A DNA stretch of 64,000 nt from Gemmatimonadota bacterium (GTDB taxonomy: Bacteria; JAAXHH01). The position numbers were made by a program, and so were the translations under genes. The notes under the pieces are model-generated. The model worked only from the letters and a program-made list of their open reading frames with translations, was not told the DNA's origin and did no database searches. This document shows, in pieces, positions 1 through 64,000 of this stretch (its first letter is position 1; every line of letters starts with the position of its first letter). The DNA lies in the NCBI GenBank assembly GCA_009835325.1, contig VXWP01000046.1:22315-86314 (forward strand), in the 5' to 3' direction.

Positions 1-1
1 C

Positions 2-85
2 GTGGAACAGCGACTCGACGCCGTGGAACAGCGACTCGACGCCGTGGAACAGCGACTCGACGCCGTGGAACAGCGATTGGAACGG
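2..85 (+). repeat. 21-bp tandem repeat, at least four copies
   Basis: Units start at 2, 23, 44 and 65. The first three are identical and the fourth diverges in its second half. The period is exactly seven codons, so each unit adds one coiled-coil heptad. The array continues beyond the left edge. Confidence 0.9.
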
Positions 86-145
86 ATTGAAACGGACGTG
101 GCGGAGATCAAGGACCTCCTGGTCAAAGTACTGGCGAAGTTGTAG
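2..145 (+). CDS. C-terminal end of a heptad-repeat coiled-coil protein (partial)
   Basis: An open frame enters from the left edge and stops with TAG at 143-145, giving 47 visible residues. The first 21 residues are three exact copies of the heptad VEQRLDA, then VEQRLER and a tail ending LVKVLAKL. Val/Leu at a/d spacing with charged residues between is a textbook parallel coiled coil. The protein is too incomplete to name. The 21 bp DNA repeat is nearly exact, so copy number may vary. The family could be a short DUF-type coiled-coil protein or the tail of a larger one. Confidence 0.7.
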   Translation: MEQRLDAVEQRLDAVEQRLDAVEQRLERIETDVAEIKDLLVKVLAKL

Positions 146-371
146 TTCGGGTCGATCTGGACAGCGAATGAGGAGACCCCGCCTGCCGCTTAAACTCCTT
201 GAAAGGCCTTCCAATCTTCCTGTATCTTGACAGGCCGTATCTTCACAGCATCGGTGCGCTTACAGGCCTGGACTCCGAGAGCTGTGGGATTGGGCCGGGC
301 ACTGGATACGGACATTGGATACTTATGTCGCGCGGCGATAGAAACGGATTCGTTTTTCGAGGGAAGGACCT

Positions 372-1376
372 ATGAGTGAAGAACATCAACACGACGATCT
401 GAAAATCGTCGAAGAGCTCAAAGAAGCGGGCGAAAACATACGGACTGAGATTTCCAAGGTCATCATCGGCCAGCAGGACGTGATTCAACAACTGCTGACC
501 GTCCTCCTGGCTAACGGCCACGCCCTGCTGATCGGCGTTCCGGGGCTGGCCAAGACGCTGCTGATCAACACGCTATCCAGGACGCTCGATCTCAAGTTCA
601 GCCGCATACAGTTCACGCCGGACCTGATGCCTTCCGACATCACGGGAACGGAAATCCTGGAAGAAGACCGGACGACCGGTCACCGGGAGTTCAAGTTCAT
701 CCGCGGACCGATTTTCGCGAACGTGATCCTGGCCGACGAGGTCAACCGTACGCCGCCCAAGACCCAGGCGGCCCTTCTGCAGGCGATGCAGGAACACGAA
801 GTAACGGCCGCGGGCGAGTCCATGAAGCTCGACGAACCGTTTTTCGTCCTGGCGACGCAAAACCCCATTGAACAAGAAGGCACCTATCCGCTGCCCGAAG
901 CCCAGTTGGACCGTTTCATGCTCAGTATTTACATGGATTATCCGTCCCGAACTGAAGAGATCGAAATCGCCCGGAGTACGACGAGCGTTCAGGAGGCCGA
1001 ACCGGAGCATATCCTGACGGGGACCGACGTTAAGAAACTGCAGCAGTTAATCCGAAGAGTGCCCGTGGCGGACCATGTGGTCGAATACGCCGTCTCATTG
1101 GCACGCATGACCCGTCCGAACGAGCCGGACGCCCCGCCTTTCATCCGCGACAGGGTCAGTTGGGGCGCCGGTCCACGGGCTTCCCAGTATCTGATCCTGG
1201 GTGCAAAGGCCCGGTCGGTGCTCATGGGAAACTATACGCCCACGCCGGAAGACGTGCGCGCCCTGGCGCTGCCCGTGCTGAGGCACCGCATCGTGACCAA
1301 TTTCAACGCCGACGCGGACGGGGTCACCGCCGATGACATCATCACGCAACTGATGGATGAAACGAAGGGCGCCTGA
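372..1376 (+). CDS. moxR: MoxR-family AAA+ ATPase
   Basis: This is a 334-residue AAA+ ATPase of the MoxR type, thought to act as a chaperone in maturing protein complexes. Visible motifs are Walker A GVPGLAKT (about residues 56-63), Walker B ILADEVNR (about 121-128), a sensor region with ATQNPIEQEG and a C-terminal lid domain. Length is normal for the family. The ATG follows a purine-rich GAGGGAAGG at about 7 nt. The DUF58 gene follows after a 58-nt gap, the classic moxR-DUF58 pairing. The usual downstream von Willebrand/TPR membrane genes are missing. Certain as to family; the client is unknown. Confidence 0.93.
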   Translation: MSEEHQHDDLKIVEELKEAGENIRTEISKVIIGQQDVIQQLLTVLLANGHALLIGVPGLAKTLLINTLSRTLDLKFSRIQFTPDLMPSDITGTEILEEDRTTGHREFKFIRGPIFANVILADEVNRTPPKTQAALLQAMQEHEVTAAGESMKLDEPFFVLATQNPIEQEGTYPLPEAQLDRFMLSIYMDYPSRTEEIEIARSTTSVQEAEPEHILTGTDVKKLQQLIRRVPVADHVVEYAVSLARMTRPNEPDAPPFIRDRVSWGAGPRASQYLILGAKARSVLMGNYTPTPEDVRALALPVLRHRIVTNFNADADGVTADDIITQLMDETKGA

Positions 1377-1403
1377 TCCTTTCGAAAGGCGCCTGATCTT
1401 TCT
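1364..1403 (+). repeat. 20-bp tandem duplication over the moxR stop codon
   Basis: Two adjacent 20-bp units (1364-1383 and 1384-1403) share GGCGCCTGATC and differ at only a few positions. The first contains the TGA of moxR. The second is a non-coding copy in the moxR-DUF58 gap. Confidence 0.8.
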
Positions 1404-1434
1404 GCAAGCTCGACAGCACACTAAACAGCACGCC

Positions 1435-2334
1435 ATGAATTCGACCGAATACCGAAAATACCTCGATCCGATGACCGTGTCCCGGCTTGCCCGGCTGGAT
1501 CTCAAGGCGCGGCTGGTCGTGGAAGGGTTCATCGCCGGGCTGCACAGCAGTCCCTACCACGGGTTCAGCGTCGAATACGCGGAACACCGGCAGTACATGC
1601 CGGGCGATCCCATCAAGCACATCGACTGGAAGGTCTTCGCCAAGTCAGACCGGTTCTACATCAAGGAATACGAAGAAGAAACCAATCTGAAATCCTATAT
1701 CTTCCTGGACGTCAGCGCGTCGATGGAATTCGTGTCTACGGGTATAAGCAAGCTGGAGTACGGGAGATACCTGGCGGCCGCGCTCACCTACCTCATGCTG
1801 AGCCAGCAGGACTCCGTGGGCCTGGTGCTGTACGACGAGCGGATCAGGCAATACGTTCCCCCGCGGTCGGTCCGCAACCATCTGCACATCATTCTGCAAC
1901 GGCTGCACGCCGCGGCGTCCGGATCAGGAACGCGAAGCAGGGCAACGTTTCACTCGCTGGCGGAAAGGATCAAGCGGCGCGGGCTGATCATCATCATATC
2001 CGATCTTTTCGACGAACCCGGGGACATCGTCGACAGCATCCGGCATTTCCGCCATCGAAAACATGAAGTGATCGTGTTTCGCCTGCTAGATCCCGCCGAG
2101 AAGGACTTCGAATTCCGCCATCCCGCCCGTTTCCGCGACATGGAGACCGGGGAAGAGGTGTATACCCACCCGCACGTGATCCGTGAAGCCTACCTGGGGG
2201 ACCTGAAGGAACAGGACGAACTGTACACCCGCGTCTGCCGGGAGAACGCCGCGGACTATCTCAGCCTGGACACCGGCACGCCATTCGACCAGGCCCTGTT
2301 GACCTTCCTCGCAAAGCGCGCCCATTTGGGCTGA
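1435..2334 (+). CDS. DUF58-domain protein (vWA-like), partner of MoxR
   Basis: The 299-residue product matches the DUF58 family: RQYMPGDPIKHIDWKVFAK-type core, then a vWA-like segment beginning FLDVSASMEF, whose DxSxS resembles a MIDAS metal site. DUF58 proteins are regularly encoded next to MoxR ATPases and are presumed to work with them; the precise role is not established. No membrane segment is obvious. I chose the ATG at 1435, which begins MNSTEYRKYLDP as in homologues. The reading frame is open further upstream, but that stretch covers the duplicated moxR 3' end and looks non-coding. Confidence 0.9.
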   Translation: MNSTEYRKYLDPMTVSRLARLDLKARLVVEGFIAGLHSSPYHGFSVEYAEHRQYMPGDPIKHIDWKVFAKSDRFYIKEYEEETNLKSYIFLDVSASMEFVSTGISKLEYGRYLAAALTYLMLSQQDSVGLVLYDERIRQYVPPRSVRNHLHIILQRLHAAASGSGTRSRATFHSLAERIKRRGLIIIISDLFDEPGDIVDSIRHFRHRKHEVIVFRLLDPAEKDFEFRHPARFRDMETGEEVYTHPHVIREAYLGDLKEQDELYTRVCRENAADYLSLDTGTPFDQALLTFLAKRAHLG

Positions 2335-2384
2335 CCGGCGCCCTCCAAGGTTGACGCCCGTGCCCACCTGGGCTGACGGCCGCG
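2320..2384 (+). repeat. Duplicated 3' end of the DUF58 gene
   Basis: The segment GCCCATTTGGGCTGACCGG at 2320-2338, which contains the DUF58 stop codon, recurs imperfectly at 2362-2384 (GCCCACCTGGGCTGACGGC). The period is 42 bp. The second copy lies between the two convergent genes. Confidence 0.7.
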
Positions 2385-2399
2385 CCCGCTGCTAACCGG

Positions 2400-3500
2400 T
2401 CAGATGATCGCCGCTTCATCTTCCCTGGAGAAGAAGTGGGCCCTGGCCATGTTCACGAGGAGCGGCAGTTCCGTGTTAATGGCGGGGTCTACGAAGGCGT
2501 CCACCCTGGCGATGAACGGGTACCGGCCGGTCGTCATGTAGAGGAAAGTCTCGCTTCCCATGGGTTCCACCACTTCGACGGTCGCCTTGATCTGACGGGC
2601 TTCCCGCCAGTCCTTGTTCGCATCCACGGAAGTGATGTCCTCCGGACGGATGCCGAAAGTGACCTCCCGGTCCCGCCAGGGCGACAGGGCCTCCCGCATG
2701 CCGTCCGGAATGGGAAGCCGGAGGCTGCCCTCGTCGAAGGCCGCATGCCCGTTGTCGAAAACGACCCTGCCCTCCAGGAAGTTCATGCCCGGACTGCCGA
2801 TGAAGCCCGCGACGAACCGGTTCGCCGGTTTCTCGTAAAGCTCGAGGGGCGCGGCGACCTGCTGCACCTCGCCGTCTTTCATCACCGCGATCCGGTCGCC
2901 CATGGTCATGGCTTCGACCTGGTCGTGGGTGACGTAGACGATGGTCGCCTCGAGGCTGTTATGGAGTTTGCTGATCTCCGTCCGCATCTGCACGCGCAGC
3001 TTGGCGTCCAGGTTCGAGAGGGGTTCGTCGAAGAGGAACACCTTGGGCTTGCGCACGATGGCGCGGCCCACCGCCACGCGCTGACGTTCGCCGCCCGACA
3101 GCGCCTTCGGCTTGCGGGCGAGGAGATGGCCGATGCCCAGGATGCCGGCGGTCTCGTTGACCCGCGCCTCGATCTCGGCGCGGGGATACTTGCGCAGCTT
3201 GAGCCCGAAGGCCATGTTCTCGTACACCGTCATGTGGGGGTACAGCGCGTAGTTCTGGAACACCATGGCGATGTCCCGGTCCTTCGGCGGGACGTCGTTC
3301 ACGCGTTTCCCGTCGATGTGGATTTCGCCGGAAGTCACTTCTTCCAGCCCGGCGATCATGCGCAGCGTGGTGGACTTGCCGCAGCCCGAGGGGCCGACGA
3401 GAACCACGAACTCCCGATCCTTGATCTCCAGGTTTACGTTGCGGACCACGGTGTTCTTGTCGAACCGCTTGTCCACGTTCTTCAGGACTACATCCGCCAT
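2400..3500 (-). CDS. Sugar-type ABC transporter ATP-binding protein (MalK/UgpC-like)
   Basis: This 366-residue ATPase energises sugar uptake permeases at the inner membrane. Walker A GPSGCGKST, signature LSGGERQRVAVGRA, Walker B VFLFDEPLSNLD and the switch histidine in YVTHDQ are all intact. A C-terminal TOBE/MalK-type domain follows from about residue 240. The ATG at 3500 starts MADVVLKNVDKRF and sits behind CGGAGGAG about 8 nt upstream; a longer frame to 3563 runs through the promoter. No permease or binding protein is nearby, so it may serve several importers, as MsmX does in Bacillus (inference). Confidence 0.93.
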   Translation of the reverse strand: MADVVLKNVDKRFDKNTVVRNVNLEIKDREFVVLVGPSGCGKSTTLRMIAGLEEVTSGEIHIDGKRVNDVPPKDRDIAMVFQNYALYPHMTVYENMAFGLKLRKYPRAEIEARVNETAGILGIGHLLARKPKALSGGERQRVAVGRAIVRKPKVFLFDEPLSNLDAKLRVQMRTEISKLHNSLEATIVYVTHDQVEAMTMGDRIAVMKDGEVQQVAAPLELYEKPANRFVAGFIGSPGMNFLEGRVVFDNGHAAFDEGSLRLPIPDGMREALSPWRDREVTFGIRPEDITSVDANKDWREARQIKATVEVVEPMGSETFLYMTTGRYPFIARVDAFVDPAINTELPLLVNMARAHFFSREDEAAII

Positions 3501-3546
3501 GAAAGCACTCCTCCGGGACCTCTCCGGTTGGTCTGTGAGACTCCCG

Positions 3547-3583
3547 TATTGTGTGACACGCAAGGGTTTTTGTCAATACAATA
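3547..3583 (-). promoter_or_regulatory. Promoter and inverted repeat upstream of the ABC ATPase
   Basis: On the minus strand TTGACA (3576-3571) and CACAAT (3553-3548) are spaced by 17 nt, a good housekeeping-type promoter about 48 nt ahead of the ATG. The same DNA forms an imperfect inverted repeat (TATTGTGTGACA at 3547-3558, TGTCAATACAATA at 3571-3583) that could be a repressor site covering both boxes. The binding protein is unknown. Confidence 0.55.
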
Positions 3584-3620
3584 TCCCCGCCTTCCACGCC
3601 CGGTATCCGCGCGGTTTTAT

Positions 3621-3649
3621 TTGACTTTGCCCCATAAAAACGTTATTTT
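3621..3649 (+). promoter_or_regulatory. Promoter of the OCD-PLP cluster
   Basis: TTGACT (3621-3626), a 17-nt spacer and TATTTT (3644-3649) form a plausible sigma-70 promoter in an AT-rich patch. It lies about 87 nt before the start of the ornithine cyclodeaminase-like gene. Confidence 0.55.
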
Positions 3650-3735
3650 GTCTGCTCATTTTTGGGAAACATTCCACTTGCCTGTTGCGCCGTGCGCAAA
3701 CCCCAGTTAACCGGACTGCCGGGAGGAGTCTTACC

Positions 3736-4683
3736 ATGCCGCTCATCGTCGAACTGGACCAGATCAAGGAAGCCCTCGAAGGCATAGACGTCATTCAGGA
3801 TATCGAAGACGGTTTCGTCGCCTATTCGCAGGGGAAGGTGCAGGTGCCGCCCGTCGGTGAGATGCACTTCGAGGATCCTCCCGGGAACGTGCATATCAAG
3901 TACGGCGCGATCGACGGAGACGACTACTACGTCATCAAGCTGGCCTCCGGGTTCACCGACAACCCGAACGTCGGCGTTCCCCGCGTCCAGGGCATGATGC
4001 TGATCTTCAACCAGCGGACCGGTCAGCCTGTGGCGATACTACTCGACGAAGGGTACCTTACCACGGTGCGCACGGCCGCCATGGGGCCGGTCGTGGCCAG
4101 GGCCCTCGCGCCGAAGAACGTGAGCCGCATCGGCGTATTCGGCACGGGACTCCAGGCGCGCATGCAGGTAGAGTACCTCAAGGGCGTCGTCGACTGTACG
4201 GACGTGATCGCCTGGGGACGTTCCGCCGAGAGCAAGGCCTCCTACAAGAACGAAATGGAAGCCCAGGGATACACCGTCGAGATCACGGATGACGCCGGCG
4301 CCGTGGCGGCGACAAGCAATCTCATCATCATGTCCACGCCGTCCCTTTCACCGCTGCTGACCGCCGACCAGGTGCGTCCCGGTACGCACATCACCGCGAT
4401 GGGCTCCGACACGCCGGACAAGATCGAACTCGATCCTGGCGTCCTCGCGAAGGCCGACGTGGTCGTGGCGGACAGCATTCCGCAGTGCAGGCTGCGCGGC
4501 GAAATCGCACAGGCGATGAAGGCCGGCGCCATAACCGAGGACAAGGTGGTCGAACTCGGAAACGTGATCCAGGATCCGTCCCTGGGCCGTACTTCCGACG
4601 ACCAGATCTCGATCGCCGATTCGACGGGCGTCGCAGTACAGGACATCCAGATTTCCAAAGCCGTCTATCACGCCGTAAAGTAA
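3736..4683 (+). CDS. Ornithine cyclodeaminase / mu-crystallin family protein
   Basis: This 315-residue protein belongs to the OCD/mu-crystallin family of NAD(P)-dependent enzymes acting on amino or imino acids. The hallmark LTTVRTAAMGPVVARALAP segment is followed by the Rossmann motif GVFGTGLQARMQ and a late DVVVADS segment. Members include ornithine cyclodeaminase, ketimine reductases and ectoine-degradation EutC; the substrate cannot be read from sequence. GGGAGGAG lies 7 nt before ATG 3736, fixing the start. It leads a four-gene co-directional run; the next gene starts 11 nt after its stop. Confidence 0.88.
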   Translation: MPLIVELDQIKEALEGIDVIQDIEDGFVAYSQGKVQVPPVGEMHFEDPPGNVHIKYGAIDGDDYYVIKLASGFTDNPNVGVPRVQGMMLIFNQRTGQPVAILLDEGYLTTVRTAAMGPVVARALAPKNVSRIGVFGTGLQARMQVEYLKGVVDCTDVIAWGRSAESKASYKNEMEAQGYTVEITDDAGAVAATSNLIIMSTPSLSPLLTADQVRPGTHITAMGSDTPDKIELDPGVLAKADVVVADSIPQCRLRGEIAQAMKAGAITEDKVVELGNVIQDPSLGRTSDDQISIADSTGVAVQDIQISKAVYHAVK

Positions 4684-4694
4684 GGAGCAATCAC

Positions 4695-5873
4695 ATGGCA
4701 GCGGCCTTCCAGCCTTTCGAACTGGAACGCATCATGTCGGACTGGGAGCAGGTCGTGGAGTACAACCTGTCCGAGAGCGGCGCGCACCCGGTTAAAGTCA
4801 GAGAATTGATCGAACACGATCCGGACATCCTGGACCGTATGCTGGATACCGAACTGGGCTACGGATACGCGAATGGCTCGCCCGAACTGCGGGAGGCCAT
4901 CGCCCAGTACTATCCCGGCGCGACCGCCGAGAACGTCCTGGTGACCATCGGGTGCATCGAGGCCAATTTCATCACGTTCCAGACATTGCTGGAAGGTGGC
5001 GGAGAGGTGGCGGTCCAGGTGCCCTGCTACCTCCAGAGCTGGGGACTCGCGCACAACCTGGGCGCCGTCCGGCGGACGTTCCGCCTCGATCCCGACCGCA
5101 ACTGGGCGCTCGATACGGACAGTCTCGAAGACGCCATCTCGGACGAAACGAAGCTGATCTCCATCTGCAATCCGAACAATCCGTCCGGACAGATCCTGAC
5201 GGAAGCCGAAATGGACGCCGTCGTCCGTGTGGCCGAAGGCAGCGGCGCCTACCTGCTCGCGGACGAGATCTACGCTGGGTCCGAACGGGAACGCGAGGAA
5301 GTATCGCCCACCTTCTACGGCCGGTACGACCGGGTCATCTCTGCAGGCAGCATGTCCAAGTCCTTCGCCATGCCCGGCCTGCGGATCGGCTGGCTCGTCG
5401 GTCCCCAAGACCTGATGAAGCAGCTCTGGATGCGCCACGAGTACCTGACGCTGAGCACGGCCAAGCTGTCCAACCACTTCCTCGCGCCGCTGGCGCTGCG
5501 CCCCGACGTGCGGAAGGCCATCTTCGAGCGGACGCGGGGCTATATAAGGCGCGGATGGGACAACTACCAGACCTGGATCGACGAAAACGCGGACATCCTG
5601 AGTCTCGTGCCGCCCCAGGCGACGGCCATTTCCTTTGTCCGGTACAACCTGAAGACCGATTCCGCGACGCTCGCGAACCGGCTTATCCAGGAGAAATCGG
5701 TGCTCATCGGGCCCGGCGACTACTTCGGCGTGCCCAACCATCTCCGCATCAGCTACGGCCTGCCGCCCGACTACCTGAACGAGGGGTTGCGCCGGATCTC
5801 CAGCCTGCTCCGCCAGGTCGCCGAGGAAGAGGCCGCCGGATCCGAAAACGAGCGCGGCGCGGCCGCCGGCTGA
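4695..5873 (+). CDS. Class I/II PLP-dependent aminotransferase
   Basis: The 392-residue product is a fold-type-I aminotransferase. ELGYGYANGSPELREAIA is the typical N-terminal region, SICNPNNPSGQIL the substrate/PLP loop, LLADEIYAG carries the PLP aspartate, and the Schiff-base lysine lies in SAGSMSKSFAMPGLRIGW. The N-terminal FELERIMSDWE is reminiscent of aminotransferases often labelled capreomycidine-synthase-like, but I cannot assign that reaction. AAGGAG precedes ATG 4695 by 7 nt. Position behind the OCD-like gene suggests a shared amino-acid pathway. Confidence 0.88.
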   Translation: MAAAFQPFELERIMSDWEQVVEYNLSESGAHPVKVRELIEHDPDILDRMLDTELGYGYANGSPELREAIAQYYPGATAENVLVTIGCIEANFITFQTLLEGGGEVAVQVPCYLQSWGLAHNLGAVRRTFRLDPDRNWALDTDSLEDAISDETKLISICNPNNPSGQILTEAEMDAVVRVAEGSGAYLLADEIYAGSEREREEVSPTFYGRYDRVISAGSMSKSFAMPGLRIGWLVGPQDLMKQLWMRHEYLTLSTAKLSNHFLAPLALRPDVRKAIFERTRGYIRRGWDNYQTWIDENADILSLVPPQATAISFVRYNLKTDSATLANRLIQEKSVLIGPGDYFGVPNHLRISYGLPPDYLNEGLRRISSLLRQVAEEEAAGSENERGAAAG

Positions 5874-5891
5874 TCACGGGGAGGGCCTGCC

Positions 5892-7043
5892 ATGAAGCCG
5901 TCCCTGGATCCGCTGGTACCGGTTGACGAGTTCCCAGTAGCGCAGACCTGCACGTATATCAACGCGGCCAACGTGACGCCCATGTACCGTCCGGCGGCCG
6001 CAGCGATCACCGAATGGTACCGGGACGTCGCCGAGCACGGCAGCAACCACTTCGACGAAGAAGCCGAAGCCACGGTCTTCGACGAACTCCACCGGCAGGC
6101 AGCCCGGCTCTTCAACGCTTCTCCGACAGACATCGCCGCGGGATCCAGCACCACGGAACTCCTGAGTTCCCTTGCCTGGGCGGTCATTCCCGGCGCGGAG
6201 GCCAACGTTGTCAGCACCGACGTTTCCTTCCCCGCCTCGGTCTACCCCTGGCGTCGCGTCGCCAACCACACGGGCTGCGAGATCCGGCTTGCGCACGCGC
6301 GGGGAGAGACCGTCGATCCGGATCGCGTCAGGGACCTCGTGGACGACAATACGGCGGTGGTGGCCCTGTCCCATGTGGAGTTCCGCAGCGGCCAGCGCTG
6401 GGACCTCGCCGCCTTTGCAGAGATCGCACACCGTCACGGCGCACTGCTGGTCGTGGATGCCACGCAGTCCGCGGGCGCGGTGCCCATCGACGCGCCCGGC
6501 ATGGGCGTGGACGCCGTGGCCGCCGGGGCGTACAAGTGGCTGTGCGGCCCATTCGGCGTGGCCGTCATGTACCTCGCGCCGCACCTCTACACGAGCCTCG
6601 AACCCGGCCTGGTGGGTTTTCGAAGTCAGAAGGACATCTGGGATATCCGCACCGATCCGCCCGACTACCCGGAGGACGCGTCCCGGTTCGAGTTCAGCAC
6701 CATGGCTTACGGGCTGTCCGGCGGGTTCGCGAAATCGATCGGGTTCCTCGTGGACACGGGGATCGACCGGATCTTCGAACATAACCAGGTCCTGGCCGAC
6801 CACCTCATCGACGGCCTGGCCGCGATCGGCGCCGAGGTCACCTCCCCGCGGGATGCCGACCAGCGTTCGGCCATCGTCACCGCCCGTTTTCCGGGCCGCG
6901 ATGTCTCCGAAGTGGCTCGGTACCTGAAGCAGGCCAGCGTCATGGTCGCCCTGCGCGGCCCCGTGATCCGCTTCTCGCCCCACCTGTACAACCGGATGGC
7001 CGACGTGGAACGGGCGCTTGAAGTGATTTCCGGAATGCCCTGA
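5892..7043 (+). CDS. Class V aminotransferase (cysteine desulfurase/kynureninase-like fold)
   Basis: This 383-residue protein shows the class V pattern: SSTTELLSSLAWAV binding PLP phosphate, ALSHVEFRSGQRWDL, LLVVDATQSAGAVPID with the PLP aspartate, and the lysine in AAGAYKWLCGPFG. No persulfide cysteine loop typical of IscS/NifS is evident, so a transaminase, lyase or epimerase role is more likely than sulfur mobilisation (inference). GGGGAGG lies 9 nt before ATG 5892, and only 18 nt separate it from the preceding gene. Confidence 0.85.
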   Translation: MKPSLDPLVPVDEFPVAQTCTYINAANVTPMYRPAAAAITEWYRDVAEHGSNHFDEEAEATVFDELHRQAARLFNASPTDIAAGSSTTELLSSLAWAVIPGAEANVVSTDVSFPASVYPWRRVANHTGCEIRLAHARGETVDPDRVRDLVDDNTAVVALSHVEFRSGQRWDLAAFAEIAHRHGALLVVDATQSAGAVPIDAPGMGVDAVAAGAYKWLCGPFGVAVMYLAPHLYTSLEPGLVGFRSQKDIWDIRTDPPDYPEDASRFEFSTMAYGLSGGFAKSIGFLVDTGIDRIFEHNQVLADHLIDGLAAIGAEVTSPRDADQRSAIVTARFPGRDVSEVARYLKQASVMVALRGPVIRFSPHLYNRMADVERALEVISGMP

Positions 7044-7080
7044 TTCCGATACCGGACCGGTCCGAAAAAAAAAACCAACC

Positions 7081-8541
7081 ATGTACAAGTACCAGTGGTA
7101 CCAGTCGATCTACGACAACTTTCCCGCCATTGCTGAAGAAGCCCGGAAATACGGCGAGAAAATCGGCACGCTGAAGCTGAAGCAGGACATCGGCCTGTAC
7201 GCCGGAAGCTCGGCCAGACCGGGCAACCTGCCCGATTACGTACTCGACGCGATCGTGGAAGCCAACCGGGGCGGCAAGACCTACCCGGTCCGGGTGATCG
7301 AGGACGAACTACGCGAAGTCGTCAAGGACGTCTACGGCGACGAGTACGACGCGGTGGCCGCCAATACCTGCGAAGCACTGCTGCGCCTCACGCTCGAAAC
7401 CCTGTGCGCGCCGCCCTCCATGCGCCACGGCGACATCTACCGCGGCCGAGTGCTCATGCCCTACGGGGAGGATTACGAGTGGATCGGCGGATACGGCCGG
7501 GCCTTCCCGCCGCGGTACAAGAACCTCCTCGTGGACCGGACCATCGCCGGCGGCGAACTGGGCATCGAGAACAAGAGCCTGGCGAACCTCGAGACGCTCT
7601 ACGTCCGCATGGCCGGCGCGAAGTACGATCCCCACGGGATCCGATACAATCCCACCTCGCTGCTCACCGCCGTCGACGTGGACGGCACCATCGAAAACGT
7701 GAAGAAAGCAGCCGAAAGAAACGCTTCGCTGCTCACGGGCATCGCCACGGTGGGGTACGACACCCCCAGCTACGGGCTCGGAGAGCAGGACGAGCAAGGC
7801 GCGCCTATTCTCCTGAAGAAACTGGCCGACGTGGCCCGGGATTACGACGTACCATACATTGTCGACACTGGCGGCTCGATCCCCATCGTGGGCATGGACC
7901 CGAGGGACATCGGCTGCGACATCATCACCTTCAGCATGGACAAGCCCGGCCGCGCACCCGCGTCGGGACTGCTCATCGGCAGGGAAGAGACCATCAACCC
8001 AATCCGCAAGGGCATGGGCCTCGGCGGCCAGCGCTACGGCGAGCTGTCCTCCCACGGAAAGGCGGTCTATACCTTCAGCGATCCGGGCCGGGACACCCTG
8101 GTGGGCCTGACCGCGTACCTGAAGGTCCTGCGCGACCGGCCCCGACTGGTAACCGACCCCGTGGACCGGTTCCACGAAATCATCGTGGAGGAGTTCTCGC
8201 AGCTGGAGCCCGCACGCTTCCGCGACGACCTGATCTTCACGAAGACCTACCAGCTGGGAGGCACCGAACTCAACTACGAACGCACGTGGAAGGACGGCGC
8301 CTTCGGCATCCCGATCTTCAACCTCGAAGACCTGTGGGCCAACACCAACCCCATCGTGCTCGCCCAGGAGCACATGGGCGTCGAACCCGCCACGATCTAC
8401 AGTGGGAAGATGTTCCTCGGTCCCGGCTTGGGCACGTTAGACCGGGAGGGGAACCTGATCGAGGAATACGCGGTGCTCGGCGCGAAGACCCTGGTCAAGG
8501 CCGTGGAAATCGTGTGCCGGCATGCGGGGTTGGAGGATTGA
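7081..8541 (+). CDS. PLP-dependent enzyme, SelA/aminotransferase-like fold, unassigned
   Basis: The 486-residue product has a long N-terminal arm (MYKYQWYQSIYDNFPAI), then a fold-type-I core: VAANTCEALLRLTLETL, the aspartate in VPYIVDTGGSIPIVG and a likely PLP lysine in FSMDKPGRAPASGLLIG. The lysine context resembles SelA-like lyases more than standard transaminases. I do not recognise the exact family. It is the fourth gene of the cluster, 37 nt after the class V gene. The ATG follows an A-rich run rather than a clear Shine-Dalgarno sequence. Confidence 0.75.
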   Translation: MYKYQWYQSIYDNFPAIAEEARKYGEKIGTLKLKQDIGLYAGSSARPGNLPDYVLDAIVEANRGGKTYPVRVIEDELREVVKDVYGDEYDAVAANTCEALLRLTLETLCAPPSMRHGDIYRGRVLMPYGEDYEWIGGYGRAFPPRYKNLLVDRTIAGGELGIENKSLANLETLYVRMAGAKYDPHGIRYNPTSLLTAVDVDGTIENVKKAAERNASLLTGIATVGYDTPSYGLGEQDEQGAPILLKKLADVARDYDVPYIVDTGGSIPIVGMDPRDIGCDIITFSMDKPGRAPASGLLIGREETINPIRKGMGLGGQRYGELSSHGKAVYTFSDPGRDTLVGLTAYLKVLRDRPRLVTDPVDRFHEIIVEEFSQLEPARFRDDLIFTKTYQLGGTELNYERTWKDGAFGIPIFNLEDLWANTNPIVLAQEHMGVEPATIYSGKMFLGPGLGTLDREGNLIEEYAVLGAKTLVKAVEIVCRHAGLED

Positions 8542-8554
8542 CTGTTACGTTGTC

Positions 8555-8583
8555 TTGACGACGAAGTACTTGCATGTGATATT
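8555..8583 (+). promoter_or_regulatory. Promoter of the hicAB module
   Basis: TTGACG (8555-8560), a 17-nt spacer and GATATT (8578-8583) form a likely promoter directly upstream of hicA. Its -10 region overlaps the first copy of a repeated ATGTGATAT motif. Confidence 0.5.
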
Positions 8584-8605
8584 GAAATGTGATATCATAT
8601 GACAT
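8574..8605 (+). promoter_or_regulatory. Probable HicB operator
   Basis: ATGTGATAT occurs twice as a direct repeat (8574-8582, 8587-8595). The second copy lies in a 19-bp near-perfect palindrome ATGTGATATCATATGACAT (8587-8605), symmetric except for single positions. It overlaps the -10 box and the hicA start, where autorepression by HicB would be expected. Confidence 0.6.
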
Positions 8606-8858
8606 GAACAGTCGTCAGCGGTAAATTCTGGAAGCGGTTTTTACCGACCCGATATCCTCGAACATAGAATGGCGACAAATCGAGACTCTTCTTGTTTCAG
8701 TGGGTTGTGAAGCAATAGAAGGTCGTAGATCCAGAATAGCTTTCAAGTACGGGACGCATCGAGCAGATTTTCATCGACCTCATCCGGGCAAAGAGGCTAA
8801 ACCCTATCAGGTACGCGCTGCACGGGAGTTTCTTACATGTATGGGAGTAACACCATGA
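8604..8858 (+). pseudogene. hicA: hicA toxin gene interrupted by a nonsense codon
   Basis: Read from ATG 8604 the frame gives MNSRQR, then TAA at 8622-8624, then 77 further residues in the same frame ending MGVTP and TGA at 8856-8858. The downstream part is a clear HicA-type mRNA interferase: EWRQIETLLVSVGCE, IEGRRSR and the family block RADFHRPHPGKE with its catalytic-type histidines. Family members have a lysine where the TAA stands, so one AAA-to-TAA change explains it. No good ATG or SD restarts translation before residue 30. The last base pairs overlap hicB as ATGA. A sequencing error or a low-level readthrough toxin remains possible. Confidence 0.82.
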
Positions 8859-9193
8859 AGCCGATGCGCTACAGGGGATATCCAGCACGCATCGAATACA
8901 GCGATGAGGACGGATGTTTCGTCGGCCGCGTGGCTGGTATTCGCGACATCATCACGTTTCACGGAGAAAGCGTTGGAGAAGTTCGCGAGGCTTTTGAAGA
9001 GGCGGTTGAGTTCTACCTGGAAAGCTGTGACGAACGGGGCGAGGCTCCGAACAAGCCTTATTCCGGGAAACTCCTGTTGCGAATAGATCCTGAAATCCAC
9101 GCAGCAGTAGCCGAGGCGGCCGATGTCGACGGCGTGAGTATAAACCAGTGGGCTGGAGAAAAGCTGTCAGAGGCGGTTGTTCAAAAACACTGA
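8855..9193 (+). CDS. hicB: HicB-family antitoxin
   Basis: The 112-residue product has the two HicB parts: an N-terminal partial RNase-H-like domain (GYPARIEYSDEDGCFVGRV, about residues 7-50) and a C-terminal ribbon-helix-helix-like DNA-binding segment (LLLRIDPEIHAAVAEAA, about 75-108). HicB neutralises HicA and represses its own operon. ATG 8855 overlaps the hicA TGA in the classic ATGA arrangement, preferred over the in-frame ATG at 8837. The gene is intact although its toxin is interrupted. Confidence 0.9.
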   Translation: MKPMRYRGYPARIEYSDEDGCFVGRVAGIRDIITFHGESVGEVREAFEEAVEFYLESCDERGEAPNKPYSGKLLLRIDPEIHAAVAEAADVDGVSINQWAGEKLSEAVVQKH

Positions 9194-9238
9194 TTCCGGA
9201 AAGTTCGTCGGATACCCTTCCTTAACCTGCACCGCGTA

Positions 9239-10633
9239 TCAATTCCATCCCACGTCTTCCAGCACAAGCGACTCCATTTCATCCCACTGGCCGGAGGGCA
9301 GATCCTCCTCGCACAACTGCGCCAGTTCTTTCTCGAAGAAAAACGCCTCCTCGCCGAAGGCCGGCTCGAGGTCGTCCAGCCAGATGGCTTCTCTATCGTA
9401 CCGGGCAAAAAACGGCCGCAGGACCCAGTCGGGATTGCGGCCCTGCAGGAACCGGAGGGCGATGATCTTCTCCCCGTGGATCTCGCTGATGCCCAGTACG
9501 TGGACCTTGCCGGGATGGGCCGACATGCTGGGTCCGCGCACGGTCCGGCAGATGCCGCTAACCTGCTGATAGGCGTTCTGAAAGATCTCCCAGGCCTCGA
9601 CCATCGGCACGGCGAAGAAATGCTGAACGCCGGTGTCCCGCACCATGAACATGTAGTACGGCACCATCCCCAGGTCCACCTGCCTGCGCCACATGGCCGC
9701 CCACGTATCCGGATCGTCGTTGATGTTCCTCAGGATGGGCGACTGCGTGTAAACCTTCGCTCCCGTTCCGCGAATCCGGCTGACCGCCTCTGACACCACG
9801 TCGGGCCGGAGTTCGGCGGGATGGCTGCAATGGGCCATGATGGCCAGGTGCTTGCCGGCGCGGTTGATCCGTTCGAACAGCGCCAGCACGTCGTCCGCAT
9901 CCGGGTCGGTGAGGTACTTGTAAGGCCAGTAGGCCAGCGATTTCGTCCCGATCCGGATCGTGTGCAGATTGGGGAGATCGGCCTTCAGCAACGCATCGAT
10001 ATACACGCTGAGGTTCTTTGCCCGCATGACCATGGGATCGCCGCCCGTGAAAAGCACATCGGTGACCTGGGGATTGTCTTCGAGGTATCTGATGAGACTT
10101 TCGACCTCGCGGCTGGCGAACTTCAGTTCATCGATGCCCACGAACTGCGGCCAGCGAAAGCAGAATGTACAGTAGGCGTGGCAGGTCTGGCCCTGGGAAG
10201 GGAAGAACAGGACCGTTTCCCGGTACTTGTGTTGCATGCCGTCCAGTTTCTCGTTGTCCTCCCTGGGGACGTTGTGCTCGAGCTGACCCGCGGGCTGTGG
10301 GTTCAGATCCCATCGGATCCGGTTCACGGTCCGTGCCATTTCCGCTTCCCCCGCCCCCTTTTTCACCAGGGCCGCCACCTCGTCGAAGTGGTCTGGCGAC
10401 AGCATTTTCCGTTGCGGAAAGGTGAGCTGGAACATGGGATCGTCAGGGATGTTCTCCCACTGGATCAGGTGCTCCACCACGTGGGAATTGGTCCGGAAAG
10501 GCAGAACCCGCGCCACGACTTCCATTTCGAATTTCAGGTCGTCCGGGAGTCTGTCGATCTGAGGTATTTTTCGGTAGTTCCTGAGATCGTATATCCGAAA
10601 CCTGGGGGTCTTGCCGTTCATGTTTCTGATCAT
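9239..10633 (-). CDS. KamA-like radical SAM aminomutase
   Basis: This 464-residue protein resembles lysine 2,3-aminomutase (KamA), which shifts amino groups using SAM, a [4Fe-4S] cluster and PLP. The cluster motif is CHAYCTFC (CxxxCxxC, about residues 155-162), followed by DVLFTGGDPMVM. The late SMSAHPGKVHVLG carries the probable PLP lysine. The N-terminal region (FRIYDLRNYRKIPQI) differs from classical KamA, so the substrate may be another amino acid (inference). ATG 10633 has AAGGAAAG 5-7 nt upstream. It stands alone, convergent with hicB. Confidence 0.85.
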   Translation of the reverse strand: MIRNMNGKTPRFRIYDLRNYRKIPQIDRLPDDLKFEMEVVARVLPFRTNSHVVEHLIQWENIPDDPMFQLTFPQRKMLSPDHFDEVAALVKKGAGEAEMARTVNRIRWDLNPQPAGQLEHNVPREDNEKLDGMQHKYRETVLFFPSQGQTCHAYCTFCFRWPQFVGIDELKFASREVESLIRYLEDNPQVTDVLFTGGDPMVMRAKNLSVYIDALLKADLPNLHTIRIGTKSLAYWPYKYLTDPDADDVLALFERINRAGKHLAIMAHCSHPAELRPDVVSEAVSRIRGTGAKVYTQSPILRNINDDPDTWAAMWRRQVDLGMVPYYMFMVRDTGVQHFFAVPMVEAWEIFQNAYQQVSGICRTVRGPSMSAHPGKVHVLGISEIHGEKIIALRFLQGRNPDWVLRPFFARYDREAIWLDDLEPAFGEEAFFFEKELAQLCEEDLPSGQWDEMESLVLEDVGWN

Positions 10634-11333
10634 GGTACTTTCCTTACTGATAACCGGGATCCGGCGCCCGGATATCGAAACCGCCCCGCGTGCTTCCTAC
10701 AACACGACTCGATTCGGGTAGTGACAGGGTGGGGCGTCGGACTATCAATTGCAACGCGGACCCATGAGTGACGGCTCAGACCCAAAGAAGTCGGCTCGGA
10801 ACGGAGAAGGGCGGCTCGGACCCATAGAAAGTGGCTTGGACCCGTGAAGTTCGATCCGCGCGGGGCGAAAAGAAAAGCCGCGATGGGATCGGAATCCAGG
10901 CGGCTTCAGGCACGGATGCCCGTGCATCCACGAGCCGCCATCGCCCCGGGTGGCACAAACAAGAAGGCCGTCCGGGCCTAAAATAGAGAGAAAGCCGTTC
11001 CGCGAGAACTATCGGAGACGCTCAACTAGTGACGCTCAATGAGCGCGAATCCCGAGGGATACGTCTTTGTCGCGCAGTTACCCGCTGTCGCCGGTTAGTT
11101 ATGTGGGAGACCATTTTCGGCGGGGGCAACAACCGCGATAGAGCAGGCTACGCAGACACTGCCTCGCGCCGCGGGAGGACGATACGTCCACTTAAACCTC
11201 CTTTGGGTGAGGGCGTGTTCAGGGGAAGATCGGTACAGTTTCAAGATAACCGAAGGCGCACCGCGCTTCAAGTCCTTTCGACCAATGGCGCGAAGCCTGG
11301 CCTTCTTGCACCTGTGCTTTCCAGGAGAAGGAA
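10634..11333. other. 700-bp intergenic region without a supported gene
   Basis: No open frame here has convincing composition or a ribosome site; a 102-codon plus-strand frame at 11029 shows no recognisable motif. The region holds a 20-bp tandem repeat array (10754-10851), a long hairpin with arms GGCGGCT/AGCCGCC at 10899-10905/10933-10939 around a nested GCACGG/CCGTGC stem, a short stem AGGCC/GGCCT at 10965-10979 that could end minus-strand transcription, and a 14-bp duplication GACGCTCAACTAGT at 11017-11044. Confidence 0.5.
10754..10851. repeat. 20-bp imperfect tandem repeat array
   Basis: Four units begin at 10772, 10792, 10812 and 10832, with consensus close to CGGCTCGGACCCATAGAAGT. A partial fifth copy lies at 10754-10771. 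The period is not a multiple of three, so it is probably non-coding. Confidence 0.8.
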
Positions 11334-12095
11334 CTAACCGAACTTTGCGAACCAGTCCGTTCCGAACAGCCGCTCTGCCGCCGCGATGCGGTCCGCGCTT
11401 CCGAGATCCGCCCACCGCGCTTCTTCGGCCCGATAGGCTCGAATTGGGCTGCCCGTACCCGCCAGATCCAGGAAGAAGTCGATGATCGAAAAGGGACCGG
11501 TACTGGTCATCTTGCGCAACGCCTCTGGGGACACGACGTAGACGCCCATGAAGGGCAGGGCGGTAACGGGACCCTCCATCGACCGGACCGTGCGCGTCTC
11601 TCCCGTGATATCCGAACGCCAGCCGCCCAGCCGTCCCGCCCTATCGAAAAGCAGGTGACGCGAACTCTTCCTTCCCTTCACGGCCAGGGTGGCCAGAGCG
11701 TCCGAAGCCGAACCGGCATTCGAGGCGCGGTGGACCGTCATCAATTCGGAAAGATCCAGGTCGGTCAGCACGTCCACGTTGTGCACCAGGAACGGCTCCT
11801 CGCGGTCGAAGAACCACGCGGCCTTGCGCACCCCGCCGCCCGTGCCCATGATCTCCTCCTCCACGGATACGGTCAGCGAAACACCGGGGCCATCGTGCGC
11901 GGCCGCGAAGGCCTCGATCTGATCCGCGAAATGGTGGGCGTTGATGATGATGTCGGTGAAACCATGGCGGGCGAGCCGCCTGATCACCCAGTAAAGCATG
12001 GGCCTGCCGGCCACTGTCACGAGCGCTTTGGGCCGGGCGTCGGTGAGGGGCCGGAGCCGGGTGCCCAGGCCCGCCGCAAGGATCATGGCCTTCAC
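11334..12095 (-). CDS. murU: MurU-like N-acetylmuramate-1-phosphate uridylyltransferase
   Basis: This 253-residue nucleotidyltransferase carries the signature MILAAGLGTRLRPLTDARPKA-type P-loop, MGTGGGVRKA and the VHNVDVLTDLD metal site. In cell-wall recycling MurU converts MurNAc-1-phosphate to UDP-MurNAc. The assignment rests on the family plus the adjacent AmgK-type kinase. The start is GTG 12095, with AGGAGG about 5 nt upstream, overlapping the kinase stop as GTGA. Another NDP-sugar pyrophosphorylase activity is the main alternative. Confidence 0.85.
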   Translation of the reverse strand: MKAMILAAGLGTRLRPLTDARPKALVTVAGRPMLYWVIRRLARHGFTDIIINAHHFADQIEAFAAAHDGPGVSLTVSVEEEIMGTGGGVRKAAWFFDREEPFLVHNVDVLTDLDLSELMTVHRASNAGSASDALATLAVKGRKSSRHLLFDRAGRLGGWRSDITGETRTVRSMEGPVTALPFMGVYVVSPEALRKMTSTGPFSIIDFFLDLAGTGSPIRAYRAEEARWADLGSADRIAAAERLFGTDWFAKFG

Positions 12096-13528
12096 GAATC
12101 CTCCTGCTCCCGGTGCCTCAGGCGGACCACGACCCCCTGCCGGCCCGCCAGGTGCGCCGCCAGCCGCTCCGCGAAGTACACCGATCGGTGCTGGCCGCCC
12201 GTGCATCCGAAGGCGACGGTCAGGTCCGTGAACCCGCGACGCAGGTGGTGATCGACCGCCCGGTCGACCATGGTCCGCACGTCCCCCAGGAAGGACCGTG
12301 CCTCCTCGAGTTCGTCCAGGAAGGCCGCCACCGGTGCGTCCTTTCCCGTCAGATCCGCGTATGCCGGAATGCGGCCGGGGTTCTTCACGATCCGGCAGTC
12401 GAAGACGAACCCTCCGCCGTTTCCGCTCGGATCCCGGGGCAGGCCGAGATGATAGGAGAAACTCCAGAGGTGGACGGTCAGTCCTTCACCGGAAACCTCG
12501 CCCATACGCCGGAGCGCCGGATCGTCGACGATGCGCGACCAGGCACGGTTCAGCTCAGGCAGGTCGACTGGCAGGCCGGCCCGCTCGAGCAACCCCTCGA
12601 GGTTACGGACGCCGTGGGAGATGCTGGTCAGGAAGTGGGACTTGCCTTCGTACAGGCCACGGTACCCGTAAGCGCCCAGCGCCTGCATGAGACGGACCAG
12701 GGCGTAACCGTAATAGTGCGCGAGGAACGCATCCCGGCGAAGGGGGGCATACTCGCCGGCCGCTTCGACATAGTGATCCAGGAGTTCGTCCCGGATCTCC
12801 CACGGGATGTCGGCCTTGGCATCCTGCAGGAGAGACGCTACGTCGTATTGAAGCGCGCCCTGCCGCCCGCCCTGGTAGTCGATGTAATGCGGATGTCCCT
12901 CATGCCACATGATGTTGCGGGACTGGAAGTCGCGGTACAGGAAGTAACGTGTATCCGCTTCCAGGAGGAACGCCGTGAGCCGCTCGAAATCGTTTTCGAG
13001 GGCCTGCTCGTCGAAGTCGACAGGCACGAGCTTCAGGAAGTGGTACTTGAAATAGTTCAGGTCCCACCGGATGGACTGGGCGTCGAACCGGCTCCTGGGG
13101 TAACAGACCGAAAAGTCCAGGTCCTCCGCCGCGGTGACCTGGAATCGGGGCAGGTCGTCGAGCACCTGCCTGTACATCGCGACCATTTGATCCGAGAAAG
13201 CGCCTTCCTCGGCGCGGGTGGCGGCCACCCGGCTGAACAAGGTCTCGTCACCCAGGTCCTGCTGCAGGTATACGCCCTGTTCCAGGTCCTCGGCGAAGAT
13301 CTCGGGCACCGGCAGGCCGTGGCGGTTGAAGTGGCGCGAAAGCGCAAGGAAGGCGACGTTCTCCCGGCGGTCGGAATTCGCCGCGCCGATAACGGTCGAT
13401 TCACCTTCCAACAACCGGTAGTACTGCCGTCTCGAGCCGTCCGCGCCCAGATTGGCGATGCGTGTCGGCGCACGGCCGAACGTGCGGCGATAGAGACGTG
13501 CCAGCCTGTCCTGGGCATCACGAGTCAT
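12092..13528 (-). CDS. amgK: AmgK-like sugar kinase fused to a RapZ C-terminal domain
   Basis: The 478-residue product has two parts. Residues 1 to about 335 are an aminoglycoside-phosphotransferase-like kinase of the AmgK type, with LYRDFQSRNIMWHEG as catalytic loop and YIDYQGGRQGALQYDVASLL as metal segment; AmgK phosphorylates MurNAc/GlcNAc at C1. Residues about 345-478 match the C-terminal domain of RapZ (TVAFGCTGGQHRSVYFAERL), which in enterobacteria senses glucosamine-6-phosphate. The N-terminal P-loop domain of RapZ is absent. The gene overlaps murU by 4 bp, so coupled translation is likely. The fused domain may regulate the kinase (inference). Confidence 0.88.
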   Translation of the reverse strand: MTRDAQDRLARLYRRTFGRAPTRIANLGADGSRRQYYRLLEGESTVIGAANSDRRENVAFLALSRHFNRHGLPVPEIFAEDLEQGVYLQQDLGDETLFSRVAATRAEEGAFSDQMVAMYRQVLDDLPRFQVTAAEDLDFSVCYPRSRFDAQSIRWDLNYFKYHFLKLVPVDFDEQALENDFERLTAFLLEADTRYFLYRDFQSRNIMWHEGHPHYIDYQGGRQGALQYDVASLLQDAKADIPWEIRDELLDHYVEAAGEYAPLRRDAFLAHYYGYALVRLMQALGAYGYRGLYEGKSHFLTSISHGVRNLEGLLERAGLPVDLPELNRAWSRIVDDPALRRMGEVSGEGLTVHLWSFSYHLGLPRDPSGNGGGFVFDCRIVKNPGRIPAYADLTGKDAPVAAFLDELEEARSFLGDVRTMVDRAVDHHLRRGFTDLTVAFGCTGGQHRSVYFAERLAAHLAGRQGVVVRLRHREQEDS

Positions 13529-13565
13529 GGTCGCCTGTCCCGGCCGGGTGCGGTCCGGCGTCTCA

Positions 13566-14540
13566 TCAACCAGGCCGCTTCATGATCAGGAGCAAGGGTC
13601 TGTGATCGGTGGGATACATCCGGCGCGCGTCGTTGTTGTTGTCGAGAATGACGTAGACCCGGTCGCGGTCCATGGCGAGCCCCTCCGCCGTCTTCGCGCC
13701 GAACTGTTCGTGTTGATAGAGGTATTCCGGGTCGTTGACGATATGGGCGAAGGACCAGATCGTCGAGGGGCTGTCCACGTCCAGGTACCGGATGGTCTTC
13801 CGGATGGTCGCGGTGCTTCGCTGCAGGATGTATACGTTCTCGACCTCCCGGTGCAAACCCGTGTAACTGTTCGCCGAGCCATGATTGGCGATCTCCACGA
13901 TCCGCTGCACCGGCGCCATGTCGACTTCGATCAGGCCGCAGGGCTCCCGTTCCGCGGTGACCAGGAACCGGTCCCGCGCCATCAGTGTGATGCCTTCGAG
14001 ATACCCGCCGCGCGTCTGGAAGAGACCCGCCGATGCGCCTACTTTCCGGAGGCTCGTGGTGACCCAGGACGCCTTCTTTCCGTCCGCGTCGACCTTCAGA
14101 ATGGCGAACGCCCCTTCGCTGGCGAGATAGAAGCTTCCGTCGTCATCGCGGGTGATGCCCTCCAGGTCCAGCCTGAACACCCCGAAGGGTTTTGGCGCTT
14201 CGAACCGGATATGCGGAACGAATACCGCGGCATCCTCCCGGAGTTCGATCCGGAAGATGGTATCGTCGTGCTTGTCGGAAACGGTGTACAGGGTGTCGTT
14301 ATGGATGAAGAGTCCCGATGGCTGGTTGGATTCGGGACCTTCCACGGGGAGGACGCTGATGGCTTCGAGGAGGACCGGGTTTTCCTGCGCTGCGGCCAGC
14401 CCGGGCATCCAAAGCAGGGCCGATGCGCATAGGGCGAGCGGCGCGAGTAGGAGGCGGAATCCGAGCGGCTGGCGTGGCGCGGCCGGTAAACGAGGGGCGT
14501 CCGGACCCCGCTTTCTCCCGGAAATCCTCCTACTCCCCAT
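13566..14540 (-). CDS. Secreted esterase-like/phytase-like beta-propeller protein
   Basis: The 324-residue product has an N-terminal signal segment (hydrophobic LLLAPLALCASALLWMPG ending near AAAQ). The mature part resembles the SdiA-regulated / esterase-like-of-phytase propeller family: SGLFIHNDTLYTVSDKHDDTIF, LEGITRDDDGSFYLASEG, TAEGLAMDRDRVYVILDNNND. Activity in this family is poorly defined. The ATG overlaps the 3' end of the upstream binding-protein gene by 11 nt, so the two are probably co-transcribed. The long basic leader suggests a later start is possible. Confidence 0.75.
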   Translation of the reverse strand: MGSRRISGRKRGPDAPRLPAAPRQPLGFRLLLAPLALCASALLWMPGLAAAQENPVLLEAISVLPVEGPESNQPSGLFIHNDTLYTVSDKHDDTIFRIELREDAAVFVPHIRFEAPKPFGVFRLDLEGITRDDDGSFYLASEGAFAILKVDADGKKASWVTTSLRKVGASAGLFQTRGGYLEGITLMARDRFLVTAEREPCGLIEVDMAPVQRIVEIANHGSANSYTGLHREVENVYILQRSTATIRKTIRYLDVDSPSTIWSFAHIVNDPEYLYQHEQFGAKTAEGLAMDRDRVYVILDNNNDARRMYPTDHRPLLLIMKRPG

Positions 14541-16209
14541 CTTCCACCTCGGCGATGTATAACTTGTGCCAGCGGAAGGAACCCACGGTGCCGTCGTCGT
14601 TTACGGCATAGCCCTTCAGCCAGGGCTTCCGGAGCTGCAGGCCCATCTTGTGATAGAGGAACGCGCCGGGATAGTCCGCCACGTGTACGGCCGAGGCTTC
14701 ACGGTACAGACTTTCCCGGATCTCCGGATTCAGTTCGGCCGCGGCCGCATCCACGAGGCGGTCGAAGGTGGGATTGTGCCAGTCCTGCCGGCCGTGGCCC
14801 CGGGGCTGCGAGTGCCAGATCATGTCCAGTATGTTGCGGGGGTCGAGGAAATCGGCGCCGAAGGCGATCAGCCCGAGGTTCATGTTCCACTCGTACAGAT
14901 GGTCCATGTAGGTGTGCAGGTCGGCCGTCCGGATGTCCACGTCGACGCCGAGATGCTCTTTCAGCATGCTTTGTATCGCCACGCCGATCAGGCGGTCGGA
15001 GGGCGTAGGCGCCCTGAGCCACAGCTCCTGGCGGGGGAAACCCTGTCCACCCGGATATCCGGCCTCCTGCATCAGTTGCCGGGCCCGTTCGGGATCGAAG
15101 CCCTGTACCGCGGCATGCGTGTCGCCCTCGAATTCCCTGAAGCCGGGCGGGATCATGGAATAGGCCGGTACGGCCCCTCCCCGAAGGATGATGTTGCAGA
15201 TGTTGTCGCGGTCCATCACCCGCGTGAAGGCTTCCCGGACGCGAATGTCGTTGAAGGGCGGCAGCTGCGTCCTGAAGAAGAGATACCAGGTATTCAGTCC
15301 GTGAAAGCGCACGAGATCTTGCTTCAGGTCGGGATCACGCTCGATGCGTTCCAGGTCGTTCACGTCCACGTTCTCCATGTCGACCTCGTCGCTCTCGTAG
15401 GGAAGGATGGTGGCCGCGGCCGCGTTGCGAAAAGGGTGTATCACCTTCTCCAGGAAGGGCTTGTGGGGGCCGTTGTAGTAGGGATTGGGAACAAGCGTCA
15501 TGTGGCTGCCGTTGACCCACTCCGTGACCATAAAACCGGAATTCGTAATGATGTTCTGCGGTTCGGTCCACTTGCGGCCGTATTTGTCCACGAGCCGCTT
15601 CGGCACCGGCATGGCGTCGCCGAAAGAAACGATATGGGGCAGGTAAGGCGCCCGCTTTTCCGTCTCGATGACCAGGGTCGAATCGTCCACGGCACGGATG
15701 CCCAGGGACGTGAGATCCTTGTTCTCCCCCTTGACGATCGCTTCGGCGTTCTTGATGTCGTAATAGAAGAAGGCGTAGATGTTGGTGGATTCAGGATCAA
15801 GCATCCGGCGGTAGGAATACACGAAGTCATGGGCCGTCAGCGGCGATCCGTCGCTCCAGCGCATCCCGGACCTGAGATTGAAGGTCCAGACTATCCCGTC
15901 ATCCGAGCCCCAGCTGTGCGCGGCGCCCGGGATCGGGTTCCAGTGCTCGTCCTTGAACAGCAGGGCCTCGAAGGGCAGGATCGTCTGCTCGGTATCGTAG
16001 GGCTCGATACTGGGGTCCAGGCTCTTGGGCTCCGGACTCATGGACCGCAGCACCTGACGGGAGGCGTCCACGGCGTCGTCGGGCAACGTCACGCCGATCG
16101 AGTTGACGCGGCCGCCTTCCGTGGCGGTCCCCGTCTGTTCCCCGCCACGTTCACTTTCGCCGCAGGAAACCAGCAAGAGGATCGATACAAGTACTGCGGG
16201 AGTGCGCAT
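14530..16209 (-). CDS. Peptide/oligosaccharide ABC transporter substrate-binding lipoprotein (OppA-like)
   Basis: This 559-residue family-5 extracellular solute-binding protein starts with a lipoprotein signal (MRTPAVLVSILLLVSC, acylated Cys at 16). Family features follow: SPEPKSLDPSIEPYDTEQTI, the WTFNLRSGMRWSDGSPLTAHD motif and a C-terminal lobe with DFLDPRNILDMIW. It would capture oligopeptides or similar ligands for an ABC importer. No permease or ATPase genes adjoin it. HtpG lies 52 nt upstream on the same strand. Confidence 0.9.
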   Translation of the reverse strand: MRTPAVLVSILLLVSCGESERGGEQTGTATEGGRVNSIGVTLPDDAVDASRQVLRSMSPEPKSLDPSIEPYDTEQTILPFEALLFKDEHWNPIPGAAHSWGSDDGIVWTFNLRSGMRWSDGSPLTAHDFVYSYRRMLDPESTNIYAFFYYDIKNAEAIVKGENKDLTSLGIRAVDDSTLVIETEKRAPYLPHIVSFGDAMPVPKRLVDKYGRKWTEPQNIITNSGFMVTEWVNGSHMTLVPNPYYNGPHKPFLEKVIHPFRNAAAATILPYESDEVDMENVDVNDLERIERDPDLKQDLVRFHGLNTWYLFFRTQLPPFNDIRVREAFTRVMDRDNICNIILRGGAVPAYSMIPPGFREFEGDTHAAVQGFDPERARQLMQEAGYPGGQGFPRQELWLRAPTPSDRLIGVAIQSMLKEHLGVDVDIRTADLHTYMDHLYEWNMNLGLIAFGADFLDPRNILDMIWHSQPRGHGRQDWHNPTFDRLVDAAAAELNPEIRESLYREASAVHVADYPGAFLYHKMGLQLRKPWLKGYAVNDDGTVGSFRWHKLYIAEVEDGE

Positions 16210-16261
16210 AGCGTACCGTCGTCTGGTGATGGAAGCGCCGGACTTCCGGAAATACTGCGCG

Positions 16262-18202
16262 CTAGATCCGGATCAGTTCCTTGACCAGGAGGTCGTTAAT
16301 CCGGCTCGCGAAGCCCACGGGATCGTCGAGCTTGGAACCCTCGGCCACCACGGCCTGCTCGTACAACAGGCGGCCGATGGATTCGACGCGCGCATCTTCG
16401 CCGTCGCTGTCGTGGAGCTTCTGCAGGCCCTGGACCACGGGATGTCCCGCGTTGAGTTCCAGGATGCGCTTGGAGCTCTGACCGCCGCCCTCGCCCATGC
16501 GCTGCATCAGCCGTTCCATGTGGGCGCTCATGGCGCCCTCGTCGGCCACCAGGCAGGAGGCGCTGTCCTTGAGGCGCGTGGACAGCCGGATATCCTGTAC
16601 CTCCGGAATCTTGCCCTTCAGGGCCTCGATCAGGGCCTGGAAGGTCTTCTCGTCGTCCTCCGCCCTGGCCTTGTCGGTTTCGTCCGCCGCAATGTCGCCT
16701 TTGTCGGCCGCCTTGTACTTCTTCTCGCGGTACTCGTCCACCGACGACATGACGAATTCGTCGATGGGGTCCGTCATGAAGAGGACGTTCCAGCCGCGGT
16801 CCCGGAAGACCTCCAGGTACGGCGTCCGCTCGAGCATGCCGCGGTGCTCGCCGATCAGGTAGTAGATCTCCTCCTGGTCGGGCGGCATCTGGTCGACGTA
16901 TTCATCCATGGAAATGTACTTCCCGGCCTCGGTGTTCATGGACTCGTACACGGCCAGCGATGTAAGCGTATCCCGGTTCTCGAAGTCCTGCGCCATCCCC
17001 TCCTTGAGGATTAGGCCCAGTTCCCGGTAGAACGCCACGTACTTGTCGAACTCGTCCTTCTTCATCTCCTCCAGCACGGTGAAGATCCGCTTGACGATGT
17101 TCTTCCGGATGCGGTCGAGGATGGGGTTCTGCTGAAGGATCTCGCGGGAGACGTTGAGGGGCAGGTCCGCGCAGTCCACCACGCCCTTGATGAATCGCAG
17201 GTAGGGCGGCAGCAGCTCCTCGCAGTTCTCCATGATCTGGACCCGCTGCACGTACAGCCTGGGCCCCACTTTGGGATCGCCGAACATCATGTCGAAGGGC
17301 CGCTTGGCCGGGATGAAGAGCAACACCTTGAACTCCGTCAAGCCCTCGGCCGTGTAGTGGATCACCCTGGCCGGATCGCCGTAATCGTGGGAGATCTGGC
17401 GGTAGAAGGCGTTGTATTCGTCTTCTTCGATCTCGTCCTTCGAACGCAGCCAGAGCGCCTTCATGGAGTTGAGCGTCTCTTCCCGGACCACCGCCTCCGT
17501 CTTGTCGTCCTCCTTGTCGTCCTCGCCCTCGACGGGTTCGTGCCGTTCCACGTCCATGACGACCGGGTACTCGATGAAATCGGAGAACTCCTTGACCACC
17601 TGCCGGAGCCGCCATTCCTCCAGGAACTCCTTCTCGTCCTCCTTGAGATGGAGCGTCACGTCGGTTCCGTGGGCCTCCTTCTCCACCGACTTGATGGTGA
17701 ACTCGCCCTCTCCCGCGGAGACCCAGCGGACGCCCTGGTCCTTTGGATCGCCCGCCAGGCGGGAGACCACCGTTACCCGGTCGGCCACCATGAACGCCGA
17801 GTAGAAACCCACGCCGAACTGGCCGATCAATTCGGGACGACTGGCTTCGTCGGCCTGCTGCAGAGTCTCGAGGAAGGCCCCGGTGCCGGACTTCGCGATC
17901 GTGCCCAACTGATCGATGATGGTTTCGCGGGACATCCCCGTGCCGTTGTCGGAAACCGTCAGCGTGTTCTTTTCCTTGTCGGCGATGAGCTTGATCTTCC
18001 ACTCGGTGTCGCCGTCCAGCAGGTCGCTGTTGTTGATGGAATTGAAGCGGATCTTGTTGATCGCGTCGCTGGCGTTGCTGATCAATTCGCGGAGGAAGAT
18101 TTCCTTGTTGGAATAGAGCGAATGGGTGATCAGGTGAAGGATCTGCCGCAACTCGCTCTTGAATTCCATGGTTTCGGTGGACGCGGTAGGTGCTTCGGAC
18201 AT
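16262..18202 (-). CDS. htpG: HtpG, bacterial Hsp90 chaperone
   Basis: The 646-residue product matches HtpG end to end: FLRELISNASDAINKIRF and VSDNGTGMSRETIIDQLGTIAKSG (ATP lid) in the GHKL domain, GQFGVGFYSAFMVAD, then middle and C-terminal dimerisation domains. HtpG is an ATP-dependent cytosolic chaperone. I chose ATG 18202 (MSEAPTAST), which has AAGGAAAGG about 7-8 nt upstream; an in-frame ATG at 18253 lacks a ribosome site. A strong promoter lies about 170 nt upstream. I saw no CIRCE element. Confidence 0.97.
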   Translation of the reverse strand: MSEAPTASTETMEFKSELRQILHLITHSLYSNKEIFLRELISNASDAINKIRFNSINNSDLLDGDTEWKIKLIADKEKNTLTVSDNGTGMSRETIIDQLGTIAKSGTGAFLETLQQADEASRPELIGQFGVGFYSAFMVADRVTVVSRLAGDPKDQGVRWVSAGEGEFTIKSVEKEAHGTDVTLHLKEDEKEFLEEWRLRQVVKEFSDFIEYPVVMDVERHEPVEGEDDKEDDKTEAVVREETLNSMKALWLRSKDEIEEDEYNAFYRQISHDYGDPARVIHYTAEGLTEFKVLLFIPAKRPFDMMFGDPKVGPRLYVQRVQIMENCEELLPPYLRFIKGVVDCADLPLNVSREILQQNPILDRIRKNIVKRIFTVLEEMKKDEFDKYVAFYRELGLILKEGMAQDFENRDTLTSLAVYESMNTEAGKYISMDEYVDQMPPDQEEIYYLIGEHRGMLERTPYLEVFRDRGWNVLFMTDPIDEFVMSSVDEYREKKYKAADKGDIAADETDKARAEDDEKTFQALIEALKGKIPEVQDIRLSTRLKDSASCLVADEGAMSAHMERLMQRMGEGGGQSSKRILELNAGHPVVQGLQKLHDSDGEDARVESIGRLLYEQAVVAEGSKLDDPVGFASRINDLLVKELIRI

Positions 18203-18370
18203 CGGTTGGCCTTTCCTTCTGGGCAGAGGAGCGGGTTGCTCCCCGATGGACATGCCGTCCCGGGCGGTGATTTACGCCCGGATACTACGGGTCTGGTTGG
18301 TTTTTATGCGCGCAACGTGGTGCGTTCTGCCGGCCGGCCGCTCGTCTGCGTCGAGCCGGACAACATGCGT

Positions 18371-18399
18371 ATTATAGGGACTAAAGCCGGTAAAGTCAA
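18371..18399 (-). promoter_or_regulatory. Strong sigma-70 promoter upstream of htpG
   Basis: On the minus strand TTGACT (18399-18394), exactly 17 nt, then a perfect TATAAT (18376-18371). The predicted transcript has a 5' leader of about 160 nt. The rest of the 18203-18571 gap holds only a weak plus-strand candidate (TTGGTA at 18451, TAATGA at 18474) for the divergent dioxygenase. Confidence 0.75.
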
Positions 18400-18571
18400 C
18401 ACGGGGCTTCCTCCAAAAAAGGCTTTGGCGGCTTCGTGACGGGGGGTAAATTGGTAACCTGGAATACACACGTTAATGAATACCGCAGATACTTCAACAA
18501 ATGAGACGAAATGCGTCGATGACATGGGTTGTTCCCGTGCTTCGTACGCGGACGAAACGGGAGGCGCCGGG

Positions 18572-19444
18572 ATGTTGACTGATGACCAGATAGCCGAATT
18601 CCGCGGGAACGGTTTCCTCAACGGAGGCCGCGTGCTCGACGACGCCGGTGTCCAGGAACTTCGCGACGAGTTGCAGCGTGTGCTCGACACCGGCCCGGAA
18701 GGCTTTCCCGAGGACGGGCCGAGGCCGGTGCTGTTCCACAACATGGTCCGCGACCGGGAACCGGAACGCTGCGTCTGGCAGATCGTGAACATCTGGGAAG
18801 TGTCCGGCGCCTACCAGCGCTTGATCCACCATCCATTCATTGTGGATGCCATCAGCCGGCTCACGGAGGCGGACGAACTGATGGTCTGGCACGACCAGAT
18901 CCAGTACAAGCCGGCGGGCTACGGCGGCGTAACCAGCTGGCACCAGGATGCGCCGCTGTGGCCCATCATACGGCCTATGACGCCGGTATCCGCATGGGTC
19001 GCCCTCGACGATGCGACGGTGGAAAACGGGTGCATGTGGATGACGCCGGGCAGCCACCGGTGGGGCAACCAGATCGAGTTTCTGCGTACGCAGGCCCACC
19101 TGCAGCAGGTCGAGGACTTCGGGCGGATCGAAGGCTTTACGCCCCCGGGCGGCAATGGCGCGGAAAAGGGGCAAATGGTAGCACCCCGGCCCTGGCCGGT
19201 GAAGGCCGGCGAGGTATCGTTCCACCACTCGCTGACCTGGCACGGATCGCCCTTCAACCGGTCCGATCAACCCAGGCGGGCCATCGCCATGCATTACATG
19301 ACGGGCGAGTCCCGCTTCGTCGCTTCCGGTCAGCACGTCATGAAGGCCTTCGTCGACCTGCCGGACGGGGCGCCCATGAACCAGGCGGGCGAGCATTTCC
19401 CCTTCGTGATGAGAAACGGAAAGCCGGCCGCCCTCACTGGTTAG
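18572..19444 (+). CDS. Phytanoyl-CoA dioxygenase (PhyH) family protein
   Basis: This 290-residue Fe(II)/2-oxoglutarate dioxygenase shows the facial triad: His and Asp in SWHQDAPLW (about residues 113-121) and the distal His in SFHHSLTWHGSP (about 225), with Arg at RRAIAMHYM binding 2-oxoglutarate. The substrate is unknown; these proteins are numerous in sponge and marine lineages. The start at ATG 18572 is supported by GGGAGG 7 nt upstream; a 32-residue longer frame looks non-coding. A Gfo/Idh oxidoreductase follows after 55 nt. Confidence 0.88.
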   Translation: MLTDDQIAEFRGNGFLNGGRVLDDAGVQELRDELQRVLDTGPEGFPEDGPRPVLFHNMVRDREPERCVWQIVNIWEVSGAYQRLIHHPFIVDAISRLTEADELMVWHDQIQYKPAGYGGVTSWHQDAPLWPIIRPMTPVSAWVALDDATVENGCMWMTPGSHRWGNQIEFLRTQAHLQQVEDFGRIEGFTPPGGNGAEKGQMVAPRPWPVKAGEVSFHHSLTWHGSPFNRSDQPRRAIAMHYMTGESRFVASGQHVMKAFVDLPDGAPMNQAGEHFPFVMRNGKPAALTG

Positions 19445-19457
19445 CGAACCTGGACGG

Positions 19458-19490
19458 GTGAAAGCCGCCGAACGCGAAAGCCGCCGGAAG
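19458..19490 (+). repeat. 16-bp tandem duplication between phyH and the Gfo/Idh gene
   Basis: GTGAAAGCCGCCGAAC (19458-19473) is followed directly by GCGAAAGCCGCCGGAA (19474-19489). The second copy runs into the GGAAGGAG that serves as ribosome site of the next gene. Confidence 0.75.
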
Positions 19491-19499
19491 GAGTAAACC

Positions 19500-20660
19500 A
19501 TGGACGTCGTACGCATCGGTGTGATCGGCCTCGGGAACATGGGTGGGTTCCACGTCGAATACCTCACCGAAAACGAAGTGCCGGGCGCGAAGCTGGCGGC
19601 CGTCTGCGATGTCGATCCGGATCAACTGGCGCGTGCGAAATCGCTCGCCGGCGACGGCGTCTCGACCTATGGAAGCGCCGATGAACTGCTGGCGTCAGCG
19701 GCGATCGACGCCGTAATCATCGCGACGCCCCACTACGAACATCCGCCGCTGGCGGTCAAGGCCTTTGCCCGGGGACTGCACGTGCTCTGCGAAAAACCGG
19801 CTGGCGTATATACGCGCCAGGTGCGGGAAATGAACGCGGCGGCCGAGAAGAGCGGCCTCGTCTTCGGACTGATGTTCAACCAGCGGACGCTGGGCGAGCA
19901 CCGTAAGCTCAAGGAACTCGTGTCATCGGGCGAACTGGGCGAGTTGCGCCGGACGAACTACATCATCACGAACTGGTTCCGAGCGCAGAGCTACTACGAC
20001 TCGGGCGGCTGGCGCGCCACGTGGTCCGGCGAAGGCGGCGGCGTGCTCGCCAACCAGTGCCCCCACAACCTCGACCTCTGGCAGTGGATCTGCGGCATGC
20101 CCGTGCGCATTCGGGCCTTCTGCGGTTTCGGCAAGTACCACGACATCGAGGTCGAAGACGACGTGACGGCCTACGCCGAGTACGAGAACGGCGCCACGGG
20201 CGTATTCATCACGACCACGGGCGAGTCGCCCGGAACCAACCGCATGGAAATCACGGGCGACAACGGTAAGGTGGTCATGGAGGAGGGCCGGATCACCTTC
20301 TGGCGCAATCGCACGCCGGCGGATGTCTTCAACCGCGAATGGAAGGGCGGTTTCGGCAGCCCGGAAACCTGGAAGTGCGAAATCCCCTTCCAGGCCGGGG
20401 GCGAAGAGCATCGCGGCATCACGAAGGACTGGGTGCGCGCGATCCTGGAAGGCACGCCGCTCATCGCGCCGGGCGTCGAAGGCATCCGGGGCGTCGAACT
20501 GGCCAACGCCATGCTGCTTTCCGCCTGGCAGGACGACTGGGTCGATATCCCGGTGGACGAAGCGCTCTACTACGAGAAGCTGCAGGAGCGGGTTCGGTCG
20601 TCCACGGTGCGCAAGAAGGAGACCGGCGGCACGACCCTGAGCGTGGAAGGCACGTTCTAG
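19500..20660 (+). CDS. Gfo/Idh/MocA-family oxidoreductase
   Basis: The 386-residue product has an N-terminal NAD(P)-binding Rossmann fold (VIGLGNMGGFHVEYL) and the family signature LCEKPAG at about residue 97, where the lysine is catalytic, then a C-terminal alpha/beta domain with GGGVLANQCPHNLDLWQWICG. Such enzymes oxidise or reduce sugars, inositols or related polyols; the substrate is not readable. AAGGAG lies 7 nt before ATG 19500. The last codon TAG shares a CTAG with the convergent pyrD stop. Confidence 0.92.
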   Translation: MDVVRIGVIGLGNMGGFHVEYLTENEVPGAKLAAVCDVDPDQLARAKSLAGDGVSTYGSADELLASAAIDAVIIATPHYEHPPLAVKAFARGLHVLCEKPAGVYTRQVREMNAAAEKSGLVFGLMFNQRTLGEHRKLKELVSSGELGELRRTNYIITNWFRAQSYYDSGGWRATWSGEGGGVLANQCPHNLDLWQWICGMPVRIRAFCGFGKYHDIEVEDDVTAYAEYENGATGVFITTTGESPGTNRMEITGDNGKVVMEEGRITFWRNRTPADVFNREWKGGFGSPETWKCEIPFQAGGEEHRGITKDWVRAILEGTPLIAPGVEGIRGVELANAMLLSAWQDDWVDIPVDEALYYEKLQERVRSSTVRKKETGGTTLSVEGTF

Positions 20661-21829
20661 GACGGATTGTCCACGCCCACGGCATCGGTAATCCGGTCCA
20701 GGCCGTCCCTGGCCATCAGGCTGCACAGGCTCCGGTTGATGCGTTTCACCAGGGCCGGACCGTGGTAGACCAGGGCCGTGTAGACCTGGACCAGGGTCGC
20801 GCCCAACCGGATCTTCCGGTAGACGTCTTCGGCCGTGAAAATGCCCCCGGTCCCGACGATCACGTGGCGGCTGCGATCCATCCGGGGATACCAGGCCTGG
20901 ATGGACGCGTCGATCAGCGCCCGGGTCGGCCGGCCGCACAGGGTCCCGGGCATGCGGTCGAGGAGCTGTGGCGAGGTATTCAGGCTATCATAGGGCTTAC
21001 CGGTGGGCAGGCCGAAGACGATGCCCTTAACGAAGGGGAATGGATCCACAGCAGCGAGCGTCTCCTCGATCGTAGCAGGGTCAGTGGTCGGCACGACCTT
21101 CAGGAAGGTAGGCGGCATGGCGTCGTAACCGGCGTATCCCGCGAGCAGCTTCCCCAGCGTGCCCGGATCGTCGAAGGGGCTTCGGCCCGATGTCGTGTTC
21201 GGGCAGTTCAGATTGAGCGTCGCGTAGTCGGCAAGGCCCAAAAAGGGACGCATCGCCGCGACCAGTTCCTCCACCACCTCTTCCGTGCCCGCCGGCCTCC
21301 CGGTATTCGTCTCCACCAGGTTGATGCCCAGGGGAACGGATGGCCGGGGTTGACCGGGCTGGCCAGGCGGGCAGGATGATTGGGTCGATCCGGCCGATCC
21401 AGGCAACCGGGGTGGCCTGGCGGAAGCAAATCGCTGCGCCACTGCGTCCGCACCGTCGTTGGGCACCCCGTAATTGACCACGATCGCTTCATCCTCCGGT
21501 ACACGGAACAGCCGTGGCCGTCCGGGATTGCCCGCCGAAGGATGGAACGAGACCGAACCCACCTCCACGAATCCAAAACCCGCCGAAGCGAGTCCTTCTA
21601 TGGCGACGCCGTTCTTGTCGAACCCGGCGGCCAGGCCGACGGGATTGGGAAAGGCGAGCCCACCGGCTTCCACCCTGAGCCGTGGATCCTCCACGGTAAG
21701 GAGGCCCCGGAGCATTCCGCGCACAGGTGGAATGCGTCCCGCCCTGCCGACCGCGGCCAGCGTTGCACGATGTATCCACTCCGGGTCCAGACGGAATAGC
21801 AGGGGACGAATGAGGGGGTAGAGAGACAT
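20657..21829 (-). CDS. pyrD: Divergent class-2-like dihydroorotate dehydrogenase
   Basis: This 390-residue protein has the class 2 layout: a membrane-associating N-terminus (LIRPLLFRLDPEWIHRATLAA), AAGFDKNG, EVGSVSFHPSAGNPGRPRLFR and C-terminal ATLVQVYTALVYHGP. PyrD oxidises dihydroorotate to orotate in pyrimidine synthesis. It is unusual: the catalytic position is Cys209 (NLNCPNTTS) where class 2 enzymes have Ser, the TNT motif is replaced near FGLPTGKPYD, and a Pro/Gly/Gln-rich insert (about residues 134-165) sits after YGVPNDGADAV. Either a divergent PyrD or a paralogue with another substrate. Confidence 0.8.
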   Translation of the reverse strand: MSLYPLIRPLLFRLDPEWIHRATLAAVGRAGRIPPVRGMLRGLLTVEDPRLRVEAGGLAFPNPVGLAAGFDKNGVAIEGLASAGFGFVEVGSVSFHPSAGNPGRPRLFRVPEDEAIVVNYGVPNDGADAVAQRFASARPPRLPGSAGSTQSSCPPGQPGQPRPSVPLGINLVETNTGRPAGTEEVVEELVAAMRPFLGLADYATLNLNCPNTTSGRSPFDDPGTLGKLLAGYAGYDAMPPTFLKVVPTTDPATIEETLAAVDPFPFVKGIVFGLPTGKPYDSLNTSPQLLDRMPGTLCGRPTRALIDASIQAWYPRMDRSRHVIVGTGGIFTAEDVYRKIRLGATLVQVYTALVYHGPALVKRINRSLCSLMARDGLDRITDAVGVDNPS

Positions 21830-21928
21830 GGGCGGCGTGGTCCGGCATTGGGTCGGCGAGGCCTGTCGTTCGGCGGTTGTCGATGGGTCTATGCACGATT
21901 ATATGCGGCTGCCATGCGGCGCAAGGAC

Positions 21929-21966
21929 AAAAAAACCGGGCGCCTCTGGAAATACGAGACGCCCGG
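21929..21966 (-). terminator. Intrinsic terminator or attenuator in the pyrD leader
   Basis: On the minus strand an 11-bp GC-rich stem (arms 21956-21966 and 21936-21946, one mismatch) with a 9-nt loop is followed by seven U (21935-21929). It lies 100 nt ahead of pyrD and 32 nt after the stop of a tiny ORF. It could simply end upstream transcription, or act as an attenuator. Confidence 0.8.
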
Positions 21967-21997
21967 CTTGCGTCTGGAGGAATGTCAACTGATCAGG

Positions 21998-22030
21998 TCA
22001 GTCGTCACACCTCCGTTGTTCAGATATCAT
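21998..22030 (-). CDS. Ten-codon leader-peptide-like ORF upstream of pyrD
   Basis: AAAGGAGGAATT followed by ATG is the best ribosome binding site in the region. It drives only MISEQRRCDD and TGA. The ORF sits between a poly-A/purine stretch and the terminator hairpin, all upstream of pyrD on the same strand. The layout resembles a transcription-attenuation leader, but the peptide has no uridine-rich or pyrimidine-specific codon run, so its role is inferred. It could instead be a stand-alone microprotein. Confidence 0.5.
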   Translation of the reverse strand: MISEQRRCDD

Positions 22031-22100
22031 AATTCCTCCTTTCTTTTTTTGCGCCGCCGTGCTGCAGTACGAGGCGCGGTCCATGCCGATGCATCAACAT

Positions 22101-22143
22101 GCCGGATATGATCCGGCGTCAATTCCCCGATCGAGCCGGGGAA
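22101..22143. repeat. Pair of adjacent palindromes, REP-like
   Basis: GCCGGAT-ATG-ATCCGGC (22101-22117) and TTCCCCG-7 nt-CGGGGAA (22123-22143) are perfect 7-bp stems five bases apart. Such paired palindromes in intergenic DNA resemble dispersed REP-type repeats. No second copy is seen in this window. The remainder of 22031-22233 shows nothing else I can support. Confidence 0.5.
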
Positions 22144-22233
22144 TAAACCACAAGTCACGCAGTTTCATCGAGATAAGGAAATCGAATCGCCTCCTAAAGA
22201 TTCCACGGGAGCGGATGCAGGTTGCCCCGAAGT

Positions 22234-23283
22234 TCAAGCATACTCCGGTCTCGGCGTGACGCCGAATCCGGGACGGACGGTCGGTGCGATGCTGCCTTCC
22301 GACACCACGGGCTCGTCGAGCAGGACCGCGTCCTCCCCTCCGCTCCACCGGTCCGGATGGGTCTCCGCCAGGTCCATGCAATCCGTGGCCGCGATCAGGT
22401 GCAGCCCCCATATCTCGCCGCCGCGATGGGGGCATACGGGCACGCCGTGTGATCTCGCCAGGTCGACGATTCGCAGTCCCGCTGAAATGCCGCCGCACCA
22501 GGTGATATCCGGCTGCCACAGATCCAGGGCGCCTGCTCGGGCGATGGCGGCGAAGGCATGGTGTGAGAAATCATGCTCGCCGCCGGCCAGCAGCACCGGA
22601 GCCAGCCGCGGCCGGAGTTCCGCCAATTCGGCCAGATGGTCCGGTGTGACGAGATCCTCGAACCAGTACGGCGCATATCCGTCCAGGATCTCGTGCATCC
22701 GCTGGGCTACCTCGGTATCCCAGGACATGTAGCAGTCGAACATGAGCAACGCGTCCCGGCCGAACATCTCCCTGCAACGGGCCGCCTGGGCCACGGCCGT
22801 ATCGTAGTCGGCCTCCGACCGCCACTGGTGCGATCGCTTCACCGCGGTATAGCCCAGGTCGCGAACCCGGGACAAATCGCCCCCGGTCGCGTAGGCACGG
22901 ATCCTCTCCTTCTTCAACCCTCCGATCAGATCGTACACGGGCCGGCCCTCGGCCTTTCCAAGCAGATCCCACAGGGCCAGGTCGATCCCGCTCAGGGCCA
23001 TGATCGCGATGCCACCGCGACCGTACGGCAGGGACTTGAAGTAAAGGTGGTCCCAGACTCGGCGGATATCTTCCACGCTTCCGATGGACCGGCCGATGAG
23101 TGCATCGCGCAGATGTCCGTTGACGATCAGTCTGCCGGGCTCGCCGCCCCCGCCATACCCGTACCCGGTCACGCCCGTGTCCGTGTCCACCCGGACCACG
23201 ATCTGCCAGTAGTATTCCTGCCAGGCGCCCGTCCCTTTCTTGTCTCGTGACGGGTAGACGGCCTTGACGTCCGTGATCTTCAT
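22234..23283 (-). CDS. Enolase-superfamily sugar-acid dehydratase, L-rhamnonate-dehydratase-like
   Basis: This 349-residue mandelate-racemase/muconate-lactonizing-type enzyme has an N-terminal capping domain and a barrel with metal ligands in LMFDCYMSWD, WFEDLVTPD and LLAGGEHDF. The GEHDFSHHAF and LWQPDITWCGG segments with WGLHLIAAT recall L-rhamnonate dehydratase, which converts the acid to 2-keto-3-deoxy-rhamnonate. Substrate certainty is low. The start at ATG 23283 (MKITDVKAVYP) matches the family; an extension to 23316 is possible. A FAH-family gene at 50.7 kb could act in the same kind of pathway. Confidence 0.82.
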   Translation of the reverse strand: MKITDVKAVYPSRDKKGTGAWQEYYWQIVVRVDTDTGVTGYGYGGGGEPGRLIVNGHLRDALIGRSIGSVEDIRRVWDHLYFKSLPYGRGGIAIMALSGIDLALWDLLGKAEGRPVYDLIGGLKKERIRAYATGGDLSRVRDLGYTAVKRSHQWRSEADYDTAVAQAARCREMFGRDALLMFDCYMSWDTEVAQRMHEILDGYAPYWFEDLVTPDHLAELAELRPRLAPVLLAGGEHDFSHHAFAAIARAGALDLWQPDITWCGGISAGLRIVDLARSHGVPVCPHRGGEIWGLHLIAATDCMDLAETHPDRWSGGEDAVLLDEPVVSEGSIAPTVRPGFGVTPRPEYA

Positions 23284-23393
23284 TCGGTAATGGCAACAAG
23301 CTGCGGATAACAGCAACAGGTCGCGGATCGGGTGGGCATGAGAAACCCGGCCGGGGAGACCCGTGCCGGGCAGCTAAACGGTTCGGAATCGAA

Positions 23394-23467
23394 TGGGCGC
23401 TAGTGGGATCGAACCACTGACCTCCACGATGTCAACGTGGCACTCTAACCATCTGAGCTAAGCGCCC
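23394..23467 (-). tRNA. tRNA-Val (anticodon GAC)
   Basis: The minus strand folds as a full cloverleaf: acceptor GGGCGCT/AGCGCCC, D arm with TAGCTCAGATGGTTAGAG, anticodon stem CCACG/CGTGG around TTGACAT, and a T arm with GGTTCGATCC. The anticodon GAC reads GUC/GUU valine codons. CCA is not encoded. Confidence 0.97.
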
Positions 23468-23505
23468 TGCAGATCAGCATTCACCAGTGTGTTCATGACC
23501 CCGAA

Positions 23506-23592
23506 TGCCGAGGGCCGGACTCGAACCGGCACGGACTATTGAGGTCCGGGAGATTTTAAGTCTCCTGTGTCTACCAATTCCACCACCCCGGC
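23506..23592 (-). tRNA. tRNA-Leu (anticodon TAA)
   Basis: This is an 87-nt class II tRNA on the minus strand with acceptor GCCGGGG/CCTCGGC (one G-U pair), anticodon stem GGAGA/TCTCC around CTTAAAA (anticodon TAA), a long variable arm and a T arm GGTTCGAGTCC. It lies 38 nt from tRNA-Val on the same strand, so both are probably processed from one transcript. Confidence 0.97.
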
Positions 23593-23783
23593 AAACCGTC
23601 CCCGGATCTCCCAACACAACTGCACCATGGTAGGGCGCGAGCCCCTGCAAGTCAAGTGGAAAAGAACTACGGCACGCTAAGGGAGACGCGTTGGAAACGT
23701 CCGTACAGAGGACCCGGAAACATCCTTACAGAGACGCCGGAATCGTCCGTGCACATTCAGTTGCCGGCCAAAGATCCATGGCA

Positions 23784-25166
23784 CTAACCGGGACCTTCCC
23801 CCAGTGCCCCGGACCAGCACGCGAAGGGCCGGCCCTTTCGTTCGTCGTCCTTGAAGAAGGCCAGGTAGGTCATGACGTCGTAGGCGATGAAGGCCCGGCC
23901 TGAACGGGAGGACCGGGCGAGGCGGTGCACCCGGCGCCAGGTACCCGCGTTGAAGTAGACCTGTGCGCCCCGGCTCCCGTTCCCTGGCGGGACGTCGAGG
24001 GGCACGATTTCGTGATGATGGGTGTGACCGTACACCACGAACCGGGCTCCGAGGTCCTCCACCGCTTTCTCCCTGGCGGCGTGGGCAAAGTAGGAGTCCG
24101 CTGCATCGCCCGTAACCCGGTTCCACCACGCGCCCAGCTTACCGGACAGGCCCAGCGGAACGTCCCGCGTGAACCGGAGCGCGTACTCCAGCTTGTCCAC
24201 GCTCTCGAAGGGGTTGTACATCGAACCCCGGTCCCGTATGAAATCCAGGCCCAGGAAGTCGTCTACCAGGCTGTTCCACGTATCCTTGACTTTCCCTGCC
24301 TGCATCGGGGACACGCCGTGTTCATGCAGCAGCGCGTCGACCCAGACGGAGGCGGCGGCCAGCGGGCGGACATTGTCCAGTTCGCGCAGGCCTTCGATAT
24401 AGGTCCGGGGAAGCAGCGAGCCCATGCGGTTGCGGACTTCGAAGGGAAATCGATTCAACAGCTCGATCACGATCGCGTCCCCCAGGGAGGGTTGGTCCCG
24501 CGAACCGGAGAAGTTGAACGGGTCGTAGATATCGCCATGGCACGCCCGGACGCCGTGCTCCCGCAGTATCCCGGCAATACGGGCCGACTCTTCGAGTTCG
24601 TGGGGGAAGGGCTGTTCAGGGTCGTTTACGAGTCCCAGGGCGGCTGCGACCTTTCTGCGAAGGAGTTGGCAGGATCTGCCTGGGATGCAGTAGAACCAAT
24701 CGTGATTCCCCACCATGTAGTGGATGCCGACCTCGACCGGCACGCCGGGTGCGGATGGCCGTGGGTCTCCATTGGCGCCGCCGGGCGGAGGCAGCAGGAG
24801 GCCGCCGGGTTCGGCCAGGTTCCTCAGGCAGGTCAGCGACGGTTCGTTGTGCGCCAGGATAGCGGTGGTGATGTCGTTCAGCTTCCCGATGTAAGGCAGA
24901 TCATCGGGATCGCTCCAGGGACGCGGTCCATAGTCGTTCTCCAGCCACGCGGTGGACCTGAGGACGTCCAGGATATCTCCGAGAAGGAGGATGTCGATTC
25001 GTTCGATCGGCTGGTACCGGCCTCCCTTGCGCCATGAGGCCGCGATAGCCATGTCCCGGACACGCCTGGCAAAAATCCGAAAGGCGTTTTCCTTGATGGT
25101 CTGCCCGGTCGTGCCGTCGGTAAGGTGAAGATCGCTGATGATTACTATCATGAAGGTTCTGGTCAT
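23784..25166 (-). CDS. Calcineurin-like metallophosphoesterase
   Basis: The 460-residue product carries the complete metal-binding set: IISDLHL (residues 9-15), ILLLGDILD, HYMVGNHDWFY and VVYGHTHHHEI, then AGTWRRVHR. The middle third contains no recognised domain and is larger than in minimal phosphoesterases. The physiological substrate is unknown. ATG 25166 overlaps the upstream gene as ATGA, which fixes the start, although MIVIISDLHL five codons later would also fit. The two genes are almost certainly co-translated. Confidence 0.85.
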   Translation of the reverse strand: MTRTFMIVIISDLHLTDGTTGQTIKENAFRIFARRVRDMAIAASWRKGGRYQPIERIDILLLGDILDVLRSTAWLENDYGPRPWSDPDDLPYIGKLNDITTAILAHNEPSLTCLRNLAEPGGLLLPPPGGANGDPRPSAPGVPVEVGIHYMVGNHDWFYCIPGRSCQLLRRKVAAALGLVNDPEQPFPHELEESARIAGILREHGVRACHGDIYDPFNFSGSRDQPSLGDAIVIELLNRFPFEVRNRMGSLLPRTYIEGLRELDNVRPLAAASVWVDALLHEHGVSPMQAGKVKDTWNSLVDDFLGLDFIRDRGSMYNPFESVDKLEYALRFTRDVPLGLSGKLGAWWNRVTGDAADSYFAHAAREKAVEDLGARFVVYGHTHHHEIVPLDVPPGNGSRGAQVYFNAGTWRRVHRLARSSRSGRAFIAYDVMTYLAFFKDDERKGRPFACWSGALGEGPG

Positions 25167-25882
25167 CCATCCCGCTGGGTGAGGTCGAAACCGATCAGGT
25201 AGGTTCCACCGGTGCCCCGGCCATGGACAGTCATGCGGGCCTTTTCACCATCGGTCAATTCCCCGAGCGTGGTTGATCCCCTGAAGAGGATCGCATCGCC
25301 GCCCGCGATCTTCTTCAGGAGGAAGGATTGAAGGTCGTCCGCAGCGGCGCCCAGGGATTCGGGCAGGTGCAGGGGCAGGTTTTCAGGGATCGTTCCCTTG
25401 ATTCTTCCGATAACGGCTTCGACGATCCCGCTCAGGAAATCCTTGATCTTGTCCCAGGCGTCCCTGCGGTCCACGTCGAACACCTTGAACTGGATGTAAT
25501 GGATACGCTTCCCCCGCACCAGCAGGATCAGCGTGTACCAATCGTCTATCGCCTCCATTTCGAACCGGCCGCACCGGTCGGGCGTTCCTTCGCCGATCCT
25601 GAGATTCTCCTCCCCGGCGCTTCGAACGTAATTCGGCTTGCCCGACCTCCCGGAATCACATTCCCAGAAGGTGTCGAGGCTCGGCATCACGGCATGTTCG
25701 GTGGCAAACTGGCTTCGGTGGTTGATAAAGCGCAGATCGACGACGAAGCGGAAATTGGCCTTGTTGTTCGGAAGATCCGCGGGAAACAGGAAATCCGTGA
25801 GCGTGAATTCATAGAGCGGCAAGGAGATGCTCCGCATATGCACACGTGTGCGTAAACGGTCAAAAAAAGTACGACTCGGCAT
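25163..25882 (-). CDS. Conserved-looking hypothetical protein upstream of the phosphoesterase
   Basis: I do not recognise this 239-residue protein. It is soluble by appearance, with a beta-rich N-terminal half (YEFTLTDFLFP, FRFVVDLRFINH), a central YTLILLVRGKRIHYIQFKVF segment, an amphipathic stretch (residues about 140-190) and a C-terminal TTLGELTDGEKARMTVHGRGTGG followed by strands. No signal peptide. Its stop overlaps the phosphoesterase start by 4 bp, so the two products probably act together. The start is uncertain; Met16 (MRSISLPLYEF, base 25837) is an alternative. Confidence 0.65.
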   Translation of the reverse strand: MPSRTFFDRLRTRVHMRSISLPLYEFTLTDFLFPADLPNNKANFRFVVDLRFINHRSQFATEHAVMPSLDTFWECDSGRSGKPNYVRSAGEENLRIGEGTPDRCGRFEMEAIDDWYTLILLVRGKRIHYIQFKVFDVDRRDAWDKIKDFLSGIVEAVIGRIKGTIPENLPLHLPESLGAAADDLQSFLLKKIAGGDAILFRGSTTLGELTDGEKARMTVHGRGTGGTYLIGFDLTQRDG

Positions 25883-26025
25883 TCCCGGTTCAAGCAGGAA
25901 GACGGATGGGATACCTCAAGGCGCCAGGACAATCGACGTCTCGCAGATCGGATCCATCCGTGAGTCGATATATCGGAAGGAGCCGGACCGGACAATACGA
26001 CCGGACCGGCCCCTGTAATTCGATT

Positions 26026-26298
26026 TTAGCCTATGGCGTCTTTCAAAGCTTTGCCGGCCGTAAACTTGGCCACGTTTCTCGCCGCGATCGTAATGGACTC
26101 GCCCGTACCGGGATTTCGCCCCTGGCGAGCAGCGCGGTTCGATACGCTGAACGTGCCGAAGCCGATCAGCGTGACGGAATCGCCGTCGCTGAGACTGCTC
26201 TTGATGGCGTCGAGTGCTGCGGCGACTGCGGCGTCGGCTTGCGCTTTGGACAACCCAGTAGCATCAGCAACCTTACCGGCCAATTCTGTGCGATTCAT
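26026..26298 (-). CDS. hup: HU-family DNA-binding protein
   Basis: This 90-residue histone-like protein compacts and bends DNA as a dimer. The sequence MNRTELAGKVADATGLSKA, the GFGTFSVSNRAAR segment and the beta-arm RNPGTGESITIAA are typical HU, and the length is standard. GGAGGG lies 7-8 nt before ATG. The promoter upstream (TTGCTT, 18 nt, TATATT) suits high expression. An IHF-type role cannot be ruled out from sequence. Confidence 0.97.
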   Translation of the reverse strand: MNRTELAGKVADATGLSKAQADAAVAAALDAIKSSLSDGDSVTLIGFGTFSVSNRAARQGRNPGTGESITIAARNVAKFTAGKALKDAIG

Positions 26299-26415
26299 TG
26301 ATTACCCTCCAGATGAAATAATGGGAGTAATGCACCCGATAGAGTGCGAGAATTCCCGCGACAGACCGTTAAAAAGGTCCTGTGCTTGCGGGTGAATTAC
26401 GTGAAATGTACGTGC

Positions 26416-26445
26416 AATATATTTCGTACGCTATTTCGTAAGCAA
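26416..26445 (-). promoter_or_regulatory. Promoter of the HU gene
   Basis: Minus-strand TTGCTT (26445-26440), an 18-nt spacer and TATATT (26421-26416) lie about 118 nt before the HU start. TATTTCGTA occurs twice in the same AT-rich stretch, a possible regulator site. Confidence 0.5.
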
Positions 26446-26537
26446 GTTTTTTTTCGCTATACCTGTGTATGGTACTGCGACAGGACGGGCGATTTCATTG
26501 ATTTCGATCCACGAAACTTCTATTTTTCAATCTAATC

Positions 26538-27872
26538 ATGCCAGCAGAAAATCCGTCCAAAAGACTGCTTCTCCTGATGCCGACGACGACCTATCGCGCG
26601 GATCCGTTTCTGGAAGCGGCCCGTCGCATGAACCTTGAAGTCGTCGTGGGATCGGACTTTTGCCAGGTGCTGGCAAAGGAGTGGGACATCCCGCTTTCGC
26701 TCAGGCTCCGGTACGTGTCGCAGGCCGTGAAAGAAATCGTGGACTACGACCGTGAACATCCCCTCGATGCCATCGTGCCCGTCGACGACTATACCACCGA
26801 AATCGCCGCCAGGGCGTGTAAGGTCCTCGGCCTTCCGCACAACACGCCCGAAGCAGCCATCGCCGCGCGCAACAAGTACCGCATGCGTGAAATGCTCTCG
26901 GACGCGGGGGTATGGTGCCCCTGTTTCGCCCGGTTCGACCTGTCGCTTCCCGTCGAGGAAATCGCACTCGAACAGCGTTACCCATGTGTACTCAAGCCCA
27001 TTCTGCTATCGGGCAGCCGGGGCGTAATCCGGGCCGACACGCCGGACGGCTTCATCGTAGCGTTCCGCAGGATCGGCCGCATACTCGAAAGCGCCTCGGA
27101 CCGGCCGCCGAGCCTTGATCCCGACGCCCGCCGCATCATGGTGGAATCCTATATGCCCGGCCAGGAGGTTGCCCTGGAGGGGCTGTTGAACGGCGGACGC
27201 CTGCGCGTGCTCTCCCTTTTCGACAAGCCCGATCCCCTGGAAGGACCCTTTTTCGAAGAGACGATATACATAACGCCTTCGCGCTTGCCCAAAGAGACGC
27301 AAGAGGCCGTGTCCGATACCGTCCAGCAGGCTTCCACGGCCGTGGGACTCACGGAGGGACCGGTCCATGCCGAATTGCGGGTCCACCACGGCGAGGCCCG
27401 GATCATCGAGATCGCGGGCCGGTCCATCGGCGGCCTCTGCTCGCGCGTCCTGGAATACGGACTGGGGGTGTCCCTGGAGGAACTCATCCTGCGCCACGCC
27501 CTGGGGCAGGACGTGGACGGCGTCGGCCGCAAGGCGCAGGGCCGCAGCGGAGCGGATCGCGGGACGGATGGTCTCGACCGGCAGGTCGACGCGGGCAACA
27601 AGCCGGGGGCCGCGGGCGTGATGATGCTGCCGGTGCCGGAAGGCGGATTGTTCCAGGGATACGACGGCGTCGAGGAGGCGAAGAAGACCCCGGGCGTGGA
27701 GGACGTGGTCGTCACTGCGAAGGAAGGCGACATGCTGACCCCATTGCCGGAAGGGGCCGGCTACCCCGGTTTCATATTTGCCAAAGGGGATGAACCAGGC
27801 CAGGTCGAGCAGGTCCTCCGTAAGGCTCATGGCCGGCTTCAAATGCGCGTCAAGACGGTCCTGGCTACGTAG
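26538..27872 (+). CDS. ATP-grasp domain protein
   Basis: The 444-residue product is an ATP-grasp ligase-like protein: an N-terminal Rossmann-like domain (RLLLLMPTTTYRADPFLEAA, LDAIVPVDDY), the ATP-binding lysine in YPCVLKPILLSGSRGV and the metal/ATP segment HAELRVHHGEARIIEIAGRSIGG. These enzymes join a carboxylate to an amine or thiol, and L-amino-acid ligases look like this. The partner substrates are unknown. A low-complexity stretch (about residues 332-355) interrupts the C-terminal part. ATG 26538 has no strong SD and lies close to the divergent HU promoter region. Confidence 0.8.
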   Translation: MPAENPSKRLLLLMPTTTYRADPFLEAARRMNLEVVVGSDFCQVLAKEWDIPLSLRLRYVSQAVKEIVDYDREHPLDAIVPVDDYTTEIAARACKVLGLPHNTPEAAIAARNKYRMREMLSDAGVWCPCFARFDLSLPVEEIALEQRYPCVLKPILLSGSRGVIRADTPDGFIVAFRRIGRILESASDRPPSLDPDARRIMVESYMPGQEVALEGLLNGGRLRVLSLFDKPDPLEGPFFEETIYITPSRLPKETQEAVSDTVQQASTAVGLTEGPVHAELRVHHGEARIIEIAGRSIGGLCSRVLEYGLGVSLEELILRHALGQDVDGVGRKAQGRSGADRGTDGLDRQVDAGNKPGAAGVMMLPVPEGGLFQGYDGVEEAKKTPGVEDVVVTAKEGDMLTPLPEGAGYPGFIFAKGDEPGQVEQVLRKAHGRLQMRVKTVLAT

Positions 27873-27977
27873 CAGGGATCGATACGGCCTGACGCGCGGC
27901 GGGGATCCGTGCCGCCCACGAAGGTCGCGTACAGGCAGAGCATCGGCAGAGAGGCAATCAAAAAGGGAGATGCAACC

Positions 27978-29471
27978 GTGCCAAAGCATTACGAACGGGT
28001 GATGAACATATACCGGGAGATCAGCGACCTGTACGGCGCCCTGGCCCTGATGGGGTGGGACCAGGAAACCTACATGCCGCCCAAGGGCGCGGCCAGCCGG
28101 GGACGGCAACTCGCCACCCTCTCCGGAATGGCCCACGAACGGATCACATCCGATGAAATGAGAGCGGGACTGGATTCCGCGCGGTCGGAATCGCTGGCGG
28201 CCGACGAGGAGGTCAACATTCGCGAGATCGCCCGTTCCAGCGACCGGGCCGTCAAAATCCCCGTCGACCTGGTCAAATCCATCGCGGAAACGAGTTCGGC
28301 GGCCATCGGTGTGTGGATCAAGGCCCGGCAGGAAGATGATTTCCCGGCCTTTGCCCCGTGGATAGACAAGCTGGTCACCCTCCAGCGACAGGTCGCCGAG
28401 GCCGTCGGCTACGAGGACGAACCCTACGACGCGTTGCTCGATGAGTACGAACCCTATGCCACCACGAAAGATACCGCGGCGGTCTTCGACTCGATTCGCG
28501 GCCCCCTCGTGGACCTGGTGCAGCGCATCGCGTCCTCGGAAGTAAAGCCCCGCACCGATTTCCTGGAGCGGAATTACCCTATCGACGACCAGCGGCGCAT
28601 GGGCGTCACGGCCGCCGAGCGCATGGGCTTCGACTTCGAGGCCGGCCGCCTGGACATCTCCCCCCATCCCTTCTGCACACACATGGGCGTGCAGGACGTC
28701 CGCCTGACGACCCGGTACTCCGAGACCCTGCCCATGCAGTCCTTCTACGGCGTCATCCACGAGGCGGGACACGGCCTCTACGAGCAGGGCCATGACCCGG
28801 TCCACGAAGGCACGCCCCGGGGCGCGTCCGTGTCCCTGGGCATCCACGAATCCCAGTCGCGCCTGTGGGAGAACATGGTTGGCCGGAGCAGGGCCTTCTG
28901 GCGTTACTTCTACCCCGAATTCGCCGCCGTGTTCCCGGACCAGGCCGCGGACGTGACCGAAGAGGAGGTCTACGCTGCGGTTAACGAGGTGAAGCCCTCG
29001 CTCATCCGGGTCGAAGCGGATGAGATCACCTACAACCTGCACATCCTGCTCCGGTTCGAAATAGAGCGCGGCCTGTTCACGGGCGAATTCACGGCAGGCG
29101 ATCTCTCCGCGGTCTGGAAAGAGAAGATGAAGTTCCTTCTCGGCATTGAGCCGCCGGACGACAGGGACGGCGTGCTGCAGGACATCCACTGGTCGCACGG
29201 GAGTTTCGGCTATTTCCCCACCTACACCCTGGGCAATCTGTACGCCGCGCAGTTCTACCGCGCCGCCGAGCGGGACCTGCCCGGCCTGTCGGACCGGATC
29301 GCCCGCGGGGAACTGCTGCCGCTGCGGGACTGGCTCAGGGATCACATCCACCGGCCCGGCATGACCCACCGCGCGGGTGACCTCGTGCGGCACGTCACCG
29401 GCGAGCCGCTCACCGCAGACTGCTTCCTGGCCTACGTAGATGGCAAATACCGTTCCCTGTACCGCCTATGA
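27978..29471 (+). CDS. M32-family metallocarboxypeptidase
   Basis: This 497-residue carboxypeptidase Taq-type enzyme removes C-terminal residues from peptides in the cytoplasm. The zinc motif HEAGH with LGIHESQSRLWEN and the late GYFPTYTLGNLYAAQ are diagnostic. The N-terminal MGWDQETYMP is also typical. The start GTG 27978 follows AAAAGGGAGA at about 8 nt; the frame is open further upstream but lacks family sequence. Its stop overlaps the next ATG as ATGA. Confidence 0.93.
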   Translation: MPKHYERVMNIYREISDLYGALALMGWDQETYMPPKGAASRGRQLATLSGMAHERITSDEMRAGLDSARSESLAADEEVNIREIARSSDRAVKIPVDLVKSIAETSSAAIGVWIKARQEDDFPAFAPWIDKLVTLQRQVAEAVGYEDEPYDALLDEYEPYATTKDTAAVFDSIRGPLVDLVQRIASSEVKPRTDFLERNYPIDDQRRMGVTAAERMGFDFEAGRLDISPHPFCTHMGVQDVRLTTRYSETLPMQSFYGVIHEAGHGLYEQGHDPVHEGTPRGASVSLGIHESQSRLWENMVGRSRAFWRYFYPEFAAVFPDQAADVTEEEVYAAVNEVKPSLIRVEADEITYNLHILLRFEIERGLFTGEFTAGDLSAVWKEKMKFLLGIEPPDDRDGVLQDIHWSHGSFGYFPTYTLGNLYAAQFYRAAERDLPGLSDRIARGELLPLRDWLRDHIHRPGMTHRAGDLVRHVTGEPLTADCFLAYVDGKYRSLYRL

Positions 29472-31423
29472 ACGTTACAGGCGCCCCTTCCTTTCAGCAA
29501 GTAGCGACACCGCGGGCCGTGGCCCTGGGCCTGGCGCTTGCCGTGGTCGTCAATATCTTCTCGCTGACGAGCCATTACCTCCTCGGATACACCCACCTCA
29601 CCTTCGCCCATATTGATCTCGCCCTGCTGATCCCGTTTCTCCTGGGCGTTATGGGACCCAACATACTGCTTAAGGCATACCGTCCCGCCTGGGGCCTGCG
29701 GTCGCGGGAACTGCTTTTCGTCTTCATCCTGGGCTGGGTCGGTTTCATGGTGCCGACCTGGGGGATGTCCAACTACGTAGTCAGCATCATGGCGTCGGCA
29801 GAATACTACGCCTCCCCCGAGAACCAGTGGCGCGAGTTGTTCTTTCCCTATCTCCCGGACTGGCTGGTCGTCACCAACGAACAGAACGCGAACAGCGACT
29901 ACTACTGGGGACTGCCCGAAAACTCCCCGATCCCCTGGGCGGCCTGGATCATCCCCTCGTTCTGGTGGCTGTCGTTTTTCGGCGGACTCCTGGCCGTCGG
30001 TATATGTTTCGTCATCCTGATGCGCAAGCAGTGGGTGGAGCACGAGCGTCTTTCCTATCCCCTCGTGCAGACGGCGGTCGTGATGACAGAGACCACTGAC
30101 GAAGAGCACTTTGCCGTGCCGACGATCATGCGGCACCGCCTGTTCCTCATCGGCGCCGTGGCTACCTTCTCCATCATGCTCTGGAATACCGCGGCGTACT
30201 GGACTCAGTGGTTTTCCTTTCCCATCGACGCCAATGTCGCGCTCAACGTCGAACTCGGCCGGTCCTTTCCCGCACACCCGATACGTATGAACGTCATCAC
30301 CTTTGCCTTCTCCTATTTCATCAACATGGATATCCTGTTCAGCGTCTGGTTCTTCCAGATCGTCAATACGCTGGAACAGGGCATCCTGGCCCGTGTCGGG
30401 ATCACCGGCGACTCGGGTACCGCCGTCCCCGGCGGCCTGGTCGCGGTCCAGTTCATCGGCGGCATGATCGCCTTCGCGCTATGGGGATTCTGGATCGCCC
30501 GAAGGCACCTGGCCATGGTCTGGCGGCACGTTATGGGGAAGGACACGAACCTGCGGGACGACGACGAGTTCTTCTCCTACCGCGCCGCCCTGATTTCAGG
30601 CGCCTGCGGCCTGGCATACATTATCTGGTGGCTGCACGCGGCGGGCATGTCCTTCCCGGTGATCGTGGTGTTCCTCACCCTGCTGTTCCTCTTTTACTTC
30701 GCGTTGTGCCGGGTCATGGCGGAATCAGGCCTGGTCTTCCTGGACCTGCCCATCAACGCCCACCAGTTCACCGTCGCCATGCTGGGTTCCGCCTCCCTTT
30801 CCCCGCAGAACCTGACGGGTCTCGGCCTGGGAAGCGCCTTCGCCCGCAACTGGAAGACCTTCACGATGATCACCCCCTCGCATGTCGCGCGGCTGCAGTC
30901 CATCCTGGGCATGTCGGGACGCGTGCTCTTCTTCTGGTCCGCCGTCGCCTTCGCCGTCAGCGCGGTTACGGCCATCGGCTACTCGGCCTATACGGGATAC
31001 AGGATGGGCGGCGCGGCGAATTACTACGCCAACGTCGCGGGCGACCCCGGTTTCTACGACCTGATCGTCACGTGGATGAAGAACAGTACCACGATTTCGG
31101 GGGCGGAAGTGTTCTTCCTGGCCGCCGGCATGCTGATGGTCACGGGGATGACCTTGGCCCGGTACTACTTCAGCTGGTGGCCCATATCGCCCATCGGTTT
31201 CGTGGTGGCCGCCGGCGGACCCGCCCGGCATGCCTTCTTCCCCGTTTTTCTCTCCTGGCTGTTGAAGACGATCCTGATCAGGATTGGTGGCGTGCGTCTC
31301 TACCACGCCGTTCAGCCCCTGATGATCGGCATCATCGTCGGCTACGTCCTCGGCGCCGCCATTGCGGTGCTGGTGGATTATTGGTACTTTCGTGGGACCA
31401 TACACGAACTGCAGTTCTTCTAG
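29468..31423 (+). CDS. DUF6785-type polytopic membrane protein (OPT-like), copy 1
   Basis: The 651-residue protein has about 14 hydrophobic segments spread along its length (for example AVALGLALAVVVNIFSL near the start and LMIGIIVGYVLGAAIAVLV near the end). It resembles the DUF6785/DUF6784 proteins, distantly like oligopeptide transporters. Conserved-looking landmarks are RKQWVEHERLSYPLVQ and the loop LPGxxQF-type region. Transport is an inference. It overlaps the M32 peptidase by 4 bp, and a paralogue of identical length lies at 46.1 kb. Both have a sialidase-like gene downstream. Confidence 0.8.
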   Translation: MNVTGAPSFQQVATPRAVALGLALAVVVNIFSLTSHYLLGYTHLTFAHIDLALLIPFLLGVMGPNILLKAYRPAWGLRSRELLFVFILGWVGFMVPTWGMSNYVVSIMASAEYYASPENQWRELFFPYLPDWLVVTNEQNANSDYYWGLPENSPIPWAAWIIPSFWWLSFFGGLLAVGICFVILMRKQWVEHERLSYPLVQTAVVMTETTDEEHFAVPTIMRHRLFLIGAVATFSIMLWNTAAYWTQWFSFPIDANVALNVELGRSFPAHPIRMNVITFAFSYFINMDILFSVWFFQIVNTLEQGILARVGITGDSGTAVPGGLVAVQFIGGMIAFALWGFWIARRHLAMVWRHVMGKDTNLRDDDEFFSYRAALISGACGLAYIIWWLHAAGMSFPVIVVFLTLLFLFYFALCRVMAESGLVFLDLPINAHQFTVAMLGSASLSPQNLTGLGLGSAFARNWKTFTMITPSHVARLQSILGMSGRVLFFWSAVAFAVSAVTAIGYSAYTGYRMGGAANYYANVAGDPGFYDLIVTWMKNSTTISGAEVFFLAAGMLMVTGMTLARYYFSWWPISPIGFVVAAGGPARHAFFPVFLSWLLKTILIRIGGVRLYHAVQPLMIGIIVGYVLGAAIAVLVDYWYFRGTIHELQFF

Positions 31424-31435
31424 CCGGAGTACCGC

Positions 31436-32140
31436 GTGAATTCGCTAGAAATACACAGCGTCCTCGAGGCACTGGGCGATCCCGCGATCGCCGCCCATTC
31501 GCAGCGGTTCTTCAAGACCGGGCCGGGAGAGTACGGAGAAGGAGACCGTTTTCTCGGGATCAGGATTCCCGTGATACGTGCCCAGGTGCGCAGATACCGC
31601 GGTCTTTCCATGGCCGAGACCCTGCGCCTGCTCGTATCTCCCTATCATGAAGTACGCATGTTTTCGCTGCTGTCGCTGGTCATGAGATTCAACAAGGGCG
31701 ATGAGCCGGAGAGAAGGACGATCTACGAAGCGTATCTCGATCATACGGCCTTCATAAACAACTGGGATCTCGTCGACTGCTCCGCCCATCCCATTCTGGG
31801 CGGGTACCTGGACGGGCGGGACAGGAAACCGCTCTACGTGCTGGCGGAATCGGAATCGATGTGGGAACGCAGAATGGCCATCATGGCCTGTCTGCATTTC
31901 ATCAGGCGGCACGATTATGCCGACGCGCTGAGACTTTCGGGGCGCCTGTTGAACGACGGGGAAGATCTGATCCACAAAGCCGTGGGCTGGATGCTCAGAG
32001 AGATCGGAAATCGGGATCTGCCCGTTGAGCGGAAGTTTCTGAAGACCCGTTACCGGCGCATGCCCCGCACGATGCTGCGCTACGCGATAGAGCGGTTCCC
32101 TGCAGCGGAAAGAGGCCGATACCTGCGGGGCGAGGTGTAG
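31436..32140 (+). CDS. alkD: AlkD-like DNA alkylation repair protein
   Basis: This 234-residue HEAT-repeat protein resembles AlkD DNA glycosylases, which remove N3/N7-alkylated purines. INNWDLVDCSAHPILG carries the Trp and Asp used for base excision, and KAVGWMLREIG carries the distal Trp. The start is GTG 31436, 12 nt after the upstream gene. The product should act on chromosomal DNA; its place in a transport/sugar operon seems incidental. Confidence 0.9.
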   Translation: MNSLEIHSVLEALGDPAIAAHSQRFFKTGPGEYGEGDRFLGIRIPVIRAQVRRYRGLSMAETLRLLVSPYHEVRMFSLLSLVMRFNKGDEPERRTIYEAYLDHTAFINNWDLVDCSAHPILGGYLDGRDRKPLYVLAESESMWERRMAIMACLHFIRRHDYADALRLSGRLLNDGEDLIHKAVGWMLREIGNRDLPVERKFLKTRYRRMPRTMLRYAIERFPAAERGRYLRGEV

Positions 32141-32186
32141 ACTTGCATACCCCGGTCCCGTAGGGTTGCCCCGGTGGAGTCCACGA

Positions 32187-34019
32187 ATGAATGCGCAGGC
32201 CGTTCAGAAAATCAACGCGTGGATCGGCGACGGCACCCTTTCCCGGACGGCGGGCGAGGCTATCGTGCAGTGGCTGGACGACCCGGCCTGCGACGCCTTC
32301 GCCGGCGAGATTCGGGCCCTGGTCGATACCGGGAACACCGGCGAACTGGAAGACGCTTTTGGCACGTCCATCGCCTTCGGAACGGGCGGCATGCGTGGCC
32401 GCATGGGTCCGGGTCCGAACCGGTTCAATACCCTTACCGTGGGCGGAGCGGCACAGGGCCTGGCGCGGTATCTCCTCCGCGAGGACGGGCCGAAAGGCTG
32501 GTATACCCGAAGCCTCGGCGGTCGGACCGGCGCAGGCGTCGTCGTGGCGTGGGACACCCGGCACAACTCGGAGACATTCGCGAAGGAAACGGCCCGCGTG
32601 CTTGCCGCCAACGGCGTACCGGTGCTGATCTTCGATGGCTATCGCTCGACTCCCGCCCTGTCTTTTGCCGTCCGAGATCAGCAGGCCGCGGCCGGAGTAG
32701 TGATCAGCGCCAGTCACAATCCGCCAGTAGACAACGGTTTCAAAGTATACGGTCCCGACGGCGGCCAGGTGGTGGCGCCGCACGACGAGGGAATTACCGG
32801 GGAGATGCGCCGCGCAGAGGAGATTCGGCGCATACCGTTCGACGAGGGAATCGAGCGGGGCCTGATCCGGACCGTCGATCCGCAGGTGGACGCCCGGTAT
32901 GGCGCCGTGCTTTCGGACCTGTCGCTGGACGATGCGCGGGACGTGCAAGTAGTGTATACACCACTGCACGGCGTGGGCATGACCTCGGTCGCCGCTGCAC
33001 TGGAAGAACTGGGCTACCAGGACGTGCACTACGTAGACGAGCAGGTCGTGCCGGATGGCGCGTTCCCCACGCTAGAAGGCGGTATCGCGAATCCGGAGAA
33101 ACCGTCGGCCTTCAAACTGGGCATTCGAAAGGCCGCTGAAAACGGCGCCGACCTCGTGCTGGCCAGCGACCCTGACGCCGACCGAGTCGGCTGCGCGCTT
33201 CCGTTGCCTGACCGGGGTTGGGAGGCGGCGGAAGAGGATCTCGTACTGAACGGCCACCAGATCGGCGTCCTACTCTGCCACTATGTGCTCAGCAGGAAAC
33301 AGGCGGCGGGTACACTGCCCCCGAGGGGGCTCTTCTGCAAGACGGCGGTGACCTCCGACCTGGCCGCGATCATCGCCCGGTCCTGCGGCCTGGAAGTCGT
33401 GGACGACCTTCCCGTCGGTTTCAAGCACGTCGGCGCGGCCATCGATCGAATGCCGGCGGACATGACTTTCGTGTTCGGCACGGAGGAAAGCCACGGTTAC
33501 CTGGCGGACGCGCGGCTCCGGGACAAAGAGGCTGCCACCGGCATCCTTCTTGCCGAGTACGCCGCCCGGGCGAAGCGAGAAAACCGGACCCTGCGCGACG
33601 AACTGGACGACATCCACCGTCGGTACGGGTATTTCAGGGAAGTTCAGCGGTCGGTCGCCCTTCCAGGCACGGAAGGCACGCGGAGGATCGTAGACCTCAT
33701 GGCCGCCCTGCGCGCTAAACCGCCTCGACAGATAGGCGGACGGGCCGTATGCCGCGTGATCGACCGTCTGAGCGGCCAGTCGCGTGACCTGCGTACGGGT
33801 ACGACCGGCCCCGTCGCAGGCGAACGGGTGAATATCCTGGTCTTCACCTTCTCGGAAGCCGGCCACACACGGGTGATCGTGCGCCCATCGGGTACCGAGC
33901 CCACGATCAAGTATTATGTTTCCGCGTCATCGGTCGACATGGACGGTACCCGGGGATTGATCGACAGCCTGGCGGAGTCCGTGCTCGACGCAATAATCGA
34001 ATGGTGCGAAGGCGTATAA
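32187..34019 (+). CDS. Phosphoglucomutase/phosphomannomutase (alpha-D-phosphohexomutase)
   Basis: The 610-residue enzyme interconverts hexose 1- and 6-phosphates through a phosphoserine. The catalytic loop is VISASHNPPVDNGFKVYG, the metal loop SDPDADRVG, the sugar loop FGTEESHGY and the phosphate-binding loop VRPSGTEPTIKYY; all four are intact. Length fits the PGM2-like group. The start ATG 32187 has GGTGGAG 8 nt upstream. It could feed sugar-phosphate released by glycan catabolism or supply RmlA substrate (inference). Confidence 0.93.
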   Translation: MNAQAVQKINAWIGDGTLSRTAGEAIVQWLDDPACDAFAGEIRALVDTGNTGELEDAFGTSIAFGTGGMRGRMGPGPNRFNTLTVGGAAQGLARYLLREDGPKGWYTRSLGGRTGAGVVVAWDTRHNSETFAKETARVLAANGVPVLIFDGYRSTPALSFAVRDQQAAAGVVISASHNPPVDNGFKVYGPDGGQVVAPHDEGITGEMRRAEEIRRIPFDEGIERGLIRTVDPQVDARYGAVLSDLSLDDARDVQVVYTPLHGVGMTSVAAALEELGYQDVHYVDEQVVPDGAFPTLEGGIANPEKPSAFKLGIRKAAENGADLVLASDPDADRVGCALPLPDRGWEAAEEDLVLNGHQIGVLLCHYVLSRKQAAGTLPPRGLFCKTAVTSDLAAIIARSCGLEVVDDLPVGFKHVGAAIDRMPADMTFVFGTEESHGYLADARLRDKEAATGILLAEYAARAKRENRTLRDELDDIHRRYGYFREVQRSVALPGTEGTRRIVDLMAALRAKPPRQIGGRAVCRVIDRLSGQSRDLRTGTTGPVAGERVNILVFTFSEAGHTRVIVRPSGTEPTIKYYVSASSVDMDGTRGLIDSLAESVLDAIIEWCEGV

Positions 34020-34123
34020 CAGTCCTGCCTGGACCCACTCGAACCCGGTCGAAATCTGTCGCGTCCCTGGGCAGCACCCGGCCCCGAACAGGATAAACAA
34101 CCCATCTCGAAAGGCATCGATCC

Positions 34124-35230
34124 ATGCGCATCATCGACTCTGGCGTACTCAGCCGTAGCGTATCCGGCACCGACCGCGCAAACCTTACATTTCCAGCCGT
34201 CCTATGCAAGTCCGACGGTACGTTGATCGCCACCTGGCACAGCGGCACGACCAAGGACTGCGCGGACGAAGTAATTGAAGTCAGCCGGTCCTCCGACCTC
34301 GGGCGGACCTGGACCGCACCCGAACGGCCCTTCGAGTGCCCGGCCCTCCGCGGCGTCCGGGGATCGGTCAAGATCGTCTACCTCACGGAACTGGCGCCCG
34401 GCCGGATCATCGCCGCGTCCATGTGGATCGACCGCGAGACCTATCCCGACGCCCCTGGGCTTTTCAACCCGGAGACCGAGGGATGCGTGCCCATGTCGAT
34501 CCTCCTTGCGGACTCCGAAGACAGCGGAGATACCTGGACCGCGTGGCGCGAAGTGCCCATGCCGGAAGAGATCGGGCCCGCGAGCCTGACCAATCCGATC
34601 ATGCAACTGCCGGACGGCACCCTGGTTATGACCATCGAGACCAACAAGCACTATCTCGACTCCTCGAAATGGTATCAGCGGGTCGTCGCATTTCACTCCA
34701 CGGACGGTGGGATGACCTGGGGTGAGCCGGTGGATATCGGGTACGATCCGACGGGCCTGATCTTCAACTGGGACCTGAGGTCGGCGGTCGCGCCGGACGG
34801 CCGAATCGGCGCATTCGCGTGGACCTACAACACCGAAACAGAGTCCTACCTGAACATCCATCGGCGCATCAGTTCCGACTGCGGCCGGACCTGGTCGGAC
34901 CCGGAGGACATCGGCGTCACCGACCAGGCGGCCCATCCCGCGGTGCTGCCGGACGGCCGCGTCGTCCTTGCCTGGGTGGACCGCTTCAACGACCAGTCCA
35001 TCAAGGCCCGCGTCGCGCCGTCCATCGACGGCGTCTTCAGACCGGAATCCGAGGTGACCCTGTACACCCACGAGGCGCCGAAGGAAGATCCCAAGGGCGC
35101 CCTGGGTTTCTCGGTGTGGTCCTTCGGACTGCCCTATGCGGAAGCCCTGTCCGACGGCACGGTCCTGGTGGCCTACTACGCGGGAACCGAAGACGCCATG
35201 GATGTCCTCTGGACCCGGCTTGCCCCCTGA
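34124..35230 (+). CDS. Sialidase/BNR-repeat family protein
   Basis: This 368-residue beta-propeller has at least three Asp-box motifs, SSDLGRTW, STDGGMTW and SSDCGRTW, spaced about 75-130 residues apart as in sialidase-like propellers. The RIP motif of true neuraminidases is not obvious, so catalytic activity on sialic acid is uncertain. No signal peptide is seen. GAAAGG lies about 9 nt before ATG 34124. It ends 7 nt before the FtsX-type permease gene. Confidence 0.83.
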   Translation: MRIIDSGVLSRSVSGTDRANLTFPAVLCKSDGTLIATWHSGTTKDCADEVIEVSRSSDLGRTWTAPERPFECPALRGVRGSVKIVYLTELAPGRIIAASMWIDRETYPDAPGLFNPETEGCVPMSILLADSEDSGDTWTAWREVPMPEEIGPASLTNPIMQLPDGTLVMTIETNKHYLDSSKWYQRVVAFHSTDGGMTWGEPVDIGYDPTGLIFNWDLRSAVAPDGRIGAFAWTYNTETESYLNIHRRISSDCGRTWSDPEDIGVTDQAAHPAVLPDGRVVLAWVDRFNDQSIKARVAPSIDGVFRPESEVTLYTHEAPKEDPKGALGFSVWSFGLPYAEALSDGTVLVAYYAGTEDAMDVLWTRLAP

Positions 35231-35237
35231 GGCGACC

Positions 35238-37640
35238 ATGATCGGACACTACCTCCTCACCGCCTGGCGGAACATCCTCGCGTCCCGGTCCCACGCGGCG
35301 ATCAACGTGATCGGGTTCGCCATCGGCATGGCCTGCTGCCTGGTCATCCTCCTGTACATCCGCGACGAGCTGAGCTACGACCGGCACAATACGCGGGGAG
35401 ATCGCATCTACCGTGTGGTGACGGACCGCACGGCGCGGACACCCGGCATCCTGGCCGACTTCATCGGCAACCAGCTACCCGAAGTGGAGGAAGTGCTGCG
35501 TATTCGGGCGACGGTGGGGACCTGGCTGTTCACAACCGATGAAAGACAATTCTACGAGCAGCGGGTCTACTGGGCGGACGGCAACCTCTTCGACGTGTTC
35601 GATGTGCCCCTGGTGCGCGGCAATCCGGAAGCCGCGCTCACGGCGCCGAATACGATGGTCATCAGCGCCTCCATGGCCCGCAAGTACTTCGGGGATGCCG
35701 ACCCCATCGGCAAAACGATCACCGGTGACCACCTCTTTCCCTTCACGATTACCGCGATCATGGAGGACCCACCGCCCTATGCCCATTATCACCCCGATTT
35801 CTACGTATCCATCGCCACCACGACGGGGCGGGGCGATCCGATCCGCCTGCTGACGAACTGGGCCAACAGCCAGTACTACACGTACCTGATTCTTCCGGAA
35901 GGCGCTTCACCCGGCGGGATCGGCGCTCTGTTGCAGGCACGGCTGGATGAACATGTCGACGCCTCCGAACGGGCAACGGCCTTTACGCACACCTATACCC
36001 TGCAGCCGCTTTTCGACATCCATCTCTATTCACAACTGGAGCTGGAAATGGAGGGAAGCGGCGACGTCTCGTTCATCTGGATGCTGATCGCCATCGCGAT
36101 GTTCATCCTGATGATCGCCTGCATGAATTTCACGAACCTGGCGATCGTCCGGTCCATTACCCGCGCCCGTGAAATCGGCATGCGCAAAGTCTCCGGAGCT
36201 ACGCGGGGCCAGATCGTCCGGCAGTTCCTGGGCGAAACCATACTCCTGAGCGCCGTCGCGTTCCTCGTTGCCCTGGCCGCCGTCTGGGTGATCCTGCCCG
36301 TGTTCAGGTCCATGACGGGTCATGTGCTTTCCATGCCCGCACTGGAACCCTGGTCCGTGCTGGGCGGCACGGTCATCGTCCTGGCCGCCGGCGTCCTCGC
36401 CGGCGCCTACCCCGCCCTGCTGCTGTCCCGGATCAGTCCCGCGGCGATCTTCCGCGGTCCCTCGAGTACAGGTGCCGTGAACCTGCGTAAAGCCCTCGTG
36501 ATCGTGCAGTTCACCATGGCCATCCTGCTGATGATCGGCACGGGAACGGTATACCTGCAACTGGAGTACATGCGGGAAAAACACCTGGGTTTCGAGAAGG
36601 AACACGTGGTGATCCTGCCCGACCTCGAAGGCATGGACTTCGACTTGATCCGGGACCGGTACCCGCAGCATGCCGGGGTAGTCAGCGTCTCCGGGGCGAA
36701 CTACATGCCCGGCCGCGCGGCCGGCCGCGGGAGGCTGCCCATCCTTCCCGTCGGCCGCGTCGACGATCCGTCGGCGGGTACCGTGGAGATGCAGCATATC
36801 CATACCGAAGGGGGCATGGTCCGGACGCTTCGCCTTTCCTTGCTGGAAGGCAGGGACATCTCGTGGGAACGGGACTTCGAGTGGGTTGAGGGTCCGGACG
36901 GAGATGGGTGGGGGAGATCGACCGGAAGTCTCCTCAACGTGGAGGCGGTCAGGCGCCTGGGATGGGGTTCACCCGGAGAGGCCATGAATCAGTTTGTACG
37001 AATGAGGAACAATGAGTTGCAGGTTGTCGGGGTGGTGGGCGACTTCCACTTAAGGACCCTGCACGAGCGGATCGAACCGGTGATCTTCACCTTCGGCGGC
37101 TCCGGCTACTGGGCCGTGCGGTTCGTTCCCGGCGATCCCGGCGAGACCCTGCGGGACCTGGAATCCATGTGGAAGGCATCCATGCCGGAAATCCCCTTCA
37201 CCTACTCGTTCCTCGACCAGGACGTGGACCGGCTCTATCGTTCGGATCAGTTGCTGGGCCGACTCGTGACCATGTTCGCCGGCCTGGCAGTCTTCACCGC
37301 GTGCCTCGGCCTGTTCGGGCTCGCGGTCTTCACGGCAAAACAGCGTACGAGGGAGGTGGGCATACGAAAGGCCCTCGGCGCATCGGCACGTCAACTCGTC
37401 CTGCTGCTTTCCAGGGAGTACACCGTCCTCGTGGTCATCGCGAACGTCATCGCCTGGCCGGTGGCCTACTACGTCATGCAGCAGTGGCTTAGGCAGTACG
37501 CCTACCATACCGAGGTCTCGCTGCTGCTGTTCCCCGCGGCCGGTCTGCTCGGGCTGTTGATCGCGTGGTTGACGGTCAGTTCGCAGACGCTGCGGACCGC
37601 CGCCACGAACCCGGTCGAATCGCTCCGACGCGATCAATAG
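35238..37640 (+). CDS. ABC transporter permease with two FtsX domains (MacB-like core)
   Basis: The 800-residue inner-membrane protein has an N-terminal TM (about residues 20-42), a large periplasmic MacB-like domain, three TMs with MRKVSGATRGQIVRQFLGE, a second periplasmic domain and a C-terminal FtsX unit with GIRKALGASARQLVLLLSRE. The REIGMRK/REVGIRK motifs are diagnostic. Such proteins transmit mechanical force for export or lipoprotein handling. No ATPase gene is adjacent. Start ATG 35238 begins MIGHYLLTAWRNI; the long frame upstream overlaps the BNR gene and is not real. Confidence 0.9.
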   Translation: MIGHYLLTAWRNILASRSHAAINVIGFAIGMACCLVILLYIRDELSYDRHNTRGDRIYRVVTDRTARTPGILADFIGNQLPEVEEVLRIRATVGTWLFTTDERQFYEQRVYWADGNLFDVFDVPLVRGNPEAALTAPNTMVISASMARKYFGDADPIGKTITGDHLFPFTITAIMEDPPPYAHYHPDFYVSIATTTGRGDPIRLLTNWANSQYYTYLILPEGASPGGIGALLQARLDEHVDASERATAFTHTYTLQPLFDIHLYSQLELEMEGSGDVSFIWMLIAIAMFILMIACMNFTNLAIVRSITRAREIGMRKVSGATRGQIVRQFLGETILLSAVAFLVALAAVWVILPVFRSMTGHVLSMPALEPWSVLGGTVIVLAAGVLAGAYPALLLSRISPAAIFRGPSSTGAVNLRKALVIVQFTMAILLMIGTGTVYLQLEYMREKHLGFEKEHVVILPDLEGMDFDLIRDRYPQHAGVVSVSGANYMPGRAAGRGRLPILPVGRVDDPSAGTVEMQHIHTEGGMVRTLRLSLLEGRDISWERDFEWVEGPDGDGWGRSTGSLLNVEAVRRLGWGSPGEAMNQFVRMRNNELQVVGVVGDFHLRTLHERIEPVIFTFGGSGYWAVRFVPGDPGETLRDLESMWKASMPEIPFTYSFLDQDVDRLYRSDQLLGRLVTMFAGLAVFTACLGLFGLAVFTAKQRTREVGIRKALGASARQLVLLLSREYTVLVVIANVIAWPVAYYVMQQWLRQYAYHTEVSLLLFPAAGLLGLLIAWLTVSSQTLRTAATNPVESLRRDQ

Positions 37641-37714
37641 ACTTTATTGCGAACCGTCCCGGTACCGGAAACCGGTCCCTCATCGATAACCAACCTGCAA
37701 GTAAGGTCTACAGG

Positions 37715-38356
37715 CTATTCGAAGAGCAGTCCGATACCCGCCGCGATGTATTCCGGGGTGTCGCTCGGATGGAACCGGTAGCGCAGCCGACCCTCCCGGT
37801 CCACGAGGAACAGGGTGGTCGTGTGGGCTACCAGGTAATGGCCCGTCTCGTTCGGCTCCTGGTACTTGTACAGCACGCCGTAGCGTTCGGCGACCGCGTC
37901 GATCTCCTCCCGCGATCCCGTGAGACCGCGGACGTCCACCGTGGAGAAATAAGCCAGGTATTCCCTGAGCTGCTTCGGCGTGTCGCGCGAAGGATCGACA
38001 GTGATGTATATCGTACGCACGCGCTGGCCGGGTTCGAGATCGAGCACGTCGTAGACAGCCGCCAGCTTGGAAAGCATGAGCGGACAGGCGTCGGGGCAGT
38101 AGGTGTAGCCGAAGAAGATCAGGAAGGCGTCGCCGCGGTGCTCGGCCAGGTCGAACGACTCCTCGTCCTGGTCGGTGAGCGTGAAATAGCCGCCGAACCG
38201 TTCGCCGTAGTCCAGCAGTTCGGGGATGTCGATCTGCGGCGGTGGCGGCGGTTCGGTGCGGCATCCTGGAATGACCAGGGTGGCTGCGGCGACCAAGGTA
38301 GCCAGACCGCTGAGGATCGTAATCGTCGAATGATAAAAAGGCGTCTTTGTACCCAA
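37715..38356 (-). CDS. SCO1/SenC/PrrC-family copper-binding protein
   Basis: The 213-residue thioredoxin-fold protein has an N-terminal membrane/lipoprotein signal (LVAAATLVIPGC, Cys32). Copper ligands are the two cysteines of TYCPDACP and the histidine of LVAHTTTLF. SCO proteins deliver copper and reduce the CuA site of cytochrome oxidase subunit II. It is the last gene of a three-gene minus-strand run with PCuAC and a cytochrome c, supporting that function, although no oxidase genes are in the window. Confidence 0.93.
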   Translation of the reverse strand: MGTKTPFYHSTITILSGLATLVAAATLVIPGCRTEPPPPPQIDIPELLDYGERFGGYFTLTDQDEESFDLAEHRGDAFLIFFGYTYCPDACPLMLSKLAAVYDVLDLEPGQRVRTIYITVDPSRDTPKQLREYLAYFSTVDVRGLTGSREEIDAVAERYGVLYKYQEPNETGHYLVAHTTTLFLVDREGRLRYRFHPSDTPEYIAAGIGLLFE

Positions 38357-38394
38357 TGGAATACCTTTAGATCAACTGCACAAAATGAACGCAC

Positions 38395-38844
38395 CTACGG
38401 ACGGCTCTTCAGCACCTCGGCCGTGACGGTCCGTGCCGACTGATCGTCGAAGCGCAGCGTTAGCGTAACCTCTTCCCCTTCCTCCAGCGGGTTGCTTACA
38501 CCGAATAACATGATGTGGTTGCCGCCAGGCTCCAATGCCGCCTCGCCTTGCGCCGGAACCACCACGCCTTCGATCTTATCCATCTCCATCATATCGTCGA
38601 CCTGGCGCATGGCATGCAGCTCCGTGTATGCCGCGGCCGGAGTCTCAACGGACAGCAGTTCCCTGGGCTGGTCCGACCGGTTCCGGATCACCAGGTAGGC
38701 GGCGGTGACGTCCCTGTTCGGCGGCGTAGCCCGGACCCAGGCGCCGTCGATCTCCAGGTCGTCCGCCGGCTGGCAGCCGGCCGTGATGATCACCATCAAT
38801 ATCCAGATTCCGAAAATACACCTGTGACAGGTCTTGTTCGCCAT
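38395..38844 (-). CDS. PCuAC-type periplasmic copper chaperone
   Basis: This 149-residue lipoprotein (lipobox ITAGC, Cys24) carries the PCuAC copper pattern HxM-x10-type with later HxM: ELHAMRQVDDMMEM and PGGNHIMLFG. PCuAC hands Cu(I) to SCO or directly to CuA in oxidase assembly. The gene lies 38 nt upstream of sco and 20 nt downstream of the cytochrome c gene on the same strand, a coherent copper-delivery set. Confidence 0.92.
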   Translation of the reverse strand: MANKTCHRCIFGIWILMVIITAGCQPADDLEIDGAWVRATPPNRDVTAAYLVIRNRSDQPRELLSVETPAAAYTELHAMRQVDDMMEMDKIEGVVVPAQGEAALEPGGNHIMLFGVSNPLEEGEEVTLTLRFDDQSARTVTAEVLKSRP

Positions 38845-38864
38845 ATCGAGTACCAGGGTTCAGG

Positions 38865-39473
38865 TTAAGGCGCATCCGCAGGCGGCTTGTAGAATGAAGG
38901 CGCGTCCGCAGGCGGCTGAAGCGACGCCACGTACATGGCGATCTTGAAGCGCTCTTCGTCCTTGATATGGGGAAAGGGCACCATGGACGGGCTGTCGGGC
39001 ATGCCTTCCCTGAGCGTGCGGGCGATCGTGACCACGTCGCGTCCGATACGGTAGGCCCCCGGGTCCCGGAAATCGCGCGGTGGAGGTTTCAACGTGTAGG
39101 AGATCGGGCCGTCGCCATGGCCGTCCATACCGTGGCACACGGTGCAGCCGTACCGGGCATACAGCGCCTTTCCGTCCTGCACGAACTCCCAGGGGATCTC
39201 GTGAAAGCCGATCGTCCCCGGCGTGATCGTGCCTTCGACCAGCTGGGCCATGAACGCCCGGGCAACGGCCTCCCTGTCATCTGGGTCCGCTGGTTCCGAG
39301 TCCGAACCGGACGAGCCGCATCCAGTGTAAAGGAGCACCAGCACGACGACGAACCATGGGCCGCCTCGAAGCCATCTGACGCTCCGAAGCCATGGACTGC
39401 CCCTGCGCCACAGGCTGCCCCGAAGCCGCAGCGCTCGAGCCGGCTTCAACCACGTTGTCCCAGCCGAAAACAT
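38865..39473 (-). CDS. Class I c-type cytochrome lipoprotein
   Basis: The 202-residue product has one haem site, YGCTVCHGMDGHGDGP (CxxCH), with a likely distal Met in DSPSMVPF. Upstream lies VVVLVLLYTGC, a lipoprotein-type signal. The first 40 residues are an odd Arg/Trp/Leu-rich repeat (LWRRGSPWLRSVRWLRGG), so the true start may be a GTG just before the hydrophobic segment. The C-terminus holds a 10-residue duplication (PPADAP twice). It heads the PCuAC-SCO operon and may carry electrons to an oxidase. Confidence 0.85.
   Translation of the reverse strand: MFSAGTTWLKPARALRLRGSLWRRGSPWLRSVRWLRGGPWFVVVLVLLYTGCGSSGSDSEPADPDDREAVARAFMAQLVEGTITPGTIGFHEIPWEFVQDGKALYARYGCTVCHGMDGHGDGPISYTLKPPPRDFRDPGAYRIGRDVVTIARTLREGMPDSPSMVPFPHIKDEERFKIAMYVASLQPPADAPSFYKPPADAP
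38867..38917. repeat. 30-bp duplication at the 3' end of the cytochrome c gene
   Basis: AAGGCGCATCCGCAGGCGGC at 38867 recurs as AAGGCGCGTCCGCAGGCGGC at 38897. The 30-bp period adds ten residues to the C-terminus of the protein and lies right at its stop codon. Confidence 0.75.
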
Positions 39474-39543
39474 GGTTCTATCCTATGGGAATTCCGTCGC
39501 ACTGTCAACGACTACCGCCCTCGTATTCACCACCGGATCGGGT

Positions 39544-39620
39544 GGTCCGGGGCGGCGGGAGACGATGGTCCGGCGCGTCGGCAGAGGTTGGTCCGGAGCG
39601 CCGGCGGACGATGGTCCGTA
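39544..39620. repeat. 23-bp imperfect tandem repeat array
   Basis: GGTCCGG marks units starting at 39544, 39567, 39590 and (GGTCCGT) 39613, an exact 23-bp period. Units share a following G/C-rich part and a GACGAT-like end. The array sits between the divergent cytochrome c and ampG-like genes. Confidence 0.8.
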
Positions 39621-39731
39621 CCCCCGCAATTCAATTGACGATGCATGAGGGGGTGCATACATTTCCGTCGTCTTCAACGCCCCATCCCACCCACGGCCGG
39701 ACCGGGCACGCACCGCAACCGGGGAGAGACC

Positions 39732-41150
39732 TTGCGAAGCTTCAGGGAATCGCTGTCGATCTACTTCGAGCGCCGCATGGCCCGCATACTGCTGCTCGGG
39801 ATCATCAGCGGATTCCCCTGGGTGCTCATCGGCAGTTGCCTCAATCTCTGGTTGAAAGATGACGGGCTTTCCCGCACGGCCATAGGCTGGGCCAGCCTGA
39901 TCTTCGGCGTGTACGCCTTCAACTTCCTTTGGGCGCCGCTGATCGACCGTATCCGGTTGCCGTTGCTGACGGGATGGCTCGGCCACCGGCGGGCCTGGAT
40001 CGTTACGCTTCAGGCCGTCATCCTGGCGTGCCTGGCGCTCTGGAGCCTCGCCCATCCGACGGCGGATCTCAGCGTTGTCGTAGCGATCGGACTCGTCATA
40101 GCCATCGCGTCCGCCACCCAGGACATCGCGATCGACGCGTTGCGCATCGAGCAGATCGGCACGTCGGAATCGGAATCCATGGCCGCCGGCGCGGCCACGG
40201 CCGTCGTCGGGTGGTGGACGGGGTTCAAACTCGGCGGCGTGATCGCCCTGGAGACCGCGCAGGCCTTGCAGGCCGCCGGCGTCGAAGACTACTGGCAGAC
40301 CACCTTCCTCTGTCTCGGGGCGGTGGTCATTCTCTGCAACATCGGCCTCGCCTTCGTCCGGGAGTCCACCGCCGCCGATCGCATCGCGGCACAGGCCGAG
40401 GACGACGAACGGATTGCCTCCGGCCTGGCGCTGCCGAGTGGGTTTGGGCGGGTCGTCGCCTGGTTCGCGGGTACCGTGGCCAATCCGTTGACGAGCTTCT
40501 TCCGGCGCAACGGATTCGCAATCGCCGCCGCCGTGCTCGGATTCGTCTTCCTGTTCAAGATCGGCGAAGCGTTCCTGGGCCGCATGTCCCTCATCTTCTA
40601 CCGGGAGATCGGATTCAACCTGTCGGACATCGCCCTCTATTCCAAGGGGCTGGGCTGGGTCGTCACCGTGGCCTTCACCGTGCTGGGCGGTTTCTTCGCC
40701 ATTCGGGTCGGACTGGTGCCGGCCATGTTCGCGGCGGGGGTCGCCATGGCGGCCACCAATCTGCTTTTCGCTACCCTGGCCTGGACGGGCAAGTCCGAGT
40801 TGATGTTCGCGACCGCCGTCGTGGCGGACGACATTACGGGCGCCTTCGCGACAGTCATATTCGTAGCCTTTATCTCGATGCTCGTCGACCGGACCTATAC
40901 GGCCACGCAATACGCGCTGCTGGCCTCGATCGGTACGGCGGGGCGAACCCTCTTCGCGGCGTCCTCGGGCGCGATGGTCGACTGGCTCGATGGCGACTGG
41001 GGGACCTTTTTCATCATCACGGCGCTTATGGTGGTCCCCTCTCTCGCGTGTCTCTGGGCCATCCGGACCAGGCTGAGGGACCTGCTCGCCGGCAAGCGCG
41101 TGCGTATTTTCGGCAAGTCCATGCAGGAAGAACCCGAAGAAGCGACCTGA
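39732..41150 (+). CDS. ampG: AmpG-like muropeptide/MFS permease
   Basis: The 472-residue major-facilitator protein has about 12 membrane segments. FPWVLIGSCLNLWLKDDGLSRT, FLWAPLIDRIRLP and AIASATQDIAIDALRIE are hallmarks of AmpG, the importer of anhydro-muropeptides. With MurU and AmgK in this window it supports a wall-recycling route. The start is TTG 39732, with GGGGAGAG just upstream; the ATG at 39645 would add residues unlike the family. The substrate is inferred from family and genome context. Confidence 0.88.
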   Translation: MRSFRESLSIYFERRMARILLLGIISGFPWVLIGSCLNLWLKDDGLSRTAIGWASLIFGVYAFNFLWAPLIDRIRLPLLTGWLGHRRAWIVTLQAVILACLALWSLAHPTADLSVVVAIGLVIAIASATQDIAIDALRIEQIGTSESESMAAGAATAVVGWWTGFKLGGVIALETAQALQAAGVEDYWQTTFLCLGAVVILCNIGLAFVRESTAADRIAAQAEDDERIASGLALPSGFGRVVAWFAGTVANPLTSFFRRNGFAIAAAVLGFVFLFKIGEAFLGRMSLIFYREIGFNLSDIALYSKGLGWVVTVAFTVLGGFFAIRVGLVPAMFAAGVAMAATNLLFATLAWTGKSELMFATAVVADDITGAFATVIFVAFISMLVDRTYTATQYALLASIGTAGRTLFAASSGAMVDWLDGDWGTFFIITALMVVPSLACLWAIRTRLRDLLAGKRVRIFGKSMQEEPEEAT

Positions 41151-41173
41151 TCACCGAACCATGGAGGCTATAC

Positions 41174-42160
41174 ATGTACATCGGAACGCAGACCCGGTGC
41201 CGGAACGATACGGATATCGAGGTCCTGGCCCAGCTCGGCGTGTTCAACGTGGACCAGACGCCGGAGGAGCCCTGGGCCGAATGGACGGCCGACCTGCTGA
41301 AGGCCCAGCGCGAGCGGTTCGACCGGTACGGGATCAGCCTCGAGATGATCCATATTCCCCTGGGCTCCGCGAGTGCCTTCCACAACGAGGCCGGCGCCAT
41401 ATTCCTGGGCAAGAGCGATGCGCGGGACCGCGCGCTGGACCGCATGTGCGAGACCGTGCGCATGGCTTCGGAGGCCGGGATACGGGGACTGAACTACAAC
41501 ATCACCCTGCTGGGCCATCTGCGTACCGAACCCAGTTACGGCCGCGGCGGCGCGAAGCTGTCGACCTTCGACTACGACAAGCTCGACCAGGCCCGGCCTG
41601 AATTCGAAGGCGGTCCCGCCGACGAGGACGAGATGTGGGAACGCATCGATCACTGGCTGAAGACGATCATCCCCGTGGCCGAGGAATACAAGGTACAGAT
41701 GGCCTGCCACCCGTCGGACCCGGGCATCGGGCACGGTCGGACGTACCGGGGCGTTGCCCGAGTGCTGGGCATGTCGGACGGCTTCAAGAAGCTCATCGAC
41801 CTGTACGACAGTCCCTACAACGGGCTGAACTTCTGCCAGGGCTGCATGTCGGAAAGCCTGGAGAACCCCGCGGAAGAGATCTACGACGTGATCCGCTATT
41901 TCGGCACTCGGAAGAAGATCTTCAACGTCCACTTCCGGAACATCAAGGGACGGCTGAACAACTTCGTGGAGGTCTTCCCCGACGAGGGCGACGTCGACAT
42001 GCTGAAGGCGATGCGCACTTATAAGGAAGTGGGGTACGAGTACATGATCATGCCGGACCACGTACCCGGCATTTCGGGGCCCGAAGCGGGCCAGGTGGGA
42101 TTCGCCTACGCCTACGGGTACATCCACGCGGCGATCCAGGCGGCGAATGCCGCGGACTAG
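41174..42160 (+). CDS. Mannonate-dehydratase-like TIM-barrel enzyme
   Basis: This 328-residue protein resembles UxuA D-mannonate dehydratase: MACHPSDPGI, the CQGCMSE segment, FNVHFRNIKG and the metal-binding MPDHVPGISG. UxuA makes 2-keto-3-deoxygluconate from D-mannonate; sequence cannot exclude a related sugar-acid substrate. Start ATG 41174 (MYIGTQTRC) follows GGAGG at about 7 nt; the frame is open far upstream but that is the shadow of ampG. It converges on a PhyH gene 16 nt away. Confidence 0.82.
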   Translation: MYIGTQTRCRNDTDIEVLAQLGVFNVDQTPEEPWAEWTADLLKAQRERFDRYGISLEMIHIPLGSASAFHNEAGAIFLGKSDARDRALDRMCETVRMASEAGIRGLNYNITLLGHLRTEPSYGRGGAKLSTFDYDKLDQARPEFEGGPADEDEMWERIDHWLKTIIPVAEEYKVQMACHPSDPGIGHGRTYRGVARVLGMSDGFKKLIDLYDSPYNGLNFCQGCMSESLENPAEEIYDVIRYFGTRKKIFNVHFRNIKGRLNNFVEVFPDEGDVDMLKAMRTYKEVGYEYMIMPDHVPGISGPEAGQVGFAYAYGYIHAAIQAANAAD

Positions 42161-42180
42161 CCTGGACTAGATCGGATTAG
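42151..42180. repeat. 10-bp tandem triplication over two convergent stops
   Basis: Three units, CGCGGACTAG, CCTGGACTAG and ATCGGATTAG, occupy 42151-42180. The first carries the TAG of the dehydratase; the third carries the TAA (minus strand) of the convergent dioxygenase. Confidence 0.7.
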
Positions 42181-42992
42181 CGAGCCGGGGTGGCCTGTGC
42201 GGCATTGTAGGTCCGCAGCCCATCATCCCCGATCGGCTCCAGCGGCGTGAAGTCCCGGTTGTTCTGGTACCAGGGCCTGACCTCGCGCGTGCAGGCGTTG
42301 CCGACGGCGTTGTAGATCAGGTAGAAGATGGCCCGCCGCCAGGGCGAGACGTTGTCGGCCGAACCGTGGACGATGTTGCTGTGGATCAGGGCGACCGAGC
42401 CCGCGGGACCGATCAGCGGTTCGATGCCGTTCTCGTCGGCCAGTTGCTGCAGCGTGGTCTGGTCGATATGGAACAGATCGTAGCCGCGGCCCTTCGCGTC
42501 CTCGTGCAATTCCGAGTCCAGCAGGCCCCACCGGTGGGAACCCGGAATGATCAGGAGTGGCGAAGTGACGGGCGTGCAGTCGTCGATGAACACCGACGCC
42601 ATGATGCAATTCGGCTCGGGCATGCCATCGACCTTGTACCATGACGGGAAATCCTGGTGCCAGGTCCAAGAAGCCCCGCTCCCGAAGCCCTGCTTGGGAT
42701 TCATCCGGGTCTGGTGGAGATAGACCTCGTCCCCCAGCAACTGCCGGACGGGATCCATCAGGCGGGGAAGCCGCGCCAACCGTTCGAAGGGCTCGGAGTA
42801 GGTATGGGCGCCGAAGGCCAGCCGGGCGGCCGTGGGGTCGTCCTTCTCCCGCACCACTTCCGGACCCTGCCGGCTGAGCACGTCCGGCACCGCGGCCTTT
42901 AGCGTCCTCACTTCCTGTTCGTCGAGCAATCCGGCGAAGAACAGGTAACCCGATTCGTGAAAAGCGTCGATCTGCTGGTCGTTAAGCGTCAT
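42177..42992 (-). CDS. PhyH-family dioxygenase, ectoine/proline-hydroxylase-like
   Basis: This 271-residue Fe(II)/2-oxoglutarate dioxygenase has the His-Asp pair in WTWHQDFPSWYKVDGMP, the LLIIPGSHRWG segment and the distal His in ALIHSNIVHGSADN. The WHQDFPSW and VDGMP arrangement recalls EctD-type hydroxylases, but no ectoine genes are nearby, so the substrate is open. It is only distantly similar to the PhyH gene at 18.6 kb. The asparaginase gene ends 11 nt upstream on the same strand, so the two may be co-transcribed. Confidence 0.88.
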   Translation of the reverse strand: MTLNDQQIDAFHESGYLFFAGLLDEQEVRTLKAAVPDVLSRQGPEVVREKDDPTAARLAFGAHTYSEPFERLARLPRLMDPVRQLLGDEVYLHQTRMNPKQGFGSGASWTWHQDFPSWYKVDGMPEPNCIMASVFIDDCTPVTSPLLIIPGSHRWGLLDSELHEDAKGRGYDLFHIDQTTLQQLADENGIEPLIGPAGSVALIHSNIVHGSADNVSPWRRAIFYLIYNAVGNACTREVRPWYQNNRDFTPLEPIGDDGLRTYNAAQATPAR

Positions 42993-43003
42993 ACTTTACC
43001 TCT

Positions 43004-44155
43004 TTATCTCTGCTCCCGCTCCAACTTCCTCTCTTCCACCCGCTCCATCAAACGTTCCATCGTCGGCCCAGGAATCTTCGATTTGTCATAAACGTACGCC
43101 AGGGGTACAAGCCGGGCGCCGTCGGCGTTGGCCACGGCGTAACTGTCCCGTCCCGGGAAGTACTCCAGGTATTCATCCGGCATCTGGTACATGGTCGCAC
43201 CGCCGAACCGGCCGTCTTTGGCCACGGCGTAGAAGTTCAGGCTGAACATGGGCCGGCCGTCGTCCGTCAGCAGACGGTCCTCCGTCATGGCCACGGCCCG
43301 TTCGAGGGTAGCCAGGCAGGCTTCCTGGGGTGATTTGCCCTGCCGCATGAATTCCACGATGAGAAAAGCGCCGCAGACCTTTATGTTCGCCTCGCCGCGC
43401 CCCGTGGAACCGGCGGCGCCCACTTCGTTGTCGCAGTACTGGCCCGTGCCGATGATGGGGCTGTCGCCCACGCGGCCCGGGATCTTCCAGGACAGGCCGC
43501 TCGTGGTCGTCACGCTGCCGATATCACCGTTGGCGTCCACGCCGCACATGTTGATGGTGCCGCCCGGGCGATCGATCACGATATCGTCCTCGTGGTCGAG
43601 CCAGTCGTCGTCCGGGTTGAGCTGGGAACGCCAGCGCAGCCAGTCCTGCCTGCTTTCCTCCGACAGCAGGTTTTGCTCCTTGAAACCCATGCCCAGGGCG
43701 AAGCGCTTCGCGCCCTTGCCGACCAGCATGATGTGGTCGGTGTAATCCATGATCGCCTTGGCCACCAGCGACGCCGAGGCGATGTCCTCCAGCGCGGCGA
43801 CGGAACCGGCCCGTCGTGTGGGACCGTGCATGACGGACGCGTCCAGGGTGACGACGCCGTCTGCGTTCGGACGCCCGCCCAACCCCACGGACTGGTCATT
43901 CGGATCCAGCTCCTGGATGTTCACGCCGGCGATGACCGCGTCGAGGGGGTCGGCCTGGTCATTCGACATCATCTCGTAGGCCTTCCTTACGCCGCGGATC
44001 CCGTTGCGAGACGAAACAATGGTTGGCGGTGCGGGTGCGCCGTGGTTAGTGGGTACGGGTGCGGCGTGGGCCTTCGCGGACGCCGCGTGACCAGCGGCAA
44101 GGCCGGTCAATGCGAGGGCGGAGGTTTCCAGAAAAGCGCGGCGGGTAACTGGCAT
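43004..44155 (-). CDS. N4-(beta-N-acetylglucosaminyl)-L-asparaginase, Tat-exported
   Basis: The 383-residue Ntn hydrolase resembles glycosylasparaginase, which cleaves the GlcNAc-Asn bond of N-glycoproteins. The precursor would self-cleave before the Thr of GGTINMCGVDANG; GLSWKIPGRVGDSPIIGTG is the substrate loop. The N-terminus TRRAFLETSALALTGLAAG is a twin-arginine signal, so it is exported folded. ATG 44155 has GAGG about 8 nt upstream. With the sialidases it suggests extracellular glycoprotein breakdown (inference). Confidence 0.92.
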   Translation of the reverse strand: MPVTRRAFLETSALALTGLAAGHAASAKAHAAPVPTNHGAPAPPTIVSSRNGIRGVRKAYEMMSNDQADPLDAVIAGVNIQELDPNDQSVGLGGRPNADGVVTLDASVMHGPTRRAGSVAALEDIASASLVAKAIMDYTDHIMLVGKGAKRFALGMGFKEQNLLSEESRQDWLRWRSQLNPDDDWLDHEDDIVIDRPGGTINMCGVDANGDIGSVTTTSGLSWKIPGRVGDSPIIGTGQYCDNEVGAAGSTGRGEANIKVCGAFLIVEFMRQGKSPQEACLATLERAVAMTEDRLLTDDGRPMFSLNFYAVAKDGRFGGATMYQMPDEYLEYFPGRDSYAVANADGARLVPLAYVYDKSKIPGPTMERLMERVEERKLEREQR

Positions 44156-44375
44156 GGGAGTACCTCGATGTATTTGGGATGAGCGTGCCGGGCGTGCGAA
44201 AGTCAGGTCGGTATTATACGTCGGCTGGTGCGGCCATGACAAGGAAAAGTGGCGATCCTGGATCAATCAATCAGCCGCTGCGGAATGGGAGTATGCGGCG
44301 TGAGGCCCGGGCGGCCTGCGGTCCGGAAGGATTGGTCTTATCTTTGGGGATTTTACGTTAAACTGAACATCATCA

Positions 44376-44960
44376 TTAAAGTCGGGCGCGAACTCCAACC
44401 CAGAGGGTTTGTCCTGAATGTTCACTGTACGCTACGTTTAACATCGGGTATAACCTTATCCCGCTGGTGCTCGTGCTGGAGATTTTCTCCCATCGGTCTC
44501 TTTCGATTACCGCGCCGATCGCCATGCCAACCGCCCCACAGATTAACCCGGAATAGCCAGCGATTACGGCGGTCCATTGGAGTCTCTCTTTGGTACCACA
44601 GAAGAAAGAAATCAAACCACAGTCTTCTTCGGCCAGCAAACCTGCTGCTATCCCGACTGCTGCTCCTGTCCCGCCACCTATCAGAAATCCGCGTTTTTTA
44701 TAGGTTCGCTTCCCCATGTAGCGTTCCAACAACACGATATCTACCCGCGGTACGGATAGCAGTTTGCTGTTTGTCAGCCTCAATAGCAAACTGTCCGAAG
44801 GACTCTCCTGTACATATCCATCGAAACGTACATCGGATGGCGAAGTAGTGACCCTTACGCGTTCTCCCAAACTCTGAGCCACTGCAACCGAGGACACAGC
44901 GCTCAAAACCAGCAACATGCAAAGACGTAATAACCAGTGCATCGGGAAGCCCCTTATCAC
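44376..44960 (-). CDS. Small secreted or envelope hypothetical protein
   Basis: I do not recognise this 194-residue protein. It has a signal peptide (LLRLCMLLVLSAVSSVAVAQ), a beta-rich middle (RVRVTTSPSDVRFDGYVQES, LLLRLTNSKLLSVPRVDIVLLE) and two glycine-rich hydrophobic segments (GGGTGAAVGIAAGLLAEE, SGLICGAVGMAIGAVIE) that resemble glycine-zipper membrane motifs. Base composition is lower in GC than its neighbours. The start may be Met7 (44942). The stretch 44156-44375 upstream of the asparaginase shows nothing else. Confidence 0.65.
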   Translation of the reverse strand: MIRGFPMHWLLRLCMLLVLSAVSSVAVAQSLGERVRVTTSPSDVRFDGYVQESPSDSLLLRLTNSKLLSVPRVDIVLLERYMGKRTYKKRGFLIGGGTGAAVGIAAGLLAEEDCGLISFFCGTKERLQWTAVIAGYSGLICGAVGMAIGAVIERDRWEKISSTSTSGIRLYPMLNVAYSEHSGQTLWVGVRARL

Positions 44961-45035
44961 GGACGGTCAGTTTAATTCAGTATTGTAATCAGCGAGTCAC
45001 GAGGGATGGCGGTCTGTACGATGCCTTGAATATTT

Positions 45036-45065
45036 CATATAATGACACAGTTTCTTGAATGTCAA
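45036..45065 (-). promoter_or_regulatory. Candidate promoter for the small envelope protein gene
   Basis: Minus-strand TTGACA (45065-45060), an 18-nt spacer and TATATG (45041-45036) lie about 76 nt before the start, in an AT-rich stretch unlike the rest of the window. Confidence 0.45.
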
Positions 45066-45105
45066 CATTTTAGCGAGGATTTGTAATGATTGTAGACGGC
45101 AGAGG

Positions 45106-45927
45106 TCAGCGCGTGTCCCGGGCCTGGTGCAATACCTCGTACAGCATCACGCCCGCGGCCACGGCCAGGTTCAGCGAATCGGCCCGGCCGGCCATGGGAA
45201 TGCTTACCACGGTATCGCAGGCTTCTATTGCTTCTTTGGAGAGCCCGTGCTGCTCGCCTCCCAGGCACAGGAGGAGGGGTGGGGCGTAGGTCGCGGACCG
45301 GAAGTCGGCCGGCGCGGCGTCCGCAGTGCCGATCATGGGGATATTCACTTGGCGTTTCCACTGGATCAGCGCTTCGAGGGAGGAACGGATGACCTGCTGC
45401 GAAAATACGGCGCCCATGCTTCCGCGGATAGCTTCCGGATCGTAGGGATCCGCCGTATTGCCCAGCAGGATCACGCCCGTAGTGCCAGTGGCGTCGCTCG
45501 TGCGAAGGATCGAACCCAGGTTGCCCGGGCTGCCCACGTCTTCGAGGACCACCCAGCCCAGGGTGTCGGCTGCAGCGGCATCGGCGCGCCTCGCACACGC
45601 GCCGTCCAGGGCGGTCCATCGCTGCCTTGCGACGACCCCGATCCCCGCCGGTCCGTCCTTCCCTGACAACGATCGAAAGACGTCGGCGCCGACCTCCAGG
45701 ATTGCAACGCCTTCTACTCTGGCGCGGCGCACCGTGTCCTTTCCGAAATCGCTTCGTAGCAGTTCCGGCGCGAAGACGAGGGTTTCGACATCCGCCCCGG
45801 TCTGCACCGCTTCGCCGGCGAGCCGGATGCCTTCCGCGAAGAACAATCCGGTCTCCTGGCGCCTTTTGCGCTGTGAGAGCGCCCGGATCGCCTTGATTCG
45901 GGGATTCTGCAGACTGGTAATGGCCAT
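45106..45927 (-). CDS. TrmH/SpoU-family RNA 2'-O-methyltransferase
   Basis: This 273-residue SPOUT methyltransferase has an N-terminal L30-like substrate-binding domain (ITSLQNPRIKAIRALSQRK) and the three family motifs: LEDVGSPGNLGSILRT, LCLGGEQHGLS and SIPMAGRADSLNLAVAAGVMLYE. These use SAM to methylate ribose in tRNA or rRNA (RlmB-like); the exact nucleotide is unknown. The start could be ATG 45927 or TTG 45936. The gene is single and diverges from the DUF6785 gene. Confidence 0.92.
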   Translation of the reverse strand: MAITSLQNPRIKAIRALSQRKRRQETGLFFAEGIRLAGEAVQTGADVETLVFAPELLRSDFGKDTVRRARVEGVAILEVGADVFRSLSGKDGPAGIGVVARQRWTALDGACARRADAAAADTLGWVVLEDVGSPGNLGSILRTSDATGTTGVILLGNTADPYDPEAIRGSMGAVFSQQVIRSSLEALIQWKRQVNIPMIGTADAAPADFRSATYAPPLLLCLGGEQHGLSKEAIEACDTVVSIPMAGRADSLNLAVAAGVMLYEVLHQARDTR

Positions 45928-45993
45928 GATTGACAACCGTACAGGAGGACTTGAACAGCGTCAAGCCTATCTTCCCGGGCGCGGACAATCACC

Positions 45994-46021
45994 TTGACAC
46001 AGGCTTTCGGCTGGCTATACC
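45994..46021 (+). promoter_or_regulatory. Promoter upstream of the second DUF6785 gene
   Basis: TTGACA (45994-45999), a 16-nt spacer and TATACC (46016-46021) precede the DUF6785 start by about 70 nt. Confidence 0.5.
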
Positions 46022-46093
46022 CTTTTCCTTCACCGGTCGTTCCCCATGACCGACCGCGAACCGTTCGCATTGCGCCGGCCTGAAAGGCTCCCC

Positions 46094-48049
46094 ATGTCGG
46101 TCACCCCGCCGGAAACAGCCCGGGAAGCCCATCGCGTATTTACGCCGAGGGAGATGGTCACGCCTCGCGCCGTGGCCGTGGGCATGGCCTGCTCGCTGAT
46201 CCTGGGCGTCGCCGATCCCTACTCCAACATGATCATCCAGGGTTCGTACTTGGGCAGCAACTTCACGCCCATCGGCGTGGTCTTCCTCTTCGCCGTTCTC
46301 GTCGGCATCGTCAACACGCTGCTGCGCACCTGGTCGCCGGGACTCGCCCTCACGCAAGGCGAACTGGCCGTCGTCTACATCATGTCGCTCATCGCGTCGG
46401 CCATCCCGTCGTACGGACTGACCGAGGTCCTGCTTCCCGCCATGGCGTCCATGTACTACGCCACGCCGGAAAACCGCTGGATCGAGACCATAACCCCTCA
46501 CGTGGAACCCTGGCTGTTGCCCCAGGACTCCGAGGCCGTACGATCGTTCTTCGAAGGCCTTCCCCGGGGCGGGGCCATCCCCTGGGGCGAGTGGGCCGGA
46601 CCCCTCGCCGCCTGGCTCAGCTTCGTGCTGGTGCTGTACTTCGTGGTATTCTGCATTACGGTCATCCTGCGCAAGCAGTGGGTGGAGCGCGAGCGCCTGG
46701 TCTTTCCCCTGGTCAAGCTGCCGGCCGAGATGATCGATCCGGGCGAAAACGGTGCCCGTTCGCGCCTTGCGCCGTTCTTCCGCAACCGGATGATGTGGGC
46801 GGGTTTCGCCATACCCTTCCTGATCAACGCCTGGAACGCCGTACACAACTACATCTACTTCTTTCCCACCATCTACTTCCAGGAGACGATCAGTCTCTTC
46901 GGCAACCAGCTGGTGCTGCCCATAAACCTGTCCTTCCCGCTGGTGGGCTTCGCCTATCTGCTCAGTCTCGAGATCTCCTTCAGCCTCTGGCTCTTCTTCC
47001 TCATTGGCCGTTTTCAGAACCTGGCGAACGCGAGCTTCGGCATCGATCTGGCGGGCAGTACCACGCTGCCCGGCGAGTACCAGATGTTCGGCGCCCTGCT
47101 GGTCCTCGCCCTCTTCAGTCTCTGGCTGGCCCGGGCCCATATCCGCGAGATCCTGGGCAAGGCGCTACGCGGCGGAGCCACTCCGCACGACGCCAACGAA
47201 CCCCTCTCCTACCGGTTCGCCGTGATCGGCGGAGGACTGGGCGTGCTGTTCCTGCTCGGATGGCTGTGGATGATCGGCCTGTCCGCCTGGCTGGCCATCA
47301 TACTGCTGATCCTCGTGCTGGCGGTCTACGTCGGTTTCGCGCGGATCGTGGCCGAAGGAGGCGTCCTCTTCGCGGAGACCTTCAATCCCCAGGAGTTCAT
47401 GATCCACGGGTTCACCGGACCCGTCTTCGGACCGCGCAACCTGGTCGCCATCGGGCTGACCAAGTTCTGGTTCACCCACACCCGCACGCTCATCATGCCC
47501 TCCATGGCCAACGGCCTGAAGCTGGCCGATACCGCGGGGCTCGGGAACCAGCGCTGGCTCACCGCGGCCATCGGCCTGGCCATAATCTGCAGCCTGGCCA
47601 GTTCGATCTACACGGTCATGTACCTGGCCTACGAATACGGGGGCATCAATCTCAACTGGCAGTTCTTCGGGGAGCTTCAGCAAAACCGGTTCAACTACTA
47701 CGCCACGACCATCACCGCCACGTCCGAACCCGCCGGCCGATGGTTCTTCTTCGGACTGGGCGCCGCCATCATGTGGGCCCTCATGTTCCTGCGGCAGAAG
47801 TTCATATGGTGGCCCCTGCATTTCATCGGGTTTCCGGTGGGCGCCTCCGCGCCGCTCCTCACCGCCTGGTTTTCCATATTCCTGGCCTGGATGGTCAAGG
47901 GGCTCATCCTCAAGTTCGGCGGGATCGACATCTACCGCAAGATGCTGCCCTTCTTCCTGGGCCTGATCCTCGGCGAGTTCGTAAGCGCCGGATTATGGGT
48001 CATCATAGATGGATTGACGGGGGTAACGGGCCATATCATATTCAACTGA
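46094..48049 (+). CDS. DUF6785-type polytopic membrane protein (OPT-like), copy 2
   Basis: This 651-residue paralogue of the 29.5 kb protein shares length, the VTPRAVAVGMACSLILG opening, RKQWVERERLVFPLVKLP, ISFSLWLFFLIGRFQN and the C-terminal LPFFLGLILGEFVSAGLW. Around 14 membrane segments are expected. Function is unknown; solute transport is likely (inference). I start it at ATG 46094, behind AAAGG, because it then equals its paralogue in length; ATG 46046 is possible. A sialidase follows 45 nt downstream. Confidence 0.8.
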   Translation: MSVTPPETAREAHRVFTPREMVTPRAVAVGMACSLILGVADPYSNMIIQGSYLGSNFTPIGVVFLFAVLVGIVNTLLRTWSPGLALTQGELAVVYIMSLIASAIPSYGLTEVLLPAMASMYYATPENRWIETITPHVEPWLLPQDSEAVRSFFEGLPRGGAIPWGEWAGPLAAWLSFVLVLYFVVFCITVILRKQWVERERLVFPLVKLPAEMIDPGENGARSRLAPFFRNRMMWAGFAIPFLINAWNAVHNYIYFFPTIYFQETISLFGNQLVLPINLSFPLVGFAYLLSLEISFSLWLFFLIGRFQNLANASFGIDLAGSTTLPGEYQMFGALLVLALFSLWLARAHIREILGKALRGGATPHDANEPLSYRFAVIGGGLGVLFLLGWLWMIGLSAWLAIILLILVLAVYVGFARIVAEGGVLFAETFNPQEFMIHGFTGPVFGPRNLVAIGLTKFWFTHTRTLIMPSMANGLKLADTAGLGNQRWLTAAIGLAIICSLASSIYTVMYLAYEYGGINLNWQFFGELQQNRFNYYATTITATSEPAGRWFFFGLGAAIMWALMFLRQKFIWWPLHFIGFPVGASAPLLTAWFSIFLAWMVKGLILKFGGIDIYRKMLPFFLGLILGEFVSAGLWVIIDGLTGVTGHIIFN

Positions 48050-48094
48050 AATCCGGGTGAATCGACGCGAATCGACACCAACCGGGAGCATCGC

Positions 48095-49144
48095 ATGATC
48101 GGCACCTGTGAACAGTCCGTCCTGTGGACCAGCGGCACGGACGGTTACGATACCTACCGCATTCCCGCGATCATCGTGACAGCCCGGGGAACGGTCCTCG
48201 CCTTCTGCGAAGGCCGGAGGAACAGCCGGAGCGATACGGGCGACATCGACCTGCTGGTGAAACGCAGTACGGACGGCGGGCGCACCTGGTCGAAGCAGTC
48301 GGTGGTCTGGGGGGACGCGGGGAACACCTGCGGCAATCCCTGCCCGGTCGTCGACCGCGAGACCGGGACCGTCTGGCTGCCGATGACCCACAACCTGGGC
48401 ATCGACCACGAACCCCGGATCATCGACGGGACGAGCGAGGGCACGCGGACCGTGTGGGTCACGGCGAGCGAGGACGACGGCCGCACGTGGCGCGAACCCC
48501 GGGACATCTCCGCCATCGCCAAGCGACCGGACTGGACCTGGTACGCCACCGGGCCGGGCAACGGCATCCAGCTTTCGTCGGGCCGGCTTATGATTCCCTG
48601 CGATCATATCGAGGCCGGCACGAAGCGCTACTACTCCCATGTCGTCTACAGCGACGACCACGGGGAAACCTGGGCACTGGGCGGTTCCACTTCGATGGAC
48701 CAGGTCAACGAATGCTGCGTCGTCGAGCTGGAGAACGGGGACGTGGTGCTCAACACGCGGAATTACGACCGGACCAAACGCACCCGGCAGGTCACCGTCA
48801 GCAGCGACGGCGGGATGACCTGGCGGGACCAGCGCCACGACGAAACCCTGATCGAACCGATCTGCCAGGCGGCCCTCGTCCGGTATCCCGACAAGGGCGA
48901 CCGGCTGCTGTTCTCGAATCCTGCGAGCCGGGAGGAGCGGCGCAACCTGACCGTGCGTCTCTCCGGCAACGGCGGCAGATCCTGGCTCCACGAGCGGGTG
49001 CTGCATCCGGGACCGGCCGCCTATTCATCCCTGGCCGTGCTTCCGGACGGGACCGCCGCGTGTCTGTACGAGCGCGGGGAAGACCATTCCTACGAGACAA
49101 TCACCCTGTCCCGGTTCGACCTGGAATGGTTGATGGATGGGTGA
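48095..49144 (+). CDS. Exo-alpha-sialidase (GH33-type neuraminidase)
   Basis: The 349-residue propeller has the diagnostic TYRIPAIIV (RIP motif), AFCEGRRNSRSDTGDIDL with substrate Arg/Asp, Asp boxes STDGGRTW, ASEDDGRTW and SSDGGMTW, a late ERRNLTVRLSGNGGRSW and a catalytic Tyr candidate near AAYSSLAVL. It should release terminal sialic acids. No signal peptide is seen, so it may be cytoplasmic or the start may be wrong. A BNR sialidase-like gene follows each DUF6785 gene. Confidence 0.88.
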   Translation: MIGTCEQSVLWTSGTDGYDTYRIPAIIVTARGTVLAFCEGRRNSRSDTGDIDLLVKRSTDGGRTWSKQSVVWGDAGNTCGNPCPVVDRETGTVWLPMTHNLGIDHEPRIIDGTSEGTRTVWVTASEDDGRTWREPRDISAIAKRPDWTWYATGPGNGIQLSSGRLMIPCDHIEAGTKRYYSHVVYSDDHGETWALGGSTSMDQVNECCVVELENGDVVLNTRNYDRTKRTRQVTVSSDGGMTWRDQRHDETLIEPICQAALVRYPDKGDRLLFSNPASREERRNLTVRLSGNGGRSWLHERVLHPGPAAYSSLAVLPDGTAACLYERGEDHSYETITLSRFDLEWLMDG

Positions 49145-49174
49145 GCGCACACAACCGAGAACCGGAGACCGTAC

Positions 49175-50047
49175 ATGAAGGGCATCATACTCGCGGGCGG
49201 CCACGGGCTGCGCCTCTACCCGCAGACCCTGGCCATATCCAAGCAGATCATCCCCATCTTCGACAAGCCGATGATCTACTACCCGCTGTCCGTCCTCATG
49301 ATGGCGGACATCCGGGACATCCTGGTCATCTCATCCCCCGACCACATCGACCTGTACCGGCGGCTCTTCGGAGACGGAAGCGCCCTTGGCATGCGTTTCG
49401 ACTATGCCGTGCAACCCGCGCCGGAGGGGGTGGCGCAGGCCTTCCTGATCGGCGAGTCCTTCATCGGGAACGATCCCTGCGCGCTGATTTTCGGCGACAA
49501 CTTCTTCTATGGAAGCAGCCTTTCGGAACTGGTCGAGCGTGCCGCACAGCACAGGGAAGGAGGACTCGTCTTCGCCTGCTACGTCAAGGAGCCCGAACGG
49601 TACGGCGTGGTCGAATTCGACGAGCGTCAACGGGCCGTCAACATCGAGGAGAAACCCCGCCATCCCCGGTCCAACTACGCCGTGACGGGCATGTACTTCT
49701 ACGACAACGAAGTCGTATCCATCGCGAAGACCCTGCGCCCATCGGGACGGGGCGAGCTCGAGATCACCGACGTGAACAACATCTATCTGCGCAGGGGCAT
49801 GCTGAAGGTGGAACGTTTCGACGAAGGGATTGTCTGGATGGATACCGGCACGCCGGAAAGCCTGCTGGAGGCGAGCAATTTCGTCCAGGCCGTCGAGCAC
49901 CGGCAGGGGCTGAAGATCGGTTGCGTGGAGGAGATCGCCTACCGGAAGGGCTTCATCGACCGGAACCAGGTGCTGAGGACCGGTAACCTGGTGGAAGACA
50001 ACCCGTACTGCGAGTACCTGCGCCGGCTAGCCGGTCCGGACGAATAA
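49175..50047 (+). CDS. rmlA: Glucose-1-phosphate thymidylyltransferase
   Basis: The 290-residue enzyme matches RmlA/RfbA: MKGIILAGGHGLRLYPQTL, DKPMIYYPLSVLMMADIRDIL, LIFGDNFFYG and EIEDVNNxYL-type GELEITDVNNIYLRRG. It joins dTTP and glucose-1-phosphate at the head of dTDP-rhamnose synthesis. RmlB, C and D are not in the window. The gene follows the sialidase by 30 nt with GGAGA about 9 nt before its ATG. The phosphohexomutase could provide glucose-1-phosphate (inference). Confidence 0.95.
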   Translation: MKGIILAGGHGLRLYPQTLAISKQIIPIFDKPMIYYPLSVLMMADIRDILVISSPDHIDLYRRLFGDGSALGMRFDYAVQPAPEGVAQAFLIGESFIGNDPCALIFGDNFFYGSSLSELVERAAQHREGGLVFACYVKEPERYGVVEFDERQRAVNIEEKPRHPRSNYAVTGMYFYDNEVVSIAKTLRPSGRGELEITDVNNIYLRRGMLKVERFDEGIVWMDTGTPESLLEASNFVQAVEHRQGLKIGCVEEIAYRKGFIDRNQVLRTGNLVEDNPYCEYLRRLAGPDE

Positions 50048-50111
50048 GGGGTCCGGGTGGCCCGCGCCAGGTCTCCCCGAGCAGGCCCTCGGCCGTTCCA
50101 AGCAGCCCCGG

Positions 50112-50696
50112 CTACTCCGCCTGGACGGTCTGCCGCTTCAGCCGGACGCCGGTCAGGACCGCGCCGTCGAGCAGGGCGCTGCGCATCTCCGTCTCGTACA
50201 TGTGGGCATGGGACAGGTTGGCGTTTCTCAGGTCCACCCCCGTCAGGTCTGCATCGCCGAAAAGACACCAGGTCATATCCGCGCCTTCGAAACTCGTGGC
50301 CGCGGCAAAGGGATCGTCGGACTGGAACCTGGGCACGCCGATCCGGGCTGCGCGCAGGTCCGCCTTCCTGAAACTGGCGCTCGACGCGGTCGCGCCGTTG
50401 AGAAACGCACCGACCATGTGGGCGCCGTCGAAGCGGGCTCCCACGATGTGGGCGCCGATCAGCACCGCTCTCTCGAGCTTCGCGCCCGATAGATCCGCGC
50501 CGTTCATCTTCGCATCGCGAAACTCCGATTCGGTCAGATCGGCGTTGGTGAAATCGGTTCCTTCGAGGTTGGCGTCCCTGAAATCGACGCGGGGCAGAAT
50601 GGCCTCCGACAGATCAAGGCCGCCCAGGTCAACGCCCGTGAGGTCGCCCGTGTCCGCCGCCCGGGCCAGCGCCTGTTCCCTGTTCAGTTTCTCCAT
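50112..50696 (-). CDS. Pentapeptide-repeat protein
   Basis: The 194-residue protein is made largely of A(D/N)LxX pentapeptides, for example LGGLDLSEAILPRVDFRDAN, ANLEGTDFTNADLTESEF and DADLTGVDLRNANLSHAHM. It should fold as a right-handed quadrilateral beta-helix. There is no signal peptide. Function cannot be read; some members mimic DNA. It lies 9 nt downstream of the FAH-family gene on the same strand. Confidence 0.93.
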   Translation of the reverse strand: MEKLNREQALARAADTGDLTGVDLGGLDLSEAILPRVDFRDANLEGTDFTNADLTESEFRDAKMNGADLSGAKLERAVLIGAHIVGARFDGAHMVGAFLNGATASSASFRKADLRAARIGVPRFQSDDPFAAATSFEGADMTWCLFGDADLTGVDLRNANLSHAHMYETEMRSALLDGAVLTGVRLKRQTVQAE

Positions 50697-50705
50697 GATT
50701 TTCCT

Positions 50706-51560
50706 CTATCGCACGTGGTTCTTCAACGTGCCGATTCCTTCCACGTAGGTTTCCATGTAGTCGCCGGCCTTGAGCAGGATCTTCGGTTCGCGGAACACGC
50801 CCACGCCCGCGGGCGTACCGGTCGAGATCACGTCGCCCGGCACCAGGGTCATGACGCTCGATATGCGCGACACCAGCGTGGGCACGTTGAAGATGAGGTT
50901 GTCGGTGTTGCTGTCCTGCAGCACCGTCCCGTTCAGCGTCAGTTTCACGGCGAGCGCGTTAGGATCGGGTATCTCGTCCTTCGTCACCAGCCACGGGCCC
51001 ATGGGACAGAACGTGTCGTAGCTCTTGCCCTGGTGCCATTGCTGCTGCCGGAACTGGATATCGCGGGCGCTCACGTCGTTGGCCACGGTGTACCCGGCGA
51101 TGTAGTCGTAGGCGTCCGCTTCGGAGACGGCCGTGGCGGTCCTGCCGATGACCACGGCGAGTTCCACCTCGTAGTCCACCTGCTCGCTTTCCGCCGGCAG
51201 CACCACGTCGTCGTACGGACCCACCACGGACGAGGTGGCCTTGGAGAAGAGCAGTGGGTGTTCGGGCAGCGGAACGTTCTGCTCTGTCGCGTGATCGAGG
51301 TAGTTGAGTCCGACGCACACGATCTTGGGCGGACGGGGTATGGGAGACGCCAGCCGCGCGCCTTCCAGGGGCGTCCGCGTACCGGCACCGCTTTCCACCG
51401 CCCGGGAGATGCGGGCCACCGCCTCGACGGCATCCGCTTCCAGAACGCCCAGCACGGTGCCGGGCAGGGACGCGTCGGCGGACCTCAGATCGACGATTTC
51501 ATCGCCGACGACGGCACCGATCCGTTCCTGTCCGCTTTCTCCATAGGTCACTAGCTTCAT
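50706..51560 (-). CDS. Fumarylacetoacetate hydrolase (FAH) family protein
   Basis: This 284-residue enzyme has the metal site in VDYEVELAVVIG, VANDVSARD and the loop KSYDTFCPMGPWL, with STGTPAGVG near the end. The family includes acylpyruvate hydrolases and the 2,4-diketo-3-deoxy-sugar-acid hydrolases of L-rhamnose and L-fucose breakdown; the latter would pair with the rhamnonate-dehydratase-like enzyme at 22.2 kb (inference). The 2-hydroxyacid dehydrogenase lies 61 nt upstream on the same strand. Confidence 0.9.
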   Translation of the reverse strand: MKLVTYGESGQERIGAVVGDEIVDLRSADASLPGTVLGVLEADAVEAVARISRAVESGAGTRTPLEGARLASPIPRPPKIVCVGLNYLDHATEQNVPLPEHPLLFSKATSSVVGPYDDVVLPAESEQVDYEVELAVVIGRTATAVSEADAYDYIAGYTVANDVSARDIQFRQQQWHQGKSYDTFCPMGPWLVTKDEIPDPNALAVKLTLNGTVLQDSNTDNLIFNVPTLVSRISSVMTLVPGDVISTGTPAGVGVFREPKILLKAGDYMETYVEGIGTLKNHVR

Positions 51561-51621
51561 ATCCGGCTCCTGTATCTGGTCCTTTTGAATATGTTGAAGG
51601 GTTCAGAAACTGTACGGGCGC

Positions 51622-52602
51622 TCAGGTGCGATATTCCTTCCATTCCGGGTTCACGCAGTTCGGCGGGTCCCCCCCGCTGACCATGGCGATCAGGTTGGCC
51701 GCGGCCGTGTTGCCCATCTTGATGCGCGTGGCGACCGTCCCGCTGCCGACGTGGGGCAGCATGACTACGTTCTCCAGGTCTGCCAGGCCCGGTTCCAGTT
51801 CCGGCTCCCGCTCGAAGACGTCGAGTCCCGCGCCGGCGATGACGCCTTCGCGCAGTGCCCGTACCAGGGCCTTCTCGTCGACTACGGGTCCACGGGTCGT
51901 ATTGATGAGGTAGGCCGTGGGCTTCATCAGGTCCAGTTCGCGTCCGCTGATGAGGTGGGTGGTTTCGGCCGTGAGCGGCACGTGCAGCGACACGAAATCC
52001 GATTCCCTGAGCAGGTCGTCCAGCGGGAGATACCGCGCGCCCGTGCACTCGATGGTCGCGTTGCGCCTGCGGCTCGTATAGACGACGGGCATGGAAAACC
52101 CGGCGGCCCGCCGGGCCGTGGCCGTACCGATGCGTCCCGCGCCGATAATGCCCAGCGTCTTGCCCGTGACGTCGCTGCCCAGCATCAGCAGAGGACCCCA
52201 TCCCGTGAATCGGCCGTCGCGCACGAACCGGTCTCCTTCCGCGACCCGTCGGGCCGTGGCGAAAATGAGGGCCCAGGCGATATCGGCGGTCGTGTCGGTC
52301 AGCACGCCCGGGGTATTGGACACCGGAATACCGCGCCGCGTGCAGGCGTCCACGTCGACGTTGTTGTACCCGACCGCATACATGGCTATGCCCTTCAGGC
52401 CAGGAGCGATGTCCAGGACCTCGCCGTCGATGTCCTCGGTCAGCAGGCAGAGCAGCCCGTCGCGGCCACGGACCGCCTCGAGGAACTCCCCGCGGGTCAT
52501 CGCCCGGTCATGGGGATTGACGTCCACCACACCGCAGGCCGCATCCAACATCCGGATGGACTCGTCGGGAATGCGCCGGGTAACGAGTACGTTAGCGCTC
52601 AC
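51622..52602 (-). CDS. D-isomer-specific 2-hydroxyacid dehydrogenase
   Basis: The 326-residue NAD(P)-dependent enzyme resembles glyoxylate/hydroxypyruvate reductases: YAVGYNNVDVDACTRRGIPV, LGIIGAGRIGTATARRA (Rossmann) and LPHVGSGTVATR with the catalytic His, Glu in FEREPELEPG. The start is GTG 52602, overlapping the 3' end of the MobA-like gene by 11 nt, with a GAGG about 13 nt upstream. It could reduce a 2-keto acid from sugar-acid breakdown (inference). Confidence 0.9.
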   Translation of the reverse strand: MSANVLVTRRIPDESIRMLDAACGVVDVNPHDRAMTRGEFLEAVRGRDGLLCLLTEDIDGEVLDIAPGLKGIAMYAVGYNNVDVDACTRRGIPVSNTPGVLTDTTADIAWALIFATARRVAEGDRFVRDGRFTGWGPLLMLGSDVTGKTLGIIGAGRIGTATARRAAGFSMPVVYTSRRRNATIECTGARYLPLDDLLRESDFVSLHVPLTAETTHLISGRELDLMKPTAYLINTTRGPVVDEKALVRALREGVIAGAGLDVFEREPELEPGLADLENVVMLPHVGSGTVATRIKMGNTAAANLIAMVSGGDPPNCVNPEWKEYRT

Positions 52603-53257
52603 CGGATTCGGGTTCCTCTTTCCATCTGCGCAGGGCCTCTTCGTAATCGCTCCGGTGGTCCAGGTCGATAAGTACCGCATCCGTGTCCACCGGTACCGCG
52701 CGGACGCTGCCTGAGTGCCGGTCGCGCAGCGCCTTCAATCCGCCCGGCATGGATTCGAACAGGATTTCCTCGCGGTACAAGGGCGACAGGATCATGGGAT
52801 GTCCCCGCTTCCCGTCGTGCACCGGGAGTACCATGCCCTCGGGACGTCCCTCGTATTCGTCGATCAAACGGTTCACGATCCCGGTCGTGACCAGGGGCTG
52901 ATCGCCGAGGGCGATCATGATGGCCTGATCAGGTTCGATGAACGCCAGGCCGCACCGGATCGAGGAAAGCATGTCGCCTTCCGGGTCCGGGTTGTACGCG
53001 AGGCGGACCGGCAATCCCGAGATCCGCTTTACGATGTCCATGGCGCGGTAGCCCAGCACGACGACGACTTCCTTCCCCAGGCGCGAACGCGTCAGCGTAC
53101 GGACCACCTGTTCGATCAGCGTGACGCGACCGAAGGGAAGCAACTGCTTCGGCGTCCCCATGCGCTCGGAACGGCCGGCGGCGAGCACGAGACCCGTGAT
53201 CATCGGATCGGCCGGGCCAGCGCCCACGGCCCGGTTTTCAGAGGATTCGTCGCCCAC
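52592..53257 (-). CDS. MobA/MocA-like nucleotidyltransferase
   Basis: This 221-residue protein has the MobA-like NTP-transferase signature GLVLAAGRSERMGTPKQLLPF and the metal segment MIALGDQPLVT, then RGHPMILSP. The MocA group attaches cytidine to molybdopterin; other members use different acceptors, and no molybdoenzyme is nearby. The start GTG 53257 has TGAGGAG about 8 nt upstream. It leads the run with the 2-hydroxyacid dehydrogenase, FAH and pentapeptide genes. Confidence 0.82.
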   Translation of the reverse strand: MGDESSENRAVGAGPADPMITGLVLAAGRSERMGTPKQLLPFGRVTLIEQVVRTLTRSRLGKEVVVVLGYRAMDIVKRISGLPVRLAYNPDPEGDMLSSIRCGLAFIEPDQAIMIALGDQPLVTTGIVNRLIDEYEGRPEGMVLPVHDGKRGHPMILSPLYREEILFESMPGGLKALRDRHSGSVRAVPVDTDAVLIDLDHRSDYEEALRRWKEEPESGER

Positions 53258-53297
53258 GTCCCGCTCCTCAGCGTAATCTTCACCCGCGGCGCGCCTG

Positions 53298-53588
53298 TCA
53301 ATCGTCCGCGTGCGCGGCGTCTATGAAATACACCTTGTCGCGATCGTACCATTGCTGGTCCTCTTCCCGGAACCAGGTGTAGACGGTCTTCCCGTCGGGG
53401 CTGGCCGTGATGAAACGCTGTCCCATATTCGTGATCGTGGATCCCATGACGATGTTCTTGGCCATGGCCGGCCGGGGATTCAACGGCGTGGACACGCTGG
53501 ACAGTTCATCCTTGAATACATTCGCCAGCAGGCCGACGGCGATCAGCGTCAACACCACTTTCGTGTATCGATCGACTTTGATTTCCAT
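53298..53588 (-). CDS. Small single-TM hypothetical protein
   Basis: This 96-residue protein has one N-terminal membrane segment (VVLTLIAVGLLANVF) and a soluble C-terminal part (NIVMGSTITNMGQRFITASPDGKTVYTWF). Its function is unknown to me. I place the start at ATG 53588 (MEIKVDRYTK), behind GGAGG at about 12 nt; a GTG at 53606 is possible. It lies 40 nt upstream of the MobA-like gene. Confidence 0.6.
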   Translation of the reverse strand: MEIKVDRYTKVVLTLIAVGLLANVFKDELSSVSTPLNPRPAMAKNIVMGSTITNMGQRFITASPDGKTVYTWFREEDQQWYDRDKVYFIDAAHADD

Positions 53589-53785
53589 GTGGCTTGGATC
53601 CTCCACGCAGGTAGGTGAACAACAGCTGAACAGGGCCTCGGATCAAGCCGTTCCGAGCACCTGTTCATACATTCGTTCCGCGGAGAAGATGCCATACCTC
53701 GGGACGGTTTTCCTTCCGCGATTTTCGAATGCAGAATCGGGGTGAATCTATCCCTTCCCGCCGGTCCAAGTCAATCAAAAAATGC

Positions 53786-53814
53786 TTGACGCCAACCCCG
53801 TGGAAGTGTATGCT
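53786..53814 (+). promoter_or_regulatory. Promoter of the E2-nitrile hydratase operon
   Basis: TTGACG (53786-53791), exactly 17 nt, then TATGCT (53809-53814). The leader to the E2 ATG is about 97 nt and holds a weak stem AGCACG/CGTGCT (53862-53867/53886-53891). Nothing else in 53589-53917 looks coding. Confidence 0.65.
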
Positions 53815-53917
53815 CTACGGACTTTGAACCGCGTTGTAAGTCAGTTACATACATAGGGTTTAGCACGACGTAAACCGAACTGGTCCGTGCTTTGCAGCGC
53901 ACCCCGGGGAGCCCGTA

Positions 53918-55231
53918 ATGGCCACTGAAATCATCATGCCCGTTCTCGGCATGACCATGGAATCCGGAATCATCGTGGAGTGGATGAAAGAGGAAGGCGA
54001 TTCCGTCACGGAAGGCGAGGTGCTCTTCAACGTCGAAACCGACAAGAGCGTGATGGAAGTGGAGGCCAAGGCTTCCGGCACGCTACTCAAGATTCTGAAC
54101 GGCCCGGGCGACGACGTGCCCATTCAGCAGGTCATCGGTTACATCGGCGAAGCGGGCGAGGTCATTGCCGAAGCGGTCGACGCGGGTGACCCCGGTGACG
54201 GCGACGCGGCGACGGTCGGCACTACGGACGGCGCAGCGGACGGCACCACAGGGGGCGCGGATGACGCGGCGGCCGCCGGCGCCGCAACGCCCGGACCACC
54301 CGGCCGCGTGAAGATTTCCCCGAAGGCGCGGCGGCACGCCCGCGATCTCGGCATCGCCATTGAGCACCTCGCGGGTACGGGTCCCGGCGGGCGGATCGTA
54401 TTTTCCGACGTGGAGGCCTACGCCGCCCGGACCGCCGCAGCGGCACCCGCGCCGGCCCCGGCACCTCCAGCGGCTCCGACGGCACCCGCGGCCGTCCCGG
54501 CCGCAGCCGGCCCGGGTTCGAAACGCGCCCATCGCCGCGCACCGCTCAGCGGACTGCGCAAGATTGCCGCGACACGACTGGCCGAAAGCGCGTCGACCAT
54601 TCCCCACTTCTACCTCACCATGGACGTAGACATGACCCGCCTCACCGGGCTTCGGGAACAGCTGATCGCCTATGGTGAGAAGCGCGGCCTGGCCAGGGTT
54701 TCCGTGAACGACCTGATCATCAAGGCCGCCGGCATCGCCCTGCGGTCCTTTCCCGCCGTCAACGCCTCTCTCGAGGGCGGCGAGGTCGTGGAATACGCCG
54801 ACGTGAATGTGGGCTTCGCCGTCGCCCTCGACGACGGCCTGGTTGTGCCCGTGGTGGCATCCGCCGATCAGAAATCGGTCTTCGACATCGCCTCCGCGAC
54901 CCGGTATCTGGGCGAGAAGGCCCGCGGAAAGGGTCTGGGTCCCGAAGACTACGGTTACGGCACCTTCACCATCTCCAATCTCGGCATGTTCGGCGTGGAC
55001 CAGTTCACCGCCATCATCAACCCGCCGGAAGCGGCCATTCTCGCCGTGGGGCGGGTCAAGGACACCCCCGTCGTGGTGGACGGCAAGGTCGAGATCAAGG
55101 CCATGATGTCGGTCACCCTGTCCTCCGACCACCGGCTCATCGACGGTGCGGTCGCCGGCCGTTTCCTCTCCCACCTCAGGGAAATCCTCGAGCAGCCGCT
55201 CGAACTGCTGATCGGGCAGGACGGCGCGTGA
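53918..55231 (+). CDS. 2-oxoacid dehydrogenase E2-type lipoyl acyltransferase
   Basis: The 437-residue protein has the full E2 architecture: a lipoyl domain (residues 1-80, lipoyl Lys43 in [12 protein letters not shown]), a Gly/Ala/Asp linker, a peripheral subunit-binding domain (about 129-168, [15 protein letters not shown]), a Pro/Ala linker and a catalytic core with [15 protein letters not shown] (active His near 405). E2 enzymes pass acyl groups from lipoyl-Lys to CoA. No E1 or E3 gene is present. Its stop overlaps the nitrile hydratase alpha start by 4 bp, an unusual partnership. Confidence 0.92.
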
Positions 55232-55854
55232 GCCACTCCCGCCAAGACCACACGGACCCGCCCCAGGATATCGAGTTGCGCGTGAAAGCGCTCGAATCAC
55301 TGCTCGTGGAAAAAGGACTCGTCGATCCGGAAGCGCTGGACGCACTCATCGACCTGTACCAGGACAAGATCGGCCCGGCGAACGGAAAACACGTCGTGGC
55401 GCGTGCATGGACGGATGAAGCGTTCAGACACTGGCTGCTCGACGACCCGAATGCCGCTATCGCATCGATGGGCTACGTAGGGGCGCAGGGCGAGCAGATG
55501 CGTGTCGTGGAGAACACCGACGATGTGCACAACCTCGTGGTCTGTACGCTCTGCTCCTGCTACCCGTGGCCGCTCCTCGGCCTGCCTCCCGTCTGGTACA
55601 AGTCCGCGCCATACCGAGCACAGGCTGTCGTGGATCCGCGCGGCGTGATGAGACAGTTCGGTACGGAGGTCGCCGAAGGGAAAGAGGTGCGGGTGTGGGA
55701 TTCCACTTCCGAAATGCGCTACCTCGTGCTGCCGCAGCGTCCCGAAGGCACGGAGGGATGGAGTGAGAAGGAACTCATGCAGCTCGTGACGCGCAACGCC
55801 ATGATCGGGGTCGAGGAGGCGCGGCCACCGGGATCGGAGGTCCGCGAAGCATGA
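55228..55854 (+). CDS. nthA: Nitrile hydratase alpha subunit (Co-type)
   Basis: The 208-residue product carries the metal-binding claw C106-T-L-C109-S110-C111 in [18 protein letters not shown]. Thr at the second position marks a cobalt-type enzyme; the last Cys pair is oxidised in the mature protein. Nitrile hydratase adds water to nitriles to give amides. The GTG start at 55228 overlaps the E2 stop, and its stop overlaps nthB, so the genes are translationally coupled. No amidase, nitrilase or aldoxime dehydratase gene is nearby. Confidence 0.95.
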
Positions 55855-56522
55855 GCGGTGTACACGATATGGGCGGGATGCGGGGATTCGGGCCGGTGCG
55901 GCCGGAACCGGAGTCCGAGGAGCCGGTCTTCCACGAGACATGGGAGGGCCGGGTGTACGGAATCGTCCGGCTCATCGGACTTCTGGGTCTGTGGAACATC
56001 GACATGTCGCGACACAACAGGGAACAGTTGCCTCCCGCCGACTATCTCGCCAACTCCTACTATGAGAACTGGTTCGCGGGGATCAGGGAGCAACTGGTAG
56101 GGGCCGGTCTCGTTTCGACGGAGGAATTGCAGACGGGCAGGGCATCGACCCCCGTACCGGAACGCGTCTTGGAGAAGGTGGTGCATGCCGAACAGGTGCG
56201 TGCGGCCCCCTACATGACTTCGAGTTACGTCCGGCCGGCGTCCTCAGCGCCCCGGTTCTCGCCGGGCGACCGCGTGCGCGCGATCAACCACAATCCACCT
56301 GGGCACACCCGTGTACCGGGCTACGTTCGAGGCCGCACGGGGATCGTGCGTGAGCACTACGGATCGCAGGTCTATCCGGACCTGAGCTCCCAGGGCGTGG
56401 AAGAGGGAAGGCACCTCTACAACGTACGCTTCGAGGGCCGTGATCTGTGGGGGGAATCGGCCAACGCGAACAGCGCCGTATATGTCGACCTCTGGGAGAC
56501 GTACCTGGAGCCTGCCCCATGA
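55851..56522 (+). CDS. nthB: Nitrile hydratase beta subunit
   Basis: The 223-residue product starts with the family hallmark [16 protein letters not shown] and contains the C-terminal SH3-like barrel ([34 protein letters not shown]). It forms the active heterodimer with nthA. ATG 55851 overlaps the nthA stop by 4 bp, and its own stop overlaps the accessory gene. The alpha-before-beta order is that more usual of Fe-type clusters, while the metal motif is Co-type. Confidence 0.95.
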
Positions 56523-56959
56523 CCGACCCGCAACTGCCCGGCGGCACGAACGGGCCGGGGGACATCCTGCCGCGAAACATCCCGCCGGGGGACATCCCGC
56601 CGGGGGACGATGGCTCGCCGGTGTTTGCCGCGCCATGGGAGGCATCGGCGTTTGCGATCGCGGTGCGTCTCTCCGGCGAAGGTCATTTCACGTGGAGCGA
56701 GTGGGCCGCCACGCTGAGCGAGGAAATACGTGCGGCACAGCAGGAGGGCGACCCCGACCTGGGCGATACTTATTACAAGCACTGGCTCCGGGCCCTGGAG
56801 CGCCTCTGCAGAGAGCGCGGGCTCGTGTCGCAGGAGGAGGCGTCCAGCCGGAAGGACGCTTGGCAAAAGGCGTATCTCGACACGCCGCACGGGAAACCGG
56901 TCGAACTCGCGTCACGGCACCCTGGAAAACCCCCGCACGACCCATTCATGCGCCCCTGA
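56519..56959 (+). CDS. Nitrile hydratase accessory/activator protein
   Basis: The 146-residue protein resembles the small nitrile hydratase activators that carry cobalt into the alpha subunit, and is homologous to the N-terminal part of the beta subunit (FTWSEWAATLSEEIRAAQ, YYKHWLRALERLCRERGLVS). Residues about 14-29 form a short DIPPG-type repeat from a 15-bp DNA repeat. ATG 56519 overlaps the nthB stop as ATGA, closing a four-gene coupled operon. Confidence 0.88.
   Translation: MTDPQLPGGTNGPGDILPRNIPPGDIPPGDDGSPVFAAPWEASAFAIAVRLSGEGHFTWSEWAATLSEEIRAAQQEGDPDLGDTYYKHWLRALERLCRERGLVSQEEASSRKDAWQKAYLDTPHGKPVELASRHPGKPPHDPFMRP
56561..56608 (+). repeat. 15-bp tandem repeat in the accessory gene
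   Basis: Units at 56561, 56576 and 56591 (consensus GACATCCCGCCGGGG) encode DILPR, NIPPG and DIPPG. The last two units differ at one base. Confidence 0.8.
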
Positions 56960-57068
56960 TCGCGCGCCCATGCGCTCTATAGAACGTCCGTGAGGCCGGG
57001 ATTCTCCGAGCAACGGTGTATTTTGCATGGGTTGCACCCGGCATACCATTCGGAACCTTTCTTATTCG

Positions 57069-57074
57069 TTGACA
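57069..57074 (+). promoter_or_regulatory. Candidate -35 box of the DUF3857 cluster
   Basis: A perfect TTGACA in the 275-bp gap after the nitrile hydratase genes; the best -10 at 17 nt is only TAGTTT. It is the likeliest promoter site for the three envelope genes downstream. Confidence 0.35.
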
Positions 57075-57234
57075 TTCAGTGCCCTCGGCAATAGTTTGCC
57101 GTGCGATATTCTTCACTTACCATACCAAATCTGAGTAAAGACACACGATATTCCGGCCGGATGATCTCGAATCAGCACGACATAGCTTCAGACCGCAACG
57201 GAAGGATCAATTCGGGATGATTGGAGCATATACC

Positions 57235-59169
57235 ATGAATGGCATGTTCGTACGTTGCCTGTTGCTTTTCGCGTTATGGGTCTCATTGCCAACGTTTGCA
57301 TATGCGGTCAAGTGGAAGGATGTCGAGCGGGAACTGCTCGTCCTGAACCAGAACCCATTCGATCCGGGATCGGAGGCGCTGATCGTATTCAACGACGGGA
57401 TGCTTCGGGTCTTTTTTACCGGGGAGGTCTGGTGGGAACTTACGATTTACCGACGTATCAAGGTATTCAATAAAACCGGACGTGACTACGCGACCGTAAC
57501 GATACCATACCTGAGCCAGGAAAAGATCAGCGATATCCGCGCGAGGGTCATCCTGGGCAACGGCGAGACCATTGACATGAAGTCCAATACCGTGGCCGAT
57601 CTCCCCGGGCCGGACCGGTACGGCAAAATCAAGAGGTTCACCATCCCCGGGGTGGAAGACGGCTCGATCATCGAATACCAGTACAAGACCACCAGCGAGA
57701 ACATCTTCTACCTGTATCCGTGGTTCTTCCAGGGATACGACTATACGCTCAGTTCCACGCTCACCGTGACCGTTCCCAAAGAATTCGAGTACAAAGGCGG
57801 CTACGTCAACCTCGCGCAGCAACCCGAGACGTCCAGGGAGCGCTGGATCGACGGCCGCGGGACCACCTACACCTGGACCGTACGCAACATGCCGGGCGTC
57901 CAGGAGGAGCCTTTCAGCCGTCCGTTGAAAAACAGGCGCGGGGGCATGAATTTCTCCTGGGTGAGTTTCAATACCGACAGGGGACGGTTCAGCATCCTCG
58001 AGAACTGGAAGGACGTCGACGACATTTACCGGGAACACTACGAGGCGCACATGAGACGACGCGGCGTCATCCCCGCGGTGGTCGACAGCCTCACGGCCGG
58101 TATCGACAATCCGTATGACAAGGTGGCGGCGATATACGACTACGTGCAACGCAACATCAGGTATACGCCCATGCCGTTCATCGGAAGCACGGGCAACTAC
58201 TCCGGCCGGATCCTGGCCAGAAAAAGGGGCGAGTCGATCGATCTGACGGTGCTGCTCTGCACGATGCTCGACCAGGCCGGGATCAAGGCCCATCCCGCCC
58301 TGATCGCCCCATTGGACGGCGTGCCTTTCACGCCGTCCATGCCGACGCCCGTACAGTTTGAACGGTTGGTCACGCATGTGCCCGTAGAAGGTGGGGAGGC
58401 CATATGGCTGGACCCGACTTTCATGGGCACGCCCGTCGGGGTCGTACCCTGGCAGAATCAGGGCGTTCCGGCCCTGGTGCTGGATGGTTCCGGCGCAATA
58501 ACCAGGACGCCGTCGACGAACCACATGAACCAGGAGGAACGCGAGCTTGCCCTGAGCATGAAAGCCGACGGCACCGTTTCCGCGGAAGGCAGCATAACGG
58601 CAACGGGAGAAATGGCCACAGGCTACCGCCGCGGTTATGCCTATGGCAGCGATGACGATCGGGAACAGGCATTCAGGAACCAACTTCAACGGTATGTTTC
58701 CGACGTGTCGCTGAGCAAACTGGAATTCAACGACCAGTCCAGCGGCGCGATGCCGGTCACGATGGCGTTCTCGTTTCAGGGAACCGGCCTGGCGACGGCC
58801 GCGGGGAACCGGCTTCTGGTCTCGCCCGCGGTATTCGGACGGATCGACGAGGAAGTACTGCCGGACGCAGAGAGAACCAGTACGGTCTACGTCGGACCGG
58901 TCGAGCGAACACTTGACCGCGTAACGCTGGTTCCGCCTGAAGGATACGTCGTCGAATCCATGCCGACTCCCGTGCTAGTCCGGGCGCCCTTCGGACGTTT
59001 CATGGCCAGGTACAAGAAAACACCGGAAGGCGTGTTGTATACCCGGCAATACGCACTCAATCATGCTTCGATCAGCGTCCGGCTGTACCGGGAACTGCGG
59101 TCTTTCTTCAACCGGATATCCGAATCGGATCAGCAGCAGGTGGTCCTGGTCGAACAACCGGCGCCTTAG
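57235..59169 (+). CDS. DUF3857/transglutaminase-like protein with altered catalytic site
   Basis: The 644-residue exported protein (signal MNGMFVRCLLLFALWVSLPTFAYA) has a DUF3857 beta domain (about residues 30-250) and a transglutaminase-like fold (about 275-400: YDYVQRNIRYTPMPFIG). Where active homologues have GDCKD, it reads KRGESIDLTVLL, so the nucleophilic Cys is Ser; His and Asp candidates remain (THVPV, IWLDPTFMG). A binding or scaffold role is likely. Start ATG 57235 has GGAG 8 nt before; ATG 57217 is possible. It precedes a TPR/barrel protein and an intact paralogue. Confidence 0.82.
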   Translation: MNGMFVRCLLLFALWVSLPTFAYAVKWKDVERELLVLNQNPFDPGSEALIVFNDGMLRVFFTGEVWWELTIYRRIKVFNKTGRDYATVTIPYLSQEKISDIRARVILGNGETIDMKSNTVADLPGPDRYGKIKRFTIPGVEDGSIIEYQYKTTSENIFYLYPWFFQGYDYTLSSTLTVTVPKEFEYKGGYVNLAQQPETSRERWIDGRGTTYTWTVRNMPGVQEEPFSRPLKNRRGGMNFSWVSFNTDRGRFSILENWKDVDDIYREHYEAHMRRRGVIPAVVDSLTAGIDNPYDKVAAIYDYVQRNIRYTPMPFIGSTGNYSGRILARKRGESIDLTVLLCTMLDQAGIKAHPALIAPLDGVPFTPSMPTPVQFERLVTHVPVEGGEAIWLDPTFMGTPVGVVPWQNQGVPALVLDGSGAITRTPSTNHMNQEERELALSMKADGTVSAEGSITATGEMATGYRRGYAYGSDDDREQAFRNQLQRYVSDVSLSKLEFNDQSSGAMPVTMAFSFQGTGLATAAGNRLLVSPAVFGRIDEEVLPDAERTSTVYVGPVERTLDRVTLVPPEGYVVESMPTPVLVRAPFGRFMARYKKTPEGVLYTRQYALNHASISVRLYRELRSFFNRISESDQQQVVLVEQPAP

Positions 59170-59199
59170 ATTGCCGCCTCATGCCGGAGGTAACGGACG

Positions 59200-60591
59200 G
59201 TGATTCGAGTAATGGCGGTATGCTGCATGGCCAGTCTGTGCTTGAATGCGCAGGCCGCACAGGACCAGGCCGCACAGGGCCGGGCCAACTCGCCGGAAGC
59301 GCTGCTCGGCGCGTACTATGACCTCTGGCACCAGTTGGAGCGACAGCCGACCTCCGAAGAAGTCGACATCCGGTCGCCCTATACCGCCAGCAGATACCTG
59401 GAGGAATGGGACAACTGGGAGAACGTGCGCCTAGCGCTGGCGGAATACCTGTACCAGCAGGCCCTGTTCGCGGCGTTGCGGGAGGATGTGGAGACCGCCG
59501 CGGAATACTATCGGAAATGTCTGGAAATAGATCCGGACCACCCGCGAGCGAGCGCGGCTTACGGTATAGACTTGGACGAAGCCGCACTGCAACGGGATGA
59601 GTTCACGGAGGAGAAGGCAGGACCCACCGCGCTGTCCTCCTACCTGACGTTCCTGGCTTTTCTCGAGCGGGGCGATGAACAGGCGGCCCGCAACCATTTC
59701 ATGCTGGCCCAGAGCCAGAAAGCGGGGTACATCGCCTCAGAGATCGCAAAGCTGCAGGCCATTTACGATAACGCGGTCGAGCTGTTCAACCAGGGAACTT
59801 ATGACGAGGCGGCAGACCGGTTCCATGTACTGATCGAAATAAGACCGAGCCAGATCGGTTACCAGGAATTCTACCGTCCAAACGCCGGAAGCATCCGGCA
59901 ATACCTGGCCGATGCCATATACCGGAACGAAACGGCACGGTCCGCCCGGTTCGAAAACCGTTCGAAGGACGCGCGATTCACGGTGTGGTATACGGGAAAC
60001 TGGATGTTCCAGCTCGGCGAACTGGGCCTGGAGGCCACAAGACTGGCGCCAACCGGGGCGAACCAGGCCCGCGTGCCGTTGCCGAATCTCAAGATGGCGG
60101 CCAGGTCCTACCTGGGCGGCGACCTAGGCGTTTCGATCCGCATAACGGGCTTTGTCTGGGCGGGCGCCAGCTGGTCGCAGTTCATGATAACGCCCCATGC
60201 GGAGTACACGGTGAACAACCTGGACCACTCGCCCAAAATACCGGGCGCATCCATTTCGGCCCTGTCATTCTTTGCAGAAACCTCCACCATGGTCTCGCGG
60301 ACGACCCGAATGTACCTGCAGACCGGGGTCGGCCGCTATAACGCCAATTTCCCGGGTGTCCTCCTGGGGAACATCGAACGCCCGCCGAGGTTGTTGGCCC
60401 ACAGGAGCACGTCGATCGGCGGATTCGTCGGCGGGGGATGCGACGTGTGGTTTTTTGCCAACGATACCGGGCTTCTTGGCGTCCGGCTGGATCTGAAGTA
60501 CCATCACATGAGCGGTGACGACCCGAATTCGAATCGATCCATCACCCTGAGCGGACTCAGGGGCGGCGCAGGCATCACGTTTTCCCTGTAG
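59200..60591 (+). CDS. TPR-containing outer-membrane barrel-like protein
   Basis: The 463-residue product has a signal peptide (MAVCCMASLCLNAQAA), an N-terminal helical region with TPR-like units (ALFAALREDVETAAEYYRK, AVELFNQGTYDEAADRFHVL) and from about residue 280 alternating beta strands ending with the C-terminal ITFSL typical of outer-membrane barrels. It lies 30 nt after the inactive DUF3857 protein and 37 nt before the active one. The start is GTG 59200. Function is unknown; a periplasm-facing assembly platform is possible (inference). Confidence 0.72.
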   Translation: MIRVMAVCCMASLCLNAQAAQDQAAQGRANSPEALLGAYYDLWHQLERQPTSEEVDIRSPYTASRYLEEWDNWENVRLALAEYLYQQALFAALREDVETAAEYYRKCLEIDPDHPRASAAYGIDLDEAALQRDEFTEEKAGPTALSSYLTFLAFLERGDEQAARNHFMLAQSQKAGYIASEIAKLQAIYDNAVELFNQGTYDEAADRFHVLIEIRPSQIGYQEFYRPNAGSIRQYLADAIYRNETARSARFENRSKDARFTVWYTGNWMFQLGELGLEATRLAPTGANQARVPLPNLKMAARSYLGGDLGVSIRITGFVWAGASWSQFMITPHAEYTVNNLDHSPKIPGASISALSFFAETSTMVSRTTRMYLQTGVGRYNANFPGVLLGNIERPPRLLAHRSTSIGGFVGGGCDVWFFANDTGLLGVRLDLKYHHMSGDDPNSNRSITLSGLRGGAGITFSL

Positions 60592-60628
60592 CGGCATCCG
60601 GTGTTGCCTTCGTGCCGAATGGCTCGCC

Positions 60629-62668
60629 ATGTTGACTCCCTATACATACACCACGGTCAGAGCGGTCATCTTGTGGGCGTCCGTGCTGGTCTTCCTGTGG
60701 GCGCAGCCTGCTTCCGCCGCTAACGAAAAACTGCCGGATTGGGCCCGGGACGCCATCGAATCCACCGGCGATAGTCCCGTTTTCTACGACGAAACGGCCG
60801 ACGCCGAGTACCTGTTGCGGGAGAAGATCGTCACCTTCGGCGGCGACGACGCCCTTGAAAAGAATGTGGACAGGCGGGTCGTCCGGATTCTCACCGAAAA
60901 GGGCGTGGTTCACGGACACGATTACGTCTATGGATACAACCGGCTTTCCAGGATCGTCTCGATCAGGGCCTGGACGCTCAAACCGGATGGAAACGTCACC
61001 GAACTAGGTGAGGATGATATCCGCGACGTGCCAAGATACGCGAGTTACATCGAATACAGCGACGTCAGGTACAAGCTGTTCAGCGTCCCCGAAGTGGCGA
61101 TGGGCGACCTGATCATCGTCGAGGTCGAAACCCACTACACGCACCCGGTCTGGTCCACGGGGTTTTCCGGCGCCTGGAGGATACAGGACAAACGTCCATG
61201 GCTTCCTGCGCACCTGGCCCGCTTCACCCTTCGAGTGGCAAAGGACTGGTCGTATAGCCACCGTGTATACGAGACAGAACACCTTGCAGATACCCGTACC
61301 GAGGCGAACGGGGCCGTGTGGGAGTGGAAGGATATGGATGTGCCACTGGGCAACGTGCAGGGAAGTCCGCCCACGGAACTCCGGTATGTCTGCGCCACGG
61401 ACGATCCCCGGTGGGCGGATCGCAACCGGGTCTCCTGGGACGATATCTCCGGCCTCTACCACTGGTTGAGCAAGGACCGGCTCGCTCCGAGCCCCGCGAT
61501 GAAACAGGTCGTCGCGGAGTTGATACAACATGCCGCAACACCGCTTGAGAAGATCAGGGCCATTGCGAACTACGTGCGCAAAAATATCAGCTATGTAGCG
61601 GTGGAAATGGGCATCGGCGGATTTCAGCCCAGACACGTACAGAACATCTTCACCAACAGGTACGGGGACTGCAAGGACATGAGCTCCATGATCGTCAGCC
61701 TGCTGGGGGAAGCGGAGATCACGGCGTATCCCGCATTGGTACTCACCCTGGACGTGGGCGAGATCGATCCGGAATTTCCCATGCAGTATTTCAATCACTG
61801 CATTGCATACGTGCCCGGCGTACCCGAGACCGAGGGCTGGATCGAAGCCTGGCCGGAACACGACCGGTTCGGCAGAAGCCTGTGGATCGACGCCACCTCG
61901 GAATCCGCGTCCGTGGCGGACATGCCCTGGTCCATCCAGGGGACGCATGCGCTCGTGGTTACCCCGGACAAGGGCCATTTGATCGAAACGCCTTTGTTCG
62001 GACCGGAAATGAACGTGAAGCACCGGGCGGTACGGGCCGCGCTCTCGACCGATGGAGATCTTCACCTGGAGGGAGAAGAGTACTTCACCGGAAACCACAG
62101 CATAAACTTCAGATCGTTATTGAAGCAAAGAACCGAAGGGGACAGAAAAAAATGGCTGCAGCAGTACCTTGGCAACAGGGTACCCAGGATCAAGCTCGAC
62201 AGCTTCCAGCATTCGGCGTTGAACAATCTGGACGAGAAGATGGAGATTCGGTACCGCGTCACCGCAGGACGATATGCCAACCGGGCCGGGGCGCTGATGT
62301 TCTTCAGACCTCACGTCATGATTCGGTGGAAGCAGAACCCGTTCACGGACGATCAGATGGGGGAGGCCATCGCTTTTACACATCCGTTTTCGGAAATCGA
62401 TACCCTGTCCATTGCGCTTCCTCCGTCATATGTGGTTGACGACCTGCCAGAAGAGACGGACATGGATACCGGGTTCGGTTCGTATCGTACCCGGTATACC
62501 GTACAGGACGGCACGCTGATCTACACGCGCCACCTTGCGATCAGGCACCGTGAGATTCCACGCGAATCCTACGCCGACTGGAAGGCCTTTTTCGGCACGG
62601 TCGTGAATTCGGACAAGGCCATGGTGGTACTGAAGCAGGATGTCAGGCGAACCTTACCGGACAGGTGA
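60629..62668 (+). CDS. DUF3857/transglutaminase-like protein with intact triad
   Basis: The 679-residue exported protein (signal AVILWASVLVFLWAQPASAA) has DUF3857 (about residues 45-270) and a transglutaminase-like domain with RYGDCKDMSSMIVSLL (Cys), FNHCIAYV (His) and LWIDATSES (Asp), followed by a beta-rich C-terminal domain. It should be a periplasmic cysteine enzyme, cutting or cross-linking peptides; the substrate is unknown. It is a paralogue of the 57.2 kb gene with the catalytic Cys kept. ATG 60629 lacks a strong SD. Confidence 0.87.
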   Translation: MLTPYTYTTVRAVILWASVLVFLWAQPASAANEKLPDWARDAIESTGDSPVFYDETADAEYLLREKIVTFGGDDALEKNVDRRVVRILTEKGVVHGHDYVYGYNRLSRIVSIRAWTLKPDGNVTELGEDDIRDVPRYASYIEYSDVRYKLFSVPEVAMGDLIIVEVETHYTHPVWSTGFSGAWRIQDKRPWLPAHLARFTLRVAKDWSYSHRVYETEHLADTRTEANGAVWEWKDMDVPLGNVQGSPPTELRYVCATDDPRWADRNRVSWDDISGLYHWLSKDRLAPSPAMKQVVAELIQHAATPLEKIRAIANYVRKNISYVAVEMGIGGFQPRHVQNIFTNRYGDCKDMSSMIVSLLGEAEITAYPALVLTLDVGEIDPEFPMQYFNHCIAYVPGVPETEGWIEAWPEHDRFGRSLWIDATSESASVADMPWSIQGTHALVVTPDKGHLIETPLFGPEMNVKHRAVRAALSTDGDLHLEGEEYFTGNHSINFRSLLKQRTEGDRKKWLQQYLGNRVPRIKLDSFQHSALNNLDEKMEIRYRVTAGRYANRAGALMFFRPHVMIRWKQNPFTDDQMGEAIAFTHPFSEIDTLSIALPPSYVVDDLPEETDMDTGFGSYRTRYTVQDGTLIYTRHLAIRHREIPRESYADWKAFFGTVVNSDKAMVVLKQDVRRTLPDR

Positions 62669-62744
62669 CTGTATAGGGTCGAAGGACATCTTCGGATTTC
62701 CGACGACGATCAGGTCGACCGCTGATATCGAAGAAAGAACGCCA

Positions 62745-63827
62745 ATGCCGGAATCCGGACTCAAGGCCTTTCAAACCGTGCGGGACACGGCACCGGAGCA
62801 TACCTATCGCGGCGCCGTGGTCGGCTGCGGCAGGATGGGCAGCACCATCGACGACGAGCACGTCGGTCAGCCCCACTACCCGTGGCCGTGGGCGCATGCG
62901 CCGGCCATGATCGAAGCCCGGGGGATCGATCTCGTGGCCGCCGCGGACGAGGACCCCGCCAAACTCGCGGATTTCAGGCGGCGCTGGGGCTGTGCGGCCC
63001 TGTACACCGACTACCGCGAAATGGTTGAGAAGGAAGCGATCGACGTGGTCTGCCTGACCACCCGGCCCGAGCCGCGCGCGGAGATCACGGTGGGCCTGGC
63101 CGAACGGGGCGTGAAGGCCATCTTCGCCACGAAACCCATGTGCCGCACGCTGGCCGAGGCCGATGCCATGATCGAATCCTGCGCCAGACACGGCGTCATC
63201 CTCGCCATGGCCTGCCATCTCAACTGGTATGGCTACTATACGACGGCGCACAGGCTCATTGCCGAAGGCGCCATCGGACCCTTGAAGTCCATGGTCTGCC
63301 ACAGCCCGTCGACGCTGTCCAACATCCAGAGCCACACCCTGGCCCTGTTGCGGCTCTTTTCCGGTGCGCGCGCGCAGTGGGTCGTCGGCCTGATCGACAC
63401 GGACGAGCAGGCCGCTTCCGAAGGCGACGTACCCGGTTCGGGGATCGTCGTGTACGAAAACGGGATCCGGACGATCCTGAACTCCCGGTCGGAAACGCAG
63501 CCTTATGCCTGGTCGCTCGAGTTCATTGGCGAGACTGGCCGCATCGTCTCCCGCAACGCCCACGCCCAGTTCGAACTGTGGACGCCTCATCCCGAGACCG
63601 GTGCGCCCACCCAGACGCACCTTCCCGGACCGTGGCATCCCAGGAGTTCCATGATAGATGCCATCGAGGGAGTATGCCGTTCTATCGAAGCGGGAAGGGA
63701 GACGACCTGCCCGGGCGAATTCGGACGCGAAGCCCTCGAAATCGCCATTGCCTTAAGGGAATCCCACCGCCGGGGAAACGTGCGGGTCGATTTGCCGCTT
63801 GAGGACCGGAATCTGCGGATGGGGTAG
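62745..63827 (+). CDS. Gfo/Idh/MocA-family oxidoreductase, second copy
   Basis: The 360-residue product has the Rossmann GAVVGCGRMGSTIDDEH, the catalytic-lysine segment IFATKPMCRTLAEAD and a CHLNWYGYYTTAHRL substrate region. It shares only the fold with the 19.5 kb enzyme. The usual EKP is replaced by TKP. The substrate is unknown. The start ATG 62745 (MPESGLKAFQ) fits; the 35-codon extension upstream overlaps the end of the previous gene and looks spurious. Confidence 0.88.
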   Translation: MPESGLKAFQTVRDTAPEHTYRGAVVGCGRMGSTIDDEHVGQPHYPWPWAHAPAMIEARGIDLVAAADEDPAKLADFRRRWGCAALYTDYREMVEKEAIDVVCLTTRPEPRAEITVGLAERGVKAIFATKPMCRTLAEADAMIESCARHGVILAMACHLNWYGYYTTAHRLIAEGAIGPLKSMVCHSPSTLSNIQSHTLALLRLFSGARAQWVVGLIDTDEQAASEGDVPGSGIVVYENGIRTILNSRSETQPYAWSLEFIGETGRIVSRNAHAQFELWTPHPETGAPTQTHLPGPWHPRSSMIDAIEGVCRSIEAGRETTCPGEFGREALEIAIALRESHRRGNVRVDLPLEDRNLRMG

Positions 63828-63856
63828 GTGCGGCGCGAAGCACAAAAGACTTGTGA

Positions 63857-64000
63857 TCACAACTCCTCGATCTCGTCCGGCTCCGGCATCTCTTCAAACC
63901 GTACCGCTTTGACGGTCTTTCGTCCTTCAAGCAATGCCTGCGCAAGCCGATGACCGCCGTCCATCAGTTGACCGTTGTCGTTTATGATCAAGGGGTAGCG
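63857..64000 (-). CDS. ParB-like nuclease-domain protein, C-terminal part (partial)
   Basis: The minus-strand frame enters from the right edge and ends with TGA at 63859-63857, giving 47 residues. YPLIINDNGQLMDGGHRLAQ and EGRKTVKAVRFEEMPEPDE match short ParB/Srx-fold proteins with the DGxHR motif. The N-terminus lies outside. Such proteins act in DNA binding or as nucleases or NTPases; the specific role is unknown. Confidence 0.75.
   Translation of the reverse strand, partial: RYPLIINDNGQLMDGGHRLAQALLEGRKTVKAVRFEEMPEPDEIEEL

Follow-up and report, generated by a model that had tools for sequence, protein, structure and literature searches.

GntC, the (S)-gamma-hydroxy-L-arginine cyclodehydratase of the guanitoxin pathway, uses Asn52 at the leaving group and Thr84 and His250 in its guanidinium pocket (PMC10367076); the capreomycidine synthases VioD and OrfR belong to the same clade of PLP enzymes. 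The beta-hydroxyaspartate cycle combines an aminotransferase, a dehydratase, an aldolase and an iminosuccinate reductase (PMC11166783). The window analyzed here, a stretch of 64,000 nucleotides from a Latescibacterota/Gemmatimonadota-type MAG of a marine or sponge-associated bacterium, carries an operon encoding a protein of the ornithine-cyclodeaminase/mu-crystallin family (OCD) and three PLP enzymes (AT1, AT5, and PLP4). The initial annotation had known of no standard pathway with this set, and in agreement with this, neither a characterized counterpart nor a characterized operon homologous to all four genes was found.

Layout and conservation of the operon

The genes and their candidate promoter are arranged as follows:
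3621-3649, + strand: candidate sigma-70-like promoter of the operon (TTGACT-17 nt-TATTTT; 9/12 consensus match; predicted from sequence)
3736-4683, + strand: OCD, 315 aa, intact open reading frame
4695-5873, + strand: AT1, 392 aa, intact open reading frame
5892-7043, + strand: AT5, 383 aa, intact open reading frame
7081-8541, + strand: PLP4, 486 aa, intact open reading frame

The four genes are co-directional, and the intergenic distances of 11, 18, and 37 nt agree fully with those first reported. The single promoter that had been proposed ahead of them finds a plausible candidate: eight genus-mates share its -35 hexamer unchanged, and its -10 element is kept only in part. The mechanical reading frame of OCD opens at TTG 3685; the ATG at 3736 is preceded by a conserved GGGAGGAG ribosome-binding site (3721-3728). 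Within positions 2000-11500, which include the region upstream of the operon, no known RNA family, riboswitches among them, was detected. Two flanking genes were rejected as operon members: HicB (8837-9193), which is not near the gene set in L013 or L011, and a KamA-like radical SAM protein (9239-10633, - strand), which lies on the opposite strand and is likewise absent near the set in these two loci.

Gene order is preserved in the genus loci with covering contigs and also in the family and order relatives L013 and L011. In all four genes, third codon positions differ from L006 by 16-25% and second positions by 2-3%, and the corresponding values relative to L013 are 52-61% and 5-16%; because the changes concentrate at codon position 3, purifying selection is indicated for OCD, AT1, AT5, and PLP4. 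In L014, a groundwater Gemmatimonadota locus, all four genes lie within 13 kb, in a region that also codes for an APC permease, GntR/FCD, a D-aminoacylase, Ldh2, DDAH, and EamA. The initial annotation had held that scattered genes in relatives would speak against its proposal. Scattering does occur, in that G012 has the set split over three contigs (OCD and AT1; AT5; PLP4) and G430 has AT1 on a separate contig, but both genomes keep the full set, pointing to co-inheritance of the four genes even where they are unlinked.

Relation of the four enzymes to characterized families

OCD scores 203 bits against PF02423 (cut-off 24), carries K68, R112, and D225 invariant in its orthologues, and has as its closest solved PDB relatives the archaeal alanine dehydrogenase 1omo and the iminosuccinate reductase 6rqa. 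We assign it as an NAD(P)-dependent OCD-family dehydrogenase/oxidoreductase. It shares the fold, these three residues, and a full-length match with PRK06823, EutC, archaeal alanine dehydrogenase, and BhcD, but scores below each of their cut-offs, including that of the best NCBIfam model (PRK06823, 407.8 bits vs 438; EutC, 255 vs 472; ala_DH_arch, 208 vs 409; BhcD, 159 vs 500), and also below that of PRK07589 (123 vs 350). A homologue on S. meliloti pSymA (57% identity) passes PRK06823 (499 vs 438); literature searches with the S. meliloti homologue locus tags that were tried gave no usable match, nor did they yield a paper linking OCD to capreomycidine synthase. Ectoine use was rejected, as OCD lies under the EutC cut-off and the operon has no EutB-type (fold II) protein.

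AT1 matches PF00155 (164 bits) and, below cut-off, PRK07324 (280 bits); it also misses the curated NCBIfam cut-offs for GntC (256 vs 415) and VioD (217 vs 390.9), and its best PDB matches, 8fft and 8ffu, are GntC structures. These matches place it, at the level of sequence, as a fold-type-I PLP enzyme of the GntC/capreomycidine-synthase/PRK07324 clade. Active-site mapping locates the catalytic glutamate (E11), the alpha-carboxylate serine and arginine (S28 and R351), and the PLP lysine (K222), and 12 homologues all retain E11, K222, and R351; equivalents of GntC E9, S25, D186, N158, Y189, K219, R227, and R346 are kept. However, Tyr56, Ile88, and Leu253 stand at the positions of the GntC leaving-group Asn52 and guanidinium-pocket Thr84 and His250, a pattern that departs from that of GntC. 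Across the AT1 homologues, the first of these positions is an invariant tyrosine, the second is isoleucine, alanine, or serine (threonine in 1 of 12), and the third is aliphatic. The AlphaFold model of AT1 (pLDDT 53.8) was too poor for use.

AT5 matches PF00266 (145 bits), so that the initial family calls agree with the profile scores for all of OCD, AT1, and AT5. Its residues H161, D189, Q192, K215, and R360 are invariant. With the cysteine desulfurases SufS and CsdA it shares the fold, the lysine, and the Asp/Gln motif, but it lacks their persulfide cysteine in the C-terminal mobile loop: its only cysteines are C20, C129, and C218, of which C218 alone, neighboring the K215 lysine, is invariant, and its score against the SufS model is far under the cut-off (111 vs 475). 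The C-terminus is of the KYNU_C type (33 bits vs a cut-off of 27), while the full kynureninase model TIGR01814 reaches 66.8 vs 246.4. AT5 is thus assigned as a PLP enzyme of the class-V fold that lacks the desulfurase cysteine.

PLP4 exceeds the cut-off of no Pfam or NCBIfam family (Aminotran_5, 20.5 bits vs 21.5), in line with the earlier statement that it belongs to no clear family. Structure prediction of this 486-residue protein, which had been suggested as a check, yields a type-I fold (pLDDT 79.7, pTM 0.85), and Foldseek returns type-I enzymes with probability 1.0, but only as remote neighbors. A profile search of solved structures gave matches confined to the core around residues 237-313, with no significant full-length match. 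Two residues, K288 and D262, do not vary among 13 homologues, the most distant of which has 40% identity; they align with the SufS lysine and aspartate and are the predicted Schiff-base lysine and pyridine-nitrogen aspartate. Predicted structure and core residues together identify PLP4 as a fold-type-I PLP enzyme. It shares fold type I and a D...SxDK core with DgaE/SelA/SepCysS/MJ0158, SHMT, and Cys/Met lyases, at 12-19% identity and TM scores of 0.38-0.54, and its match to TIGR01437 (SelA/DgaE-related; 21 vs 385) covers residues 245-310 only. Since the match to every candidate family is limited to the lysine/aspartate core, the label "SelA-like" given to PLP4 in the initial annotation was too strong; its support is no better than that for a Cys/Met-lyase-like or SufS-like protein, and identification as SelA or DgaE was rejected.

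Genomic neighbors and proposed function

A neighborhood search, also suggested earlier, recovered the four-gene set in L014 and a re-clustering of three of the genes on a plasmid of Mesorhizobium sp. 113-3-3 (NZ_AP023245.1), where homologues of OCD (53% identity), AT1 (39%), and AT5 (49.6%) lie within 5.8 kb. This uncharacterized cluster is without PLP4 and adds RidA, an N-carbamoylase-family hydrolase, and a Lys/Arg/Orn-type ABC transporter binding protein. Among 72,556 plasmid records, AT5 has only two matches at E<1e-40, one of them inside the OCD-AT1 cluster. In Agrobacterium and Enterobacter, hydrolases and genes for amino-acid ABC transporters adjoin OCD-AT1 pairs; PAS_6 regulators are neighbors of such pairs in Enterobacter as well as in Pararhizobium. 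G430 and G610 share the arrangement PLP4-APC permease-AT5-AT5', with OCD (60% identity) ~16 kb upstream, adjoining D-aminoacylase and CapA in G430; G014 has APC permease-AT1-PLP4, and G012 has M24 peptidase-OCD-AT1.

In Variovorax and three genomes of anaerobe type, RidA is encoded next to PLP4 or close to it. PLP4 homologues in Variovorax and the anaerobes adjoin RidA or DUF6917, a domain for which our literature search found no paper naming it, and a B12-binding protein is encoded near the anaerobe-type PLP4. A glutamate mutase is one possible identity of this protein, of which the B12 domain alone matches solved structures. The anaerobe-type genomes with PLP4 have no AT1 homologue at E<=1e-40, and PLP4 may therefore have an independent job.

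Because relatives of the set adjoin permeases, ABC importers, hydrolases, RidA, and regulators (of GntR, LysR, or PAS type), the operon very probably represents a real amino-acid-processing module; that it serves, most likely in catabolism, an imported polar amino acid has in our judgment about an even chance. The substrate would be taken up from outside and may be acylated, carbamoylated, D-configured, or leaving-group-bearing; accessory hydrolases vary between lineages, and therefore the substrate may vary too. The amino acid or its fragments could undergo transamination, beta/gamma-elimination, or ammonia-lyase reactions catalyzed by AT1, PLP4, and AT5. As a plausible sequence, elimination or deamination of the amino acid by PLP4 or AT1 would give an unsaturated or cyclic imine, OCD would reduce or oxidize the imine, enamine, or 2-keto acid so formed (a RidA-type imine deaminase might fill a comparable role where OCD is absent), and AT5 would cleave or transaminate a downstream fragment. 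The best reading is still the one first suggested, in which an unusual amino acid or an imine is interconverted, with a cyclic imine as a possible substrate. More tentatively, and with somewhat less than an even chance, Latescibacterota, Gemmatimonadota, and Rhizobiales may share an uncharacterized pathway for a non-standard amino acid, with PLP4 founding a new family of fold-type-I PLP enzymes (an ammonia-lyase or eliminase with RidA- or OCD-type imine handling, in anaerobe-type genomes near DUF6917 and the B12-binding protein).

Alternative readings and significance

An unlikely alternative is biosynthesis of a non-proteinogenic amino acid, in which AT1 would form a ring on a hydroxylated amino acid as GntC and VioD do, the redox adjustment would fall to OCD, and the tailoring of the product to AT5 and PLP4. 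The top scores of AT1 (GntC, VioD, and PRK07324), its best solved structure (GntC; PMC10367076), and its catalytic glutamate are consistent with this, as are the AT1 homologues near Rieske oxygenases in G205 and Ruegeria and a Streptomyces AT1-OCD cluster that looks biosynthetic, with a 2OG-Fe dioxygenase, a diaminopimelate epimerase, and a molybdopterin oxidoreductase. However, the counterparts of GntC N52, T84, and H250 are replaced, the operon in the window has no oxygenase, NRPS, or exporter, and the neighbors in other genomes are permeases, ABC importers, and hydrolases. The Streptomyces cluster counts against a catabolic module, as do the occurrence of PLP4 without an AT1 homologue in the anaerobe-type genomes, the variation in accessory hydrolases, and G000, where the operon does not have beside it the transporter that comes closest to the G014 permease.

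We assign a similarly low probability to the absence of any single pathway, with OCD-AT1, AT5, and PLP4 as separate nitrogen-metabolism sub-modules that share an operon in this lineage. The sub-sets OCD-AT1, OCD-AT1-AT5, and PLP4-RidA do occur without the remaining genes, AT5 occurs beside a Na/Ala symporter, and G012 spreads the set over its contigs; the four-gene unit of the initial annotation is qualified to this extent. Nevertheless, the same gene order persists at the genus, family, and order levels, G012 retains all four genes unlinked, and three genes re-cluster in Mesorhizobium and four in L014, which argues against separate sub-modules.

Use of arginine or of an analogue such as D-arginine, methylated arginine, or canavanine is improbable; in this reading AT1 would be a gamma-lyase or transaminase, and OCD would act as an iminoarginine-type dehydrogenase. 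D-arginine use involves the OCD-family DauB and the PAS-type DauR, which is no more than a lead for this reading. In Rhizobiales, a canavanine gamma-lyase that depends on PLP is known (as cited in PMC11018352). DDAH is encoded in L014, the ast arginine operon adjoins OCD-AT1 in Enterobacter, and Lys/Arg/Orn-type binding proteins occur by OCD or OCD-AT1, but that binding-protein family is broad, the match is below its cut-off, and the GntC residues that contact the guanidinium group are not conserved in AT1. A beta-hydroxyaspartate cycle variant (BhcA-D) for glyoxylate assimilation is alike at first sight in enzyme number and types (one OCD-family reductase and three PLP enzymes), with BhcD among the nearest solved relatives of OCD, but is largely refuted by the BhcD score of OCD, the BhcA score of AT5 (39 vs 650), the lack of a dehydratase or aldolase model match among the families listed for the four proteins, and the fold type I of AT1, AT5, and PLP4, BhcB and BhcC being of fold types II and III.

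If the proposed module is real, it would make an amino-acid route outside all curated models open to testing through a defined set of genes, in hosts that are almost all uncultured, and the Mesorhizobium and Sinorhizobium homologues would offer a cultivable stand-in for the operon. Likewise, an orphan PLP family with the conserved partners RidA and DUF6917 would give a basis for guessing and assaying its reaction.

A conserved four-gene operon

The four open reading frames of the initial annotation lie at the positions it proposed in the window, and the ORF coordinates bear out its intergenic gaps of 11, 18 and 37 nt.

3621-3649 (+), candidate sigma-70-like promoter (TTGACT-17-TATTTT, consensus match only)
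3736-4683 (+), OCD, ornithine-cyclodeaminase/mu-crystallin-family NAD(P)-dependent oxidoreductase, 315 aa
4695-5873 (+), AT1, PLP enzyme, 392 aa
5892-7043 (+), AT5, class-V-fold PLP enzyme, 383 aa
7081-8541 (+), PLP4, orphan PLP enzyme, 486 aa
8837-9193 (+), solitary HicB-family protein
9239-10633 (-), KamA-family radical SAM protein, 464 aa, scoring below every aminomutase cut-off

OCD starts at ATG 3736, preceded by the conserved GGGAGGAG, and the -35 element of the candidate promoter is unchanged in eight genus-mates. The four genes are intact, and codon-position counts indicate purifying selection on each. No HicA-like ORF is evident next to the HicB-family gene. In most genus-mates the KamA-family gene faces the operon in convergent orientation, which is not the case in L013 (same family as the host) and L011 (same order).

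The closest public records to the host DNA are MAGs named Candidatus Latescibacterota or Gemmatimonadetes. All four genes occur together in every genus locus with a covering contig, as well as in L013 and L011; in L013, an MjaI-type restriction endonuclease and an N4/N6 DNA methylase (7136-8668) are inserted between AT1 and AT5. Genome G014, of the same order, holds part of the set (permease-AT1-PLP4), with no OCD or AT5 orthologue found in this 83% complete genome. Genome G012 holds all four genes on three contigs (OCD-AT1, preceded by an M24 peptidase gene; AT5; PLP4). Linkage is therefore not absolute, yet the set is retained.

Active sites and family limits

AT1 falls in the GntC/VioD/PRK07324 clade. 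Residue mapping (GntC numbering; roles from PMC10367076) shows that E9, S25, N158, D186, Y189, K219, R227 and R346 are retained, whereas N52 is replaced by an invariant Tyr, T84 by Ile and H250 by Leu; owing to these replacements AT1 is unlikely to be an arginine cyclase, and a transaminase or beta/gamma-lyase role is possible. Unlike cysteine desulfurases, AT5 has no desulfurase cysteine, and it scores far under the kynureninase and SufS model cut-offs. OCD retains the active-site residues of its superfamily and scores below the cut-off of all characterised OCD subfamily models.

PLP4 reaches the cut-off of none of the Pfam or NCBIfam families, and its Variovorax homologue has zero Pfam model matches. 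The AlphaFold model (pLDDT 79.7, pTM 0.85) predicts fold type I, although, for the best solved neighbours, MJ0158, SepCysS, SelA, SHMT and SufS, TM scores normalised to the length of the query lie between just 0.38 and 0.54 and sequence identity between 12 and 19%. In alignment with SufS, K288 and D262 fall on its lysine and aspartate, and both are invariant among homologues down to 40% identity.

Homologues in other lineages

In L014, a groundwater Gemmatimonadota MAG, all four homologues (OCD 39% identical over 297 aa, AT1 47%, AT5 56%, PLP4 58%) lie within 13 kb, near GntR/FCD, an APC permease, M20-type peptidases, Ldh2, EamA, a DDAH-like protein and a D-aminoacylase bearing a lipoprotein-like N-terminus. 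Genomes G430 and G610 share the order PLP4-APC permease-AT5-AT5', with OCD (60%) ~16 kb upstream, adjoining a D-aminoacylase and CapA in G430, and AT1 (41%) on a separate contig. In locus L110, two tandem AT5 copies after PLP4 and an APC permease lie at 12000-14700. Genome G344 lacks PLP4 and carries AT5 (54%, adjoining a Na/Ala symporter), AT1 (39%) and OCD (43%), each on its own contig (three contigs).

Mesorhizobium sp. 113-3-3 groups OCD (53%), AT1 (39%) and AT5 (49.6%) inside 5.8 kb, alongside a Lys/Arg/Orn-type ABC system, RidA and an N-carbamoylase-family hydrolase; since only two AT5 matches at E<1e-40 were found in the 72,556 plasmid records searched, a chance grouping is very unlikely. 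Outside the host's order, the AT1 clade occurs in 8, PLP4 in 4 and the AT5 orthologue in 1 of ~368 sampled genomes. OCD-AT1 pairs, with more distant OCD partners (22-39% identity), are found in Agrobacterium, Enterobacter, Pararhizobium and Streptomyces. YheO-like PAS_6/HTH_22 regulators adjoin OCD-AT1 pairs and PLP4-RidA (L165, L171, L062), possibly as a shared regulator type.

PLP4 homologues also occur in five loci (L015, L060, L061, L062, L063) of genomes whose putative anaerobic lifestyle is read from their sequences. A DUF6917 gene lies directly upstream in all five, RidA is near in three, and a B12-binding protein (605-611 aa, its C-terminal part without an assigned family) is near in three. 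In genome G207, PLP4 neighbours a glycine/sarcosine-oxidase-like flavoprotein, a putative TRAP-type transporter and a PAS_6 regulator; in Variovorax, an ABC transporter and GntR precede PLP4, and RidA follows. RidA-type proteins hydrolyse enamines and imines. We propose that PLP4 is an ammonia-lyase or eliminase, because a RidA neighbour suits a lyase releasing such products.

A candidate dissimilation route

Room is left for a biosynthetic or oxygenase-first route, because the Streptomyces AT1-OCD locus contains a 2OG-Fe dioxygenase and AT1 homologues lie near Rieske oxygenases in G205 and Ruegeria (L164, L166, L193). These Rieske proteins belong to differing subfamilies.

The best reading is a sequence in which a polar amino acid would be taken up, would if necessary be freed of an acyl or carbamoyl group, and would then be subject to elimination, deamination or transamination by a PLP enzyme, after which OCD would reduce or oxidise the resulting imine or keto acid. 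The sequence data show that the genes are intact and conserved, that they co-occur, and which enzyme families are involved; we infer each reaction, the catabolic (not biosynthetic) direction and a single shared pathway. The models, structures and papers searched contained no characterised operon with the OCD-AT1-AT5-PLP4 set, an absence that is no proof of non-existence. The operon is of a known kind, the amino-acid dissimilation clusters, and what is new is a variant gene set with one orphan enzyme family.
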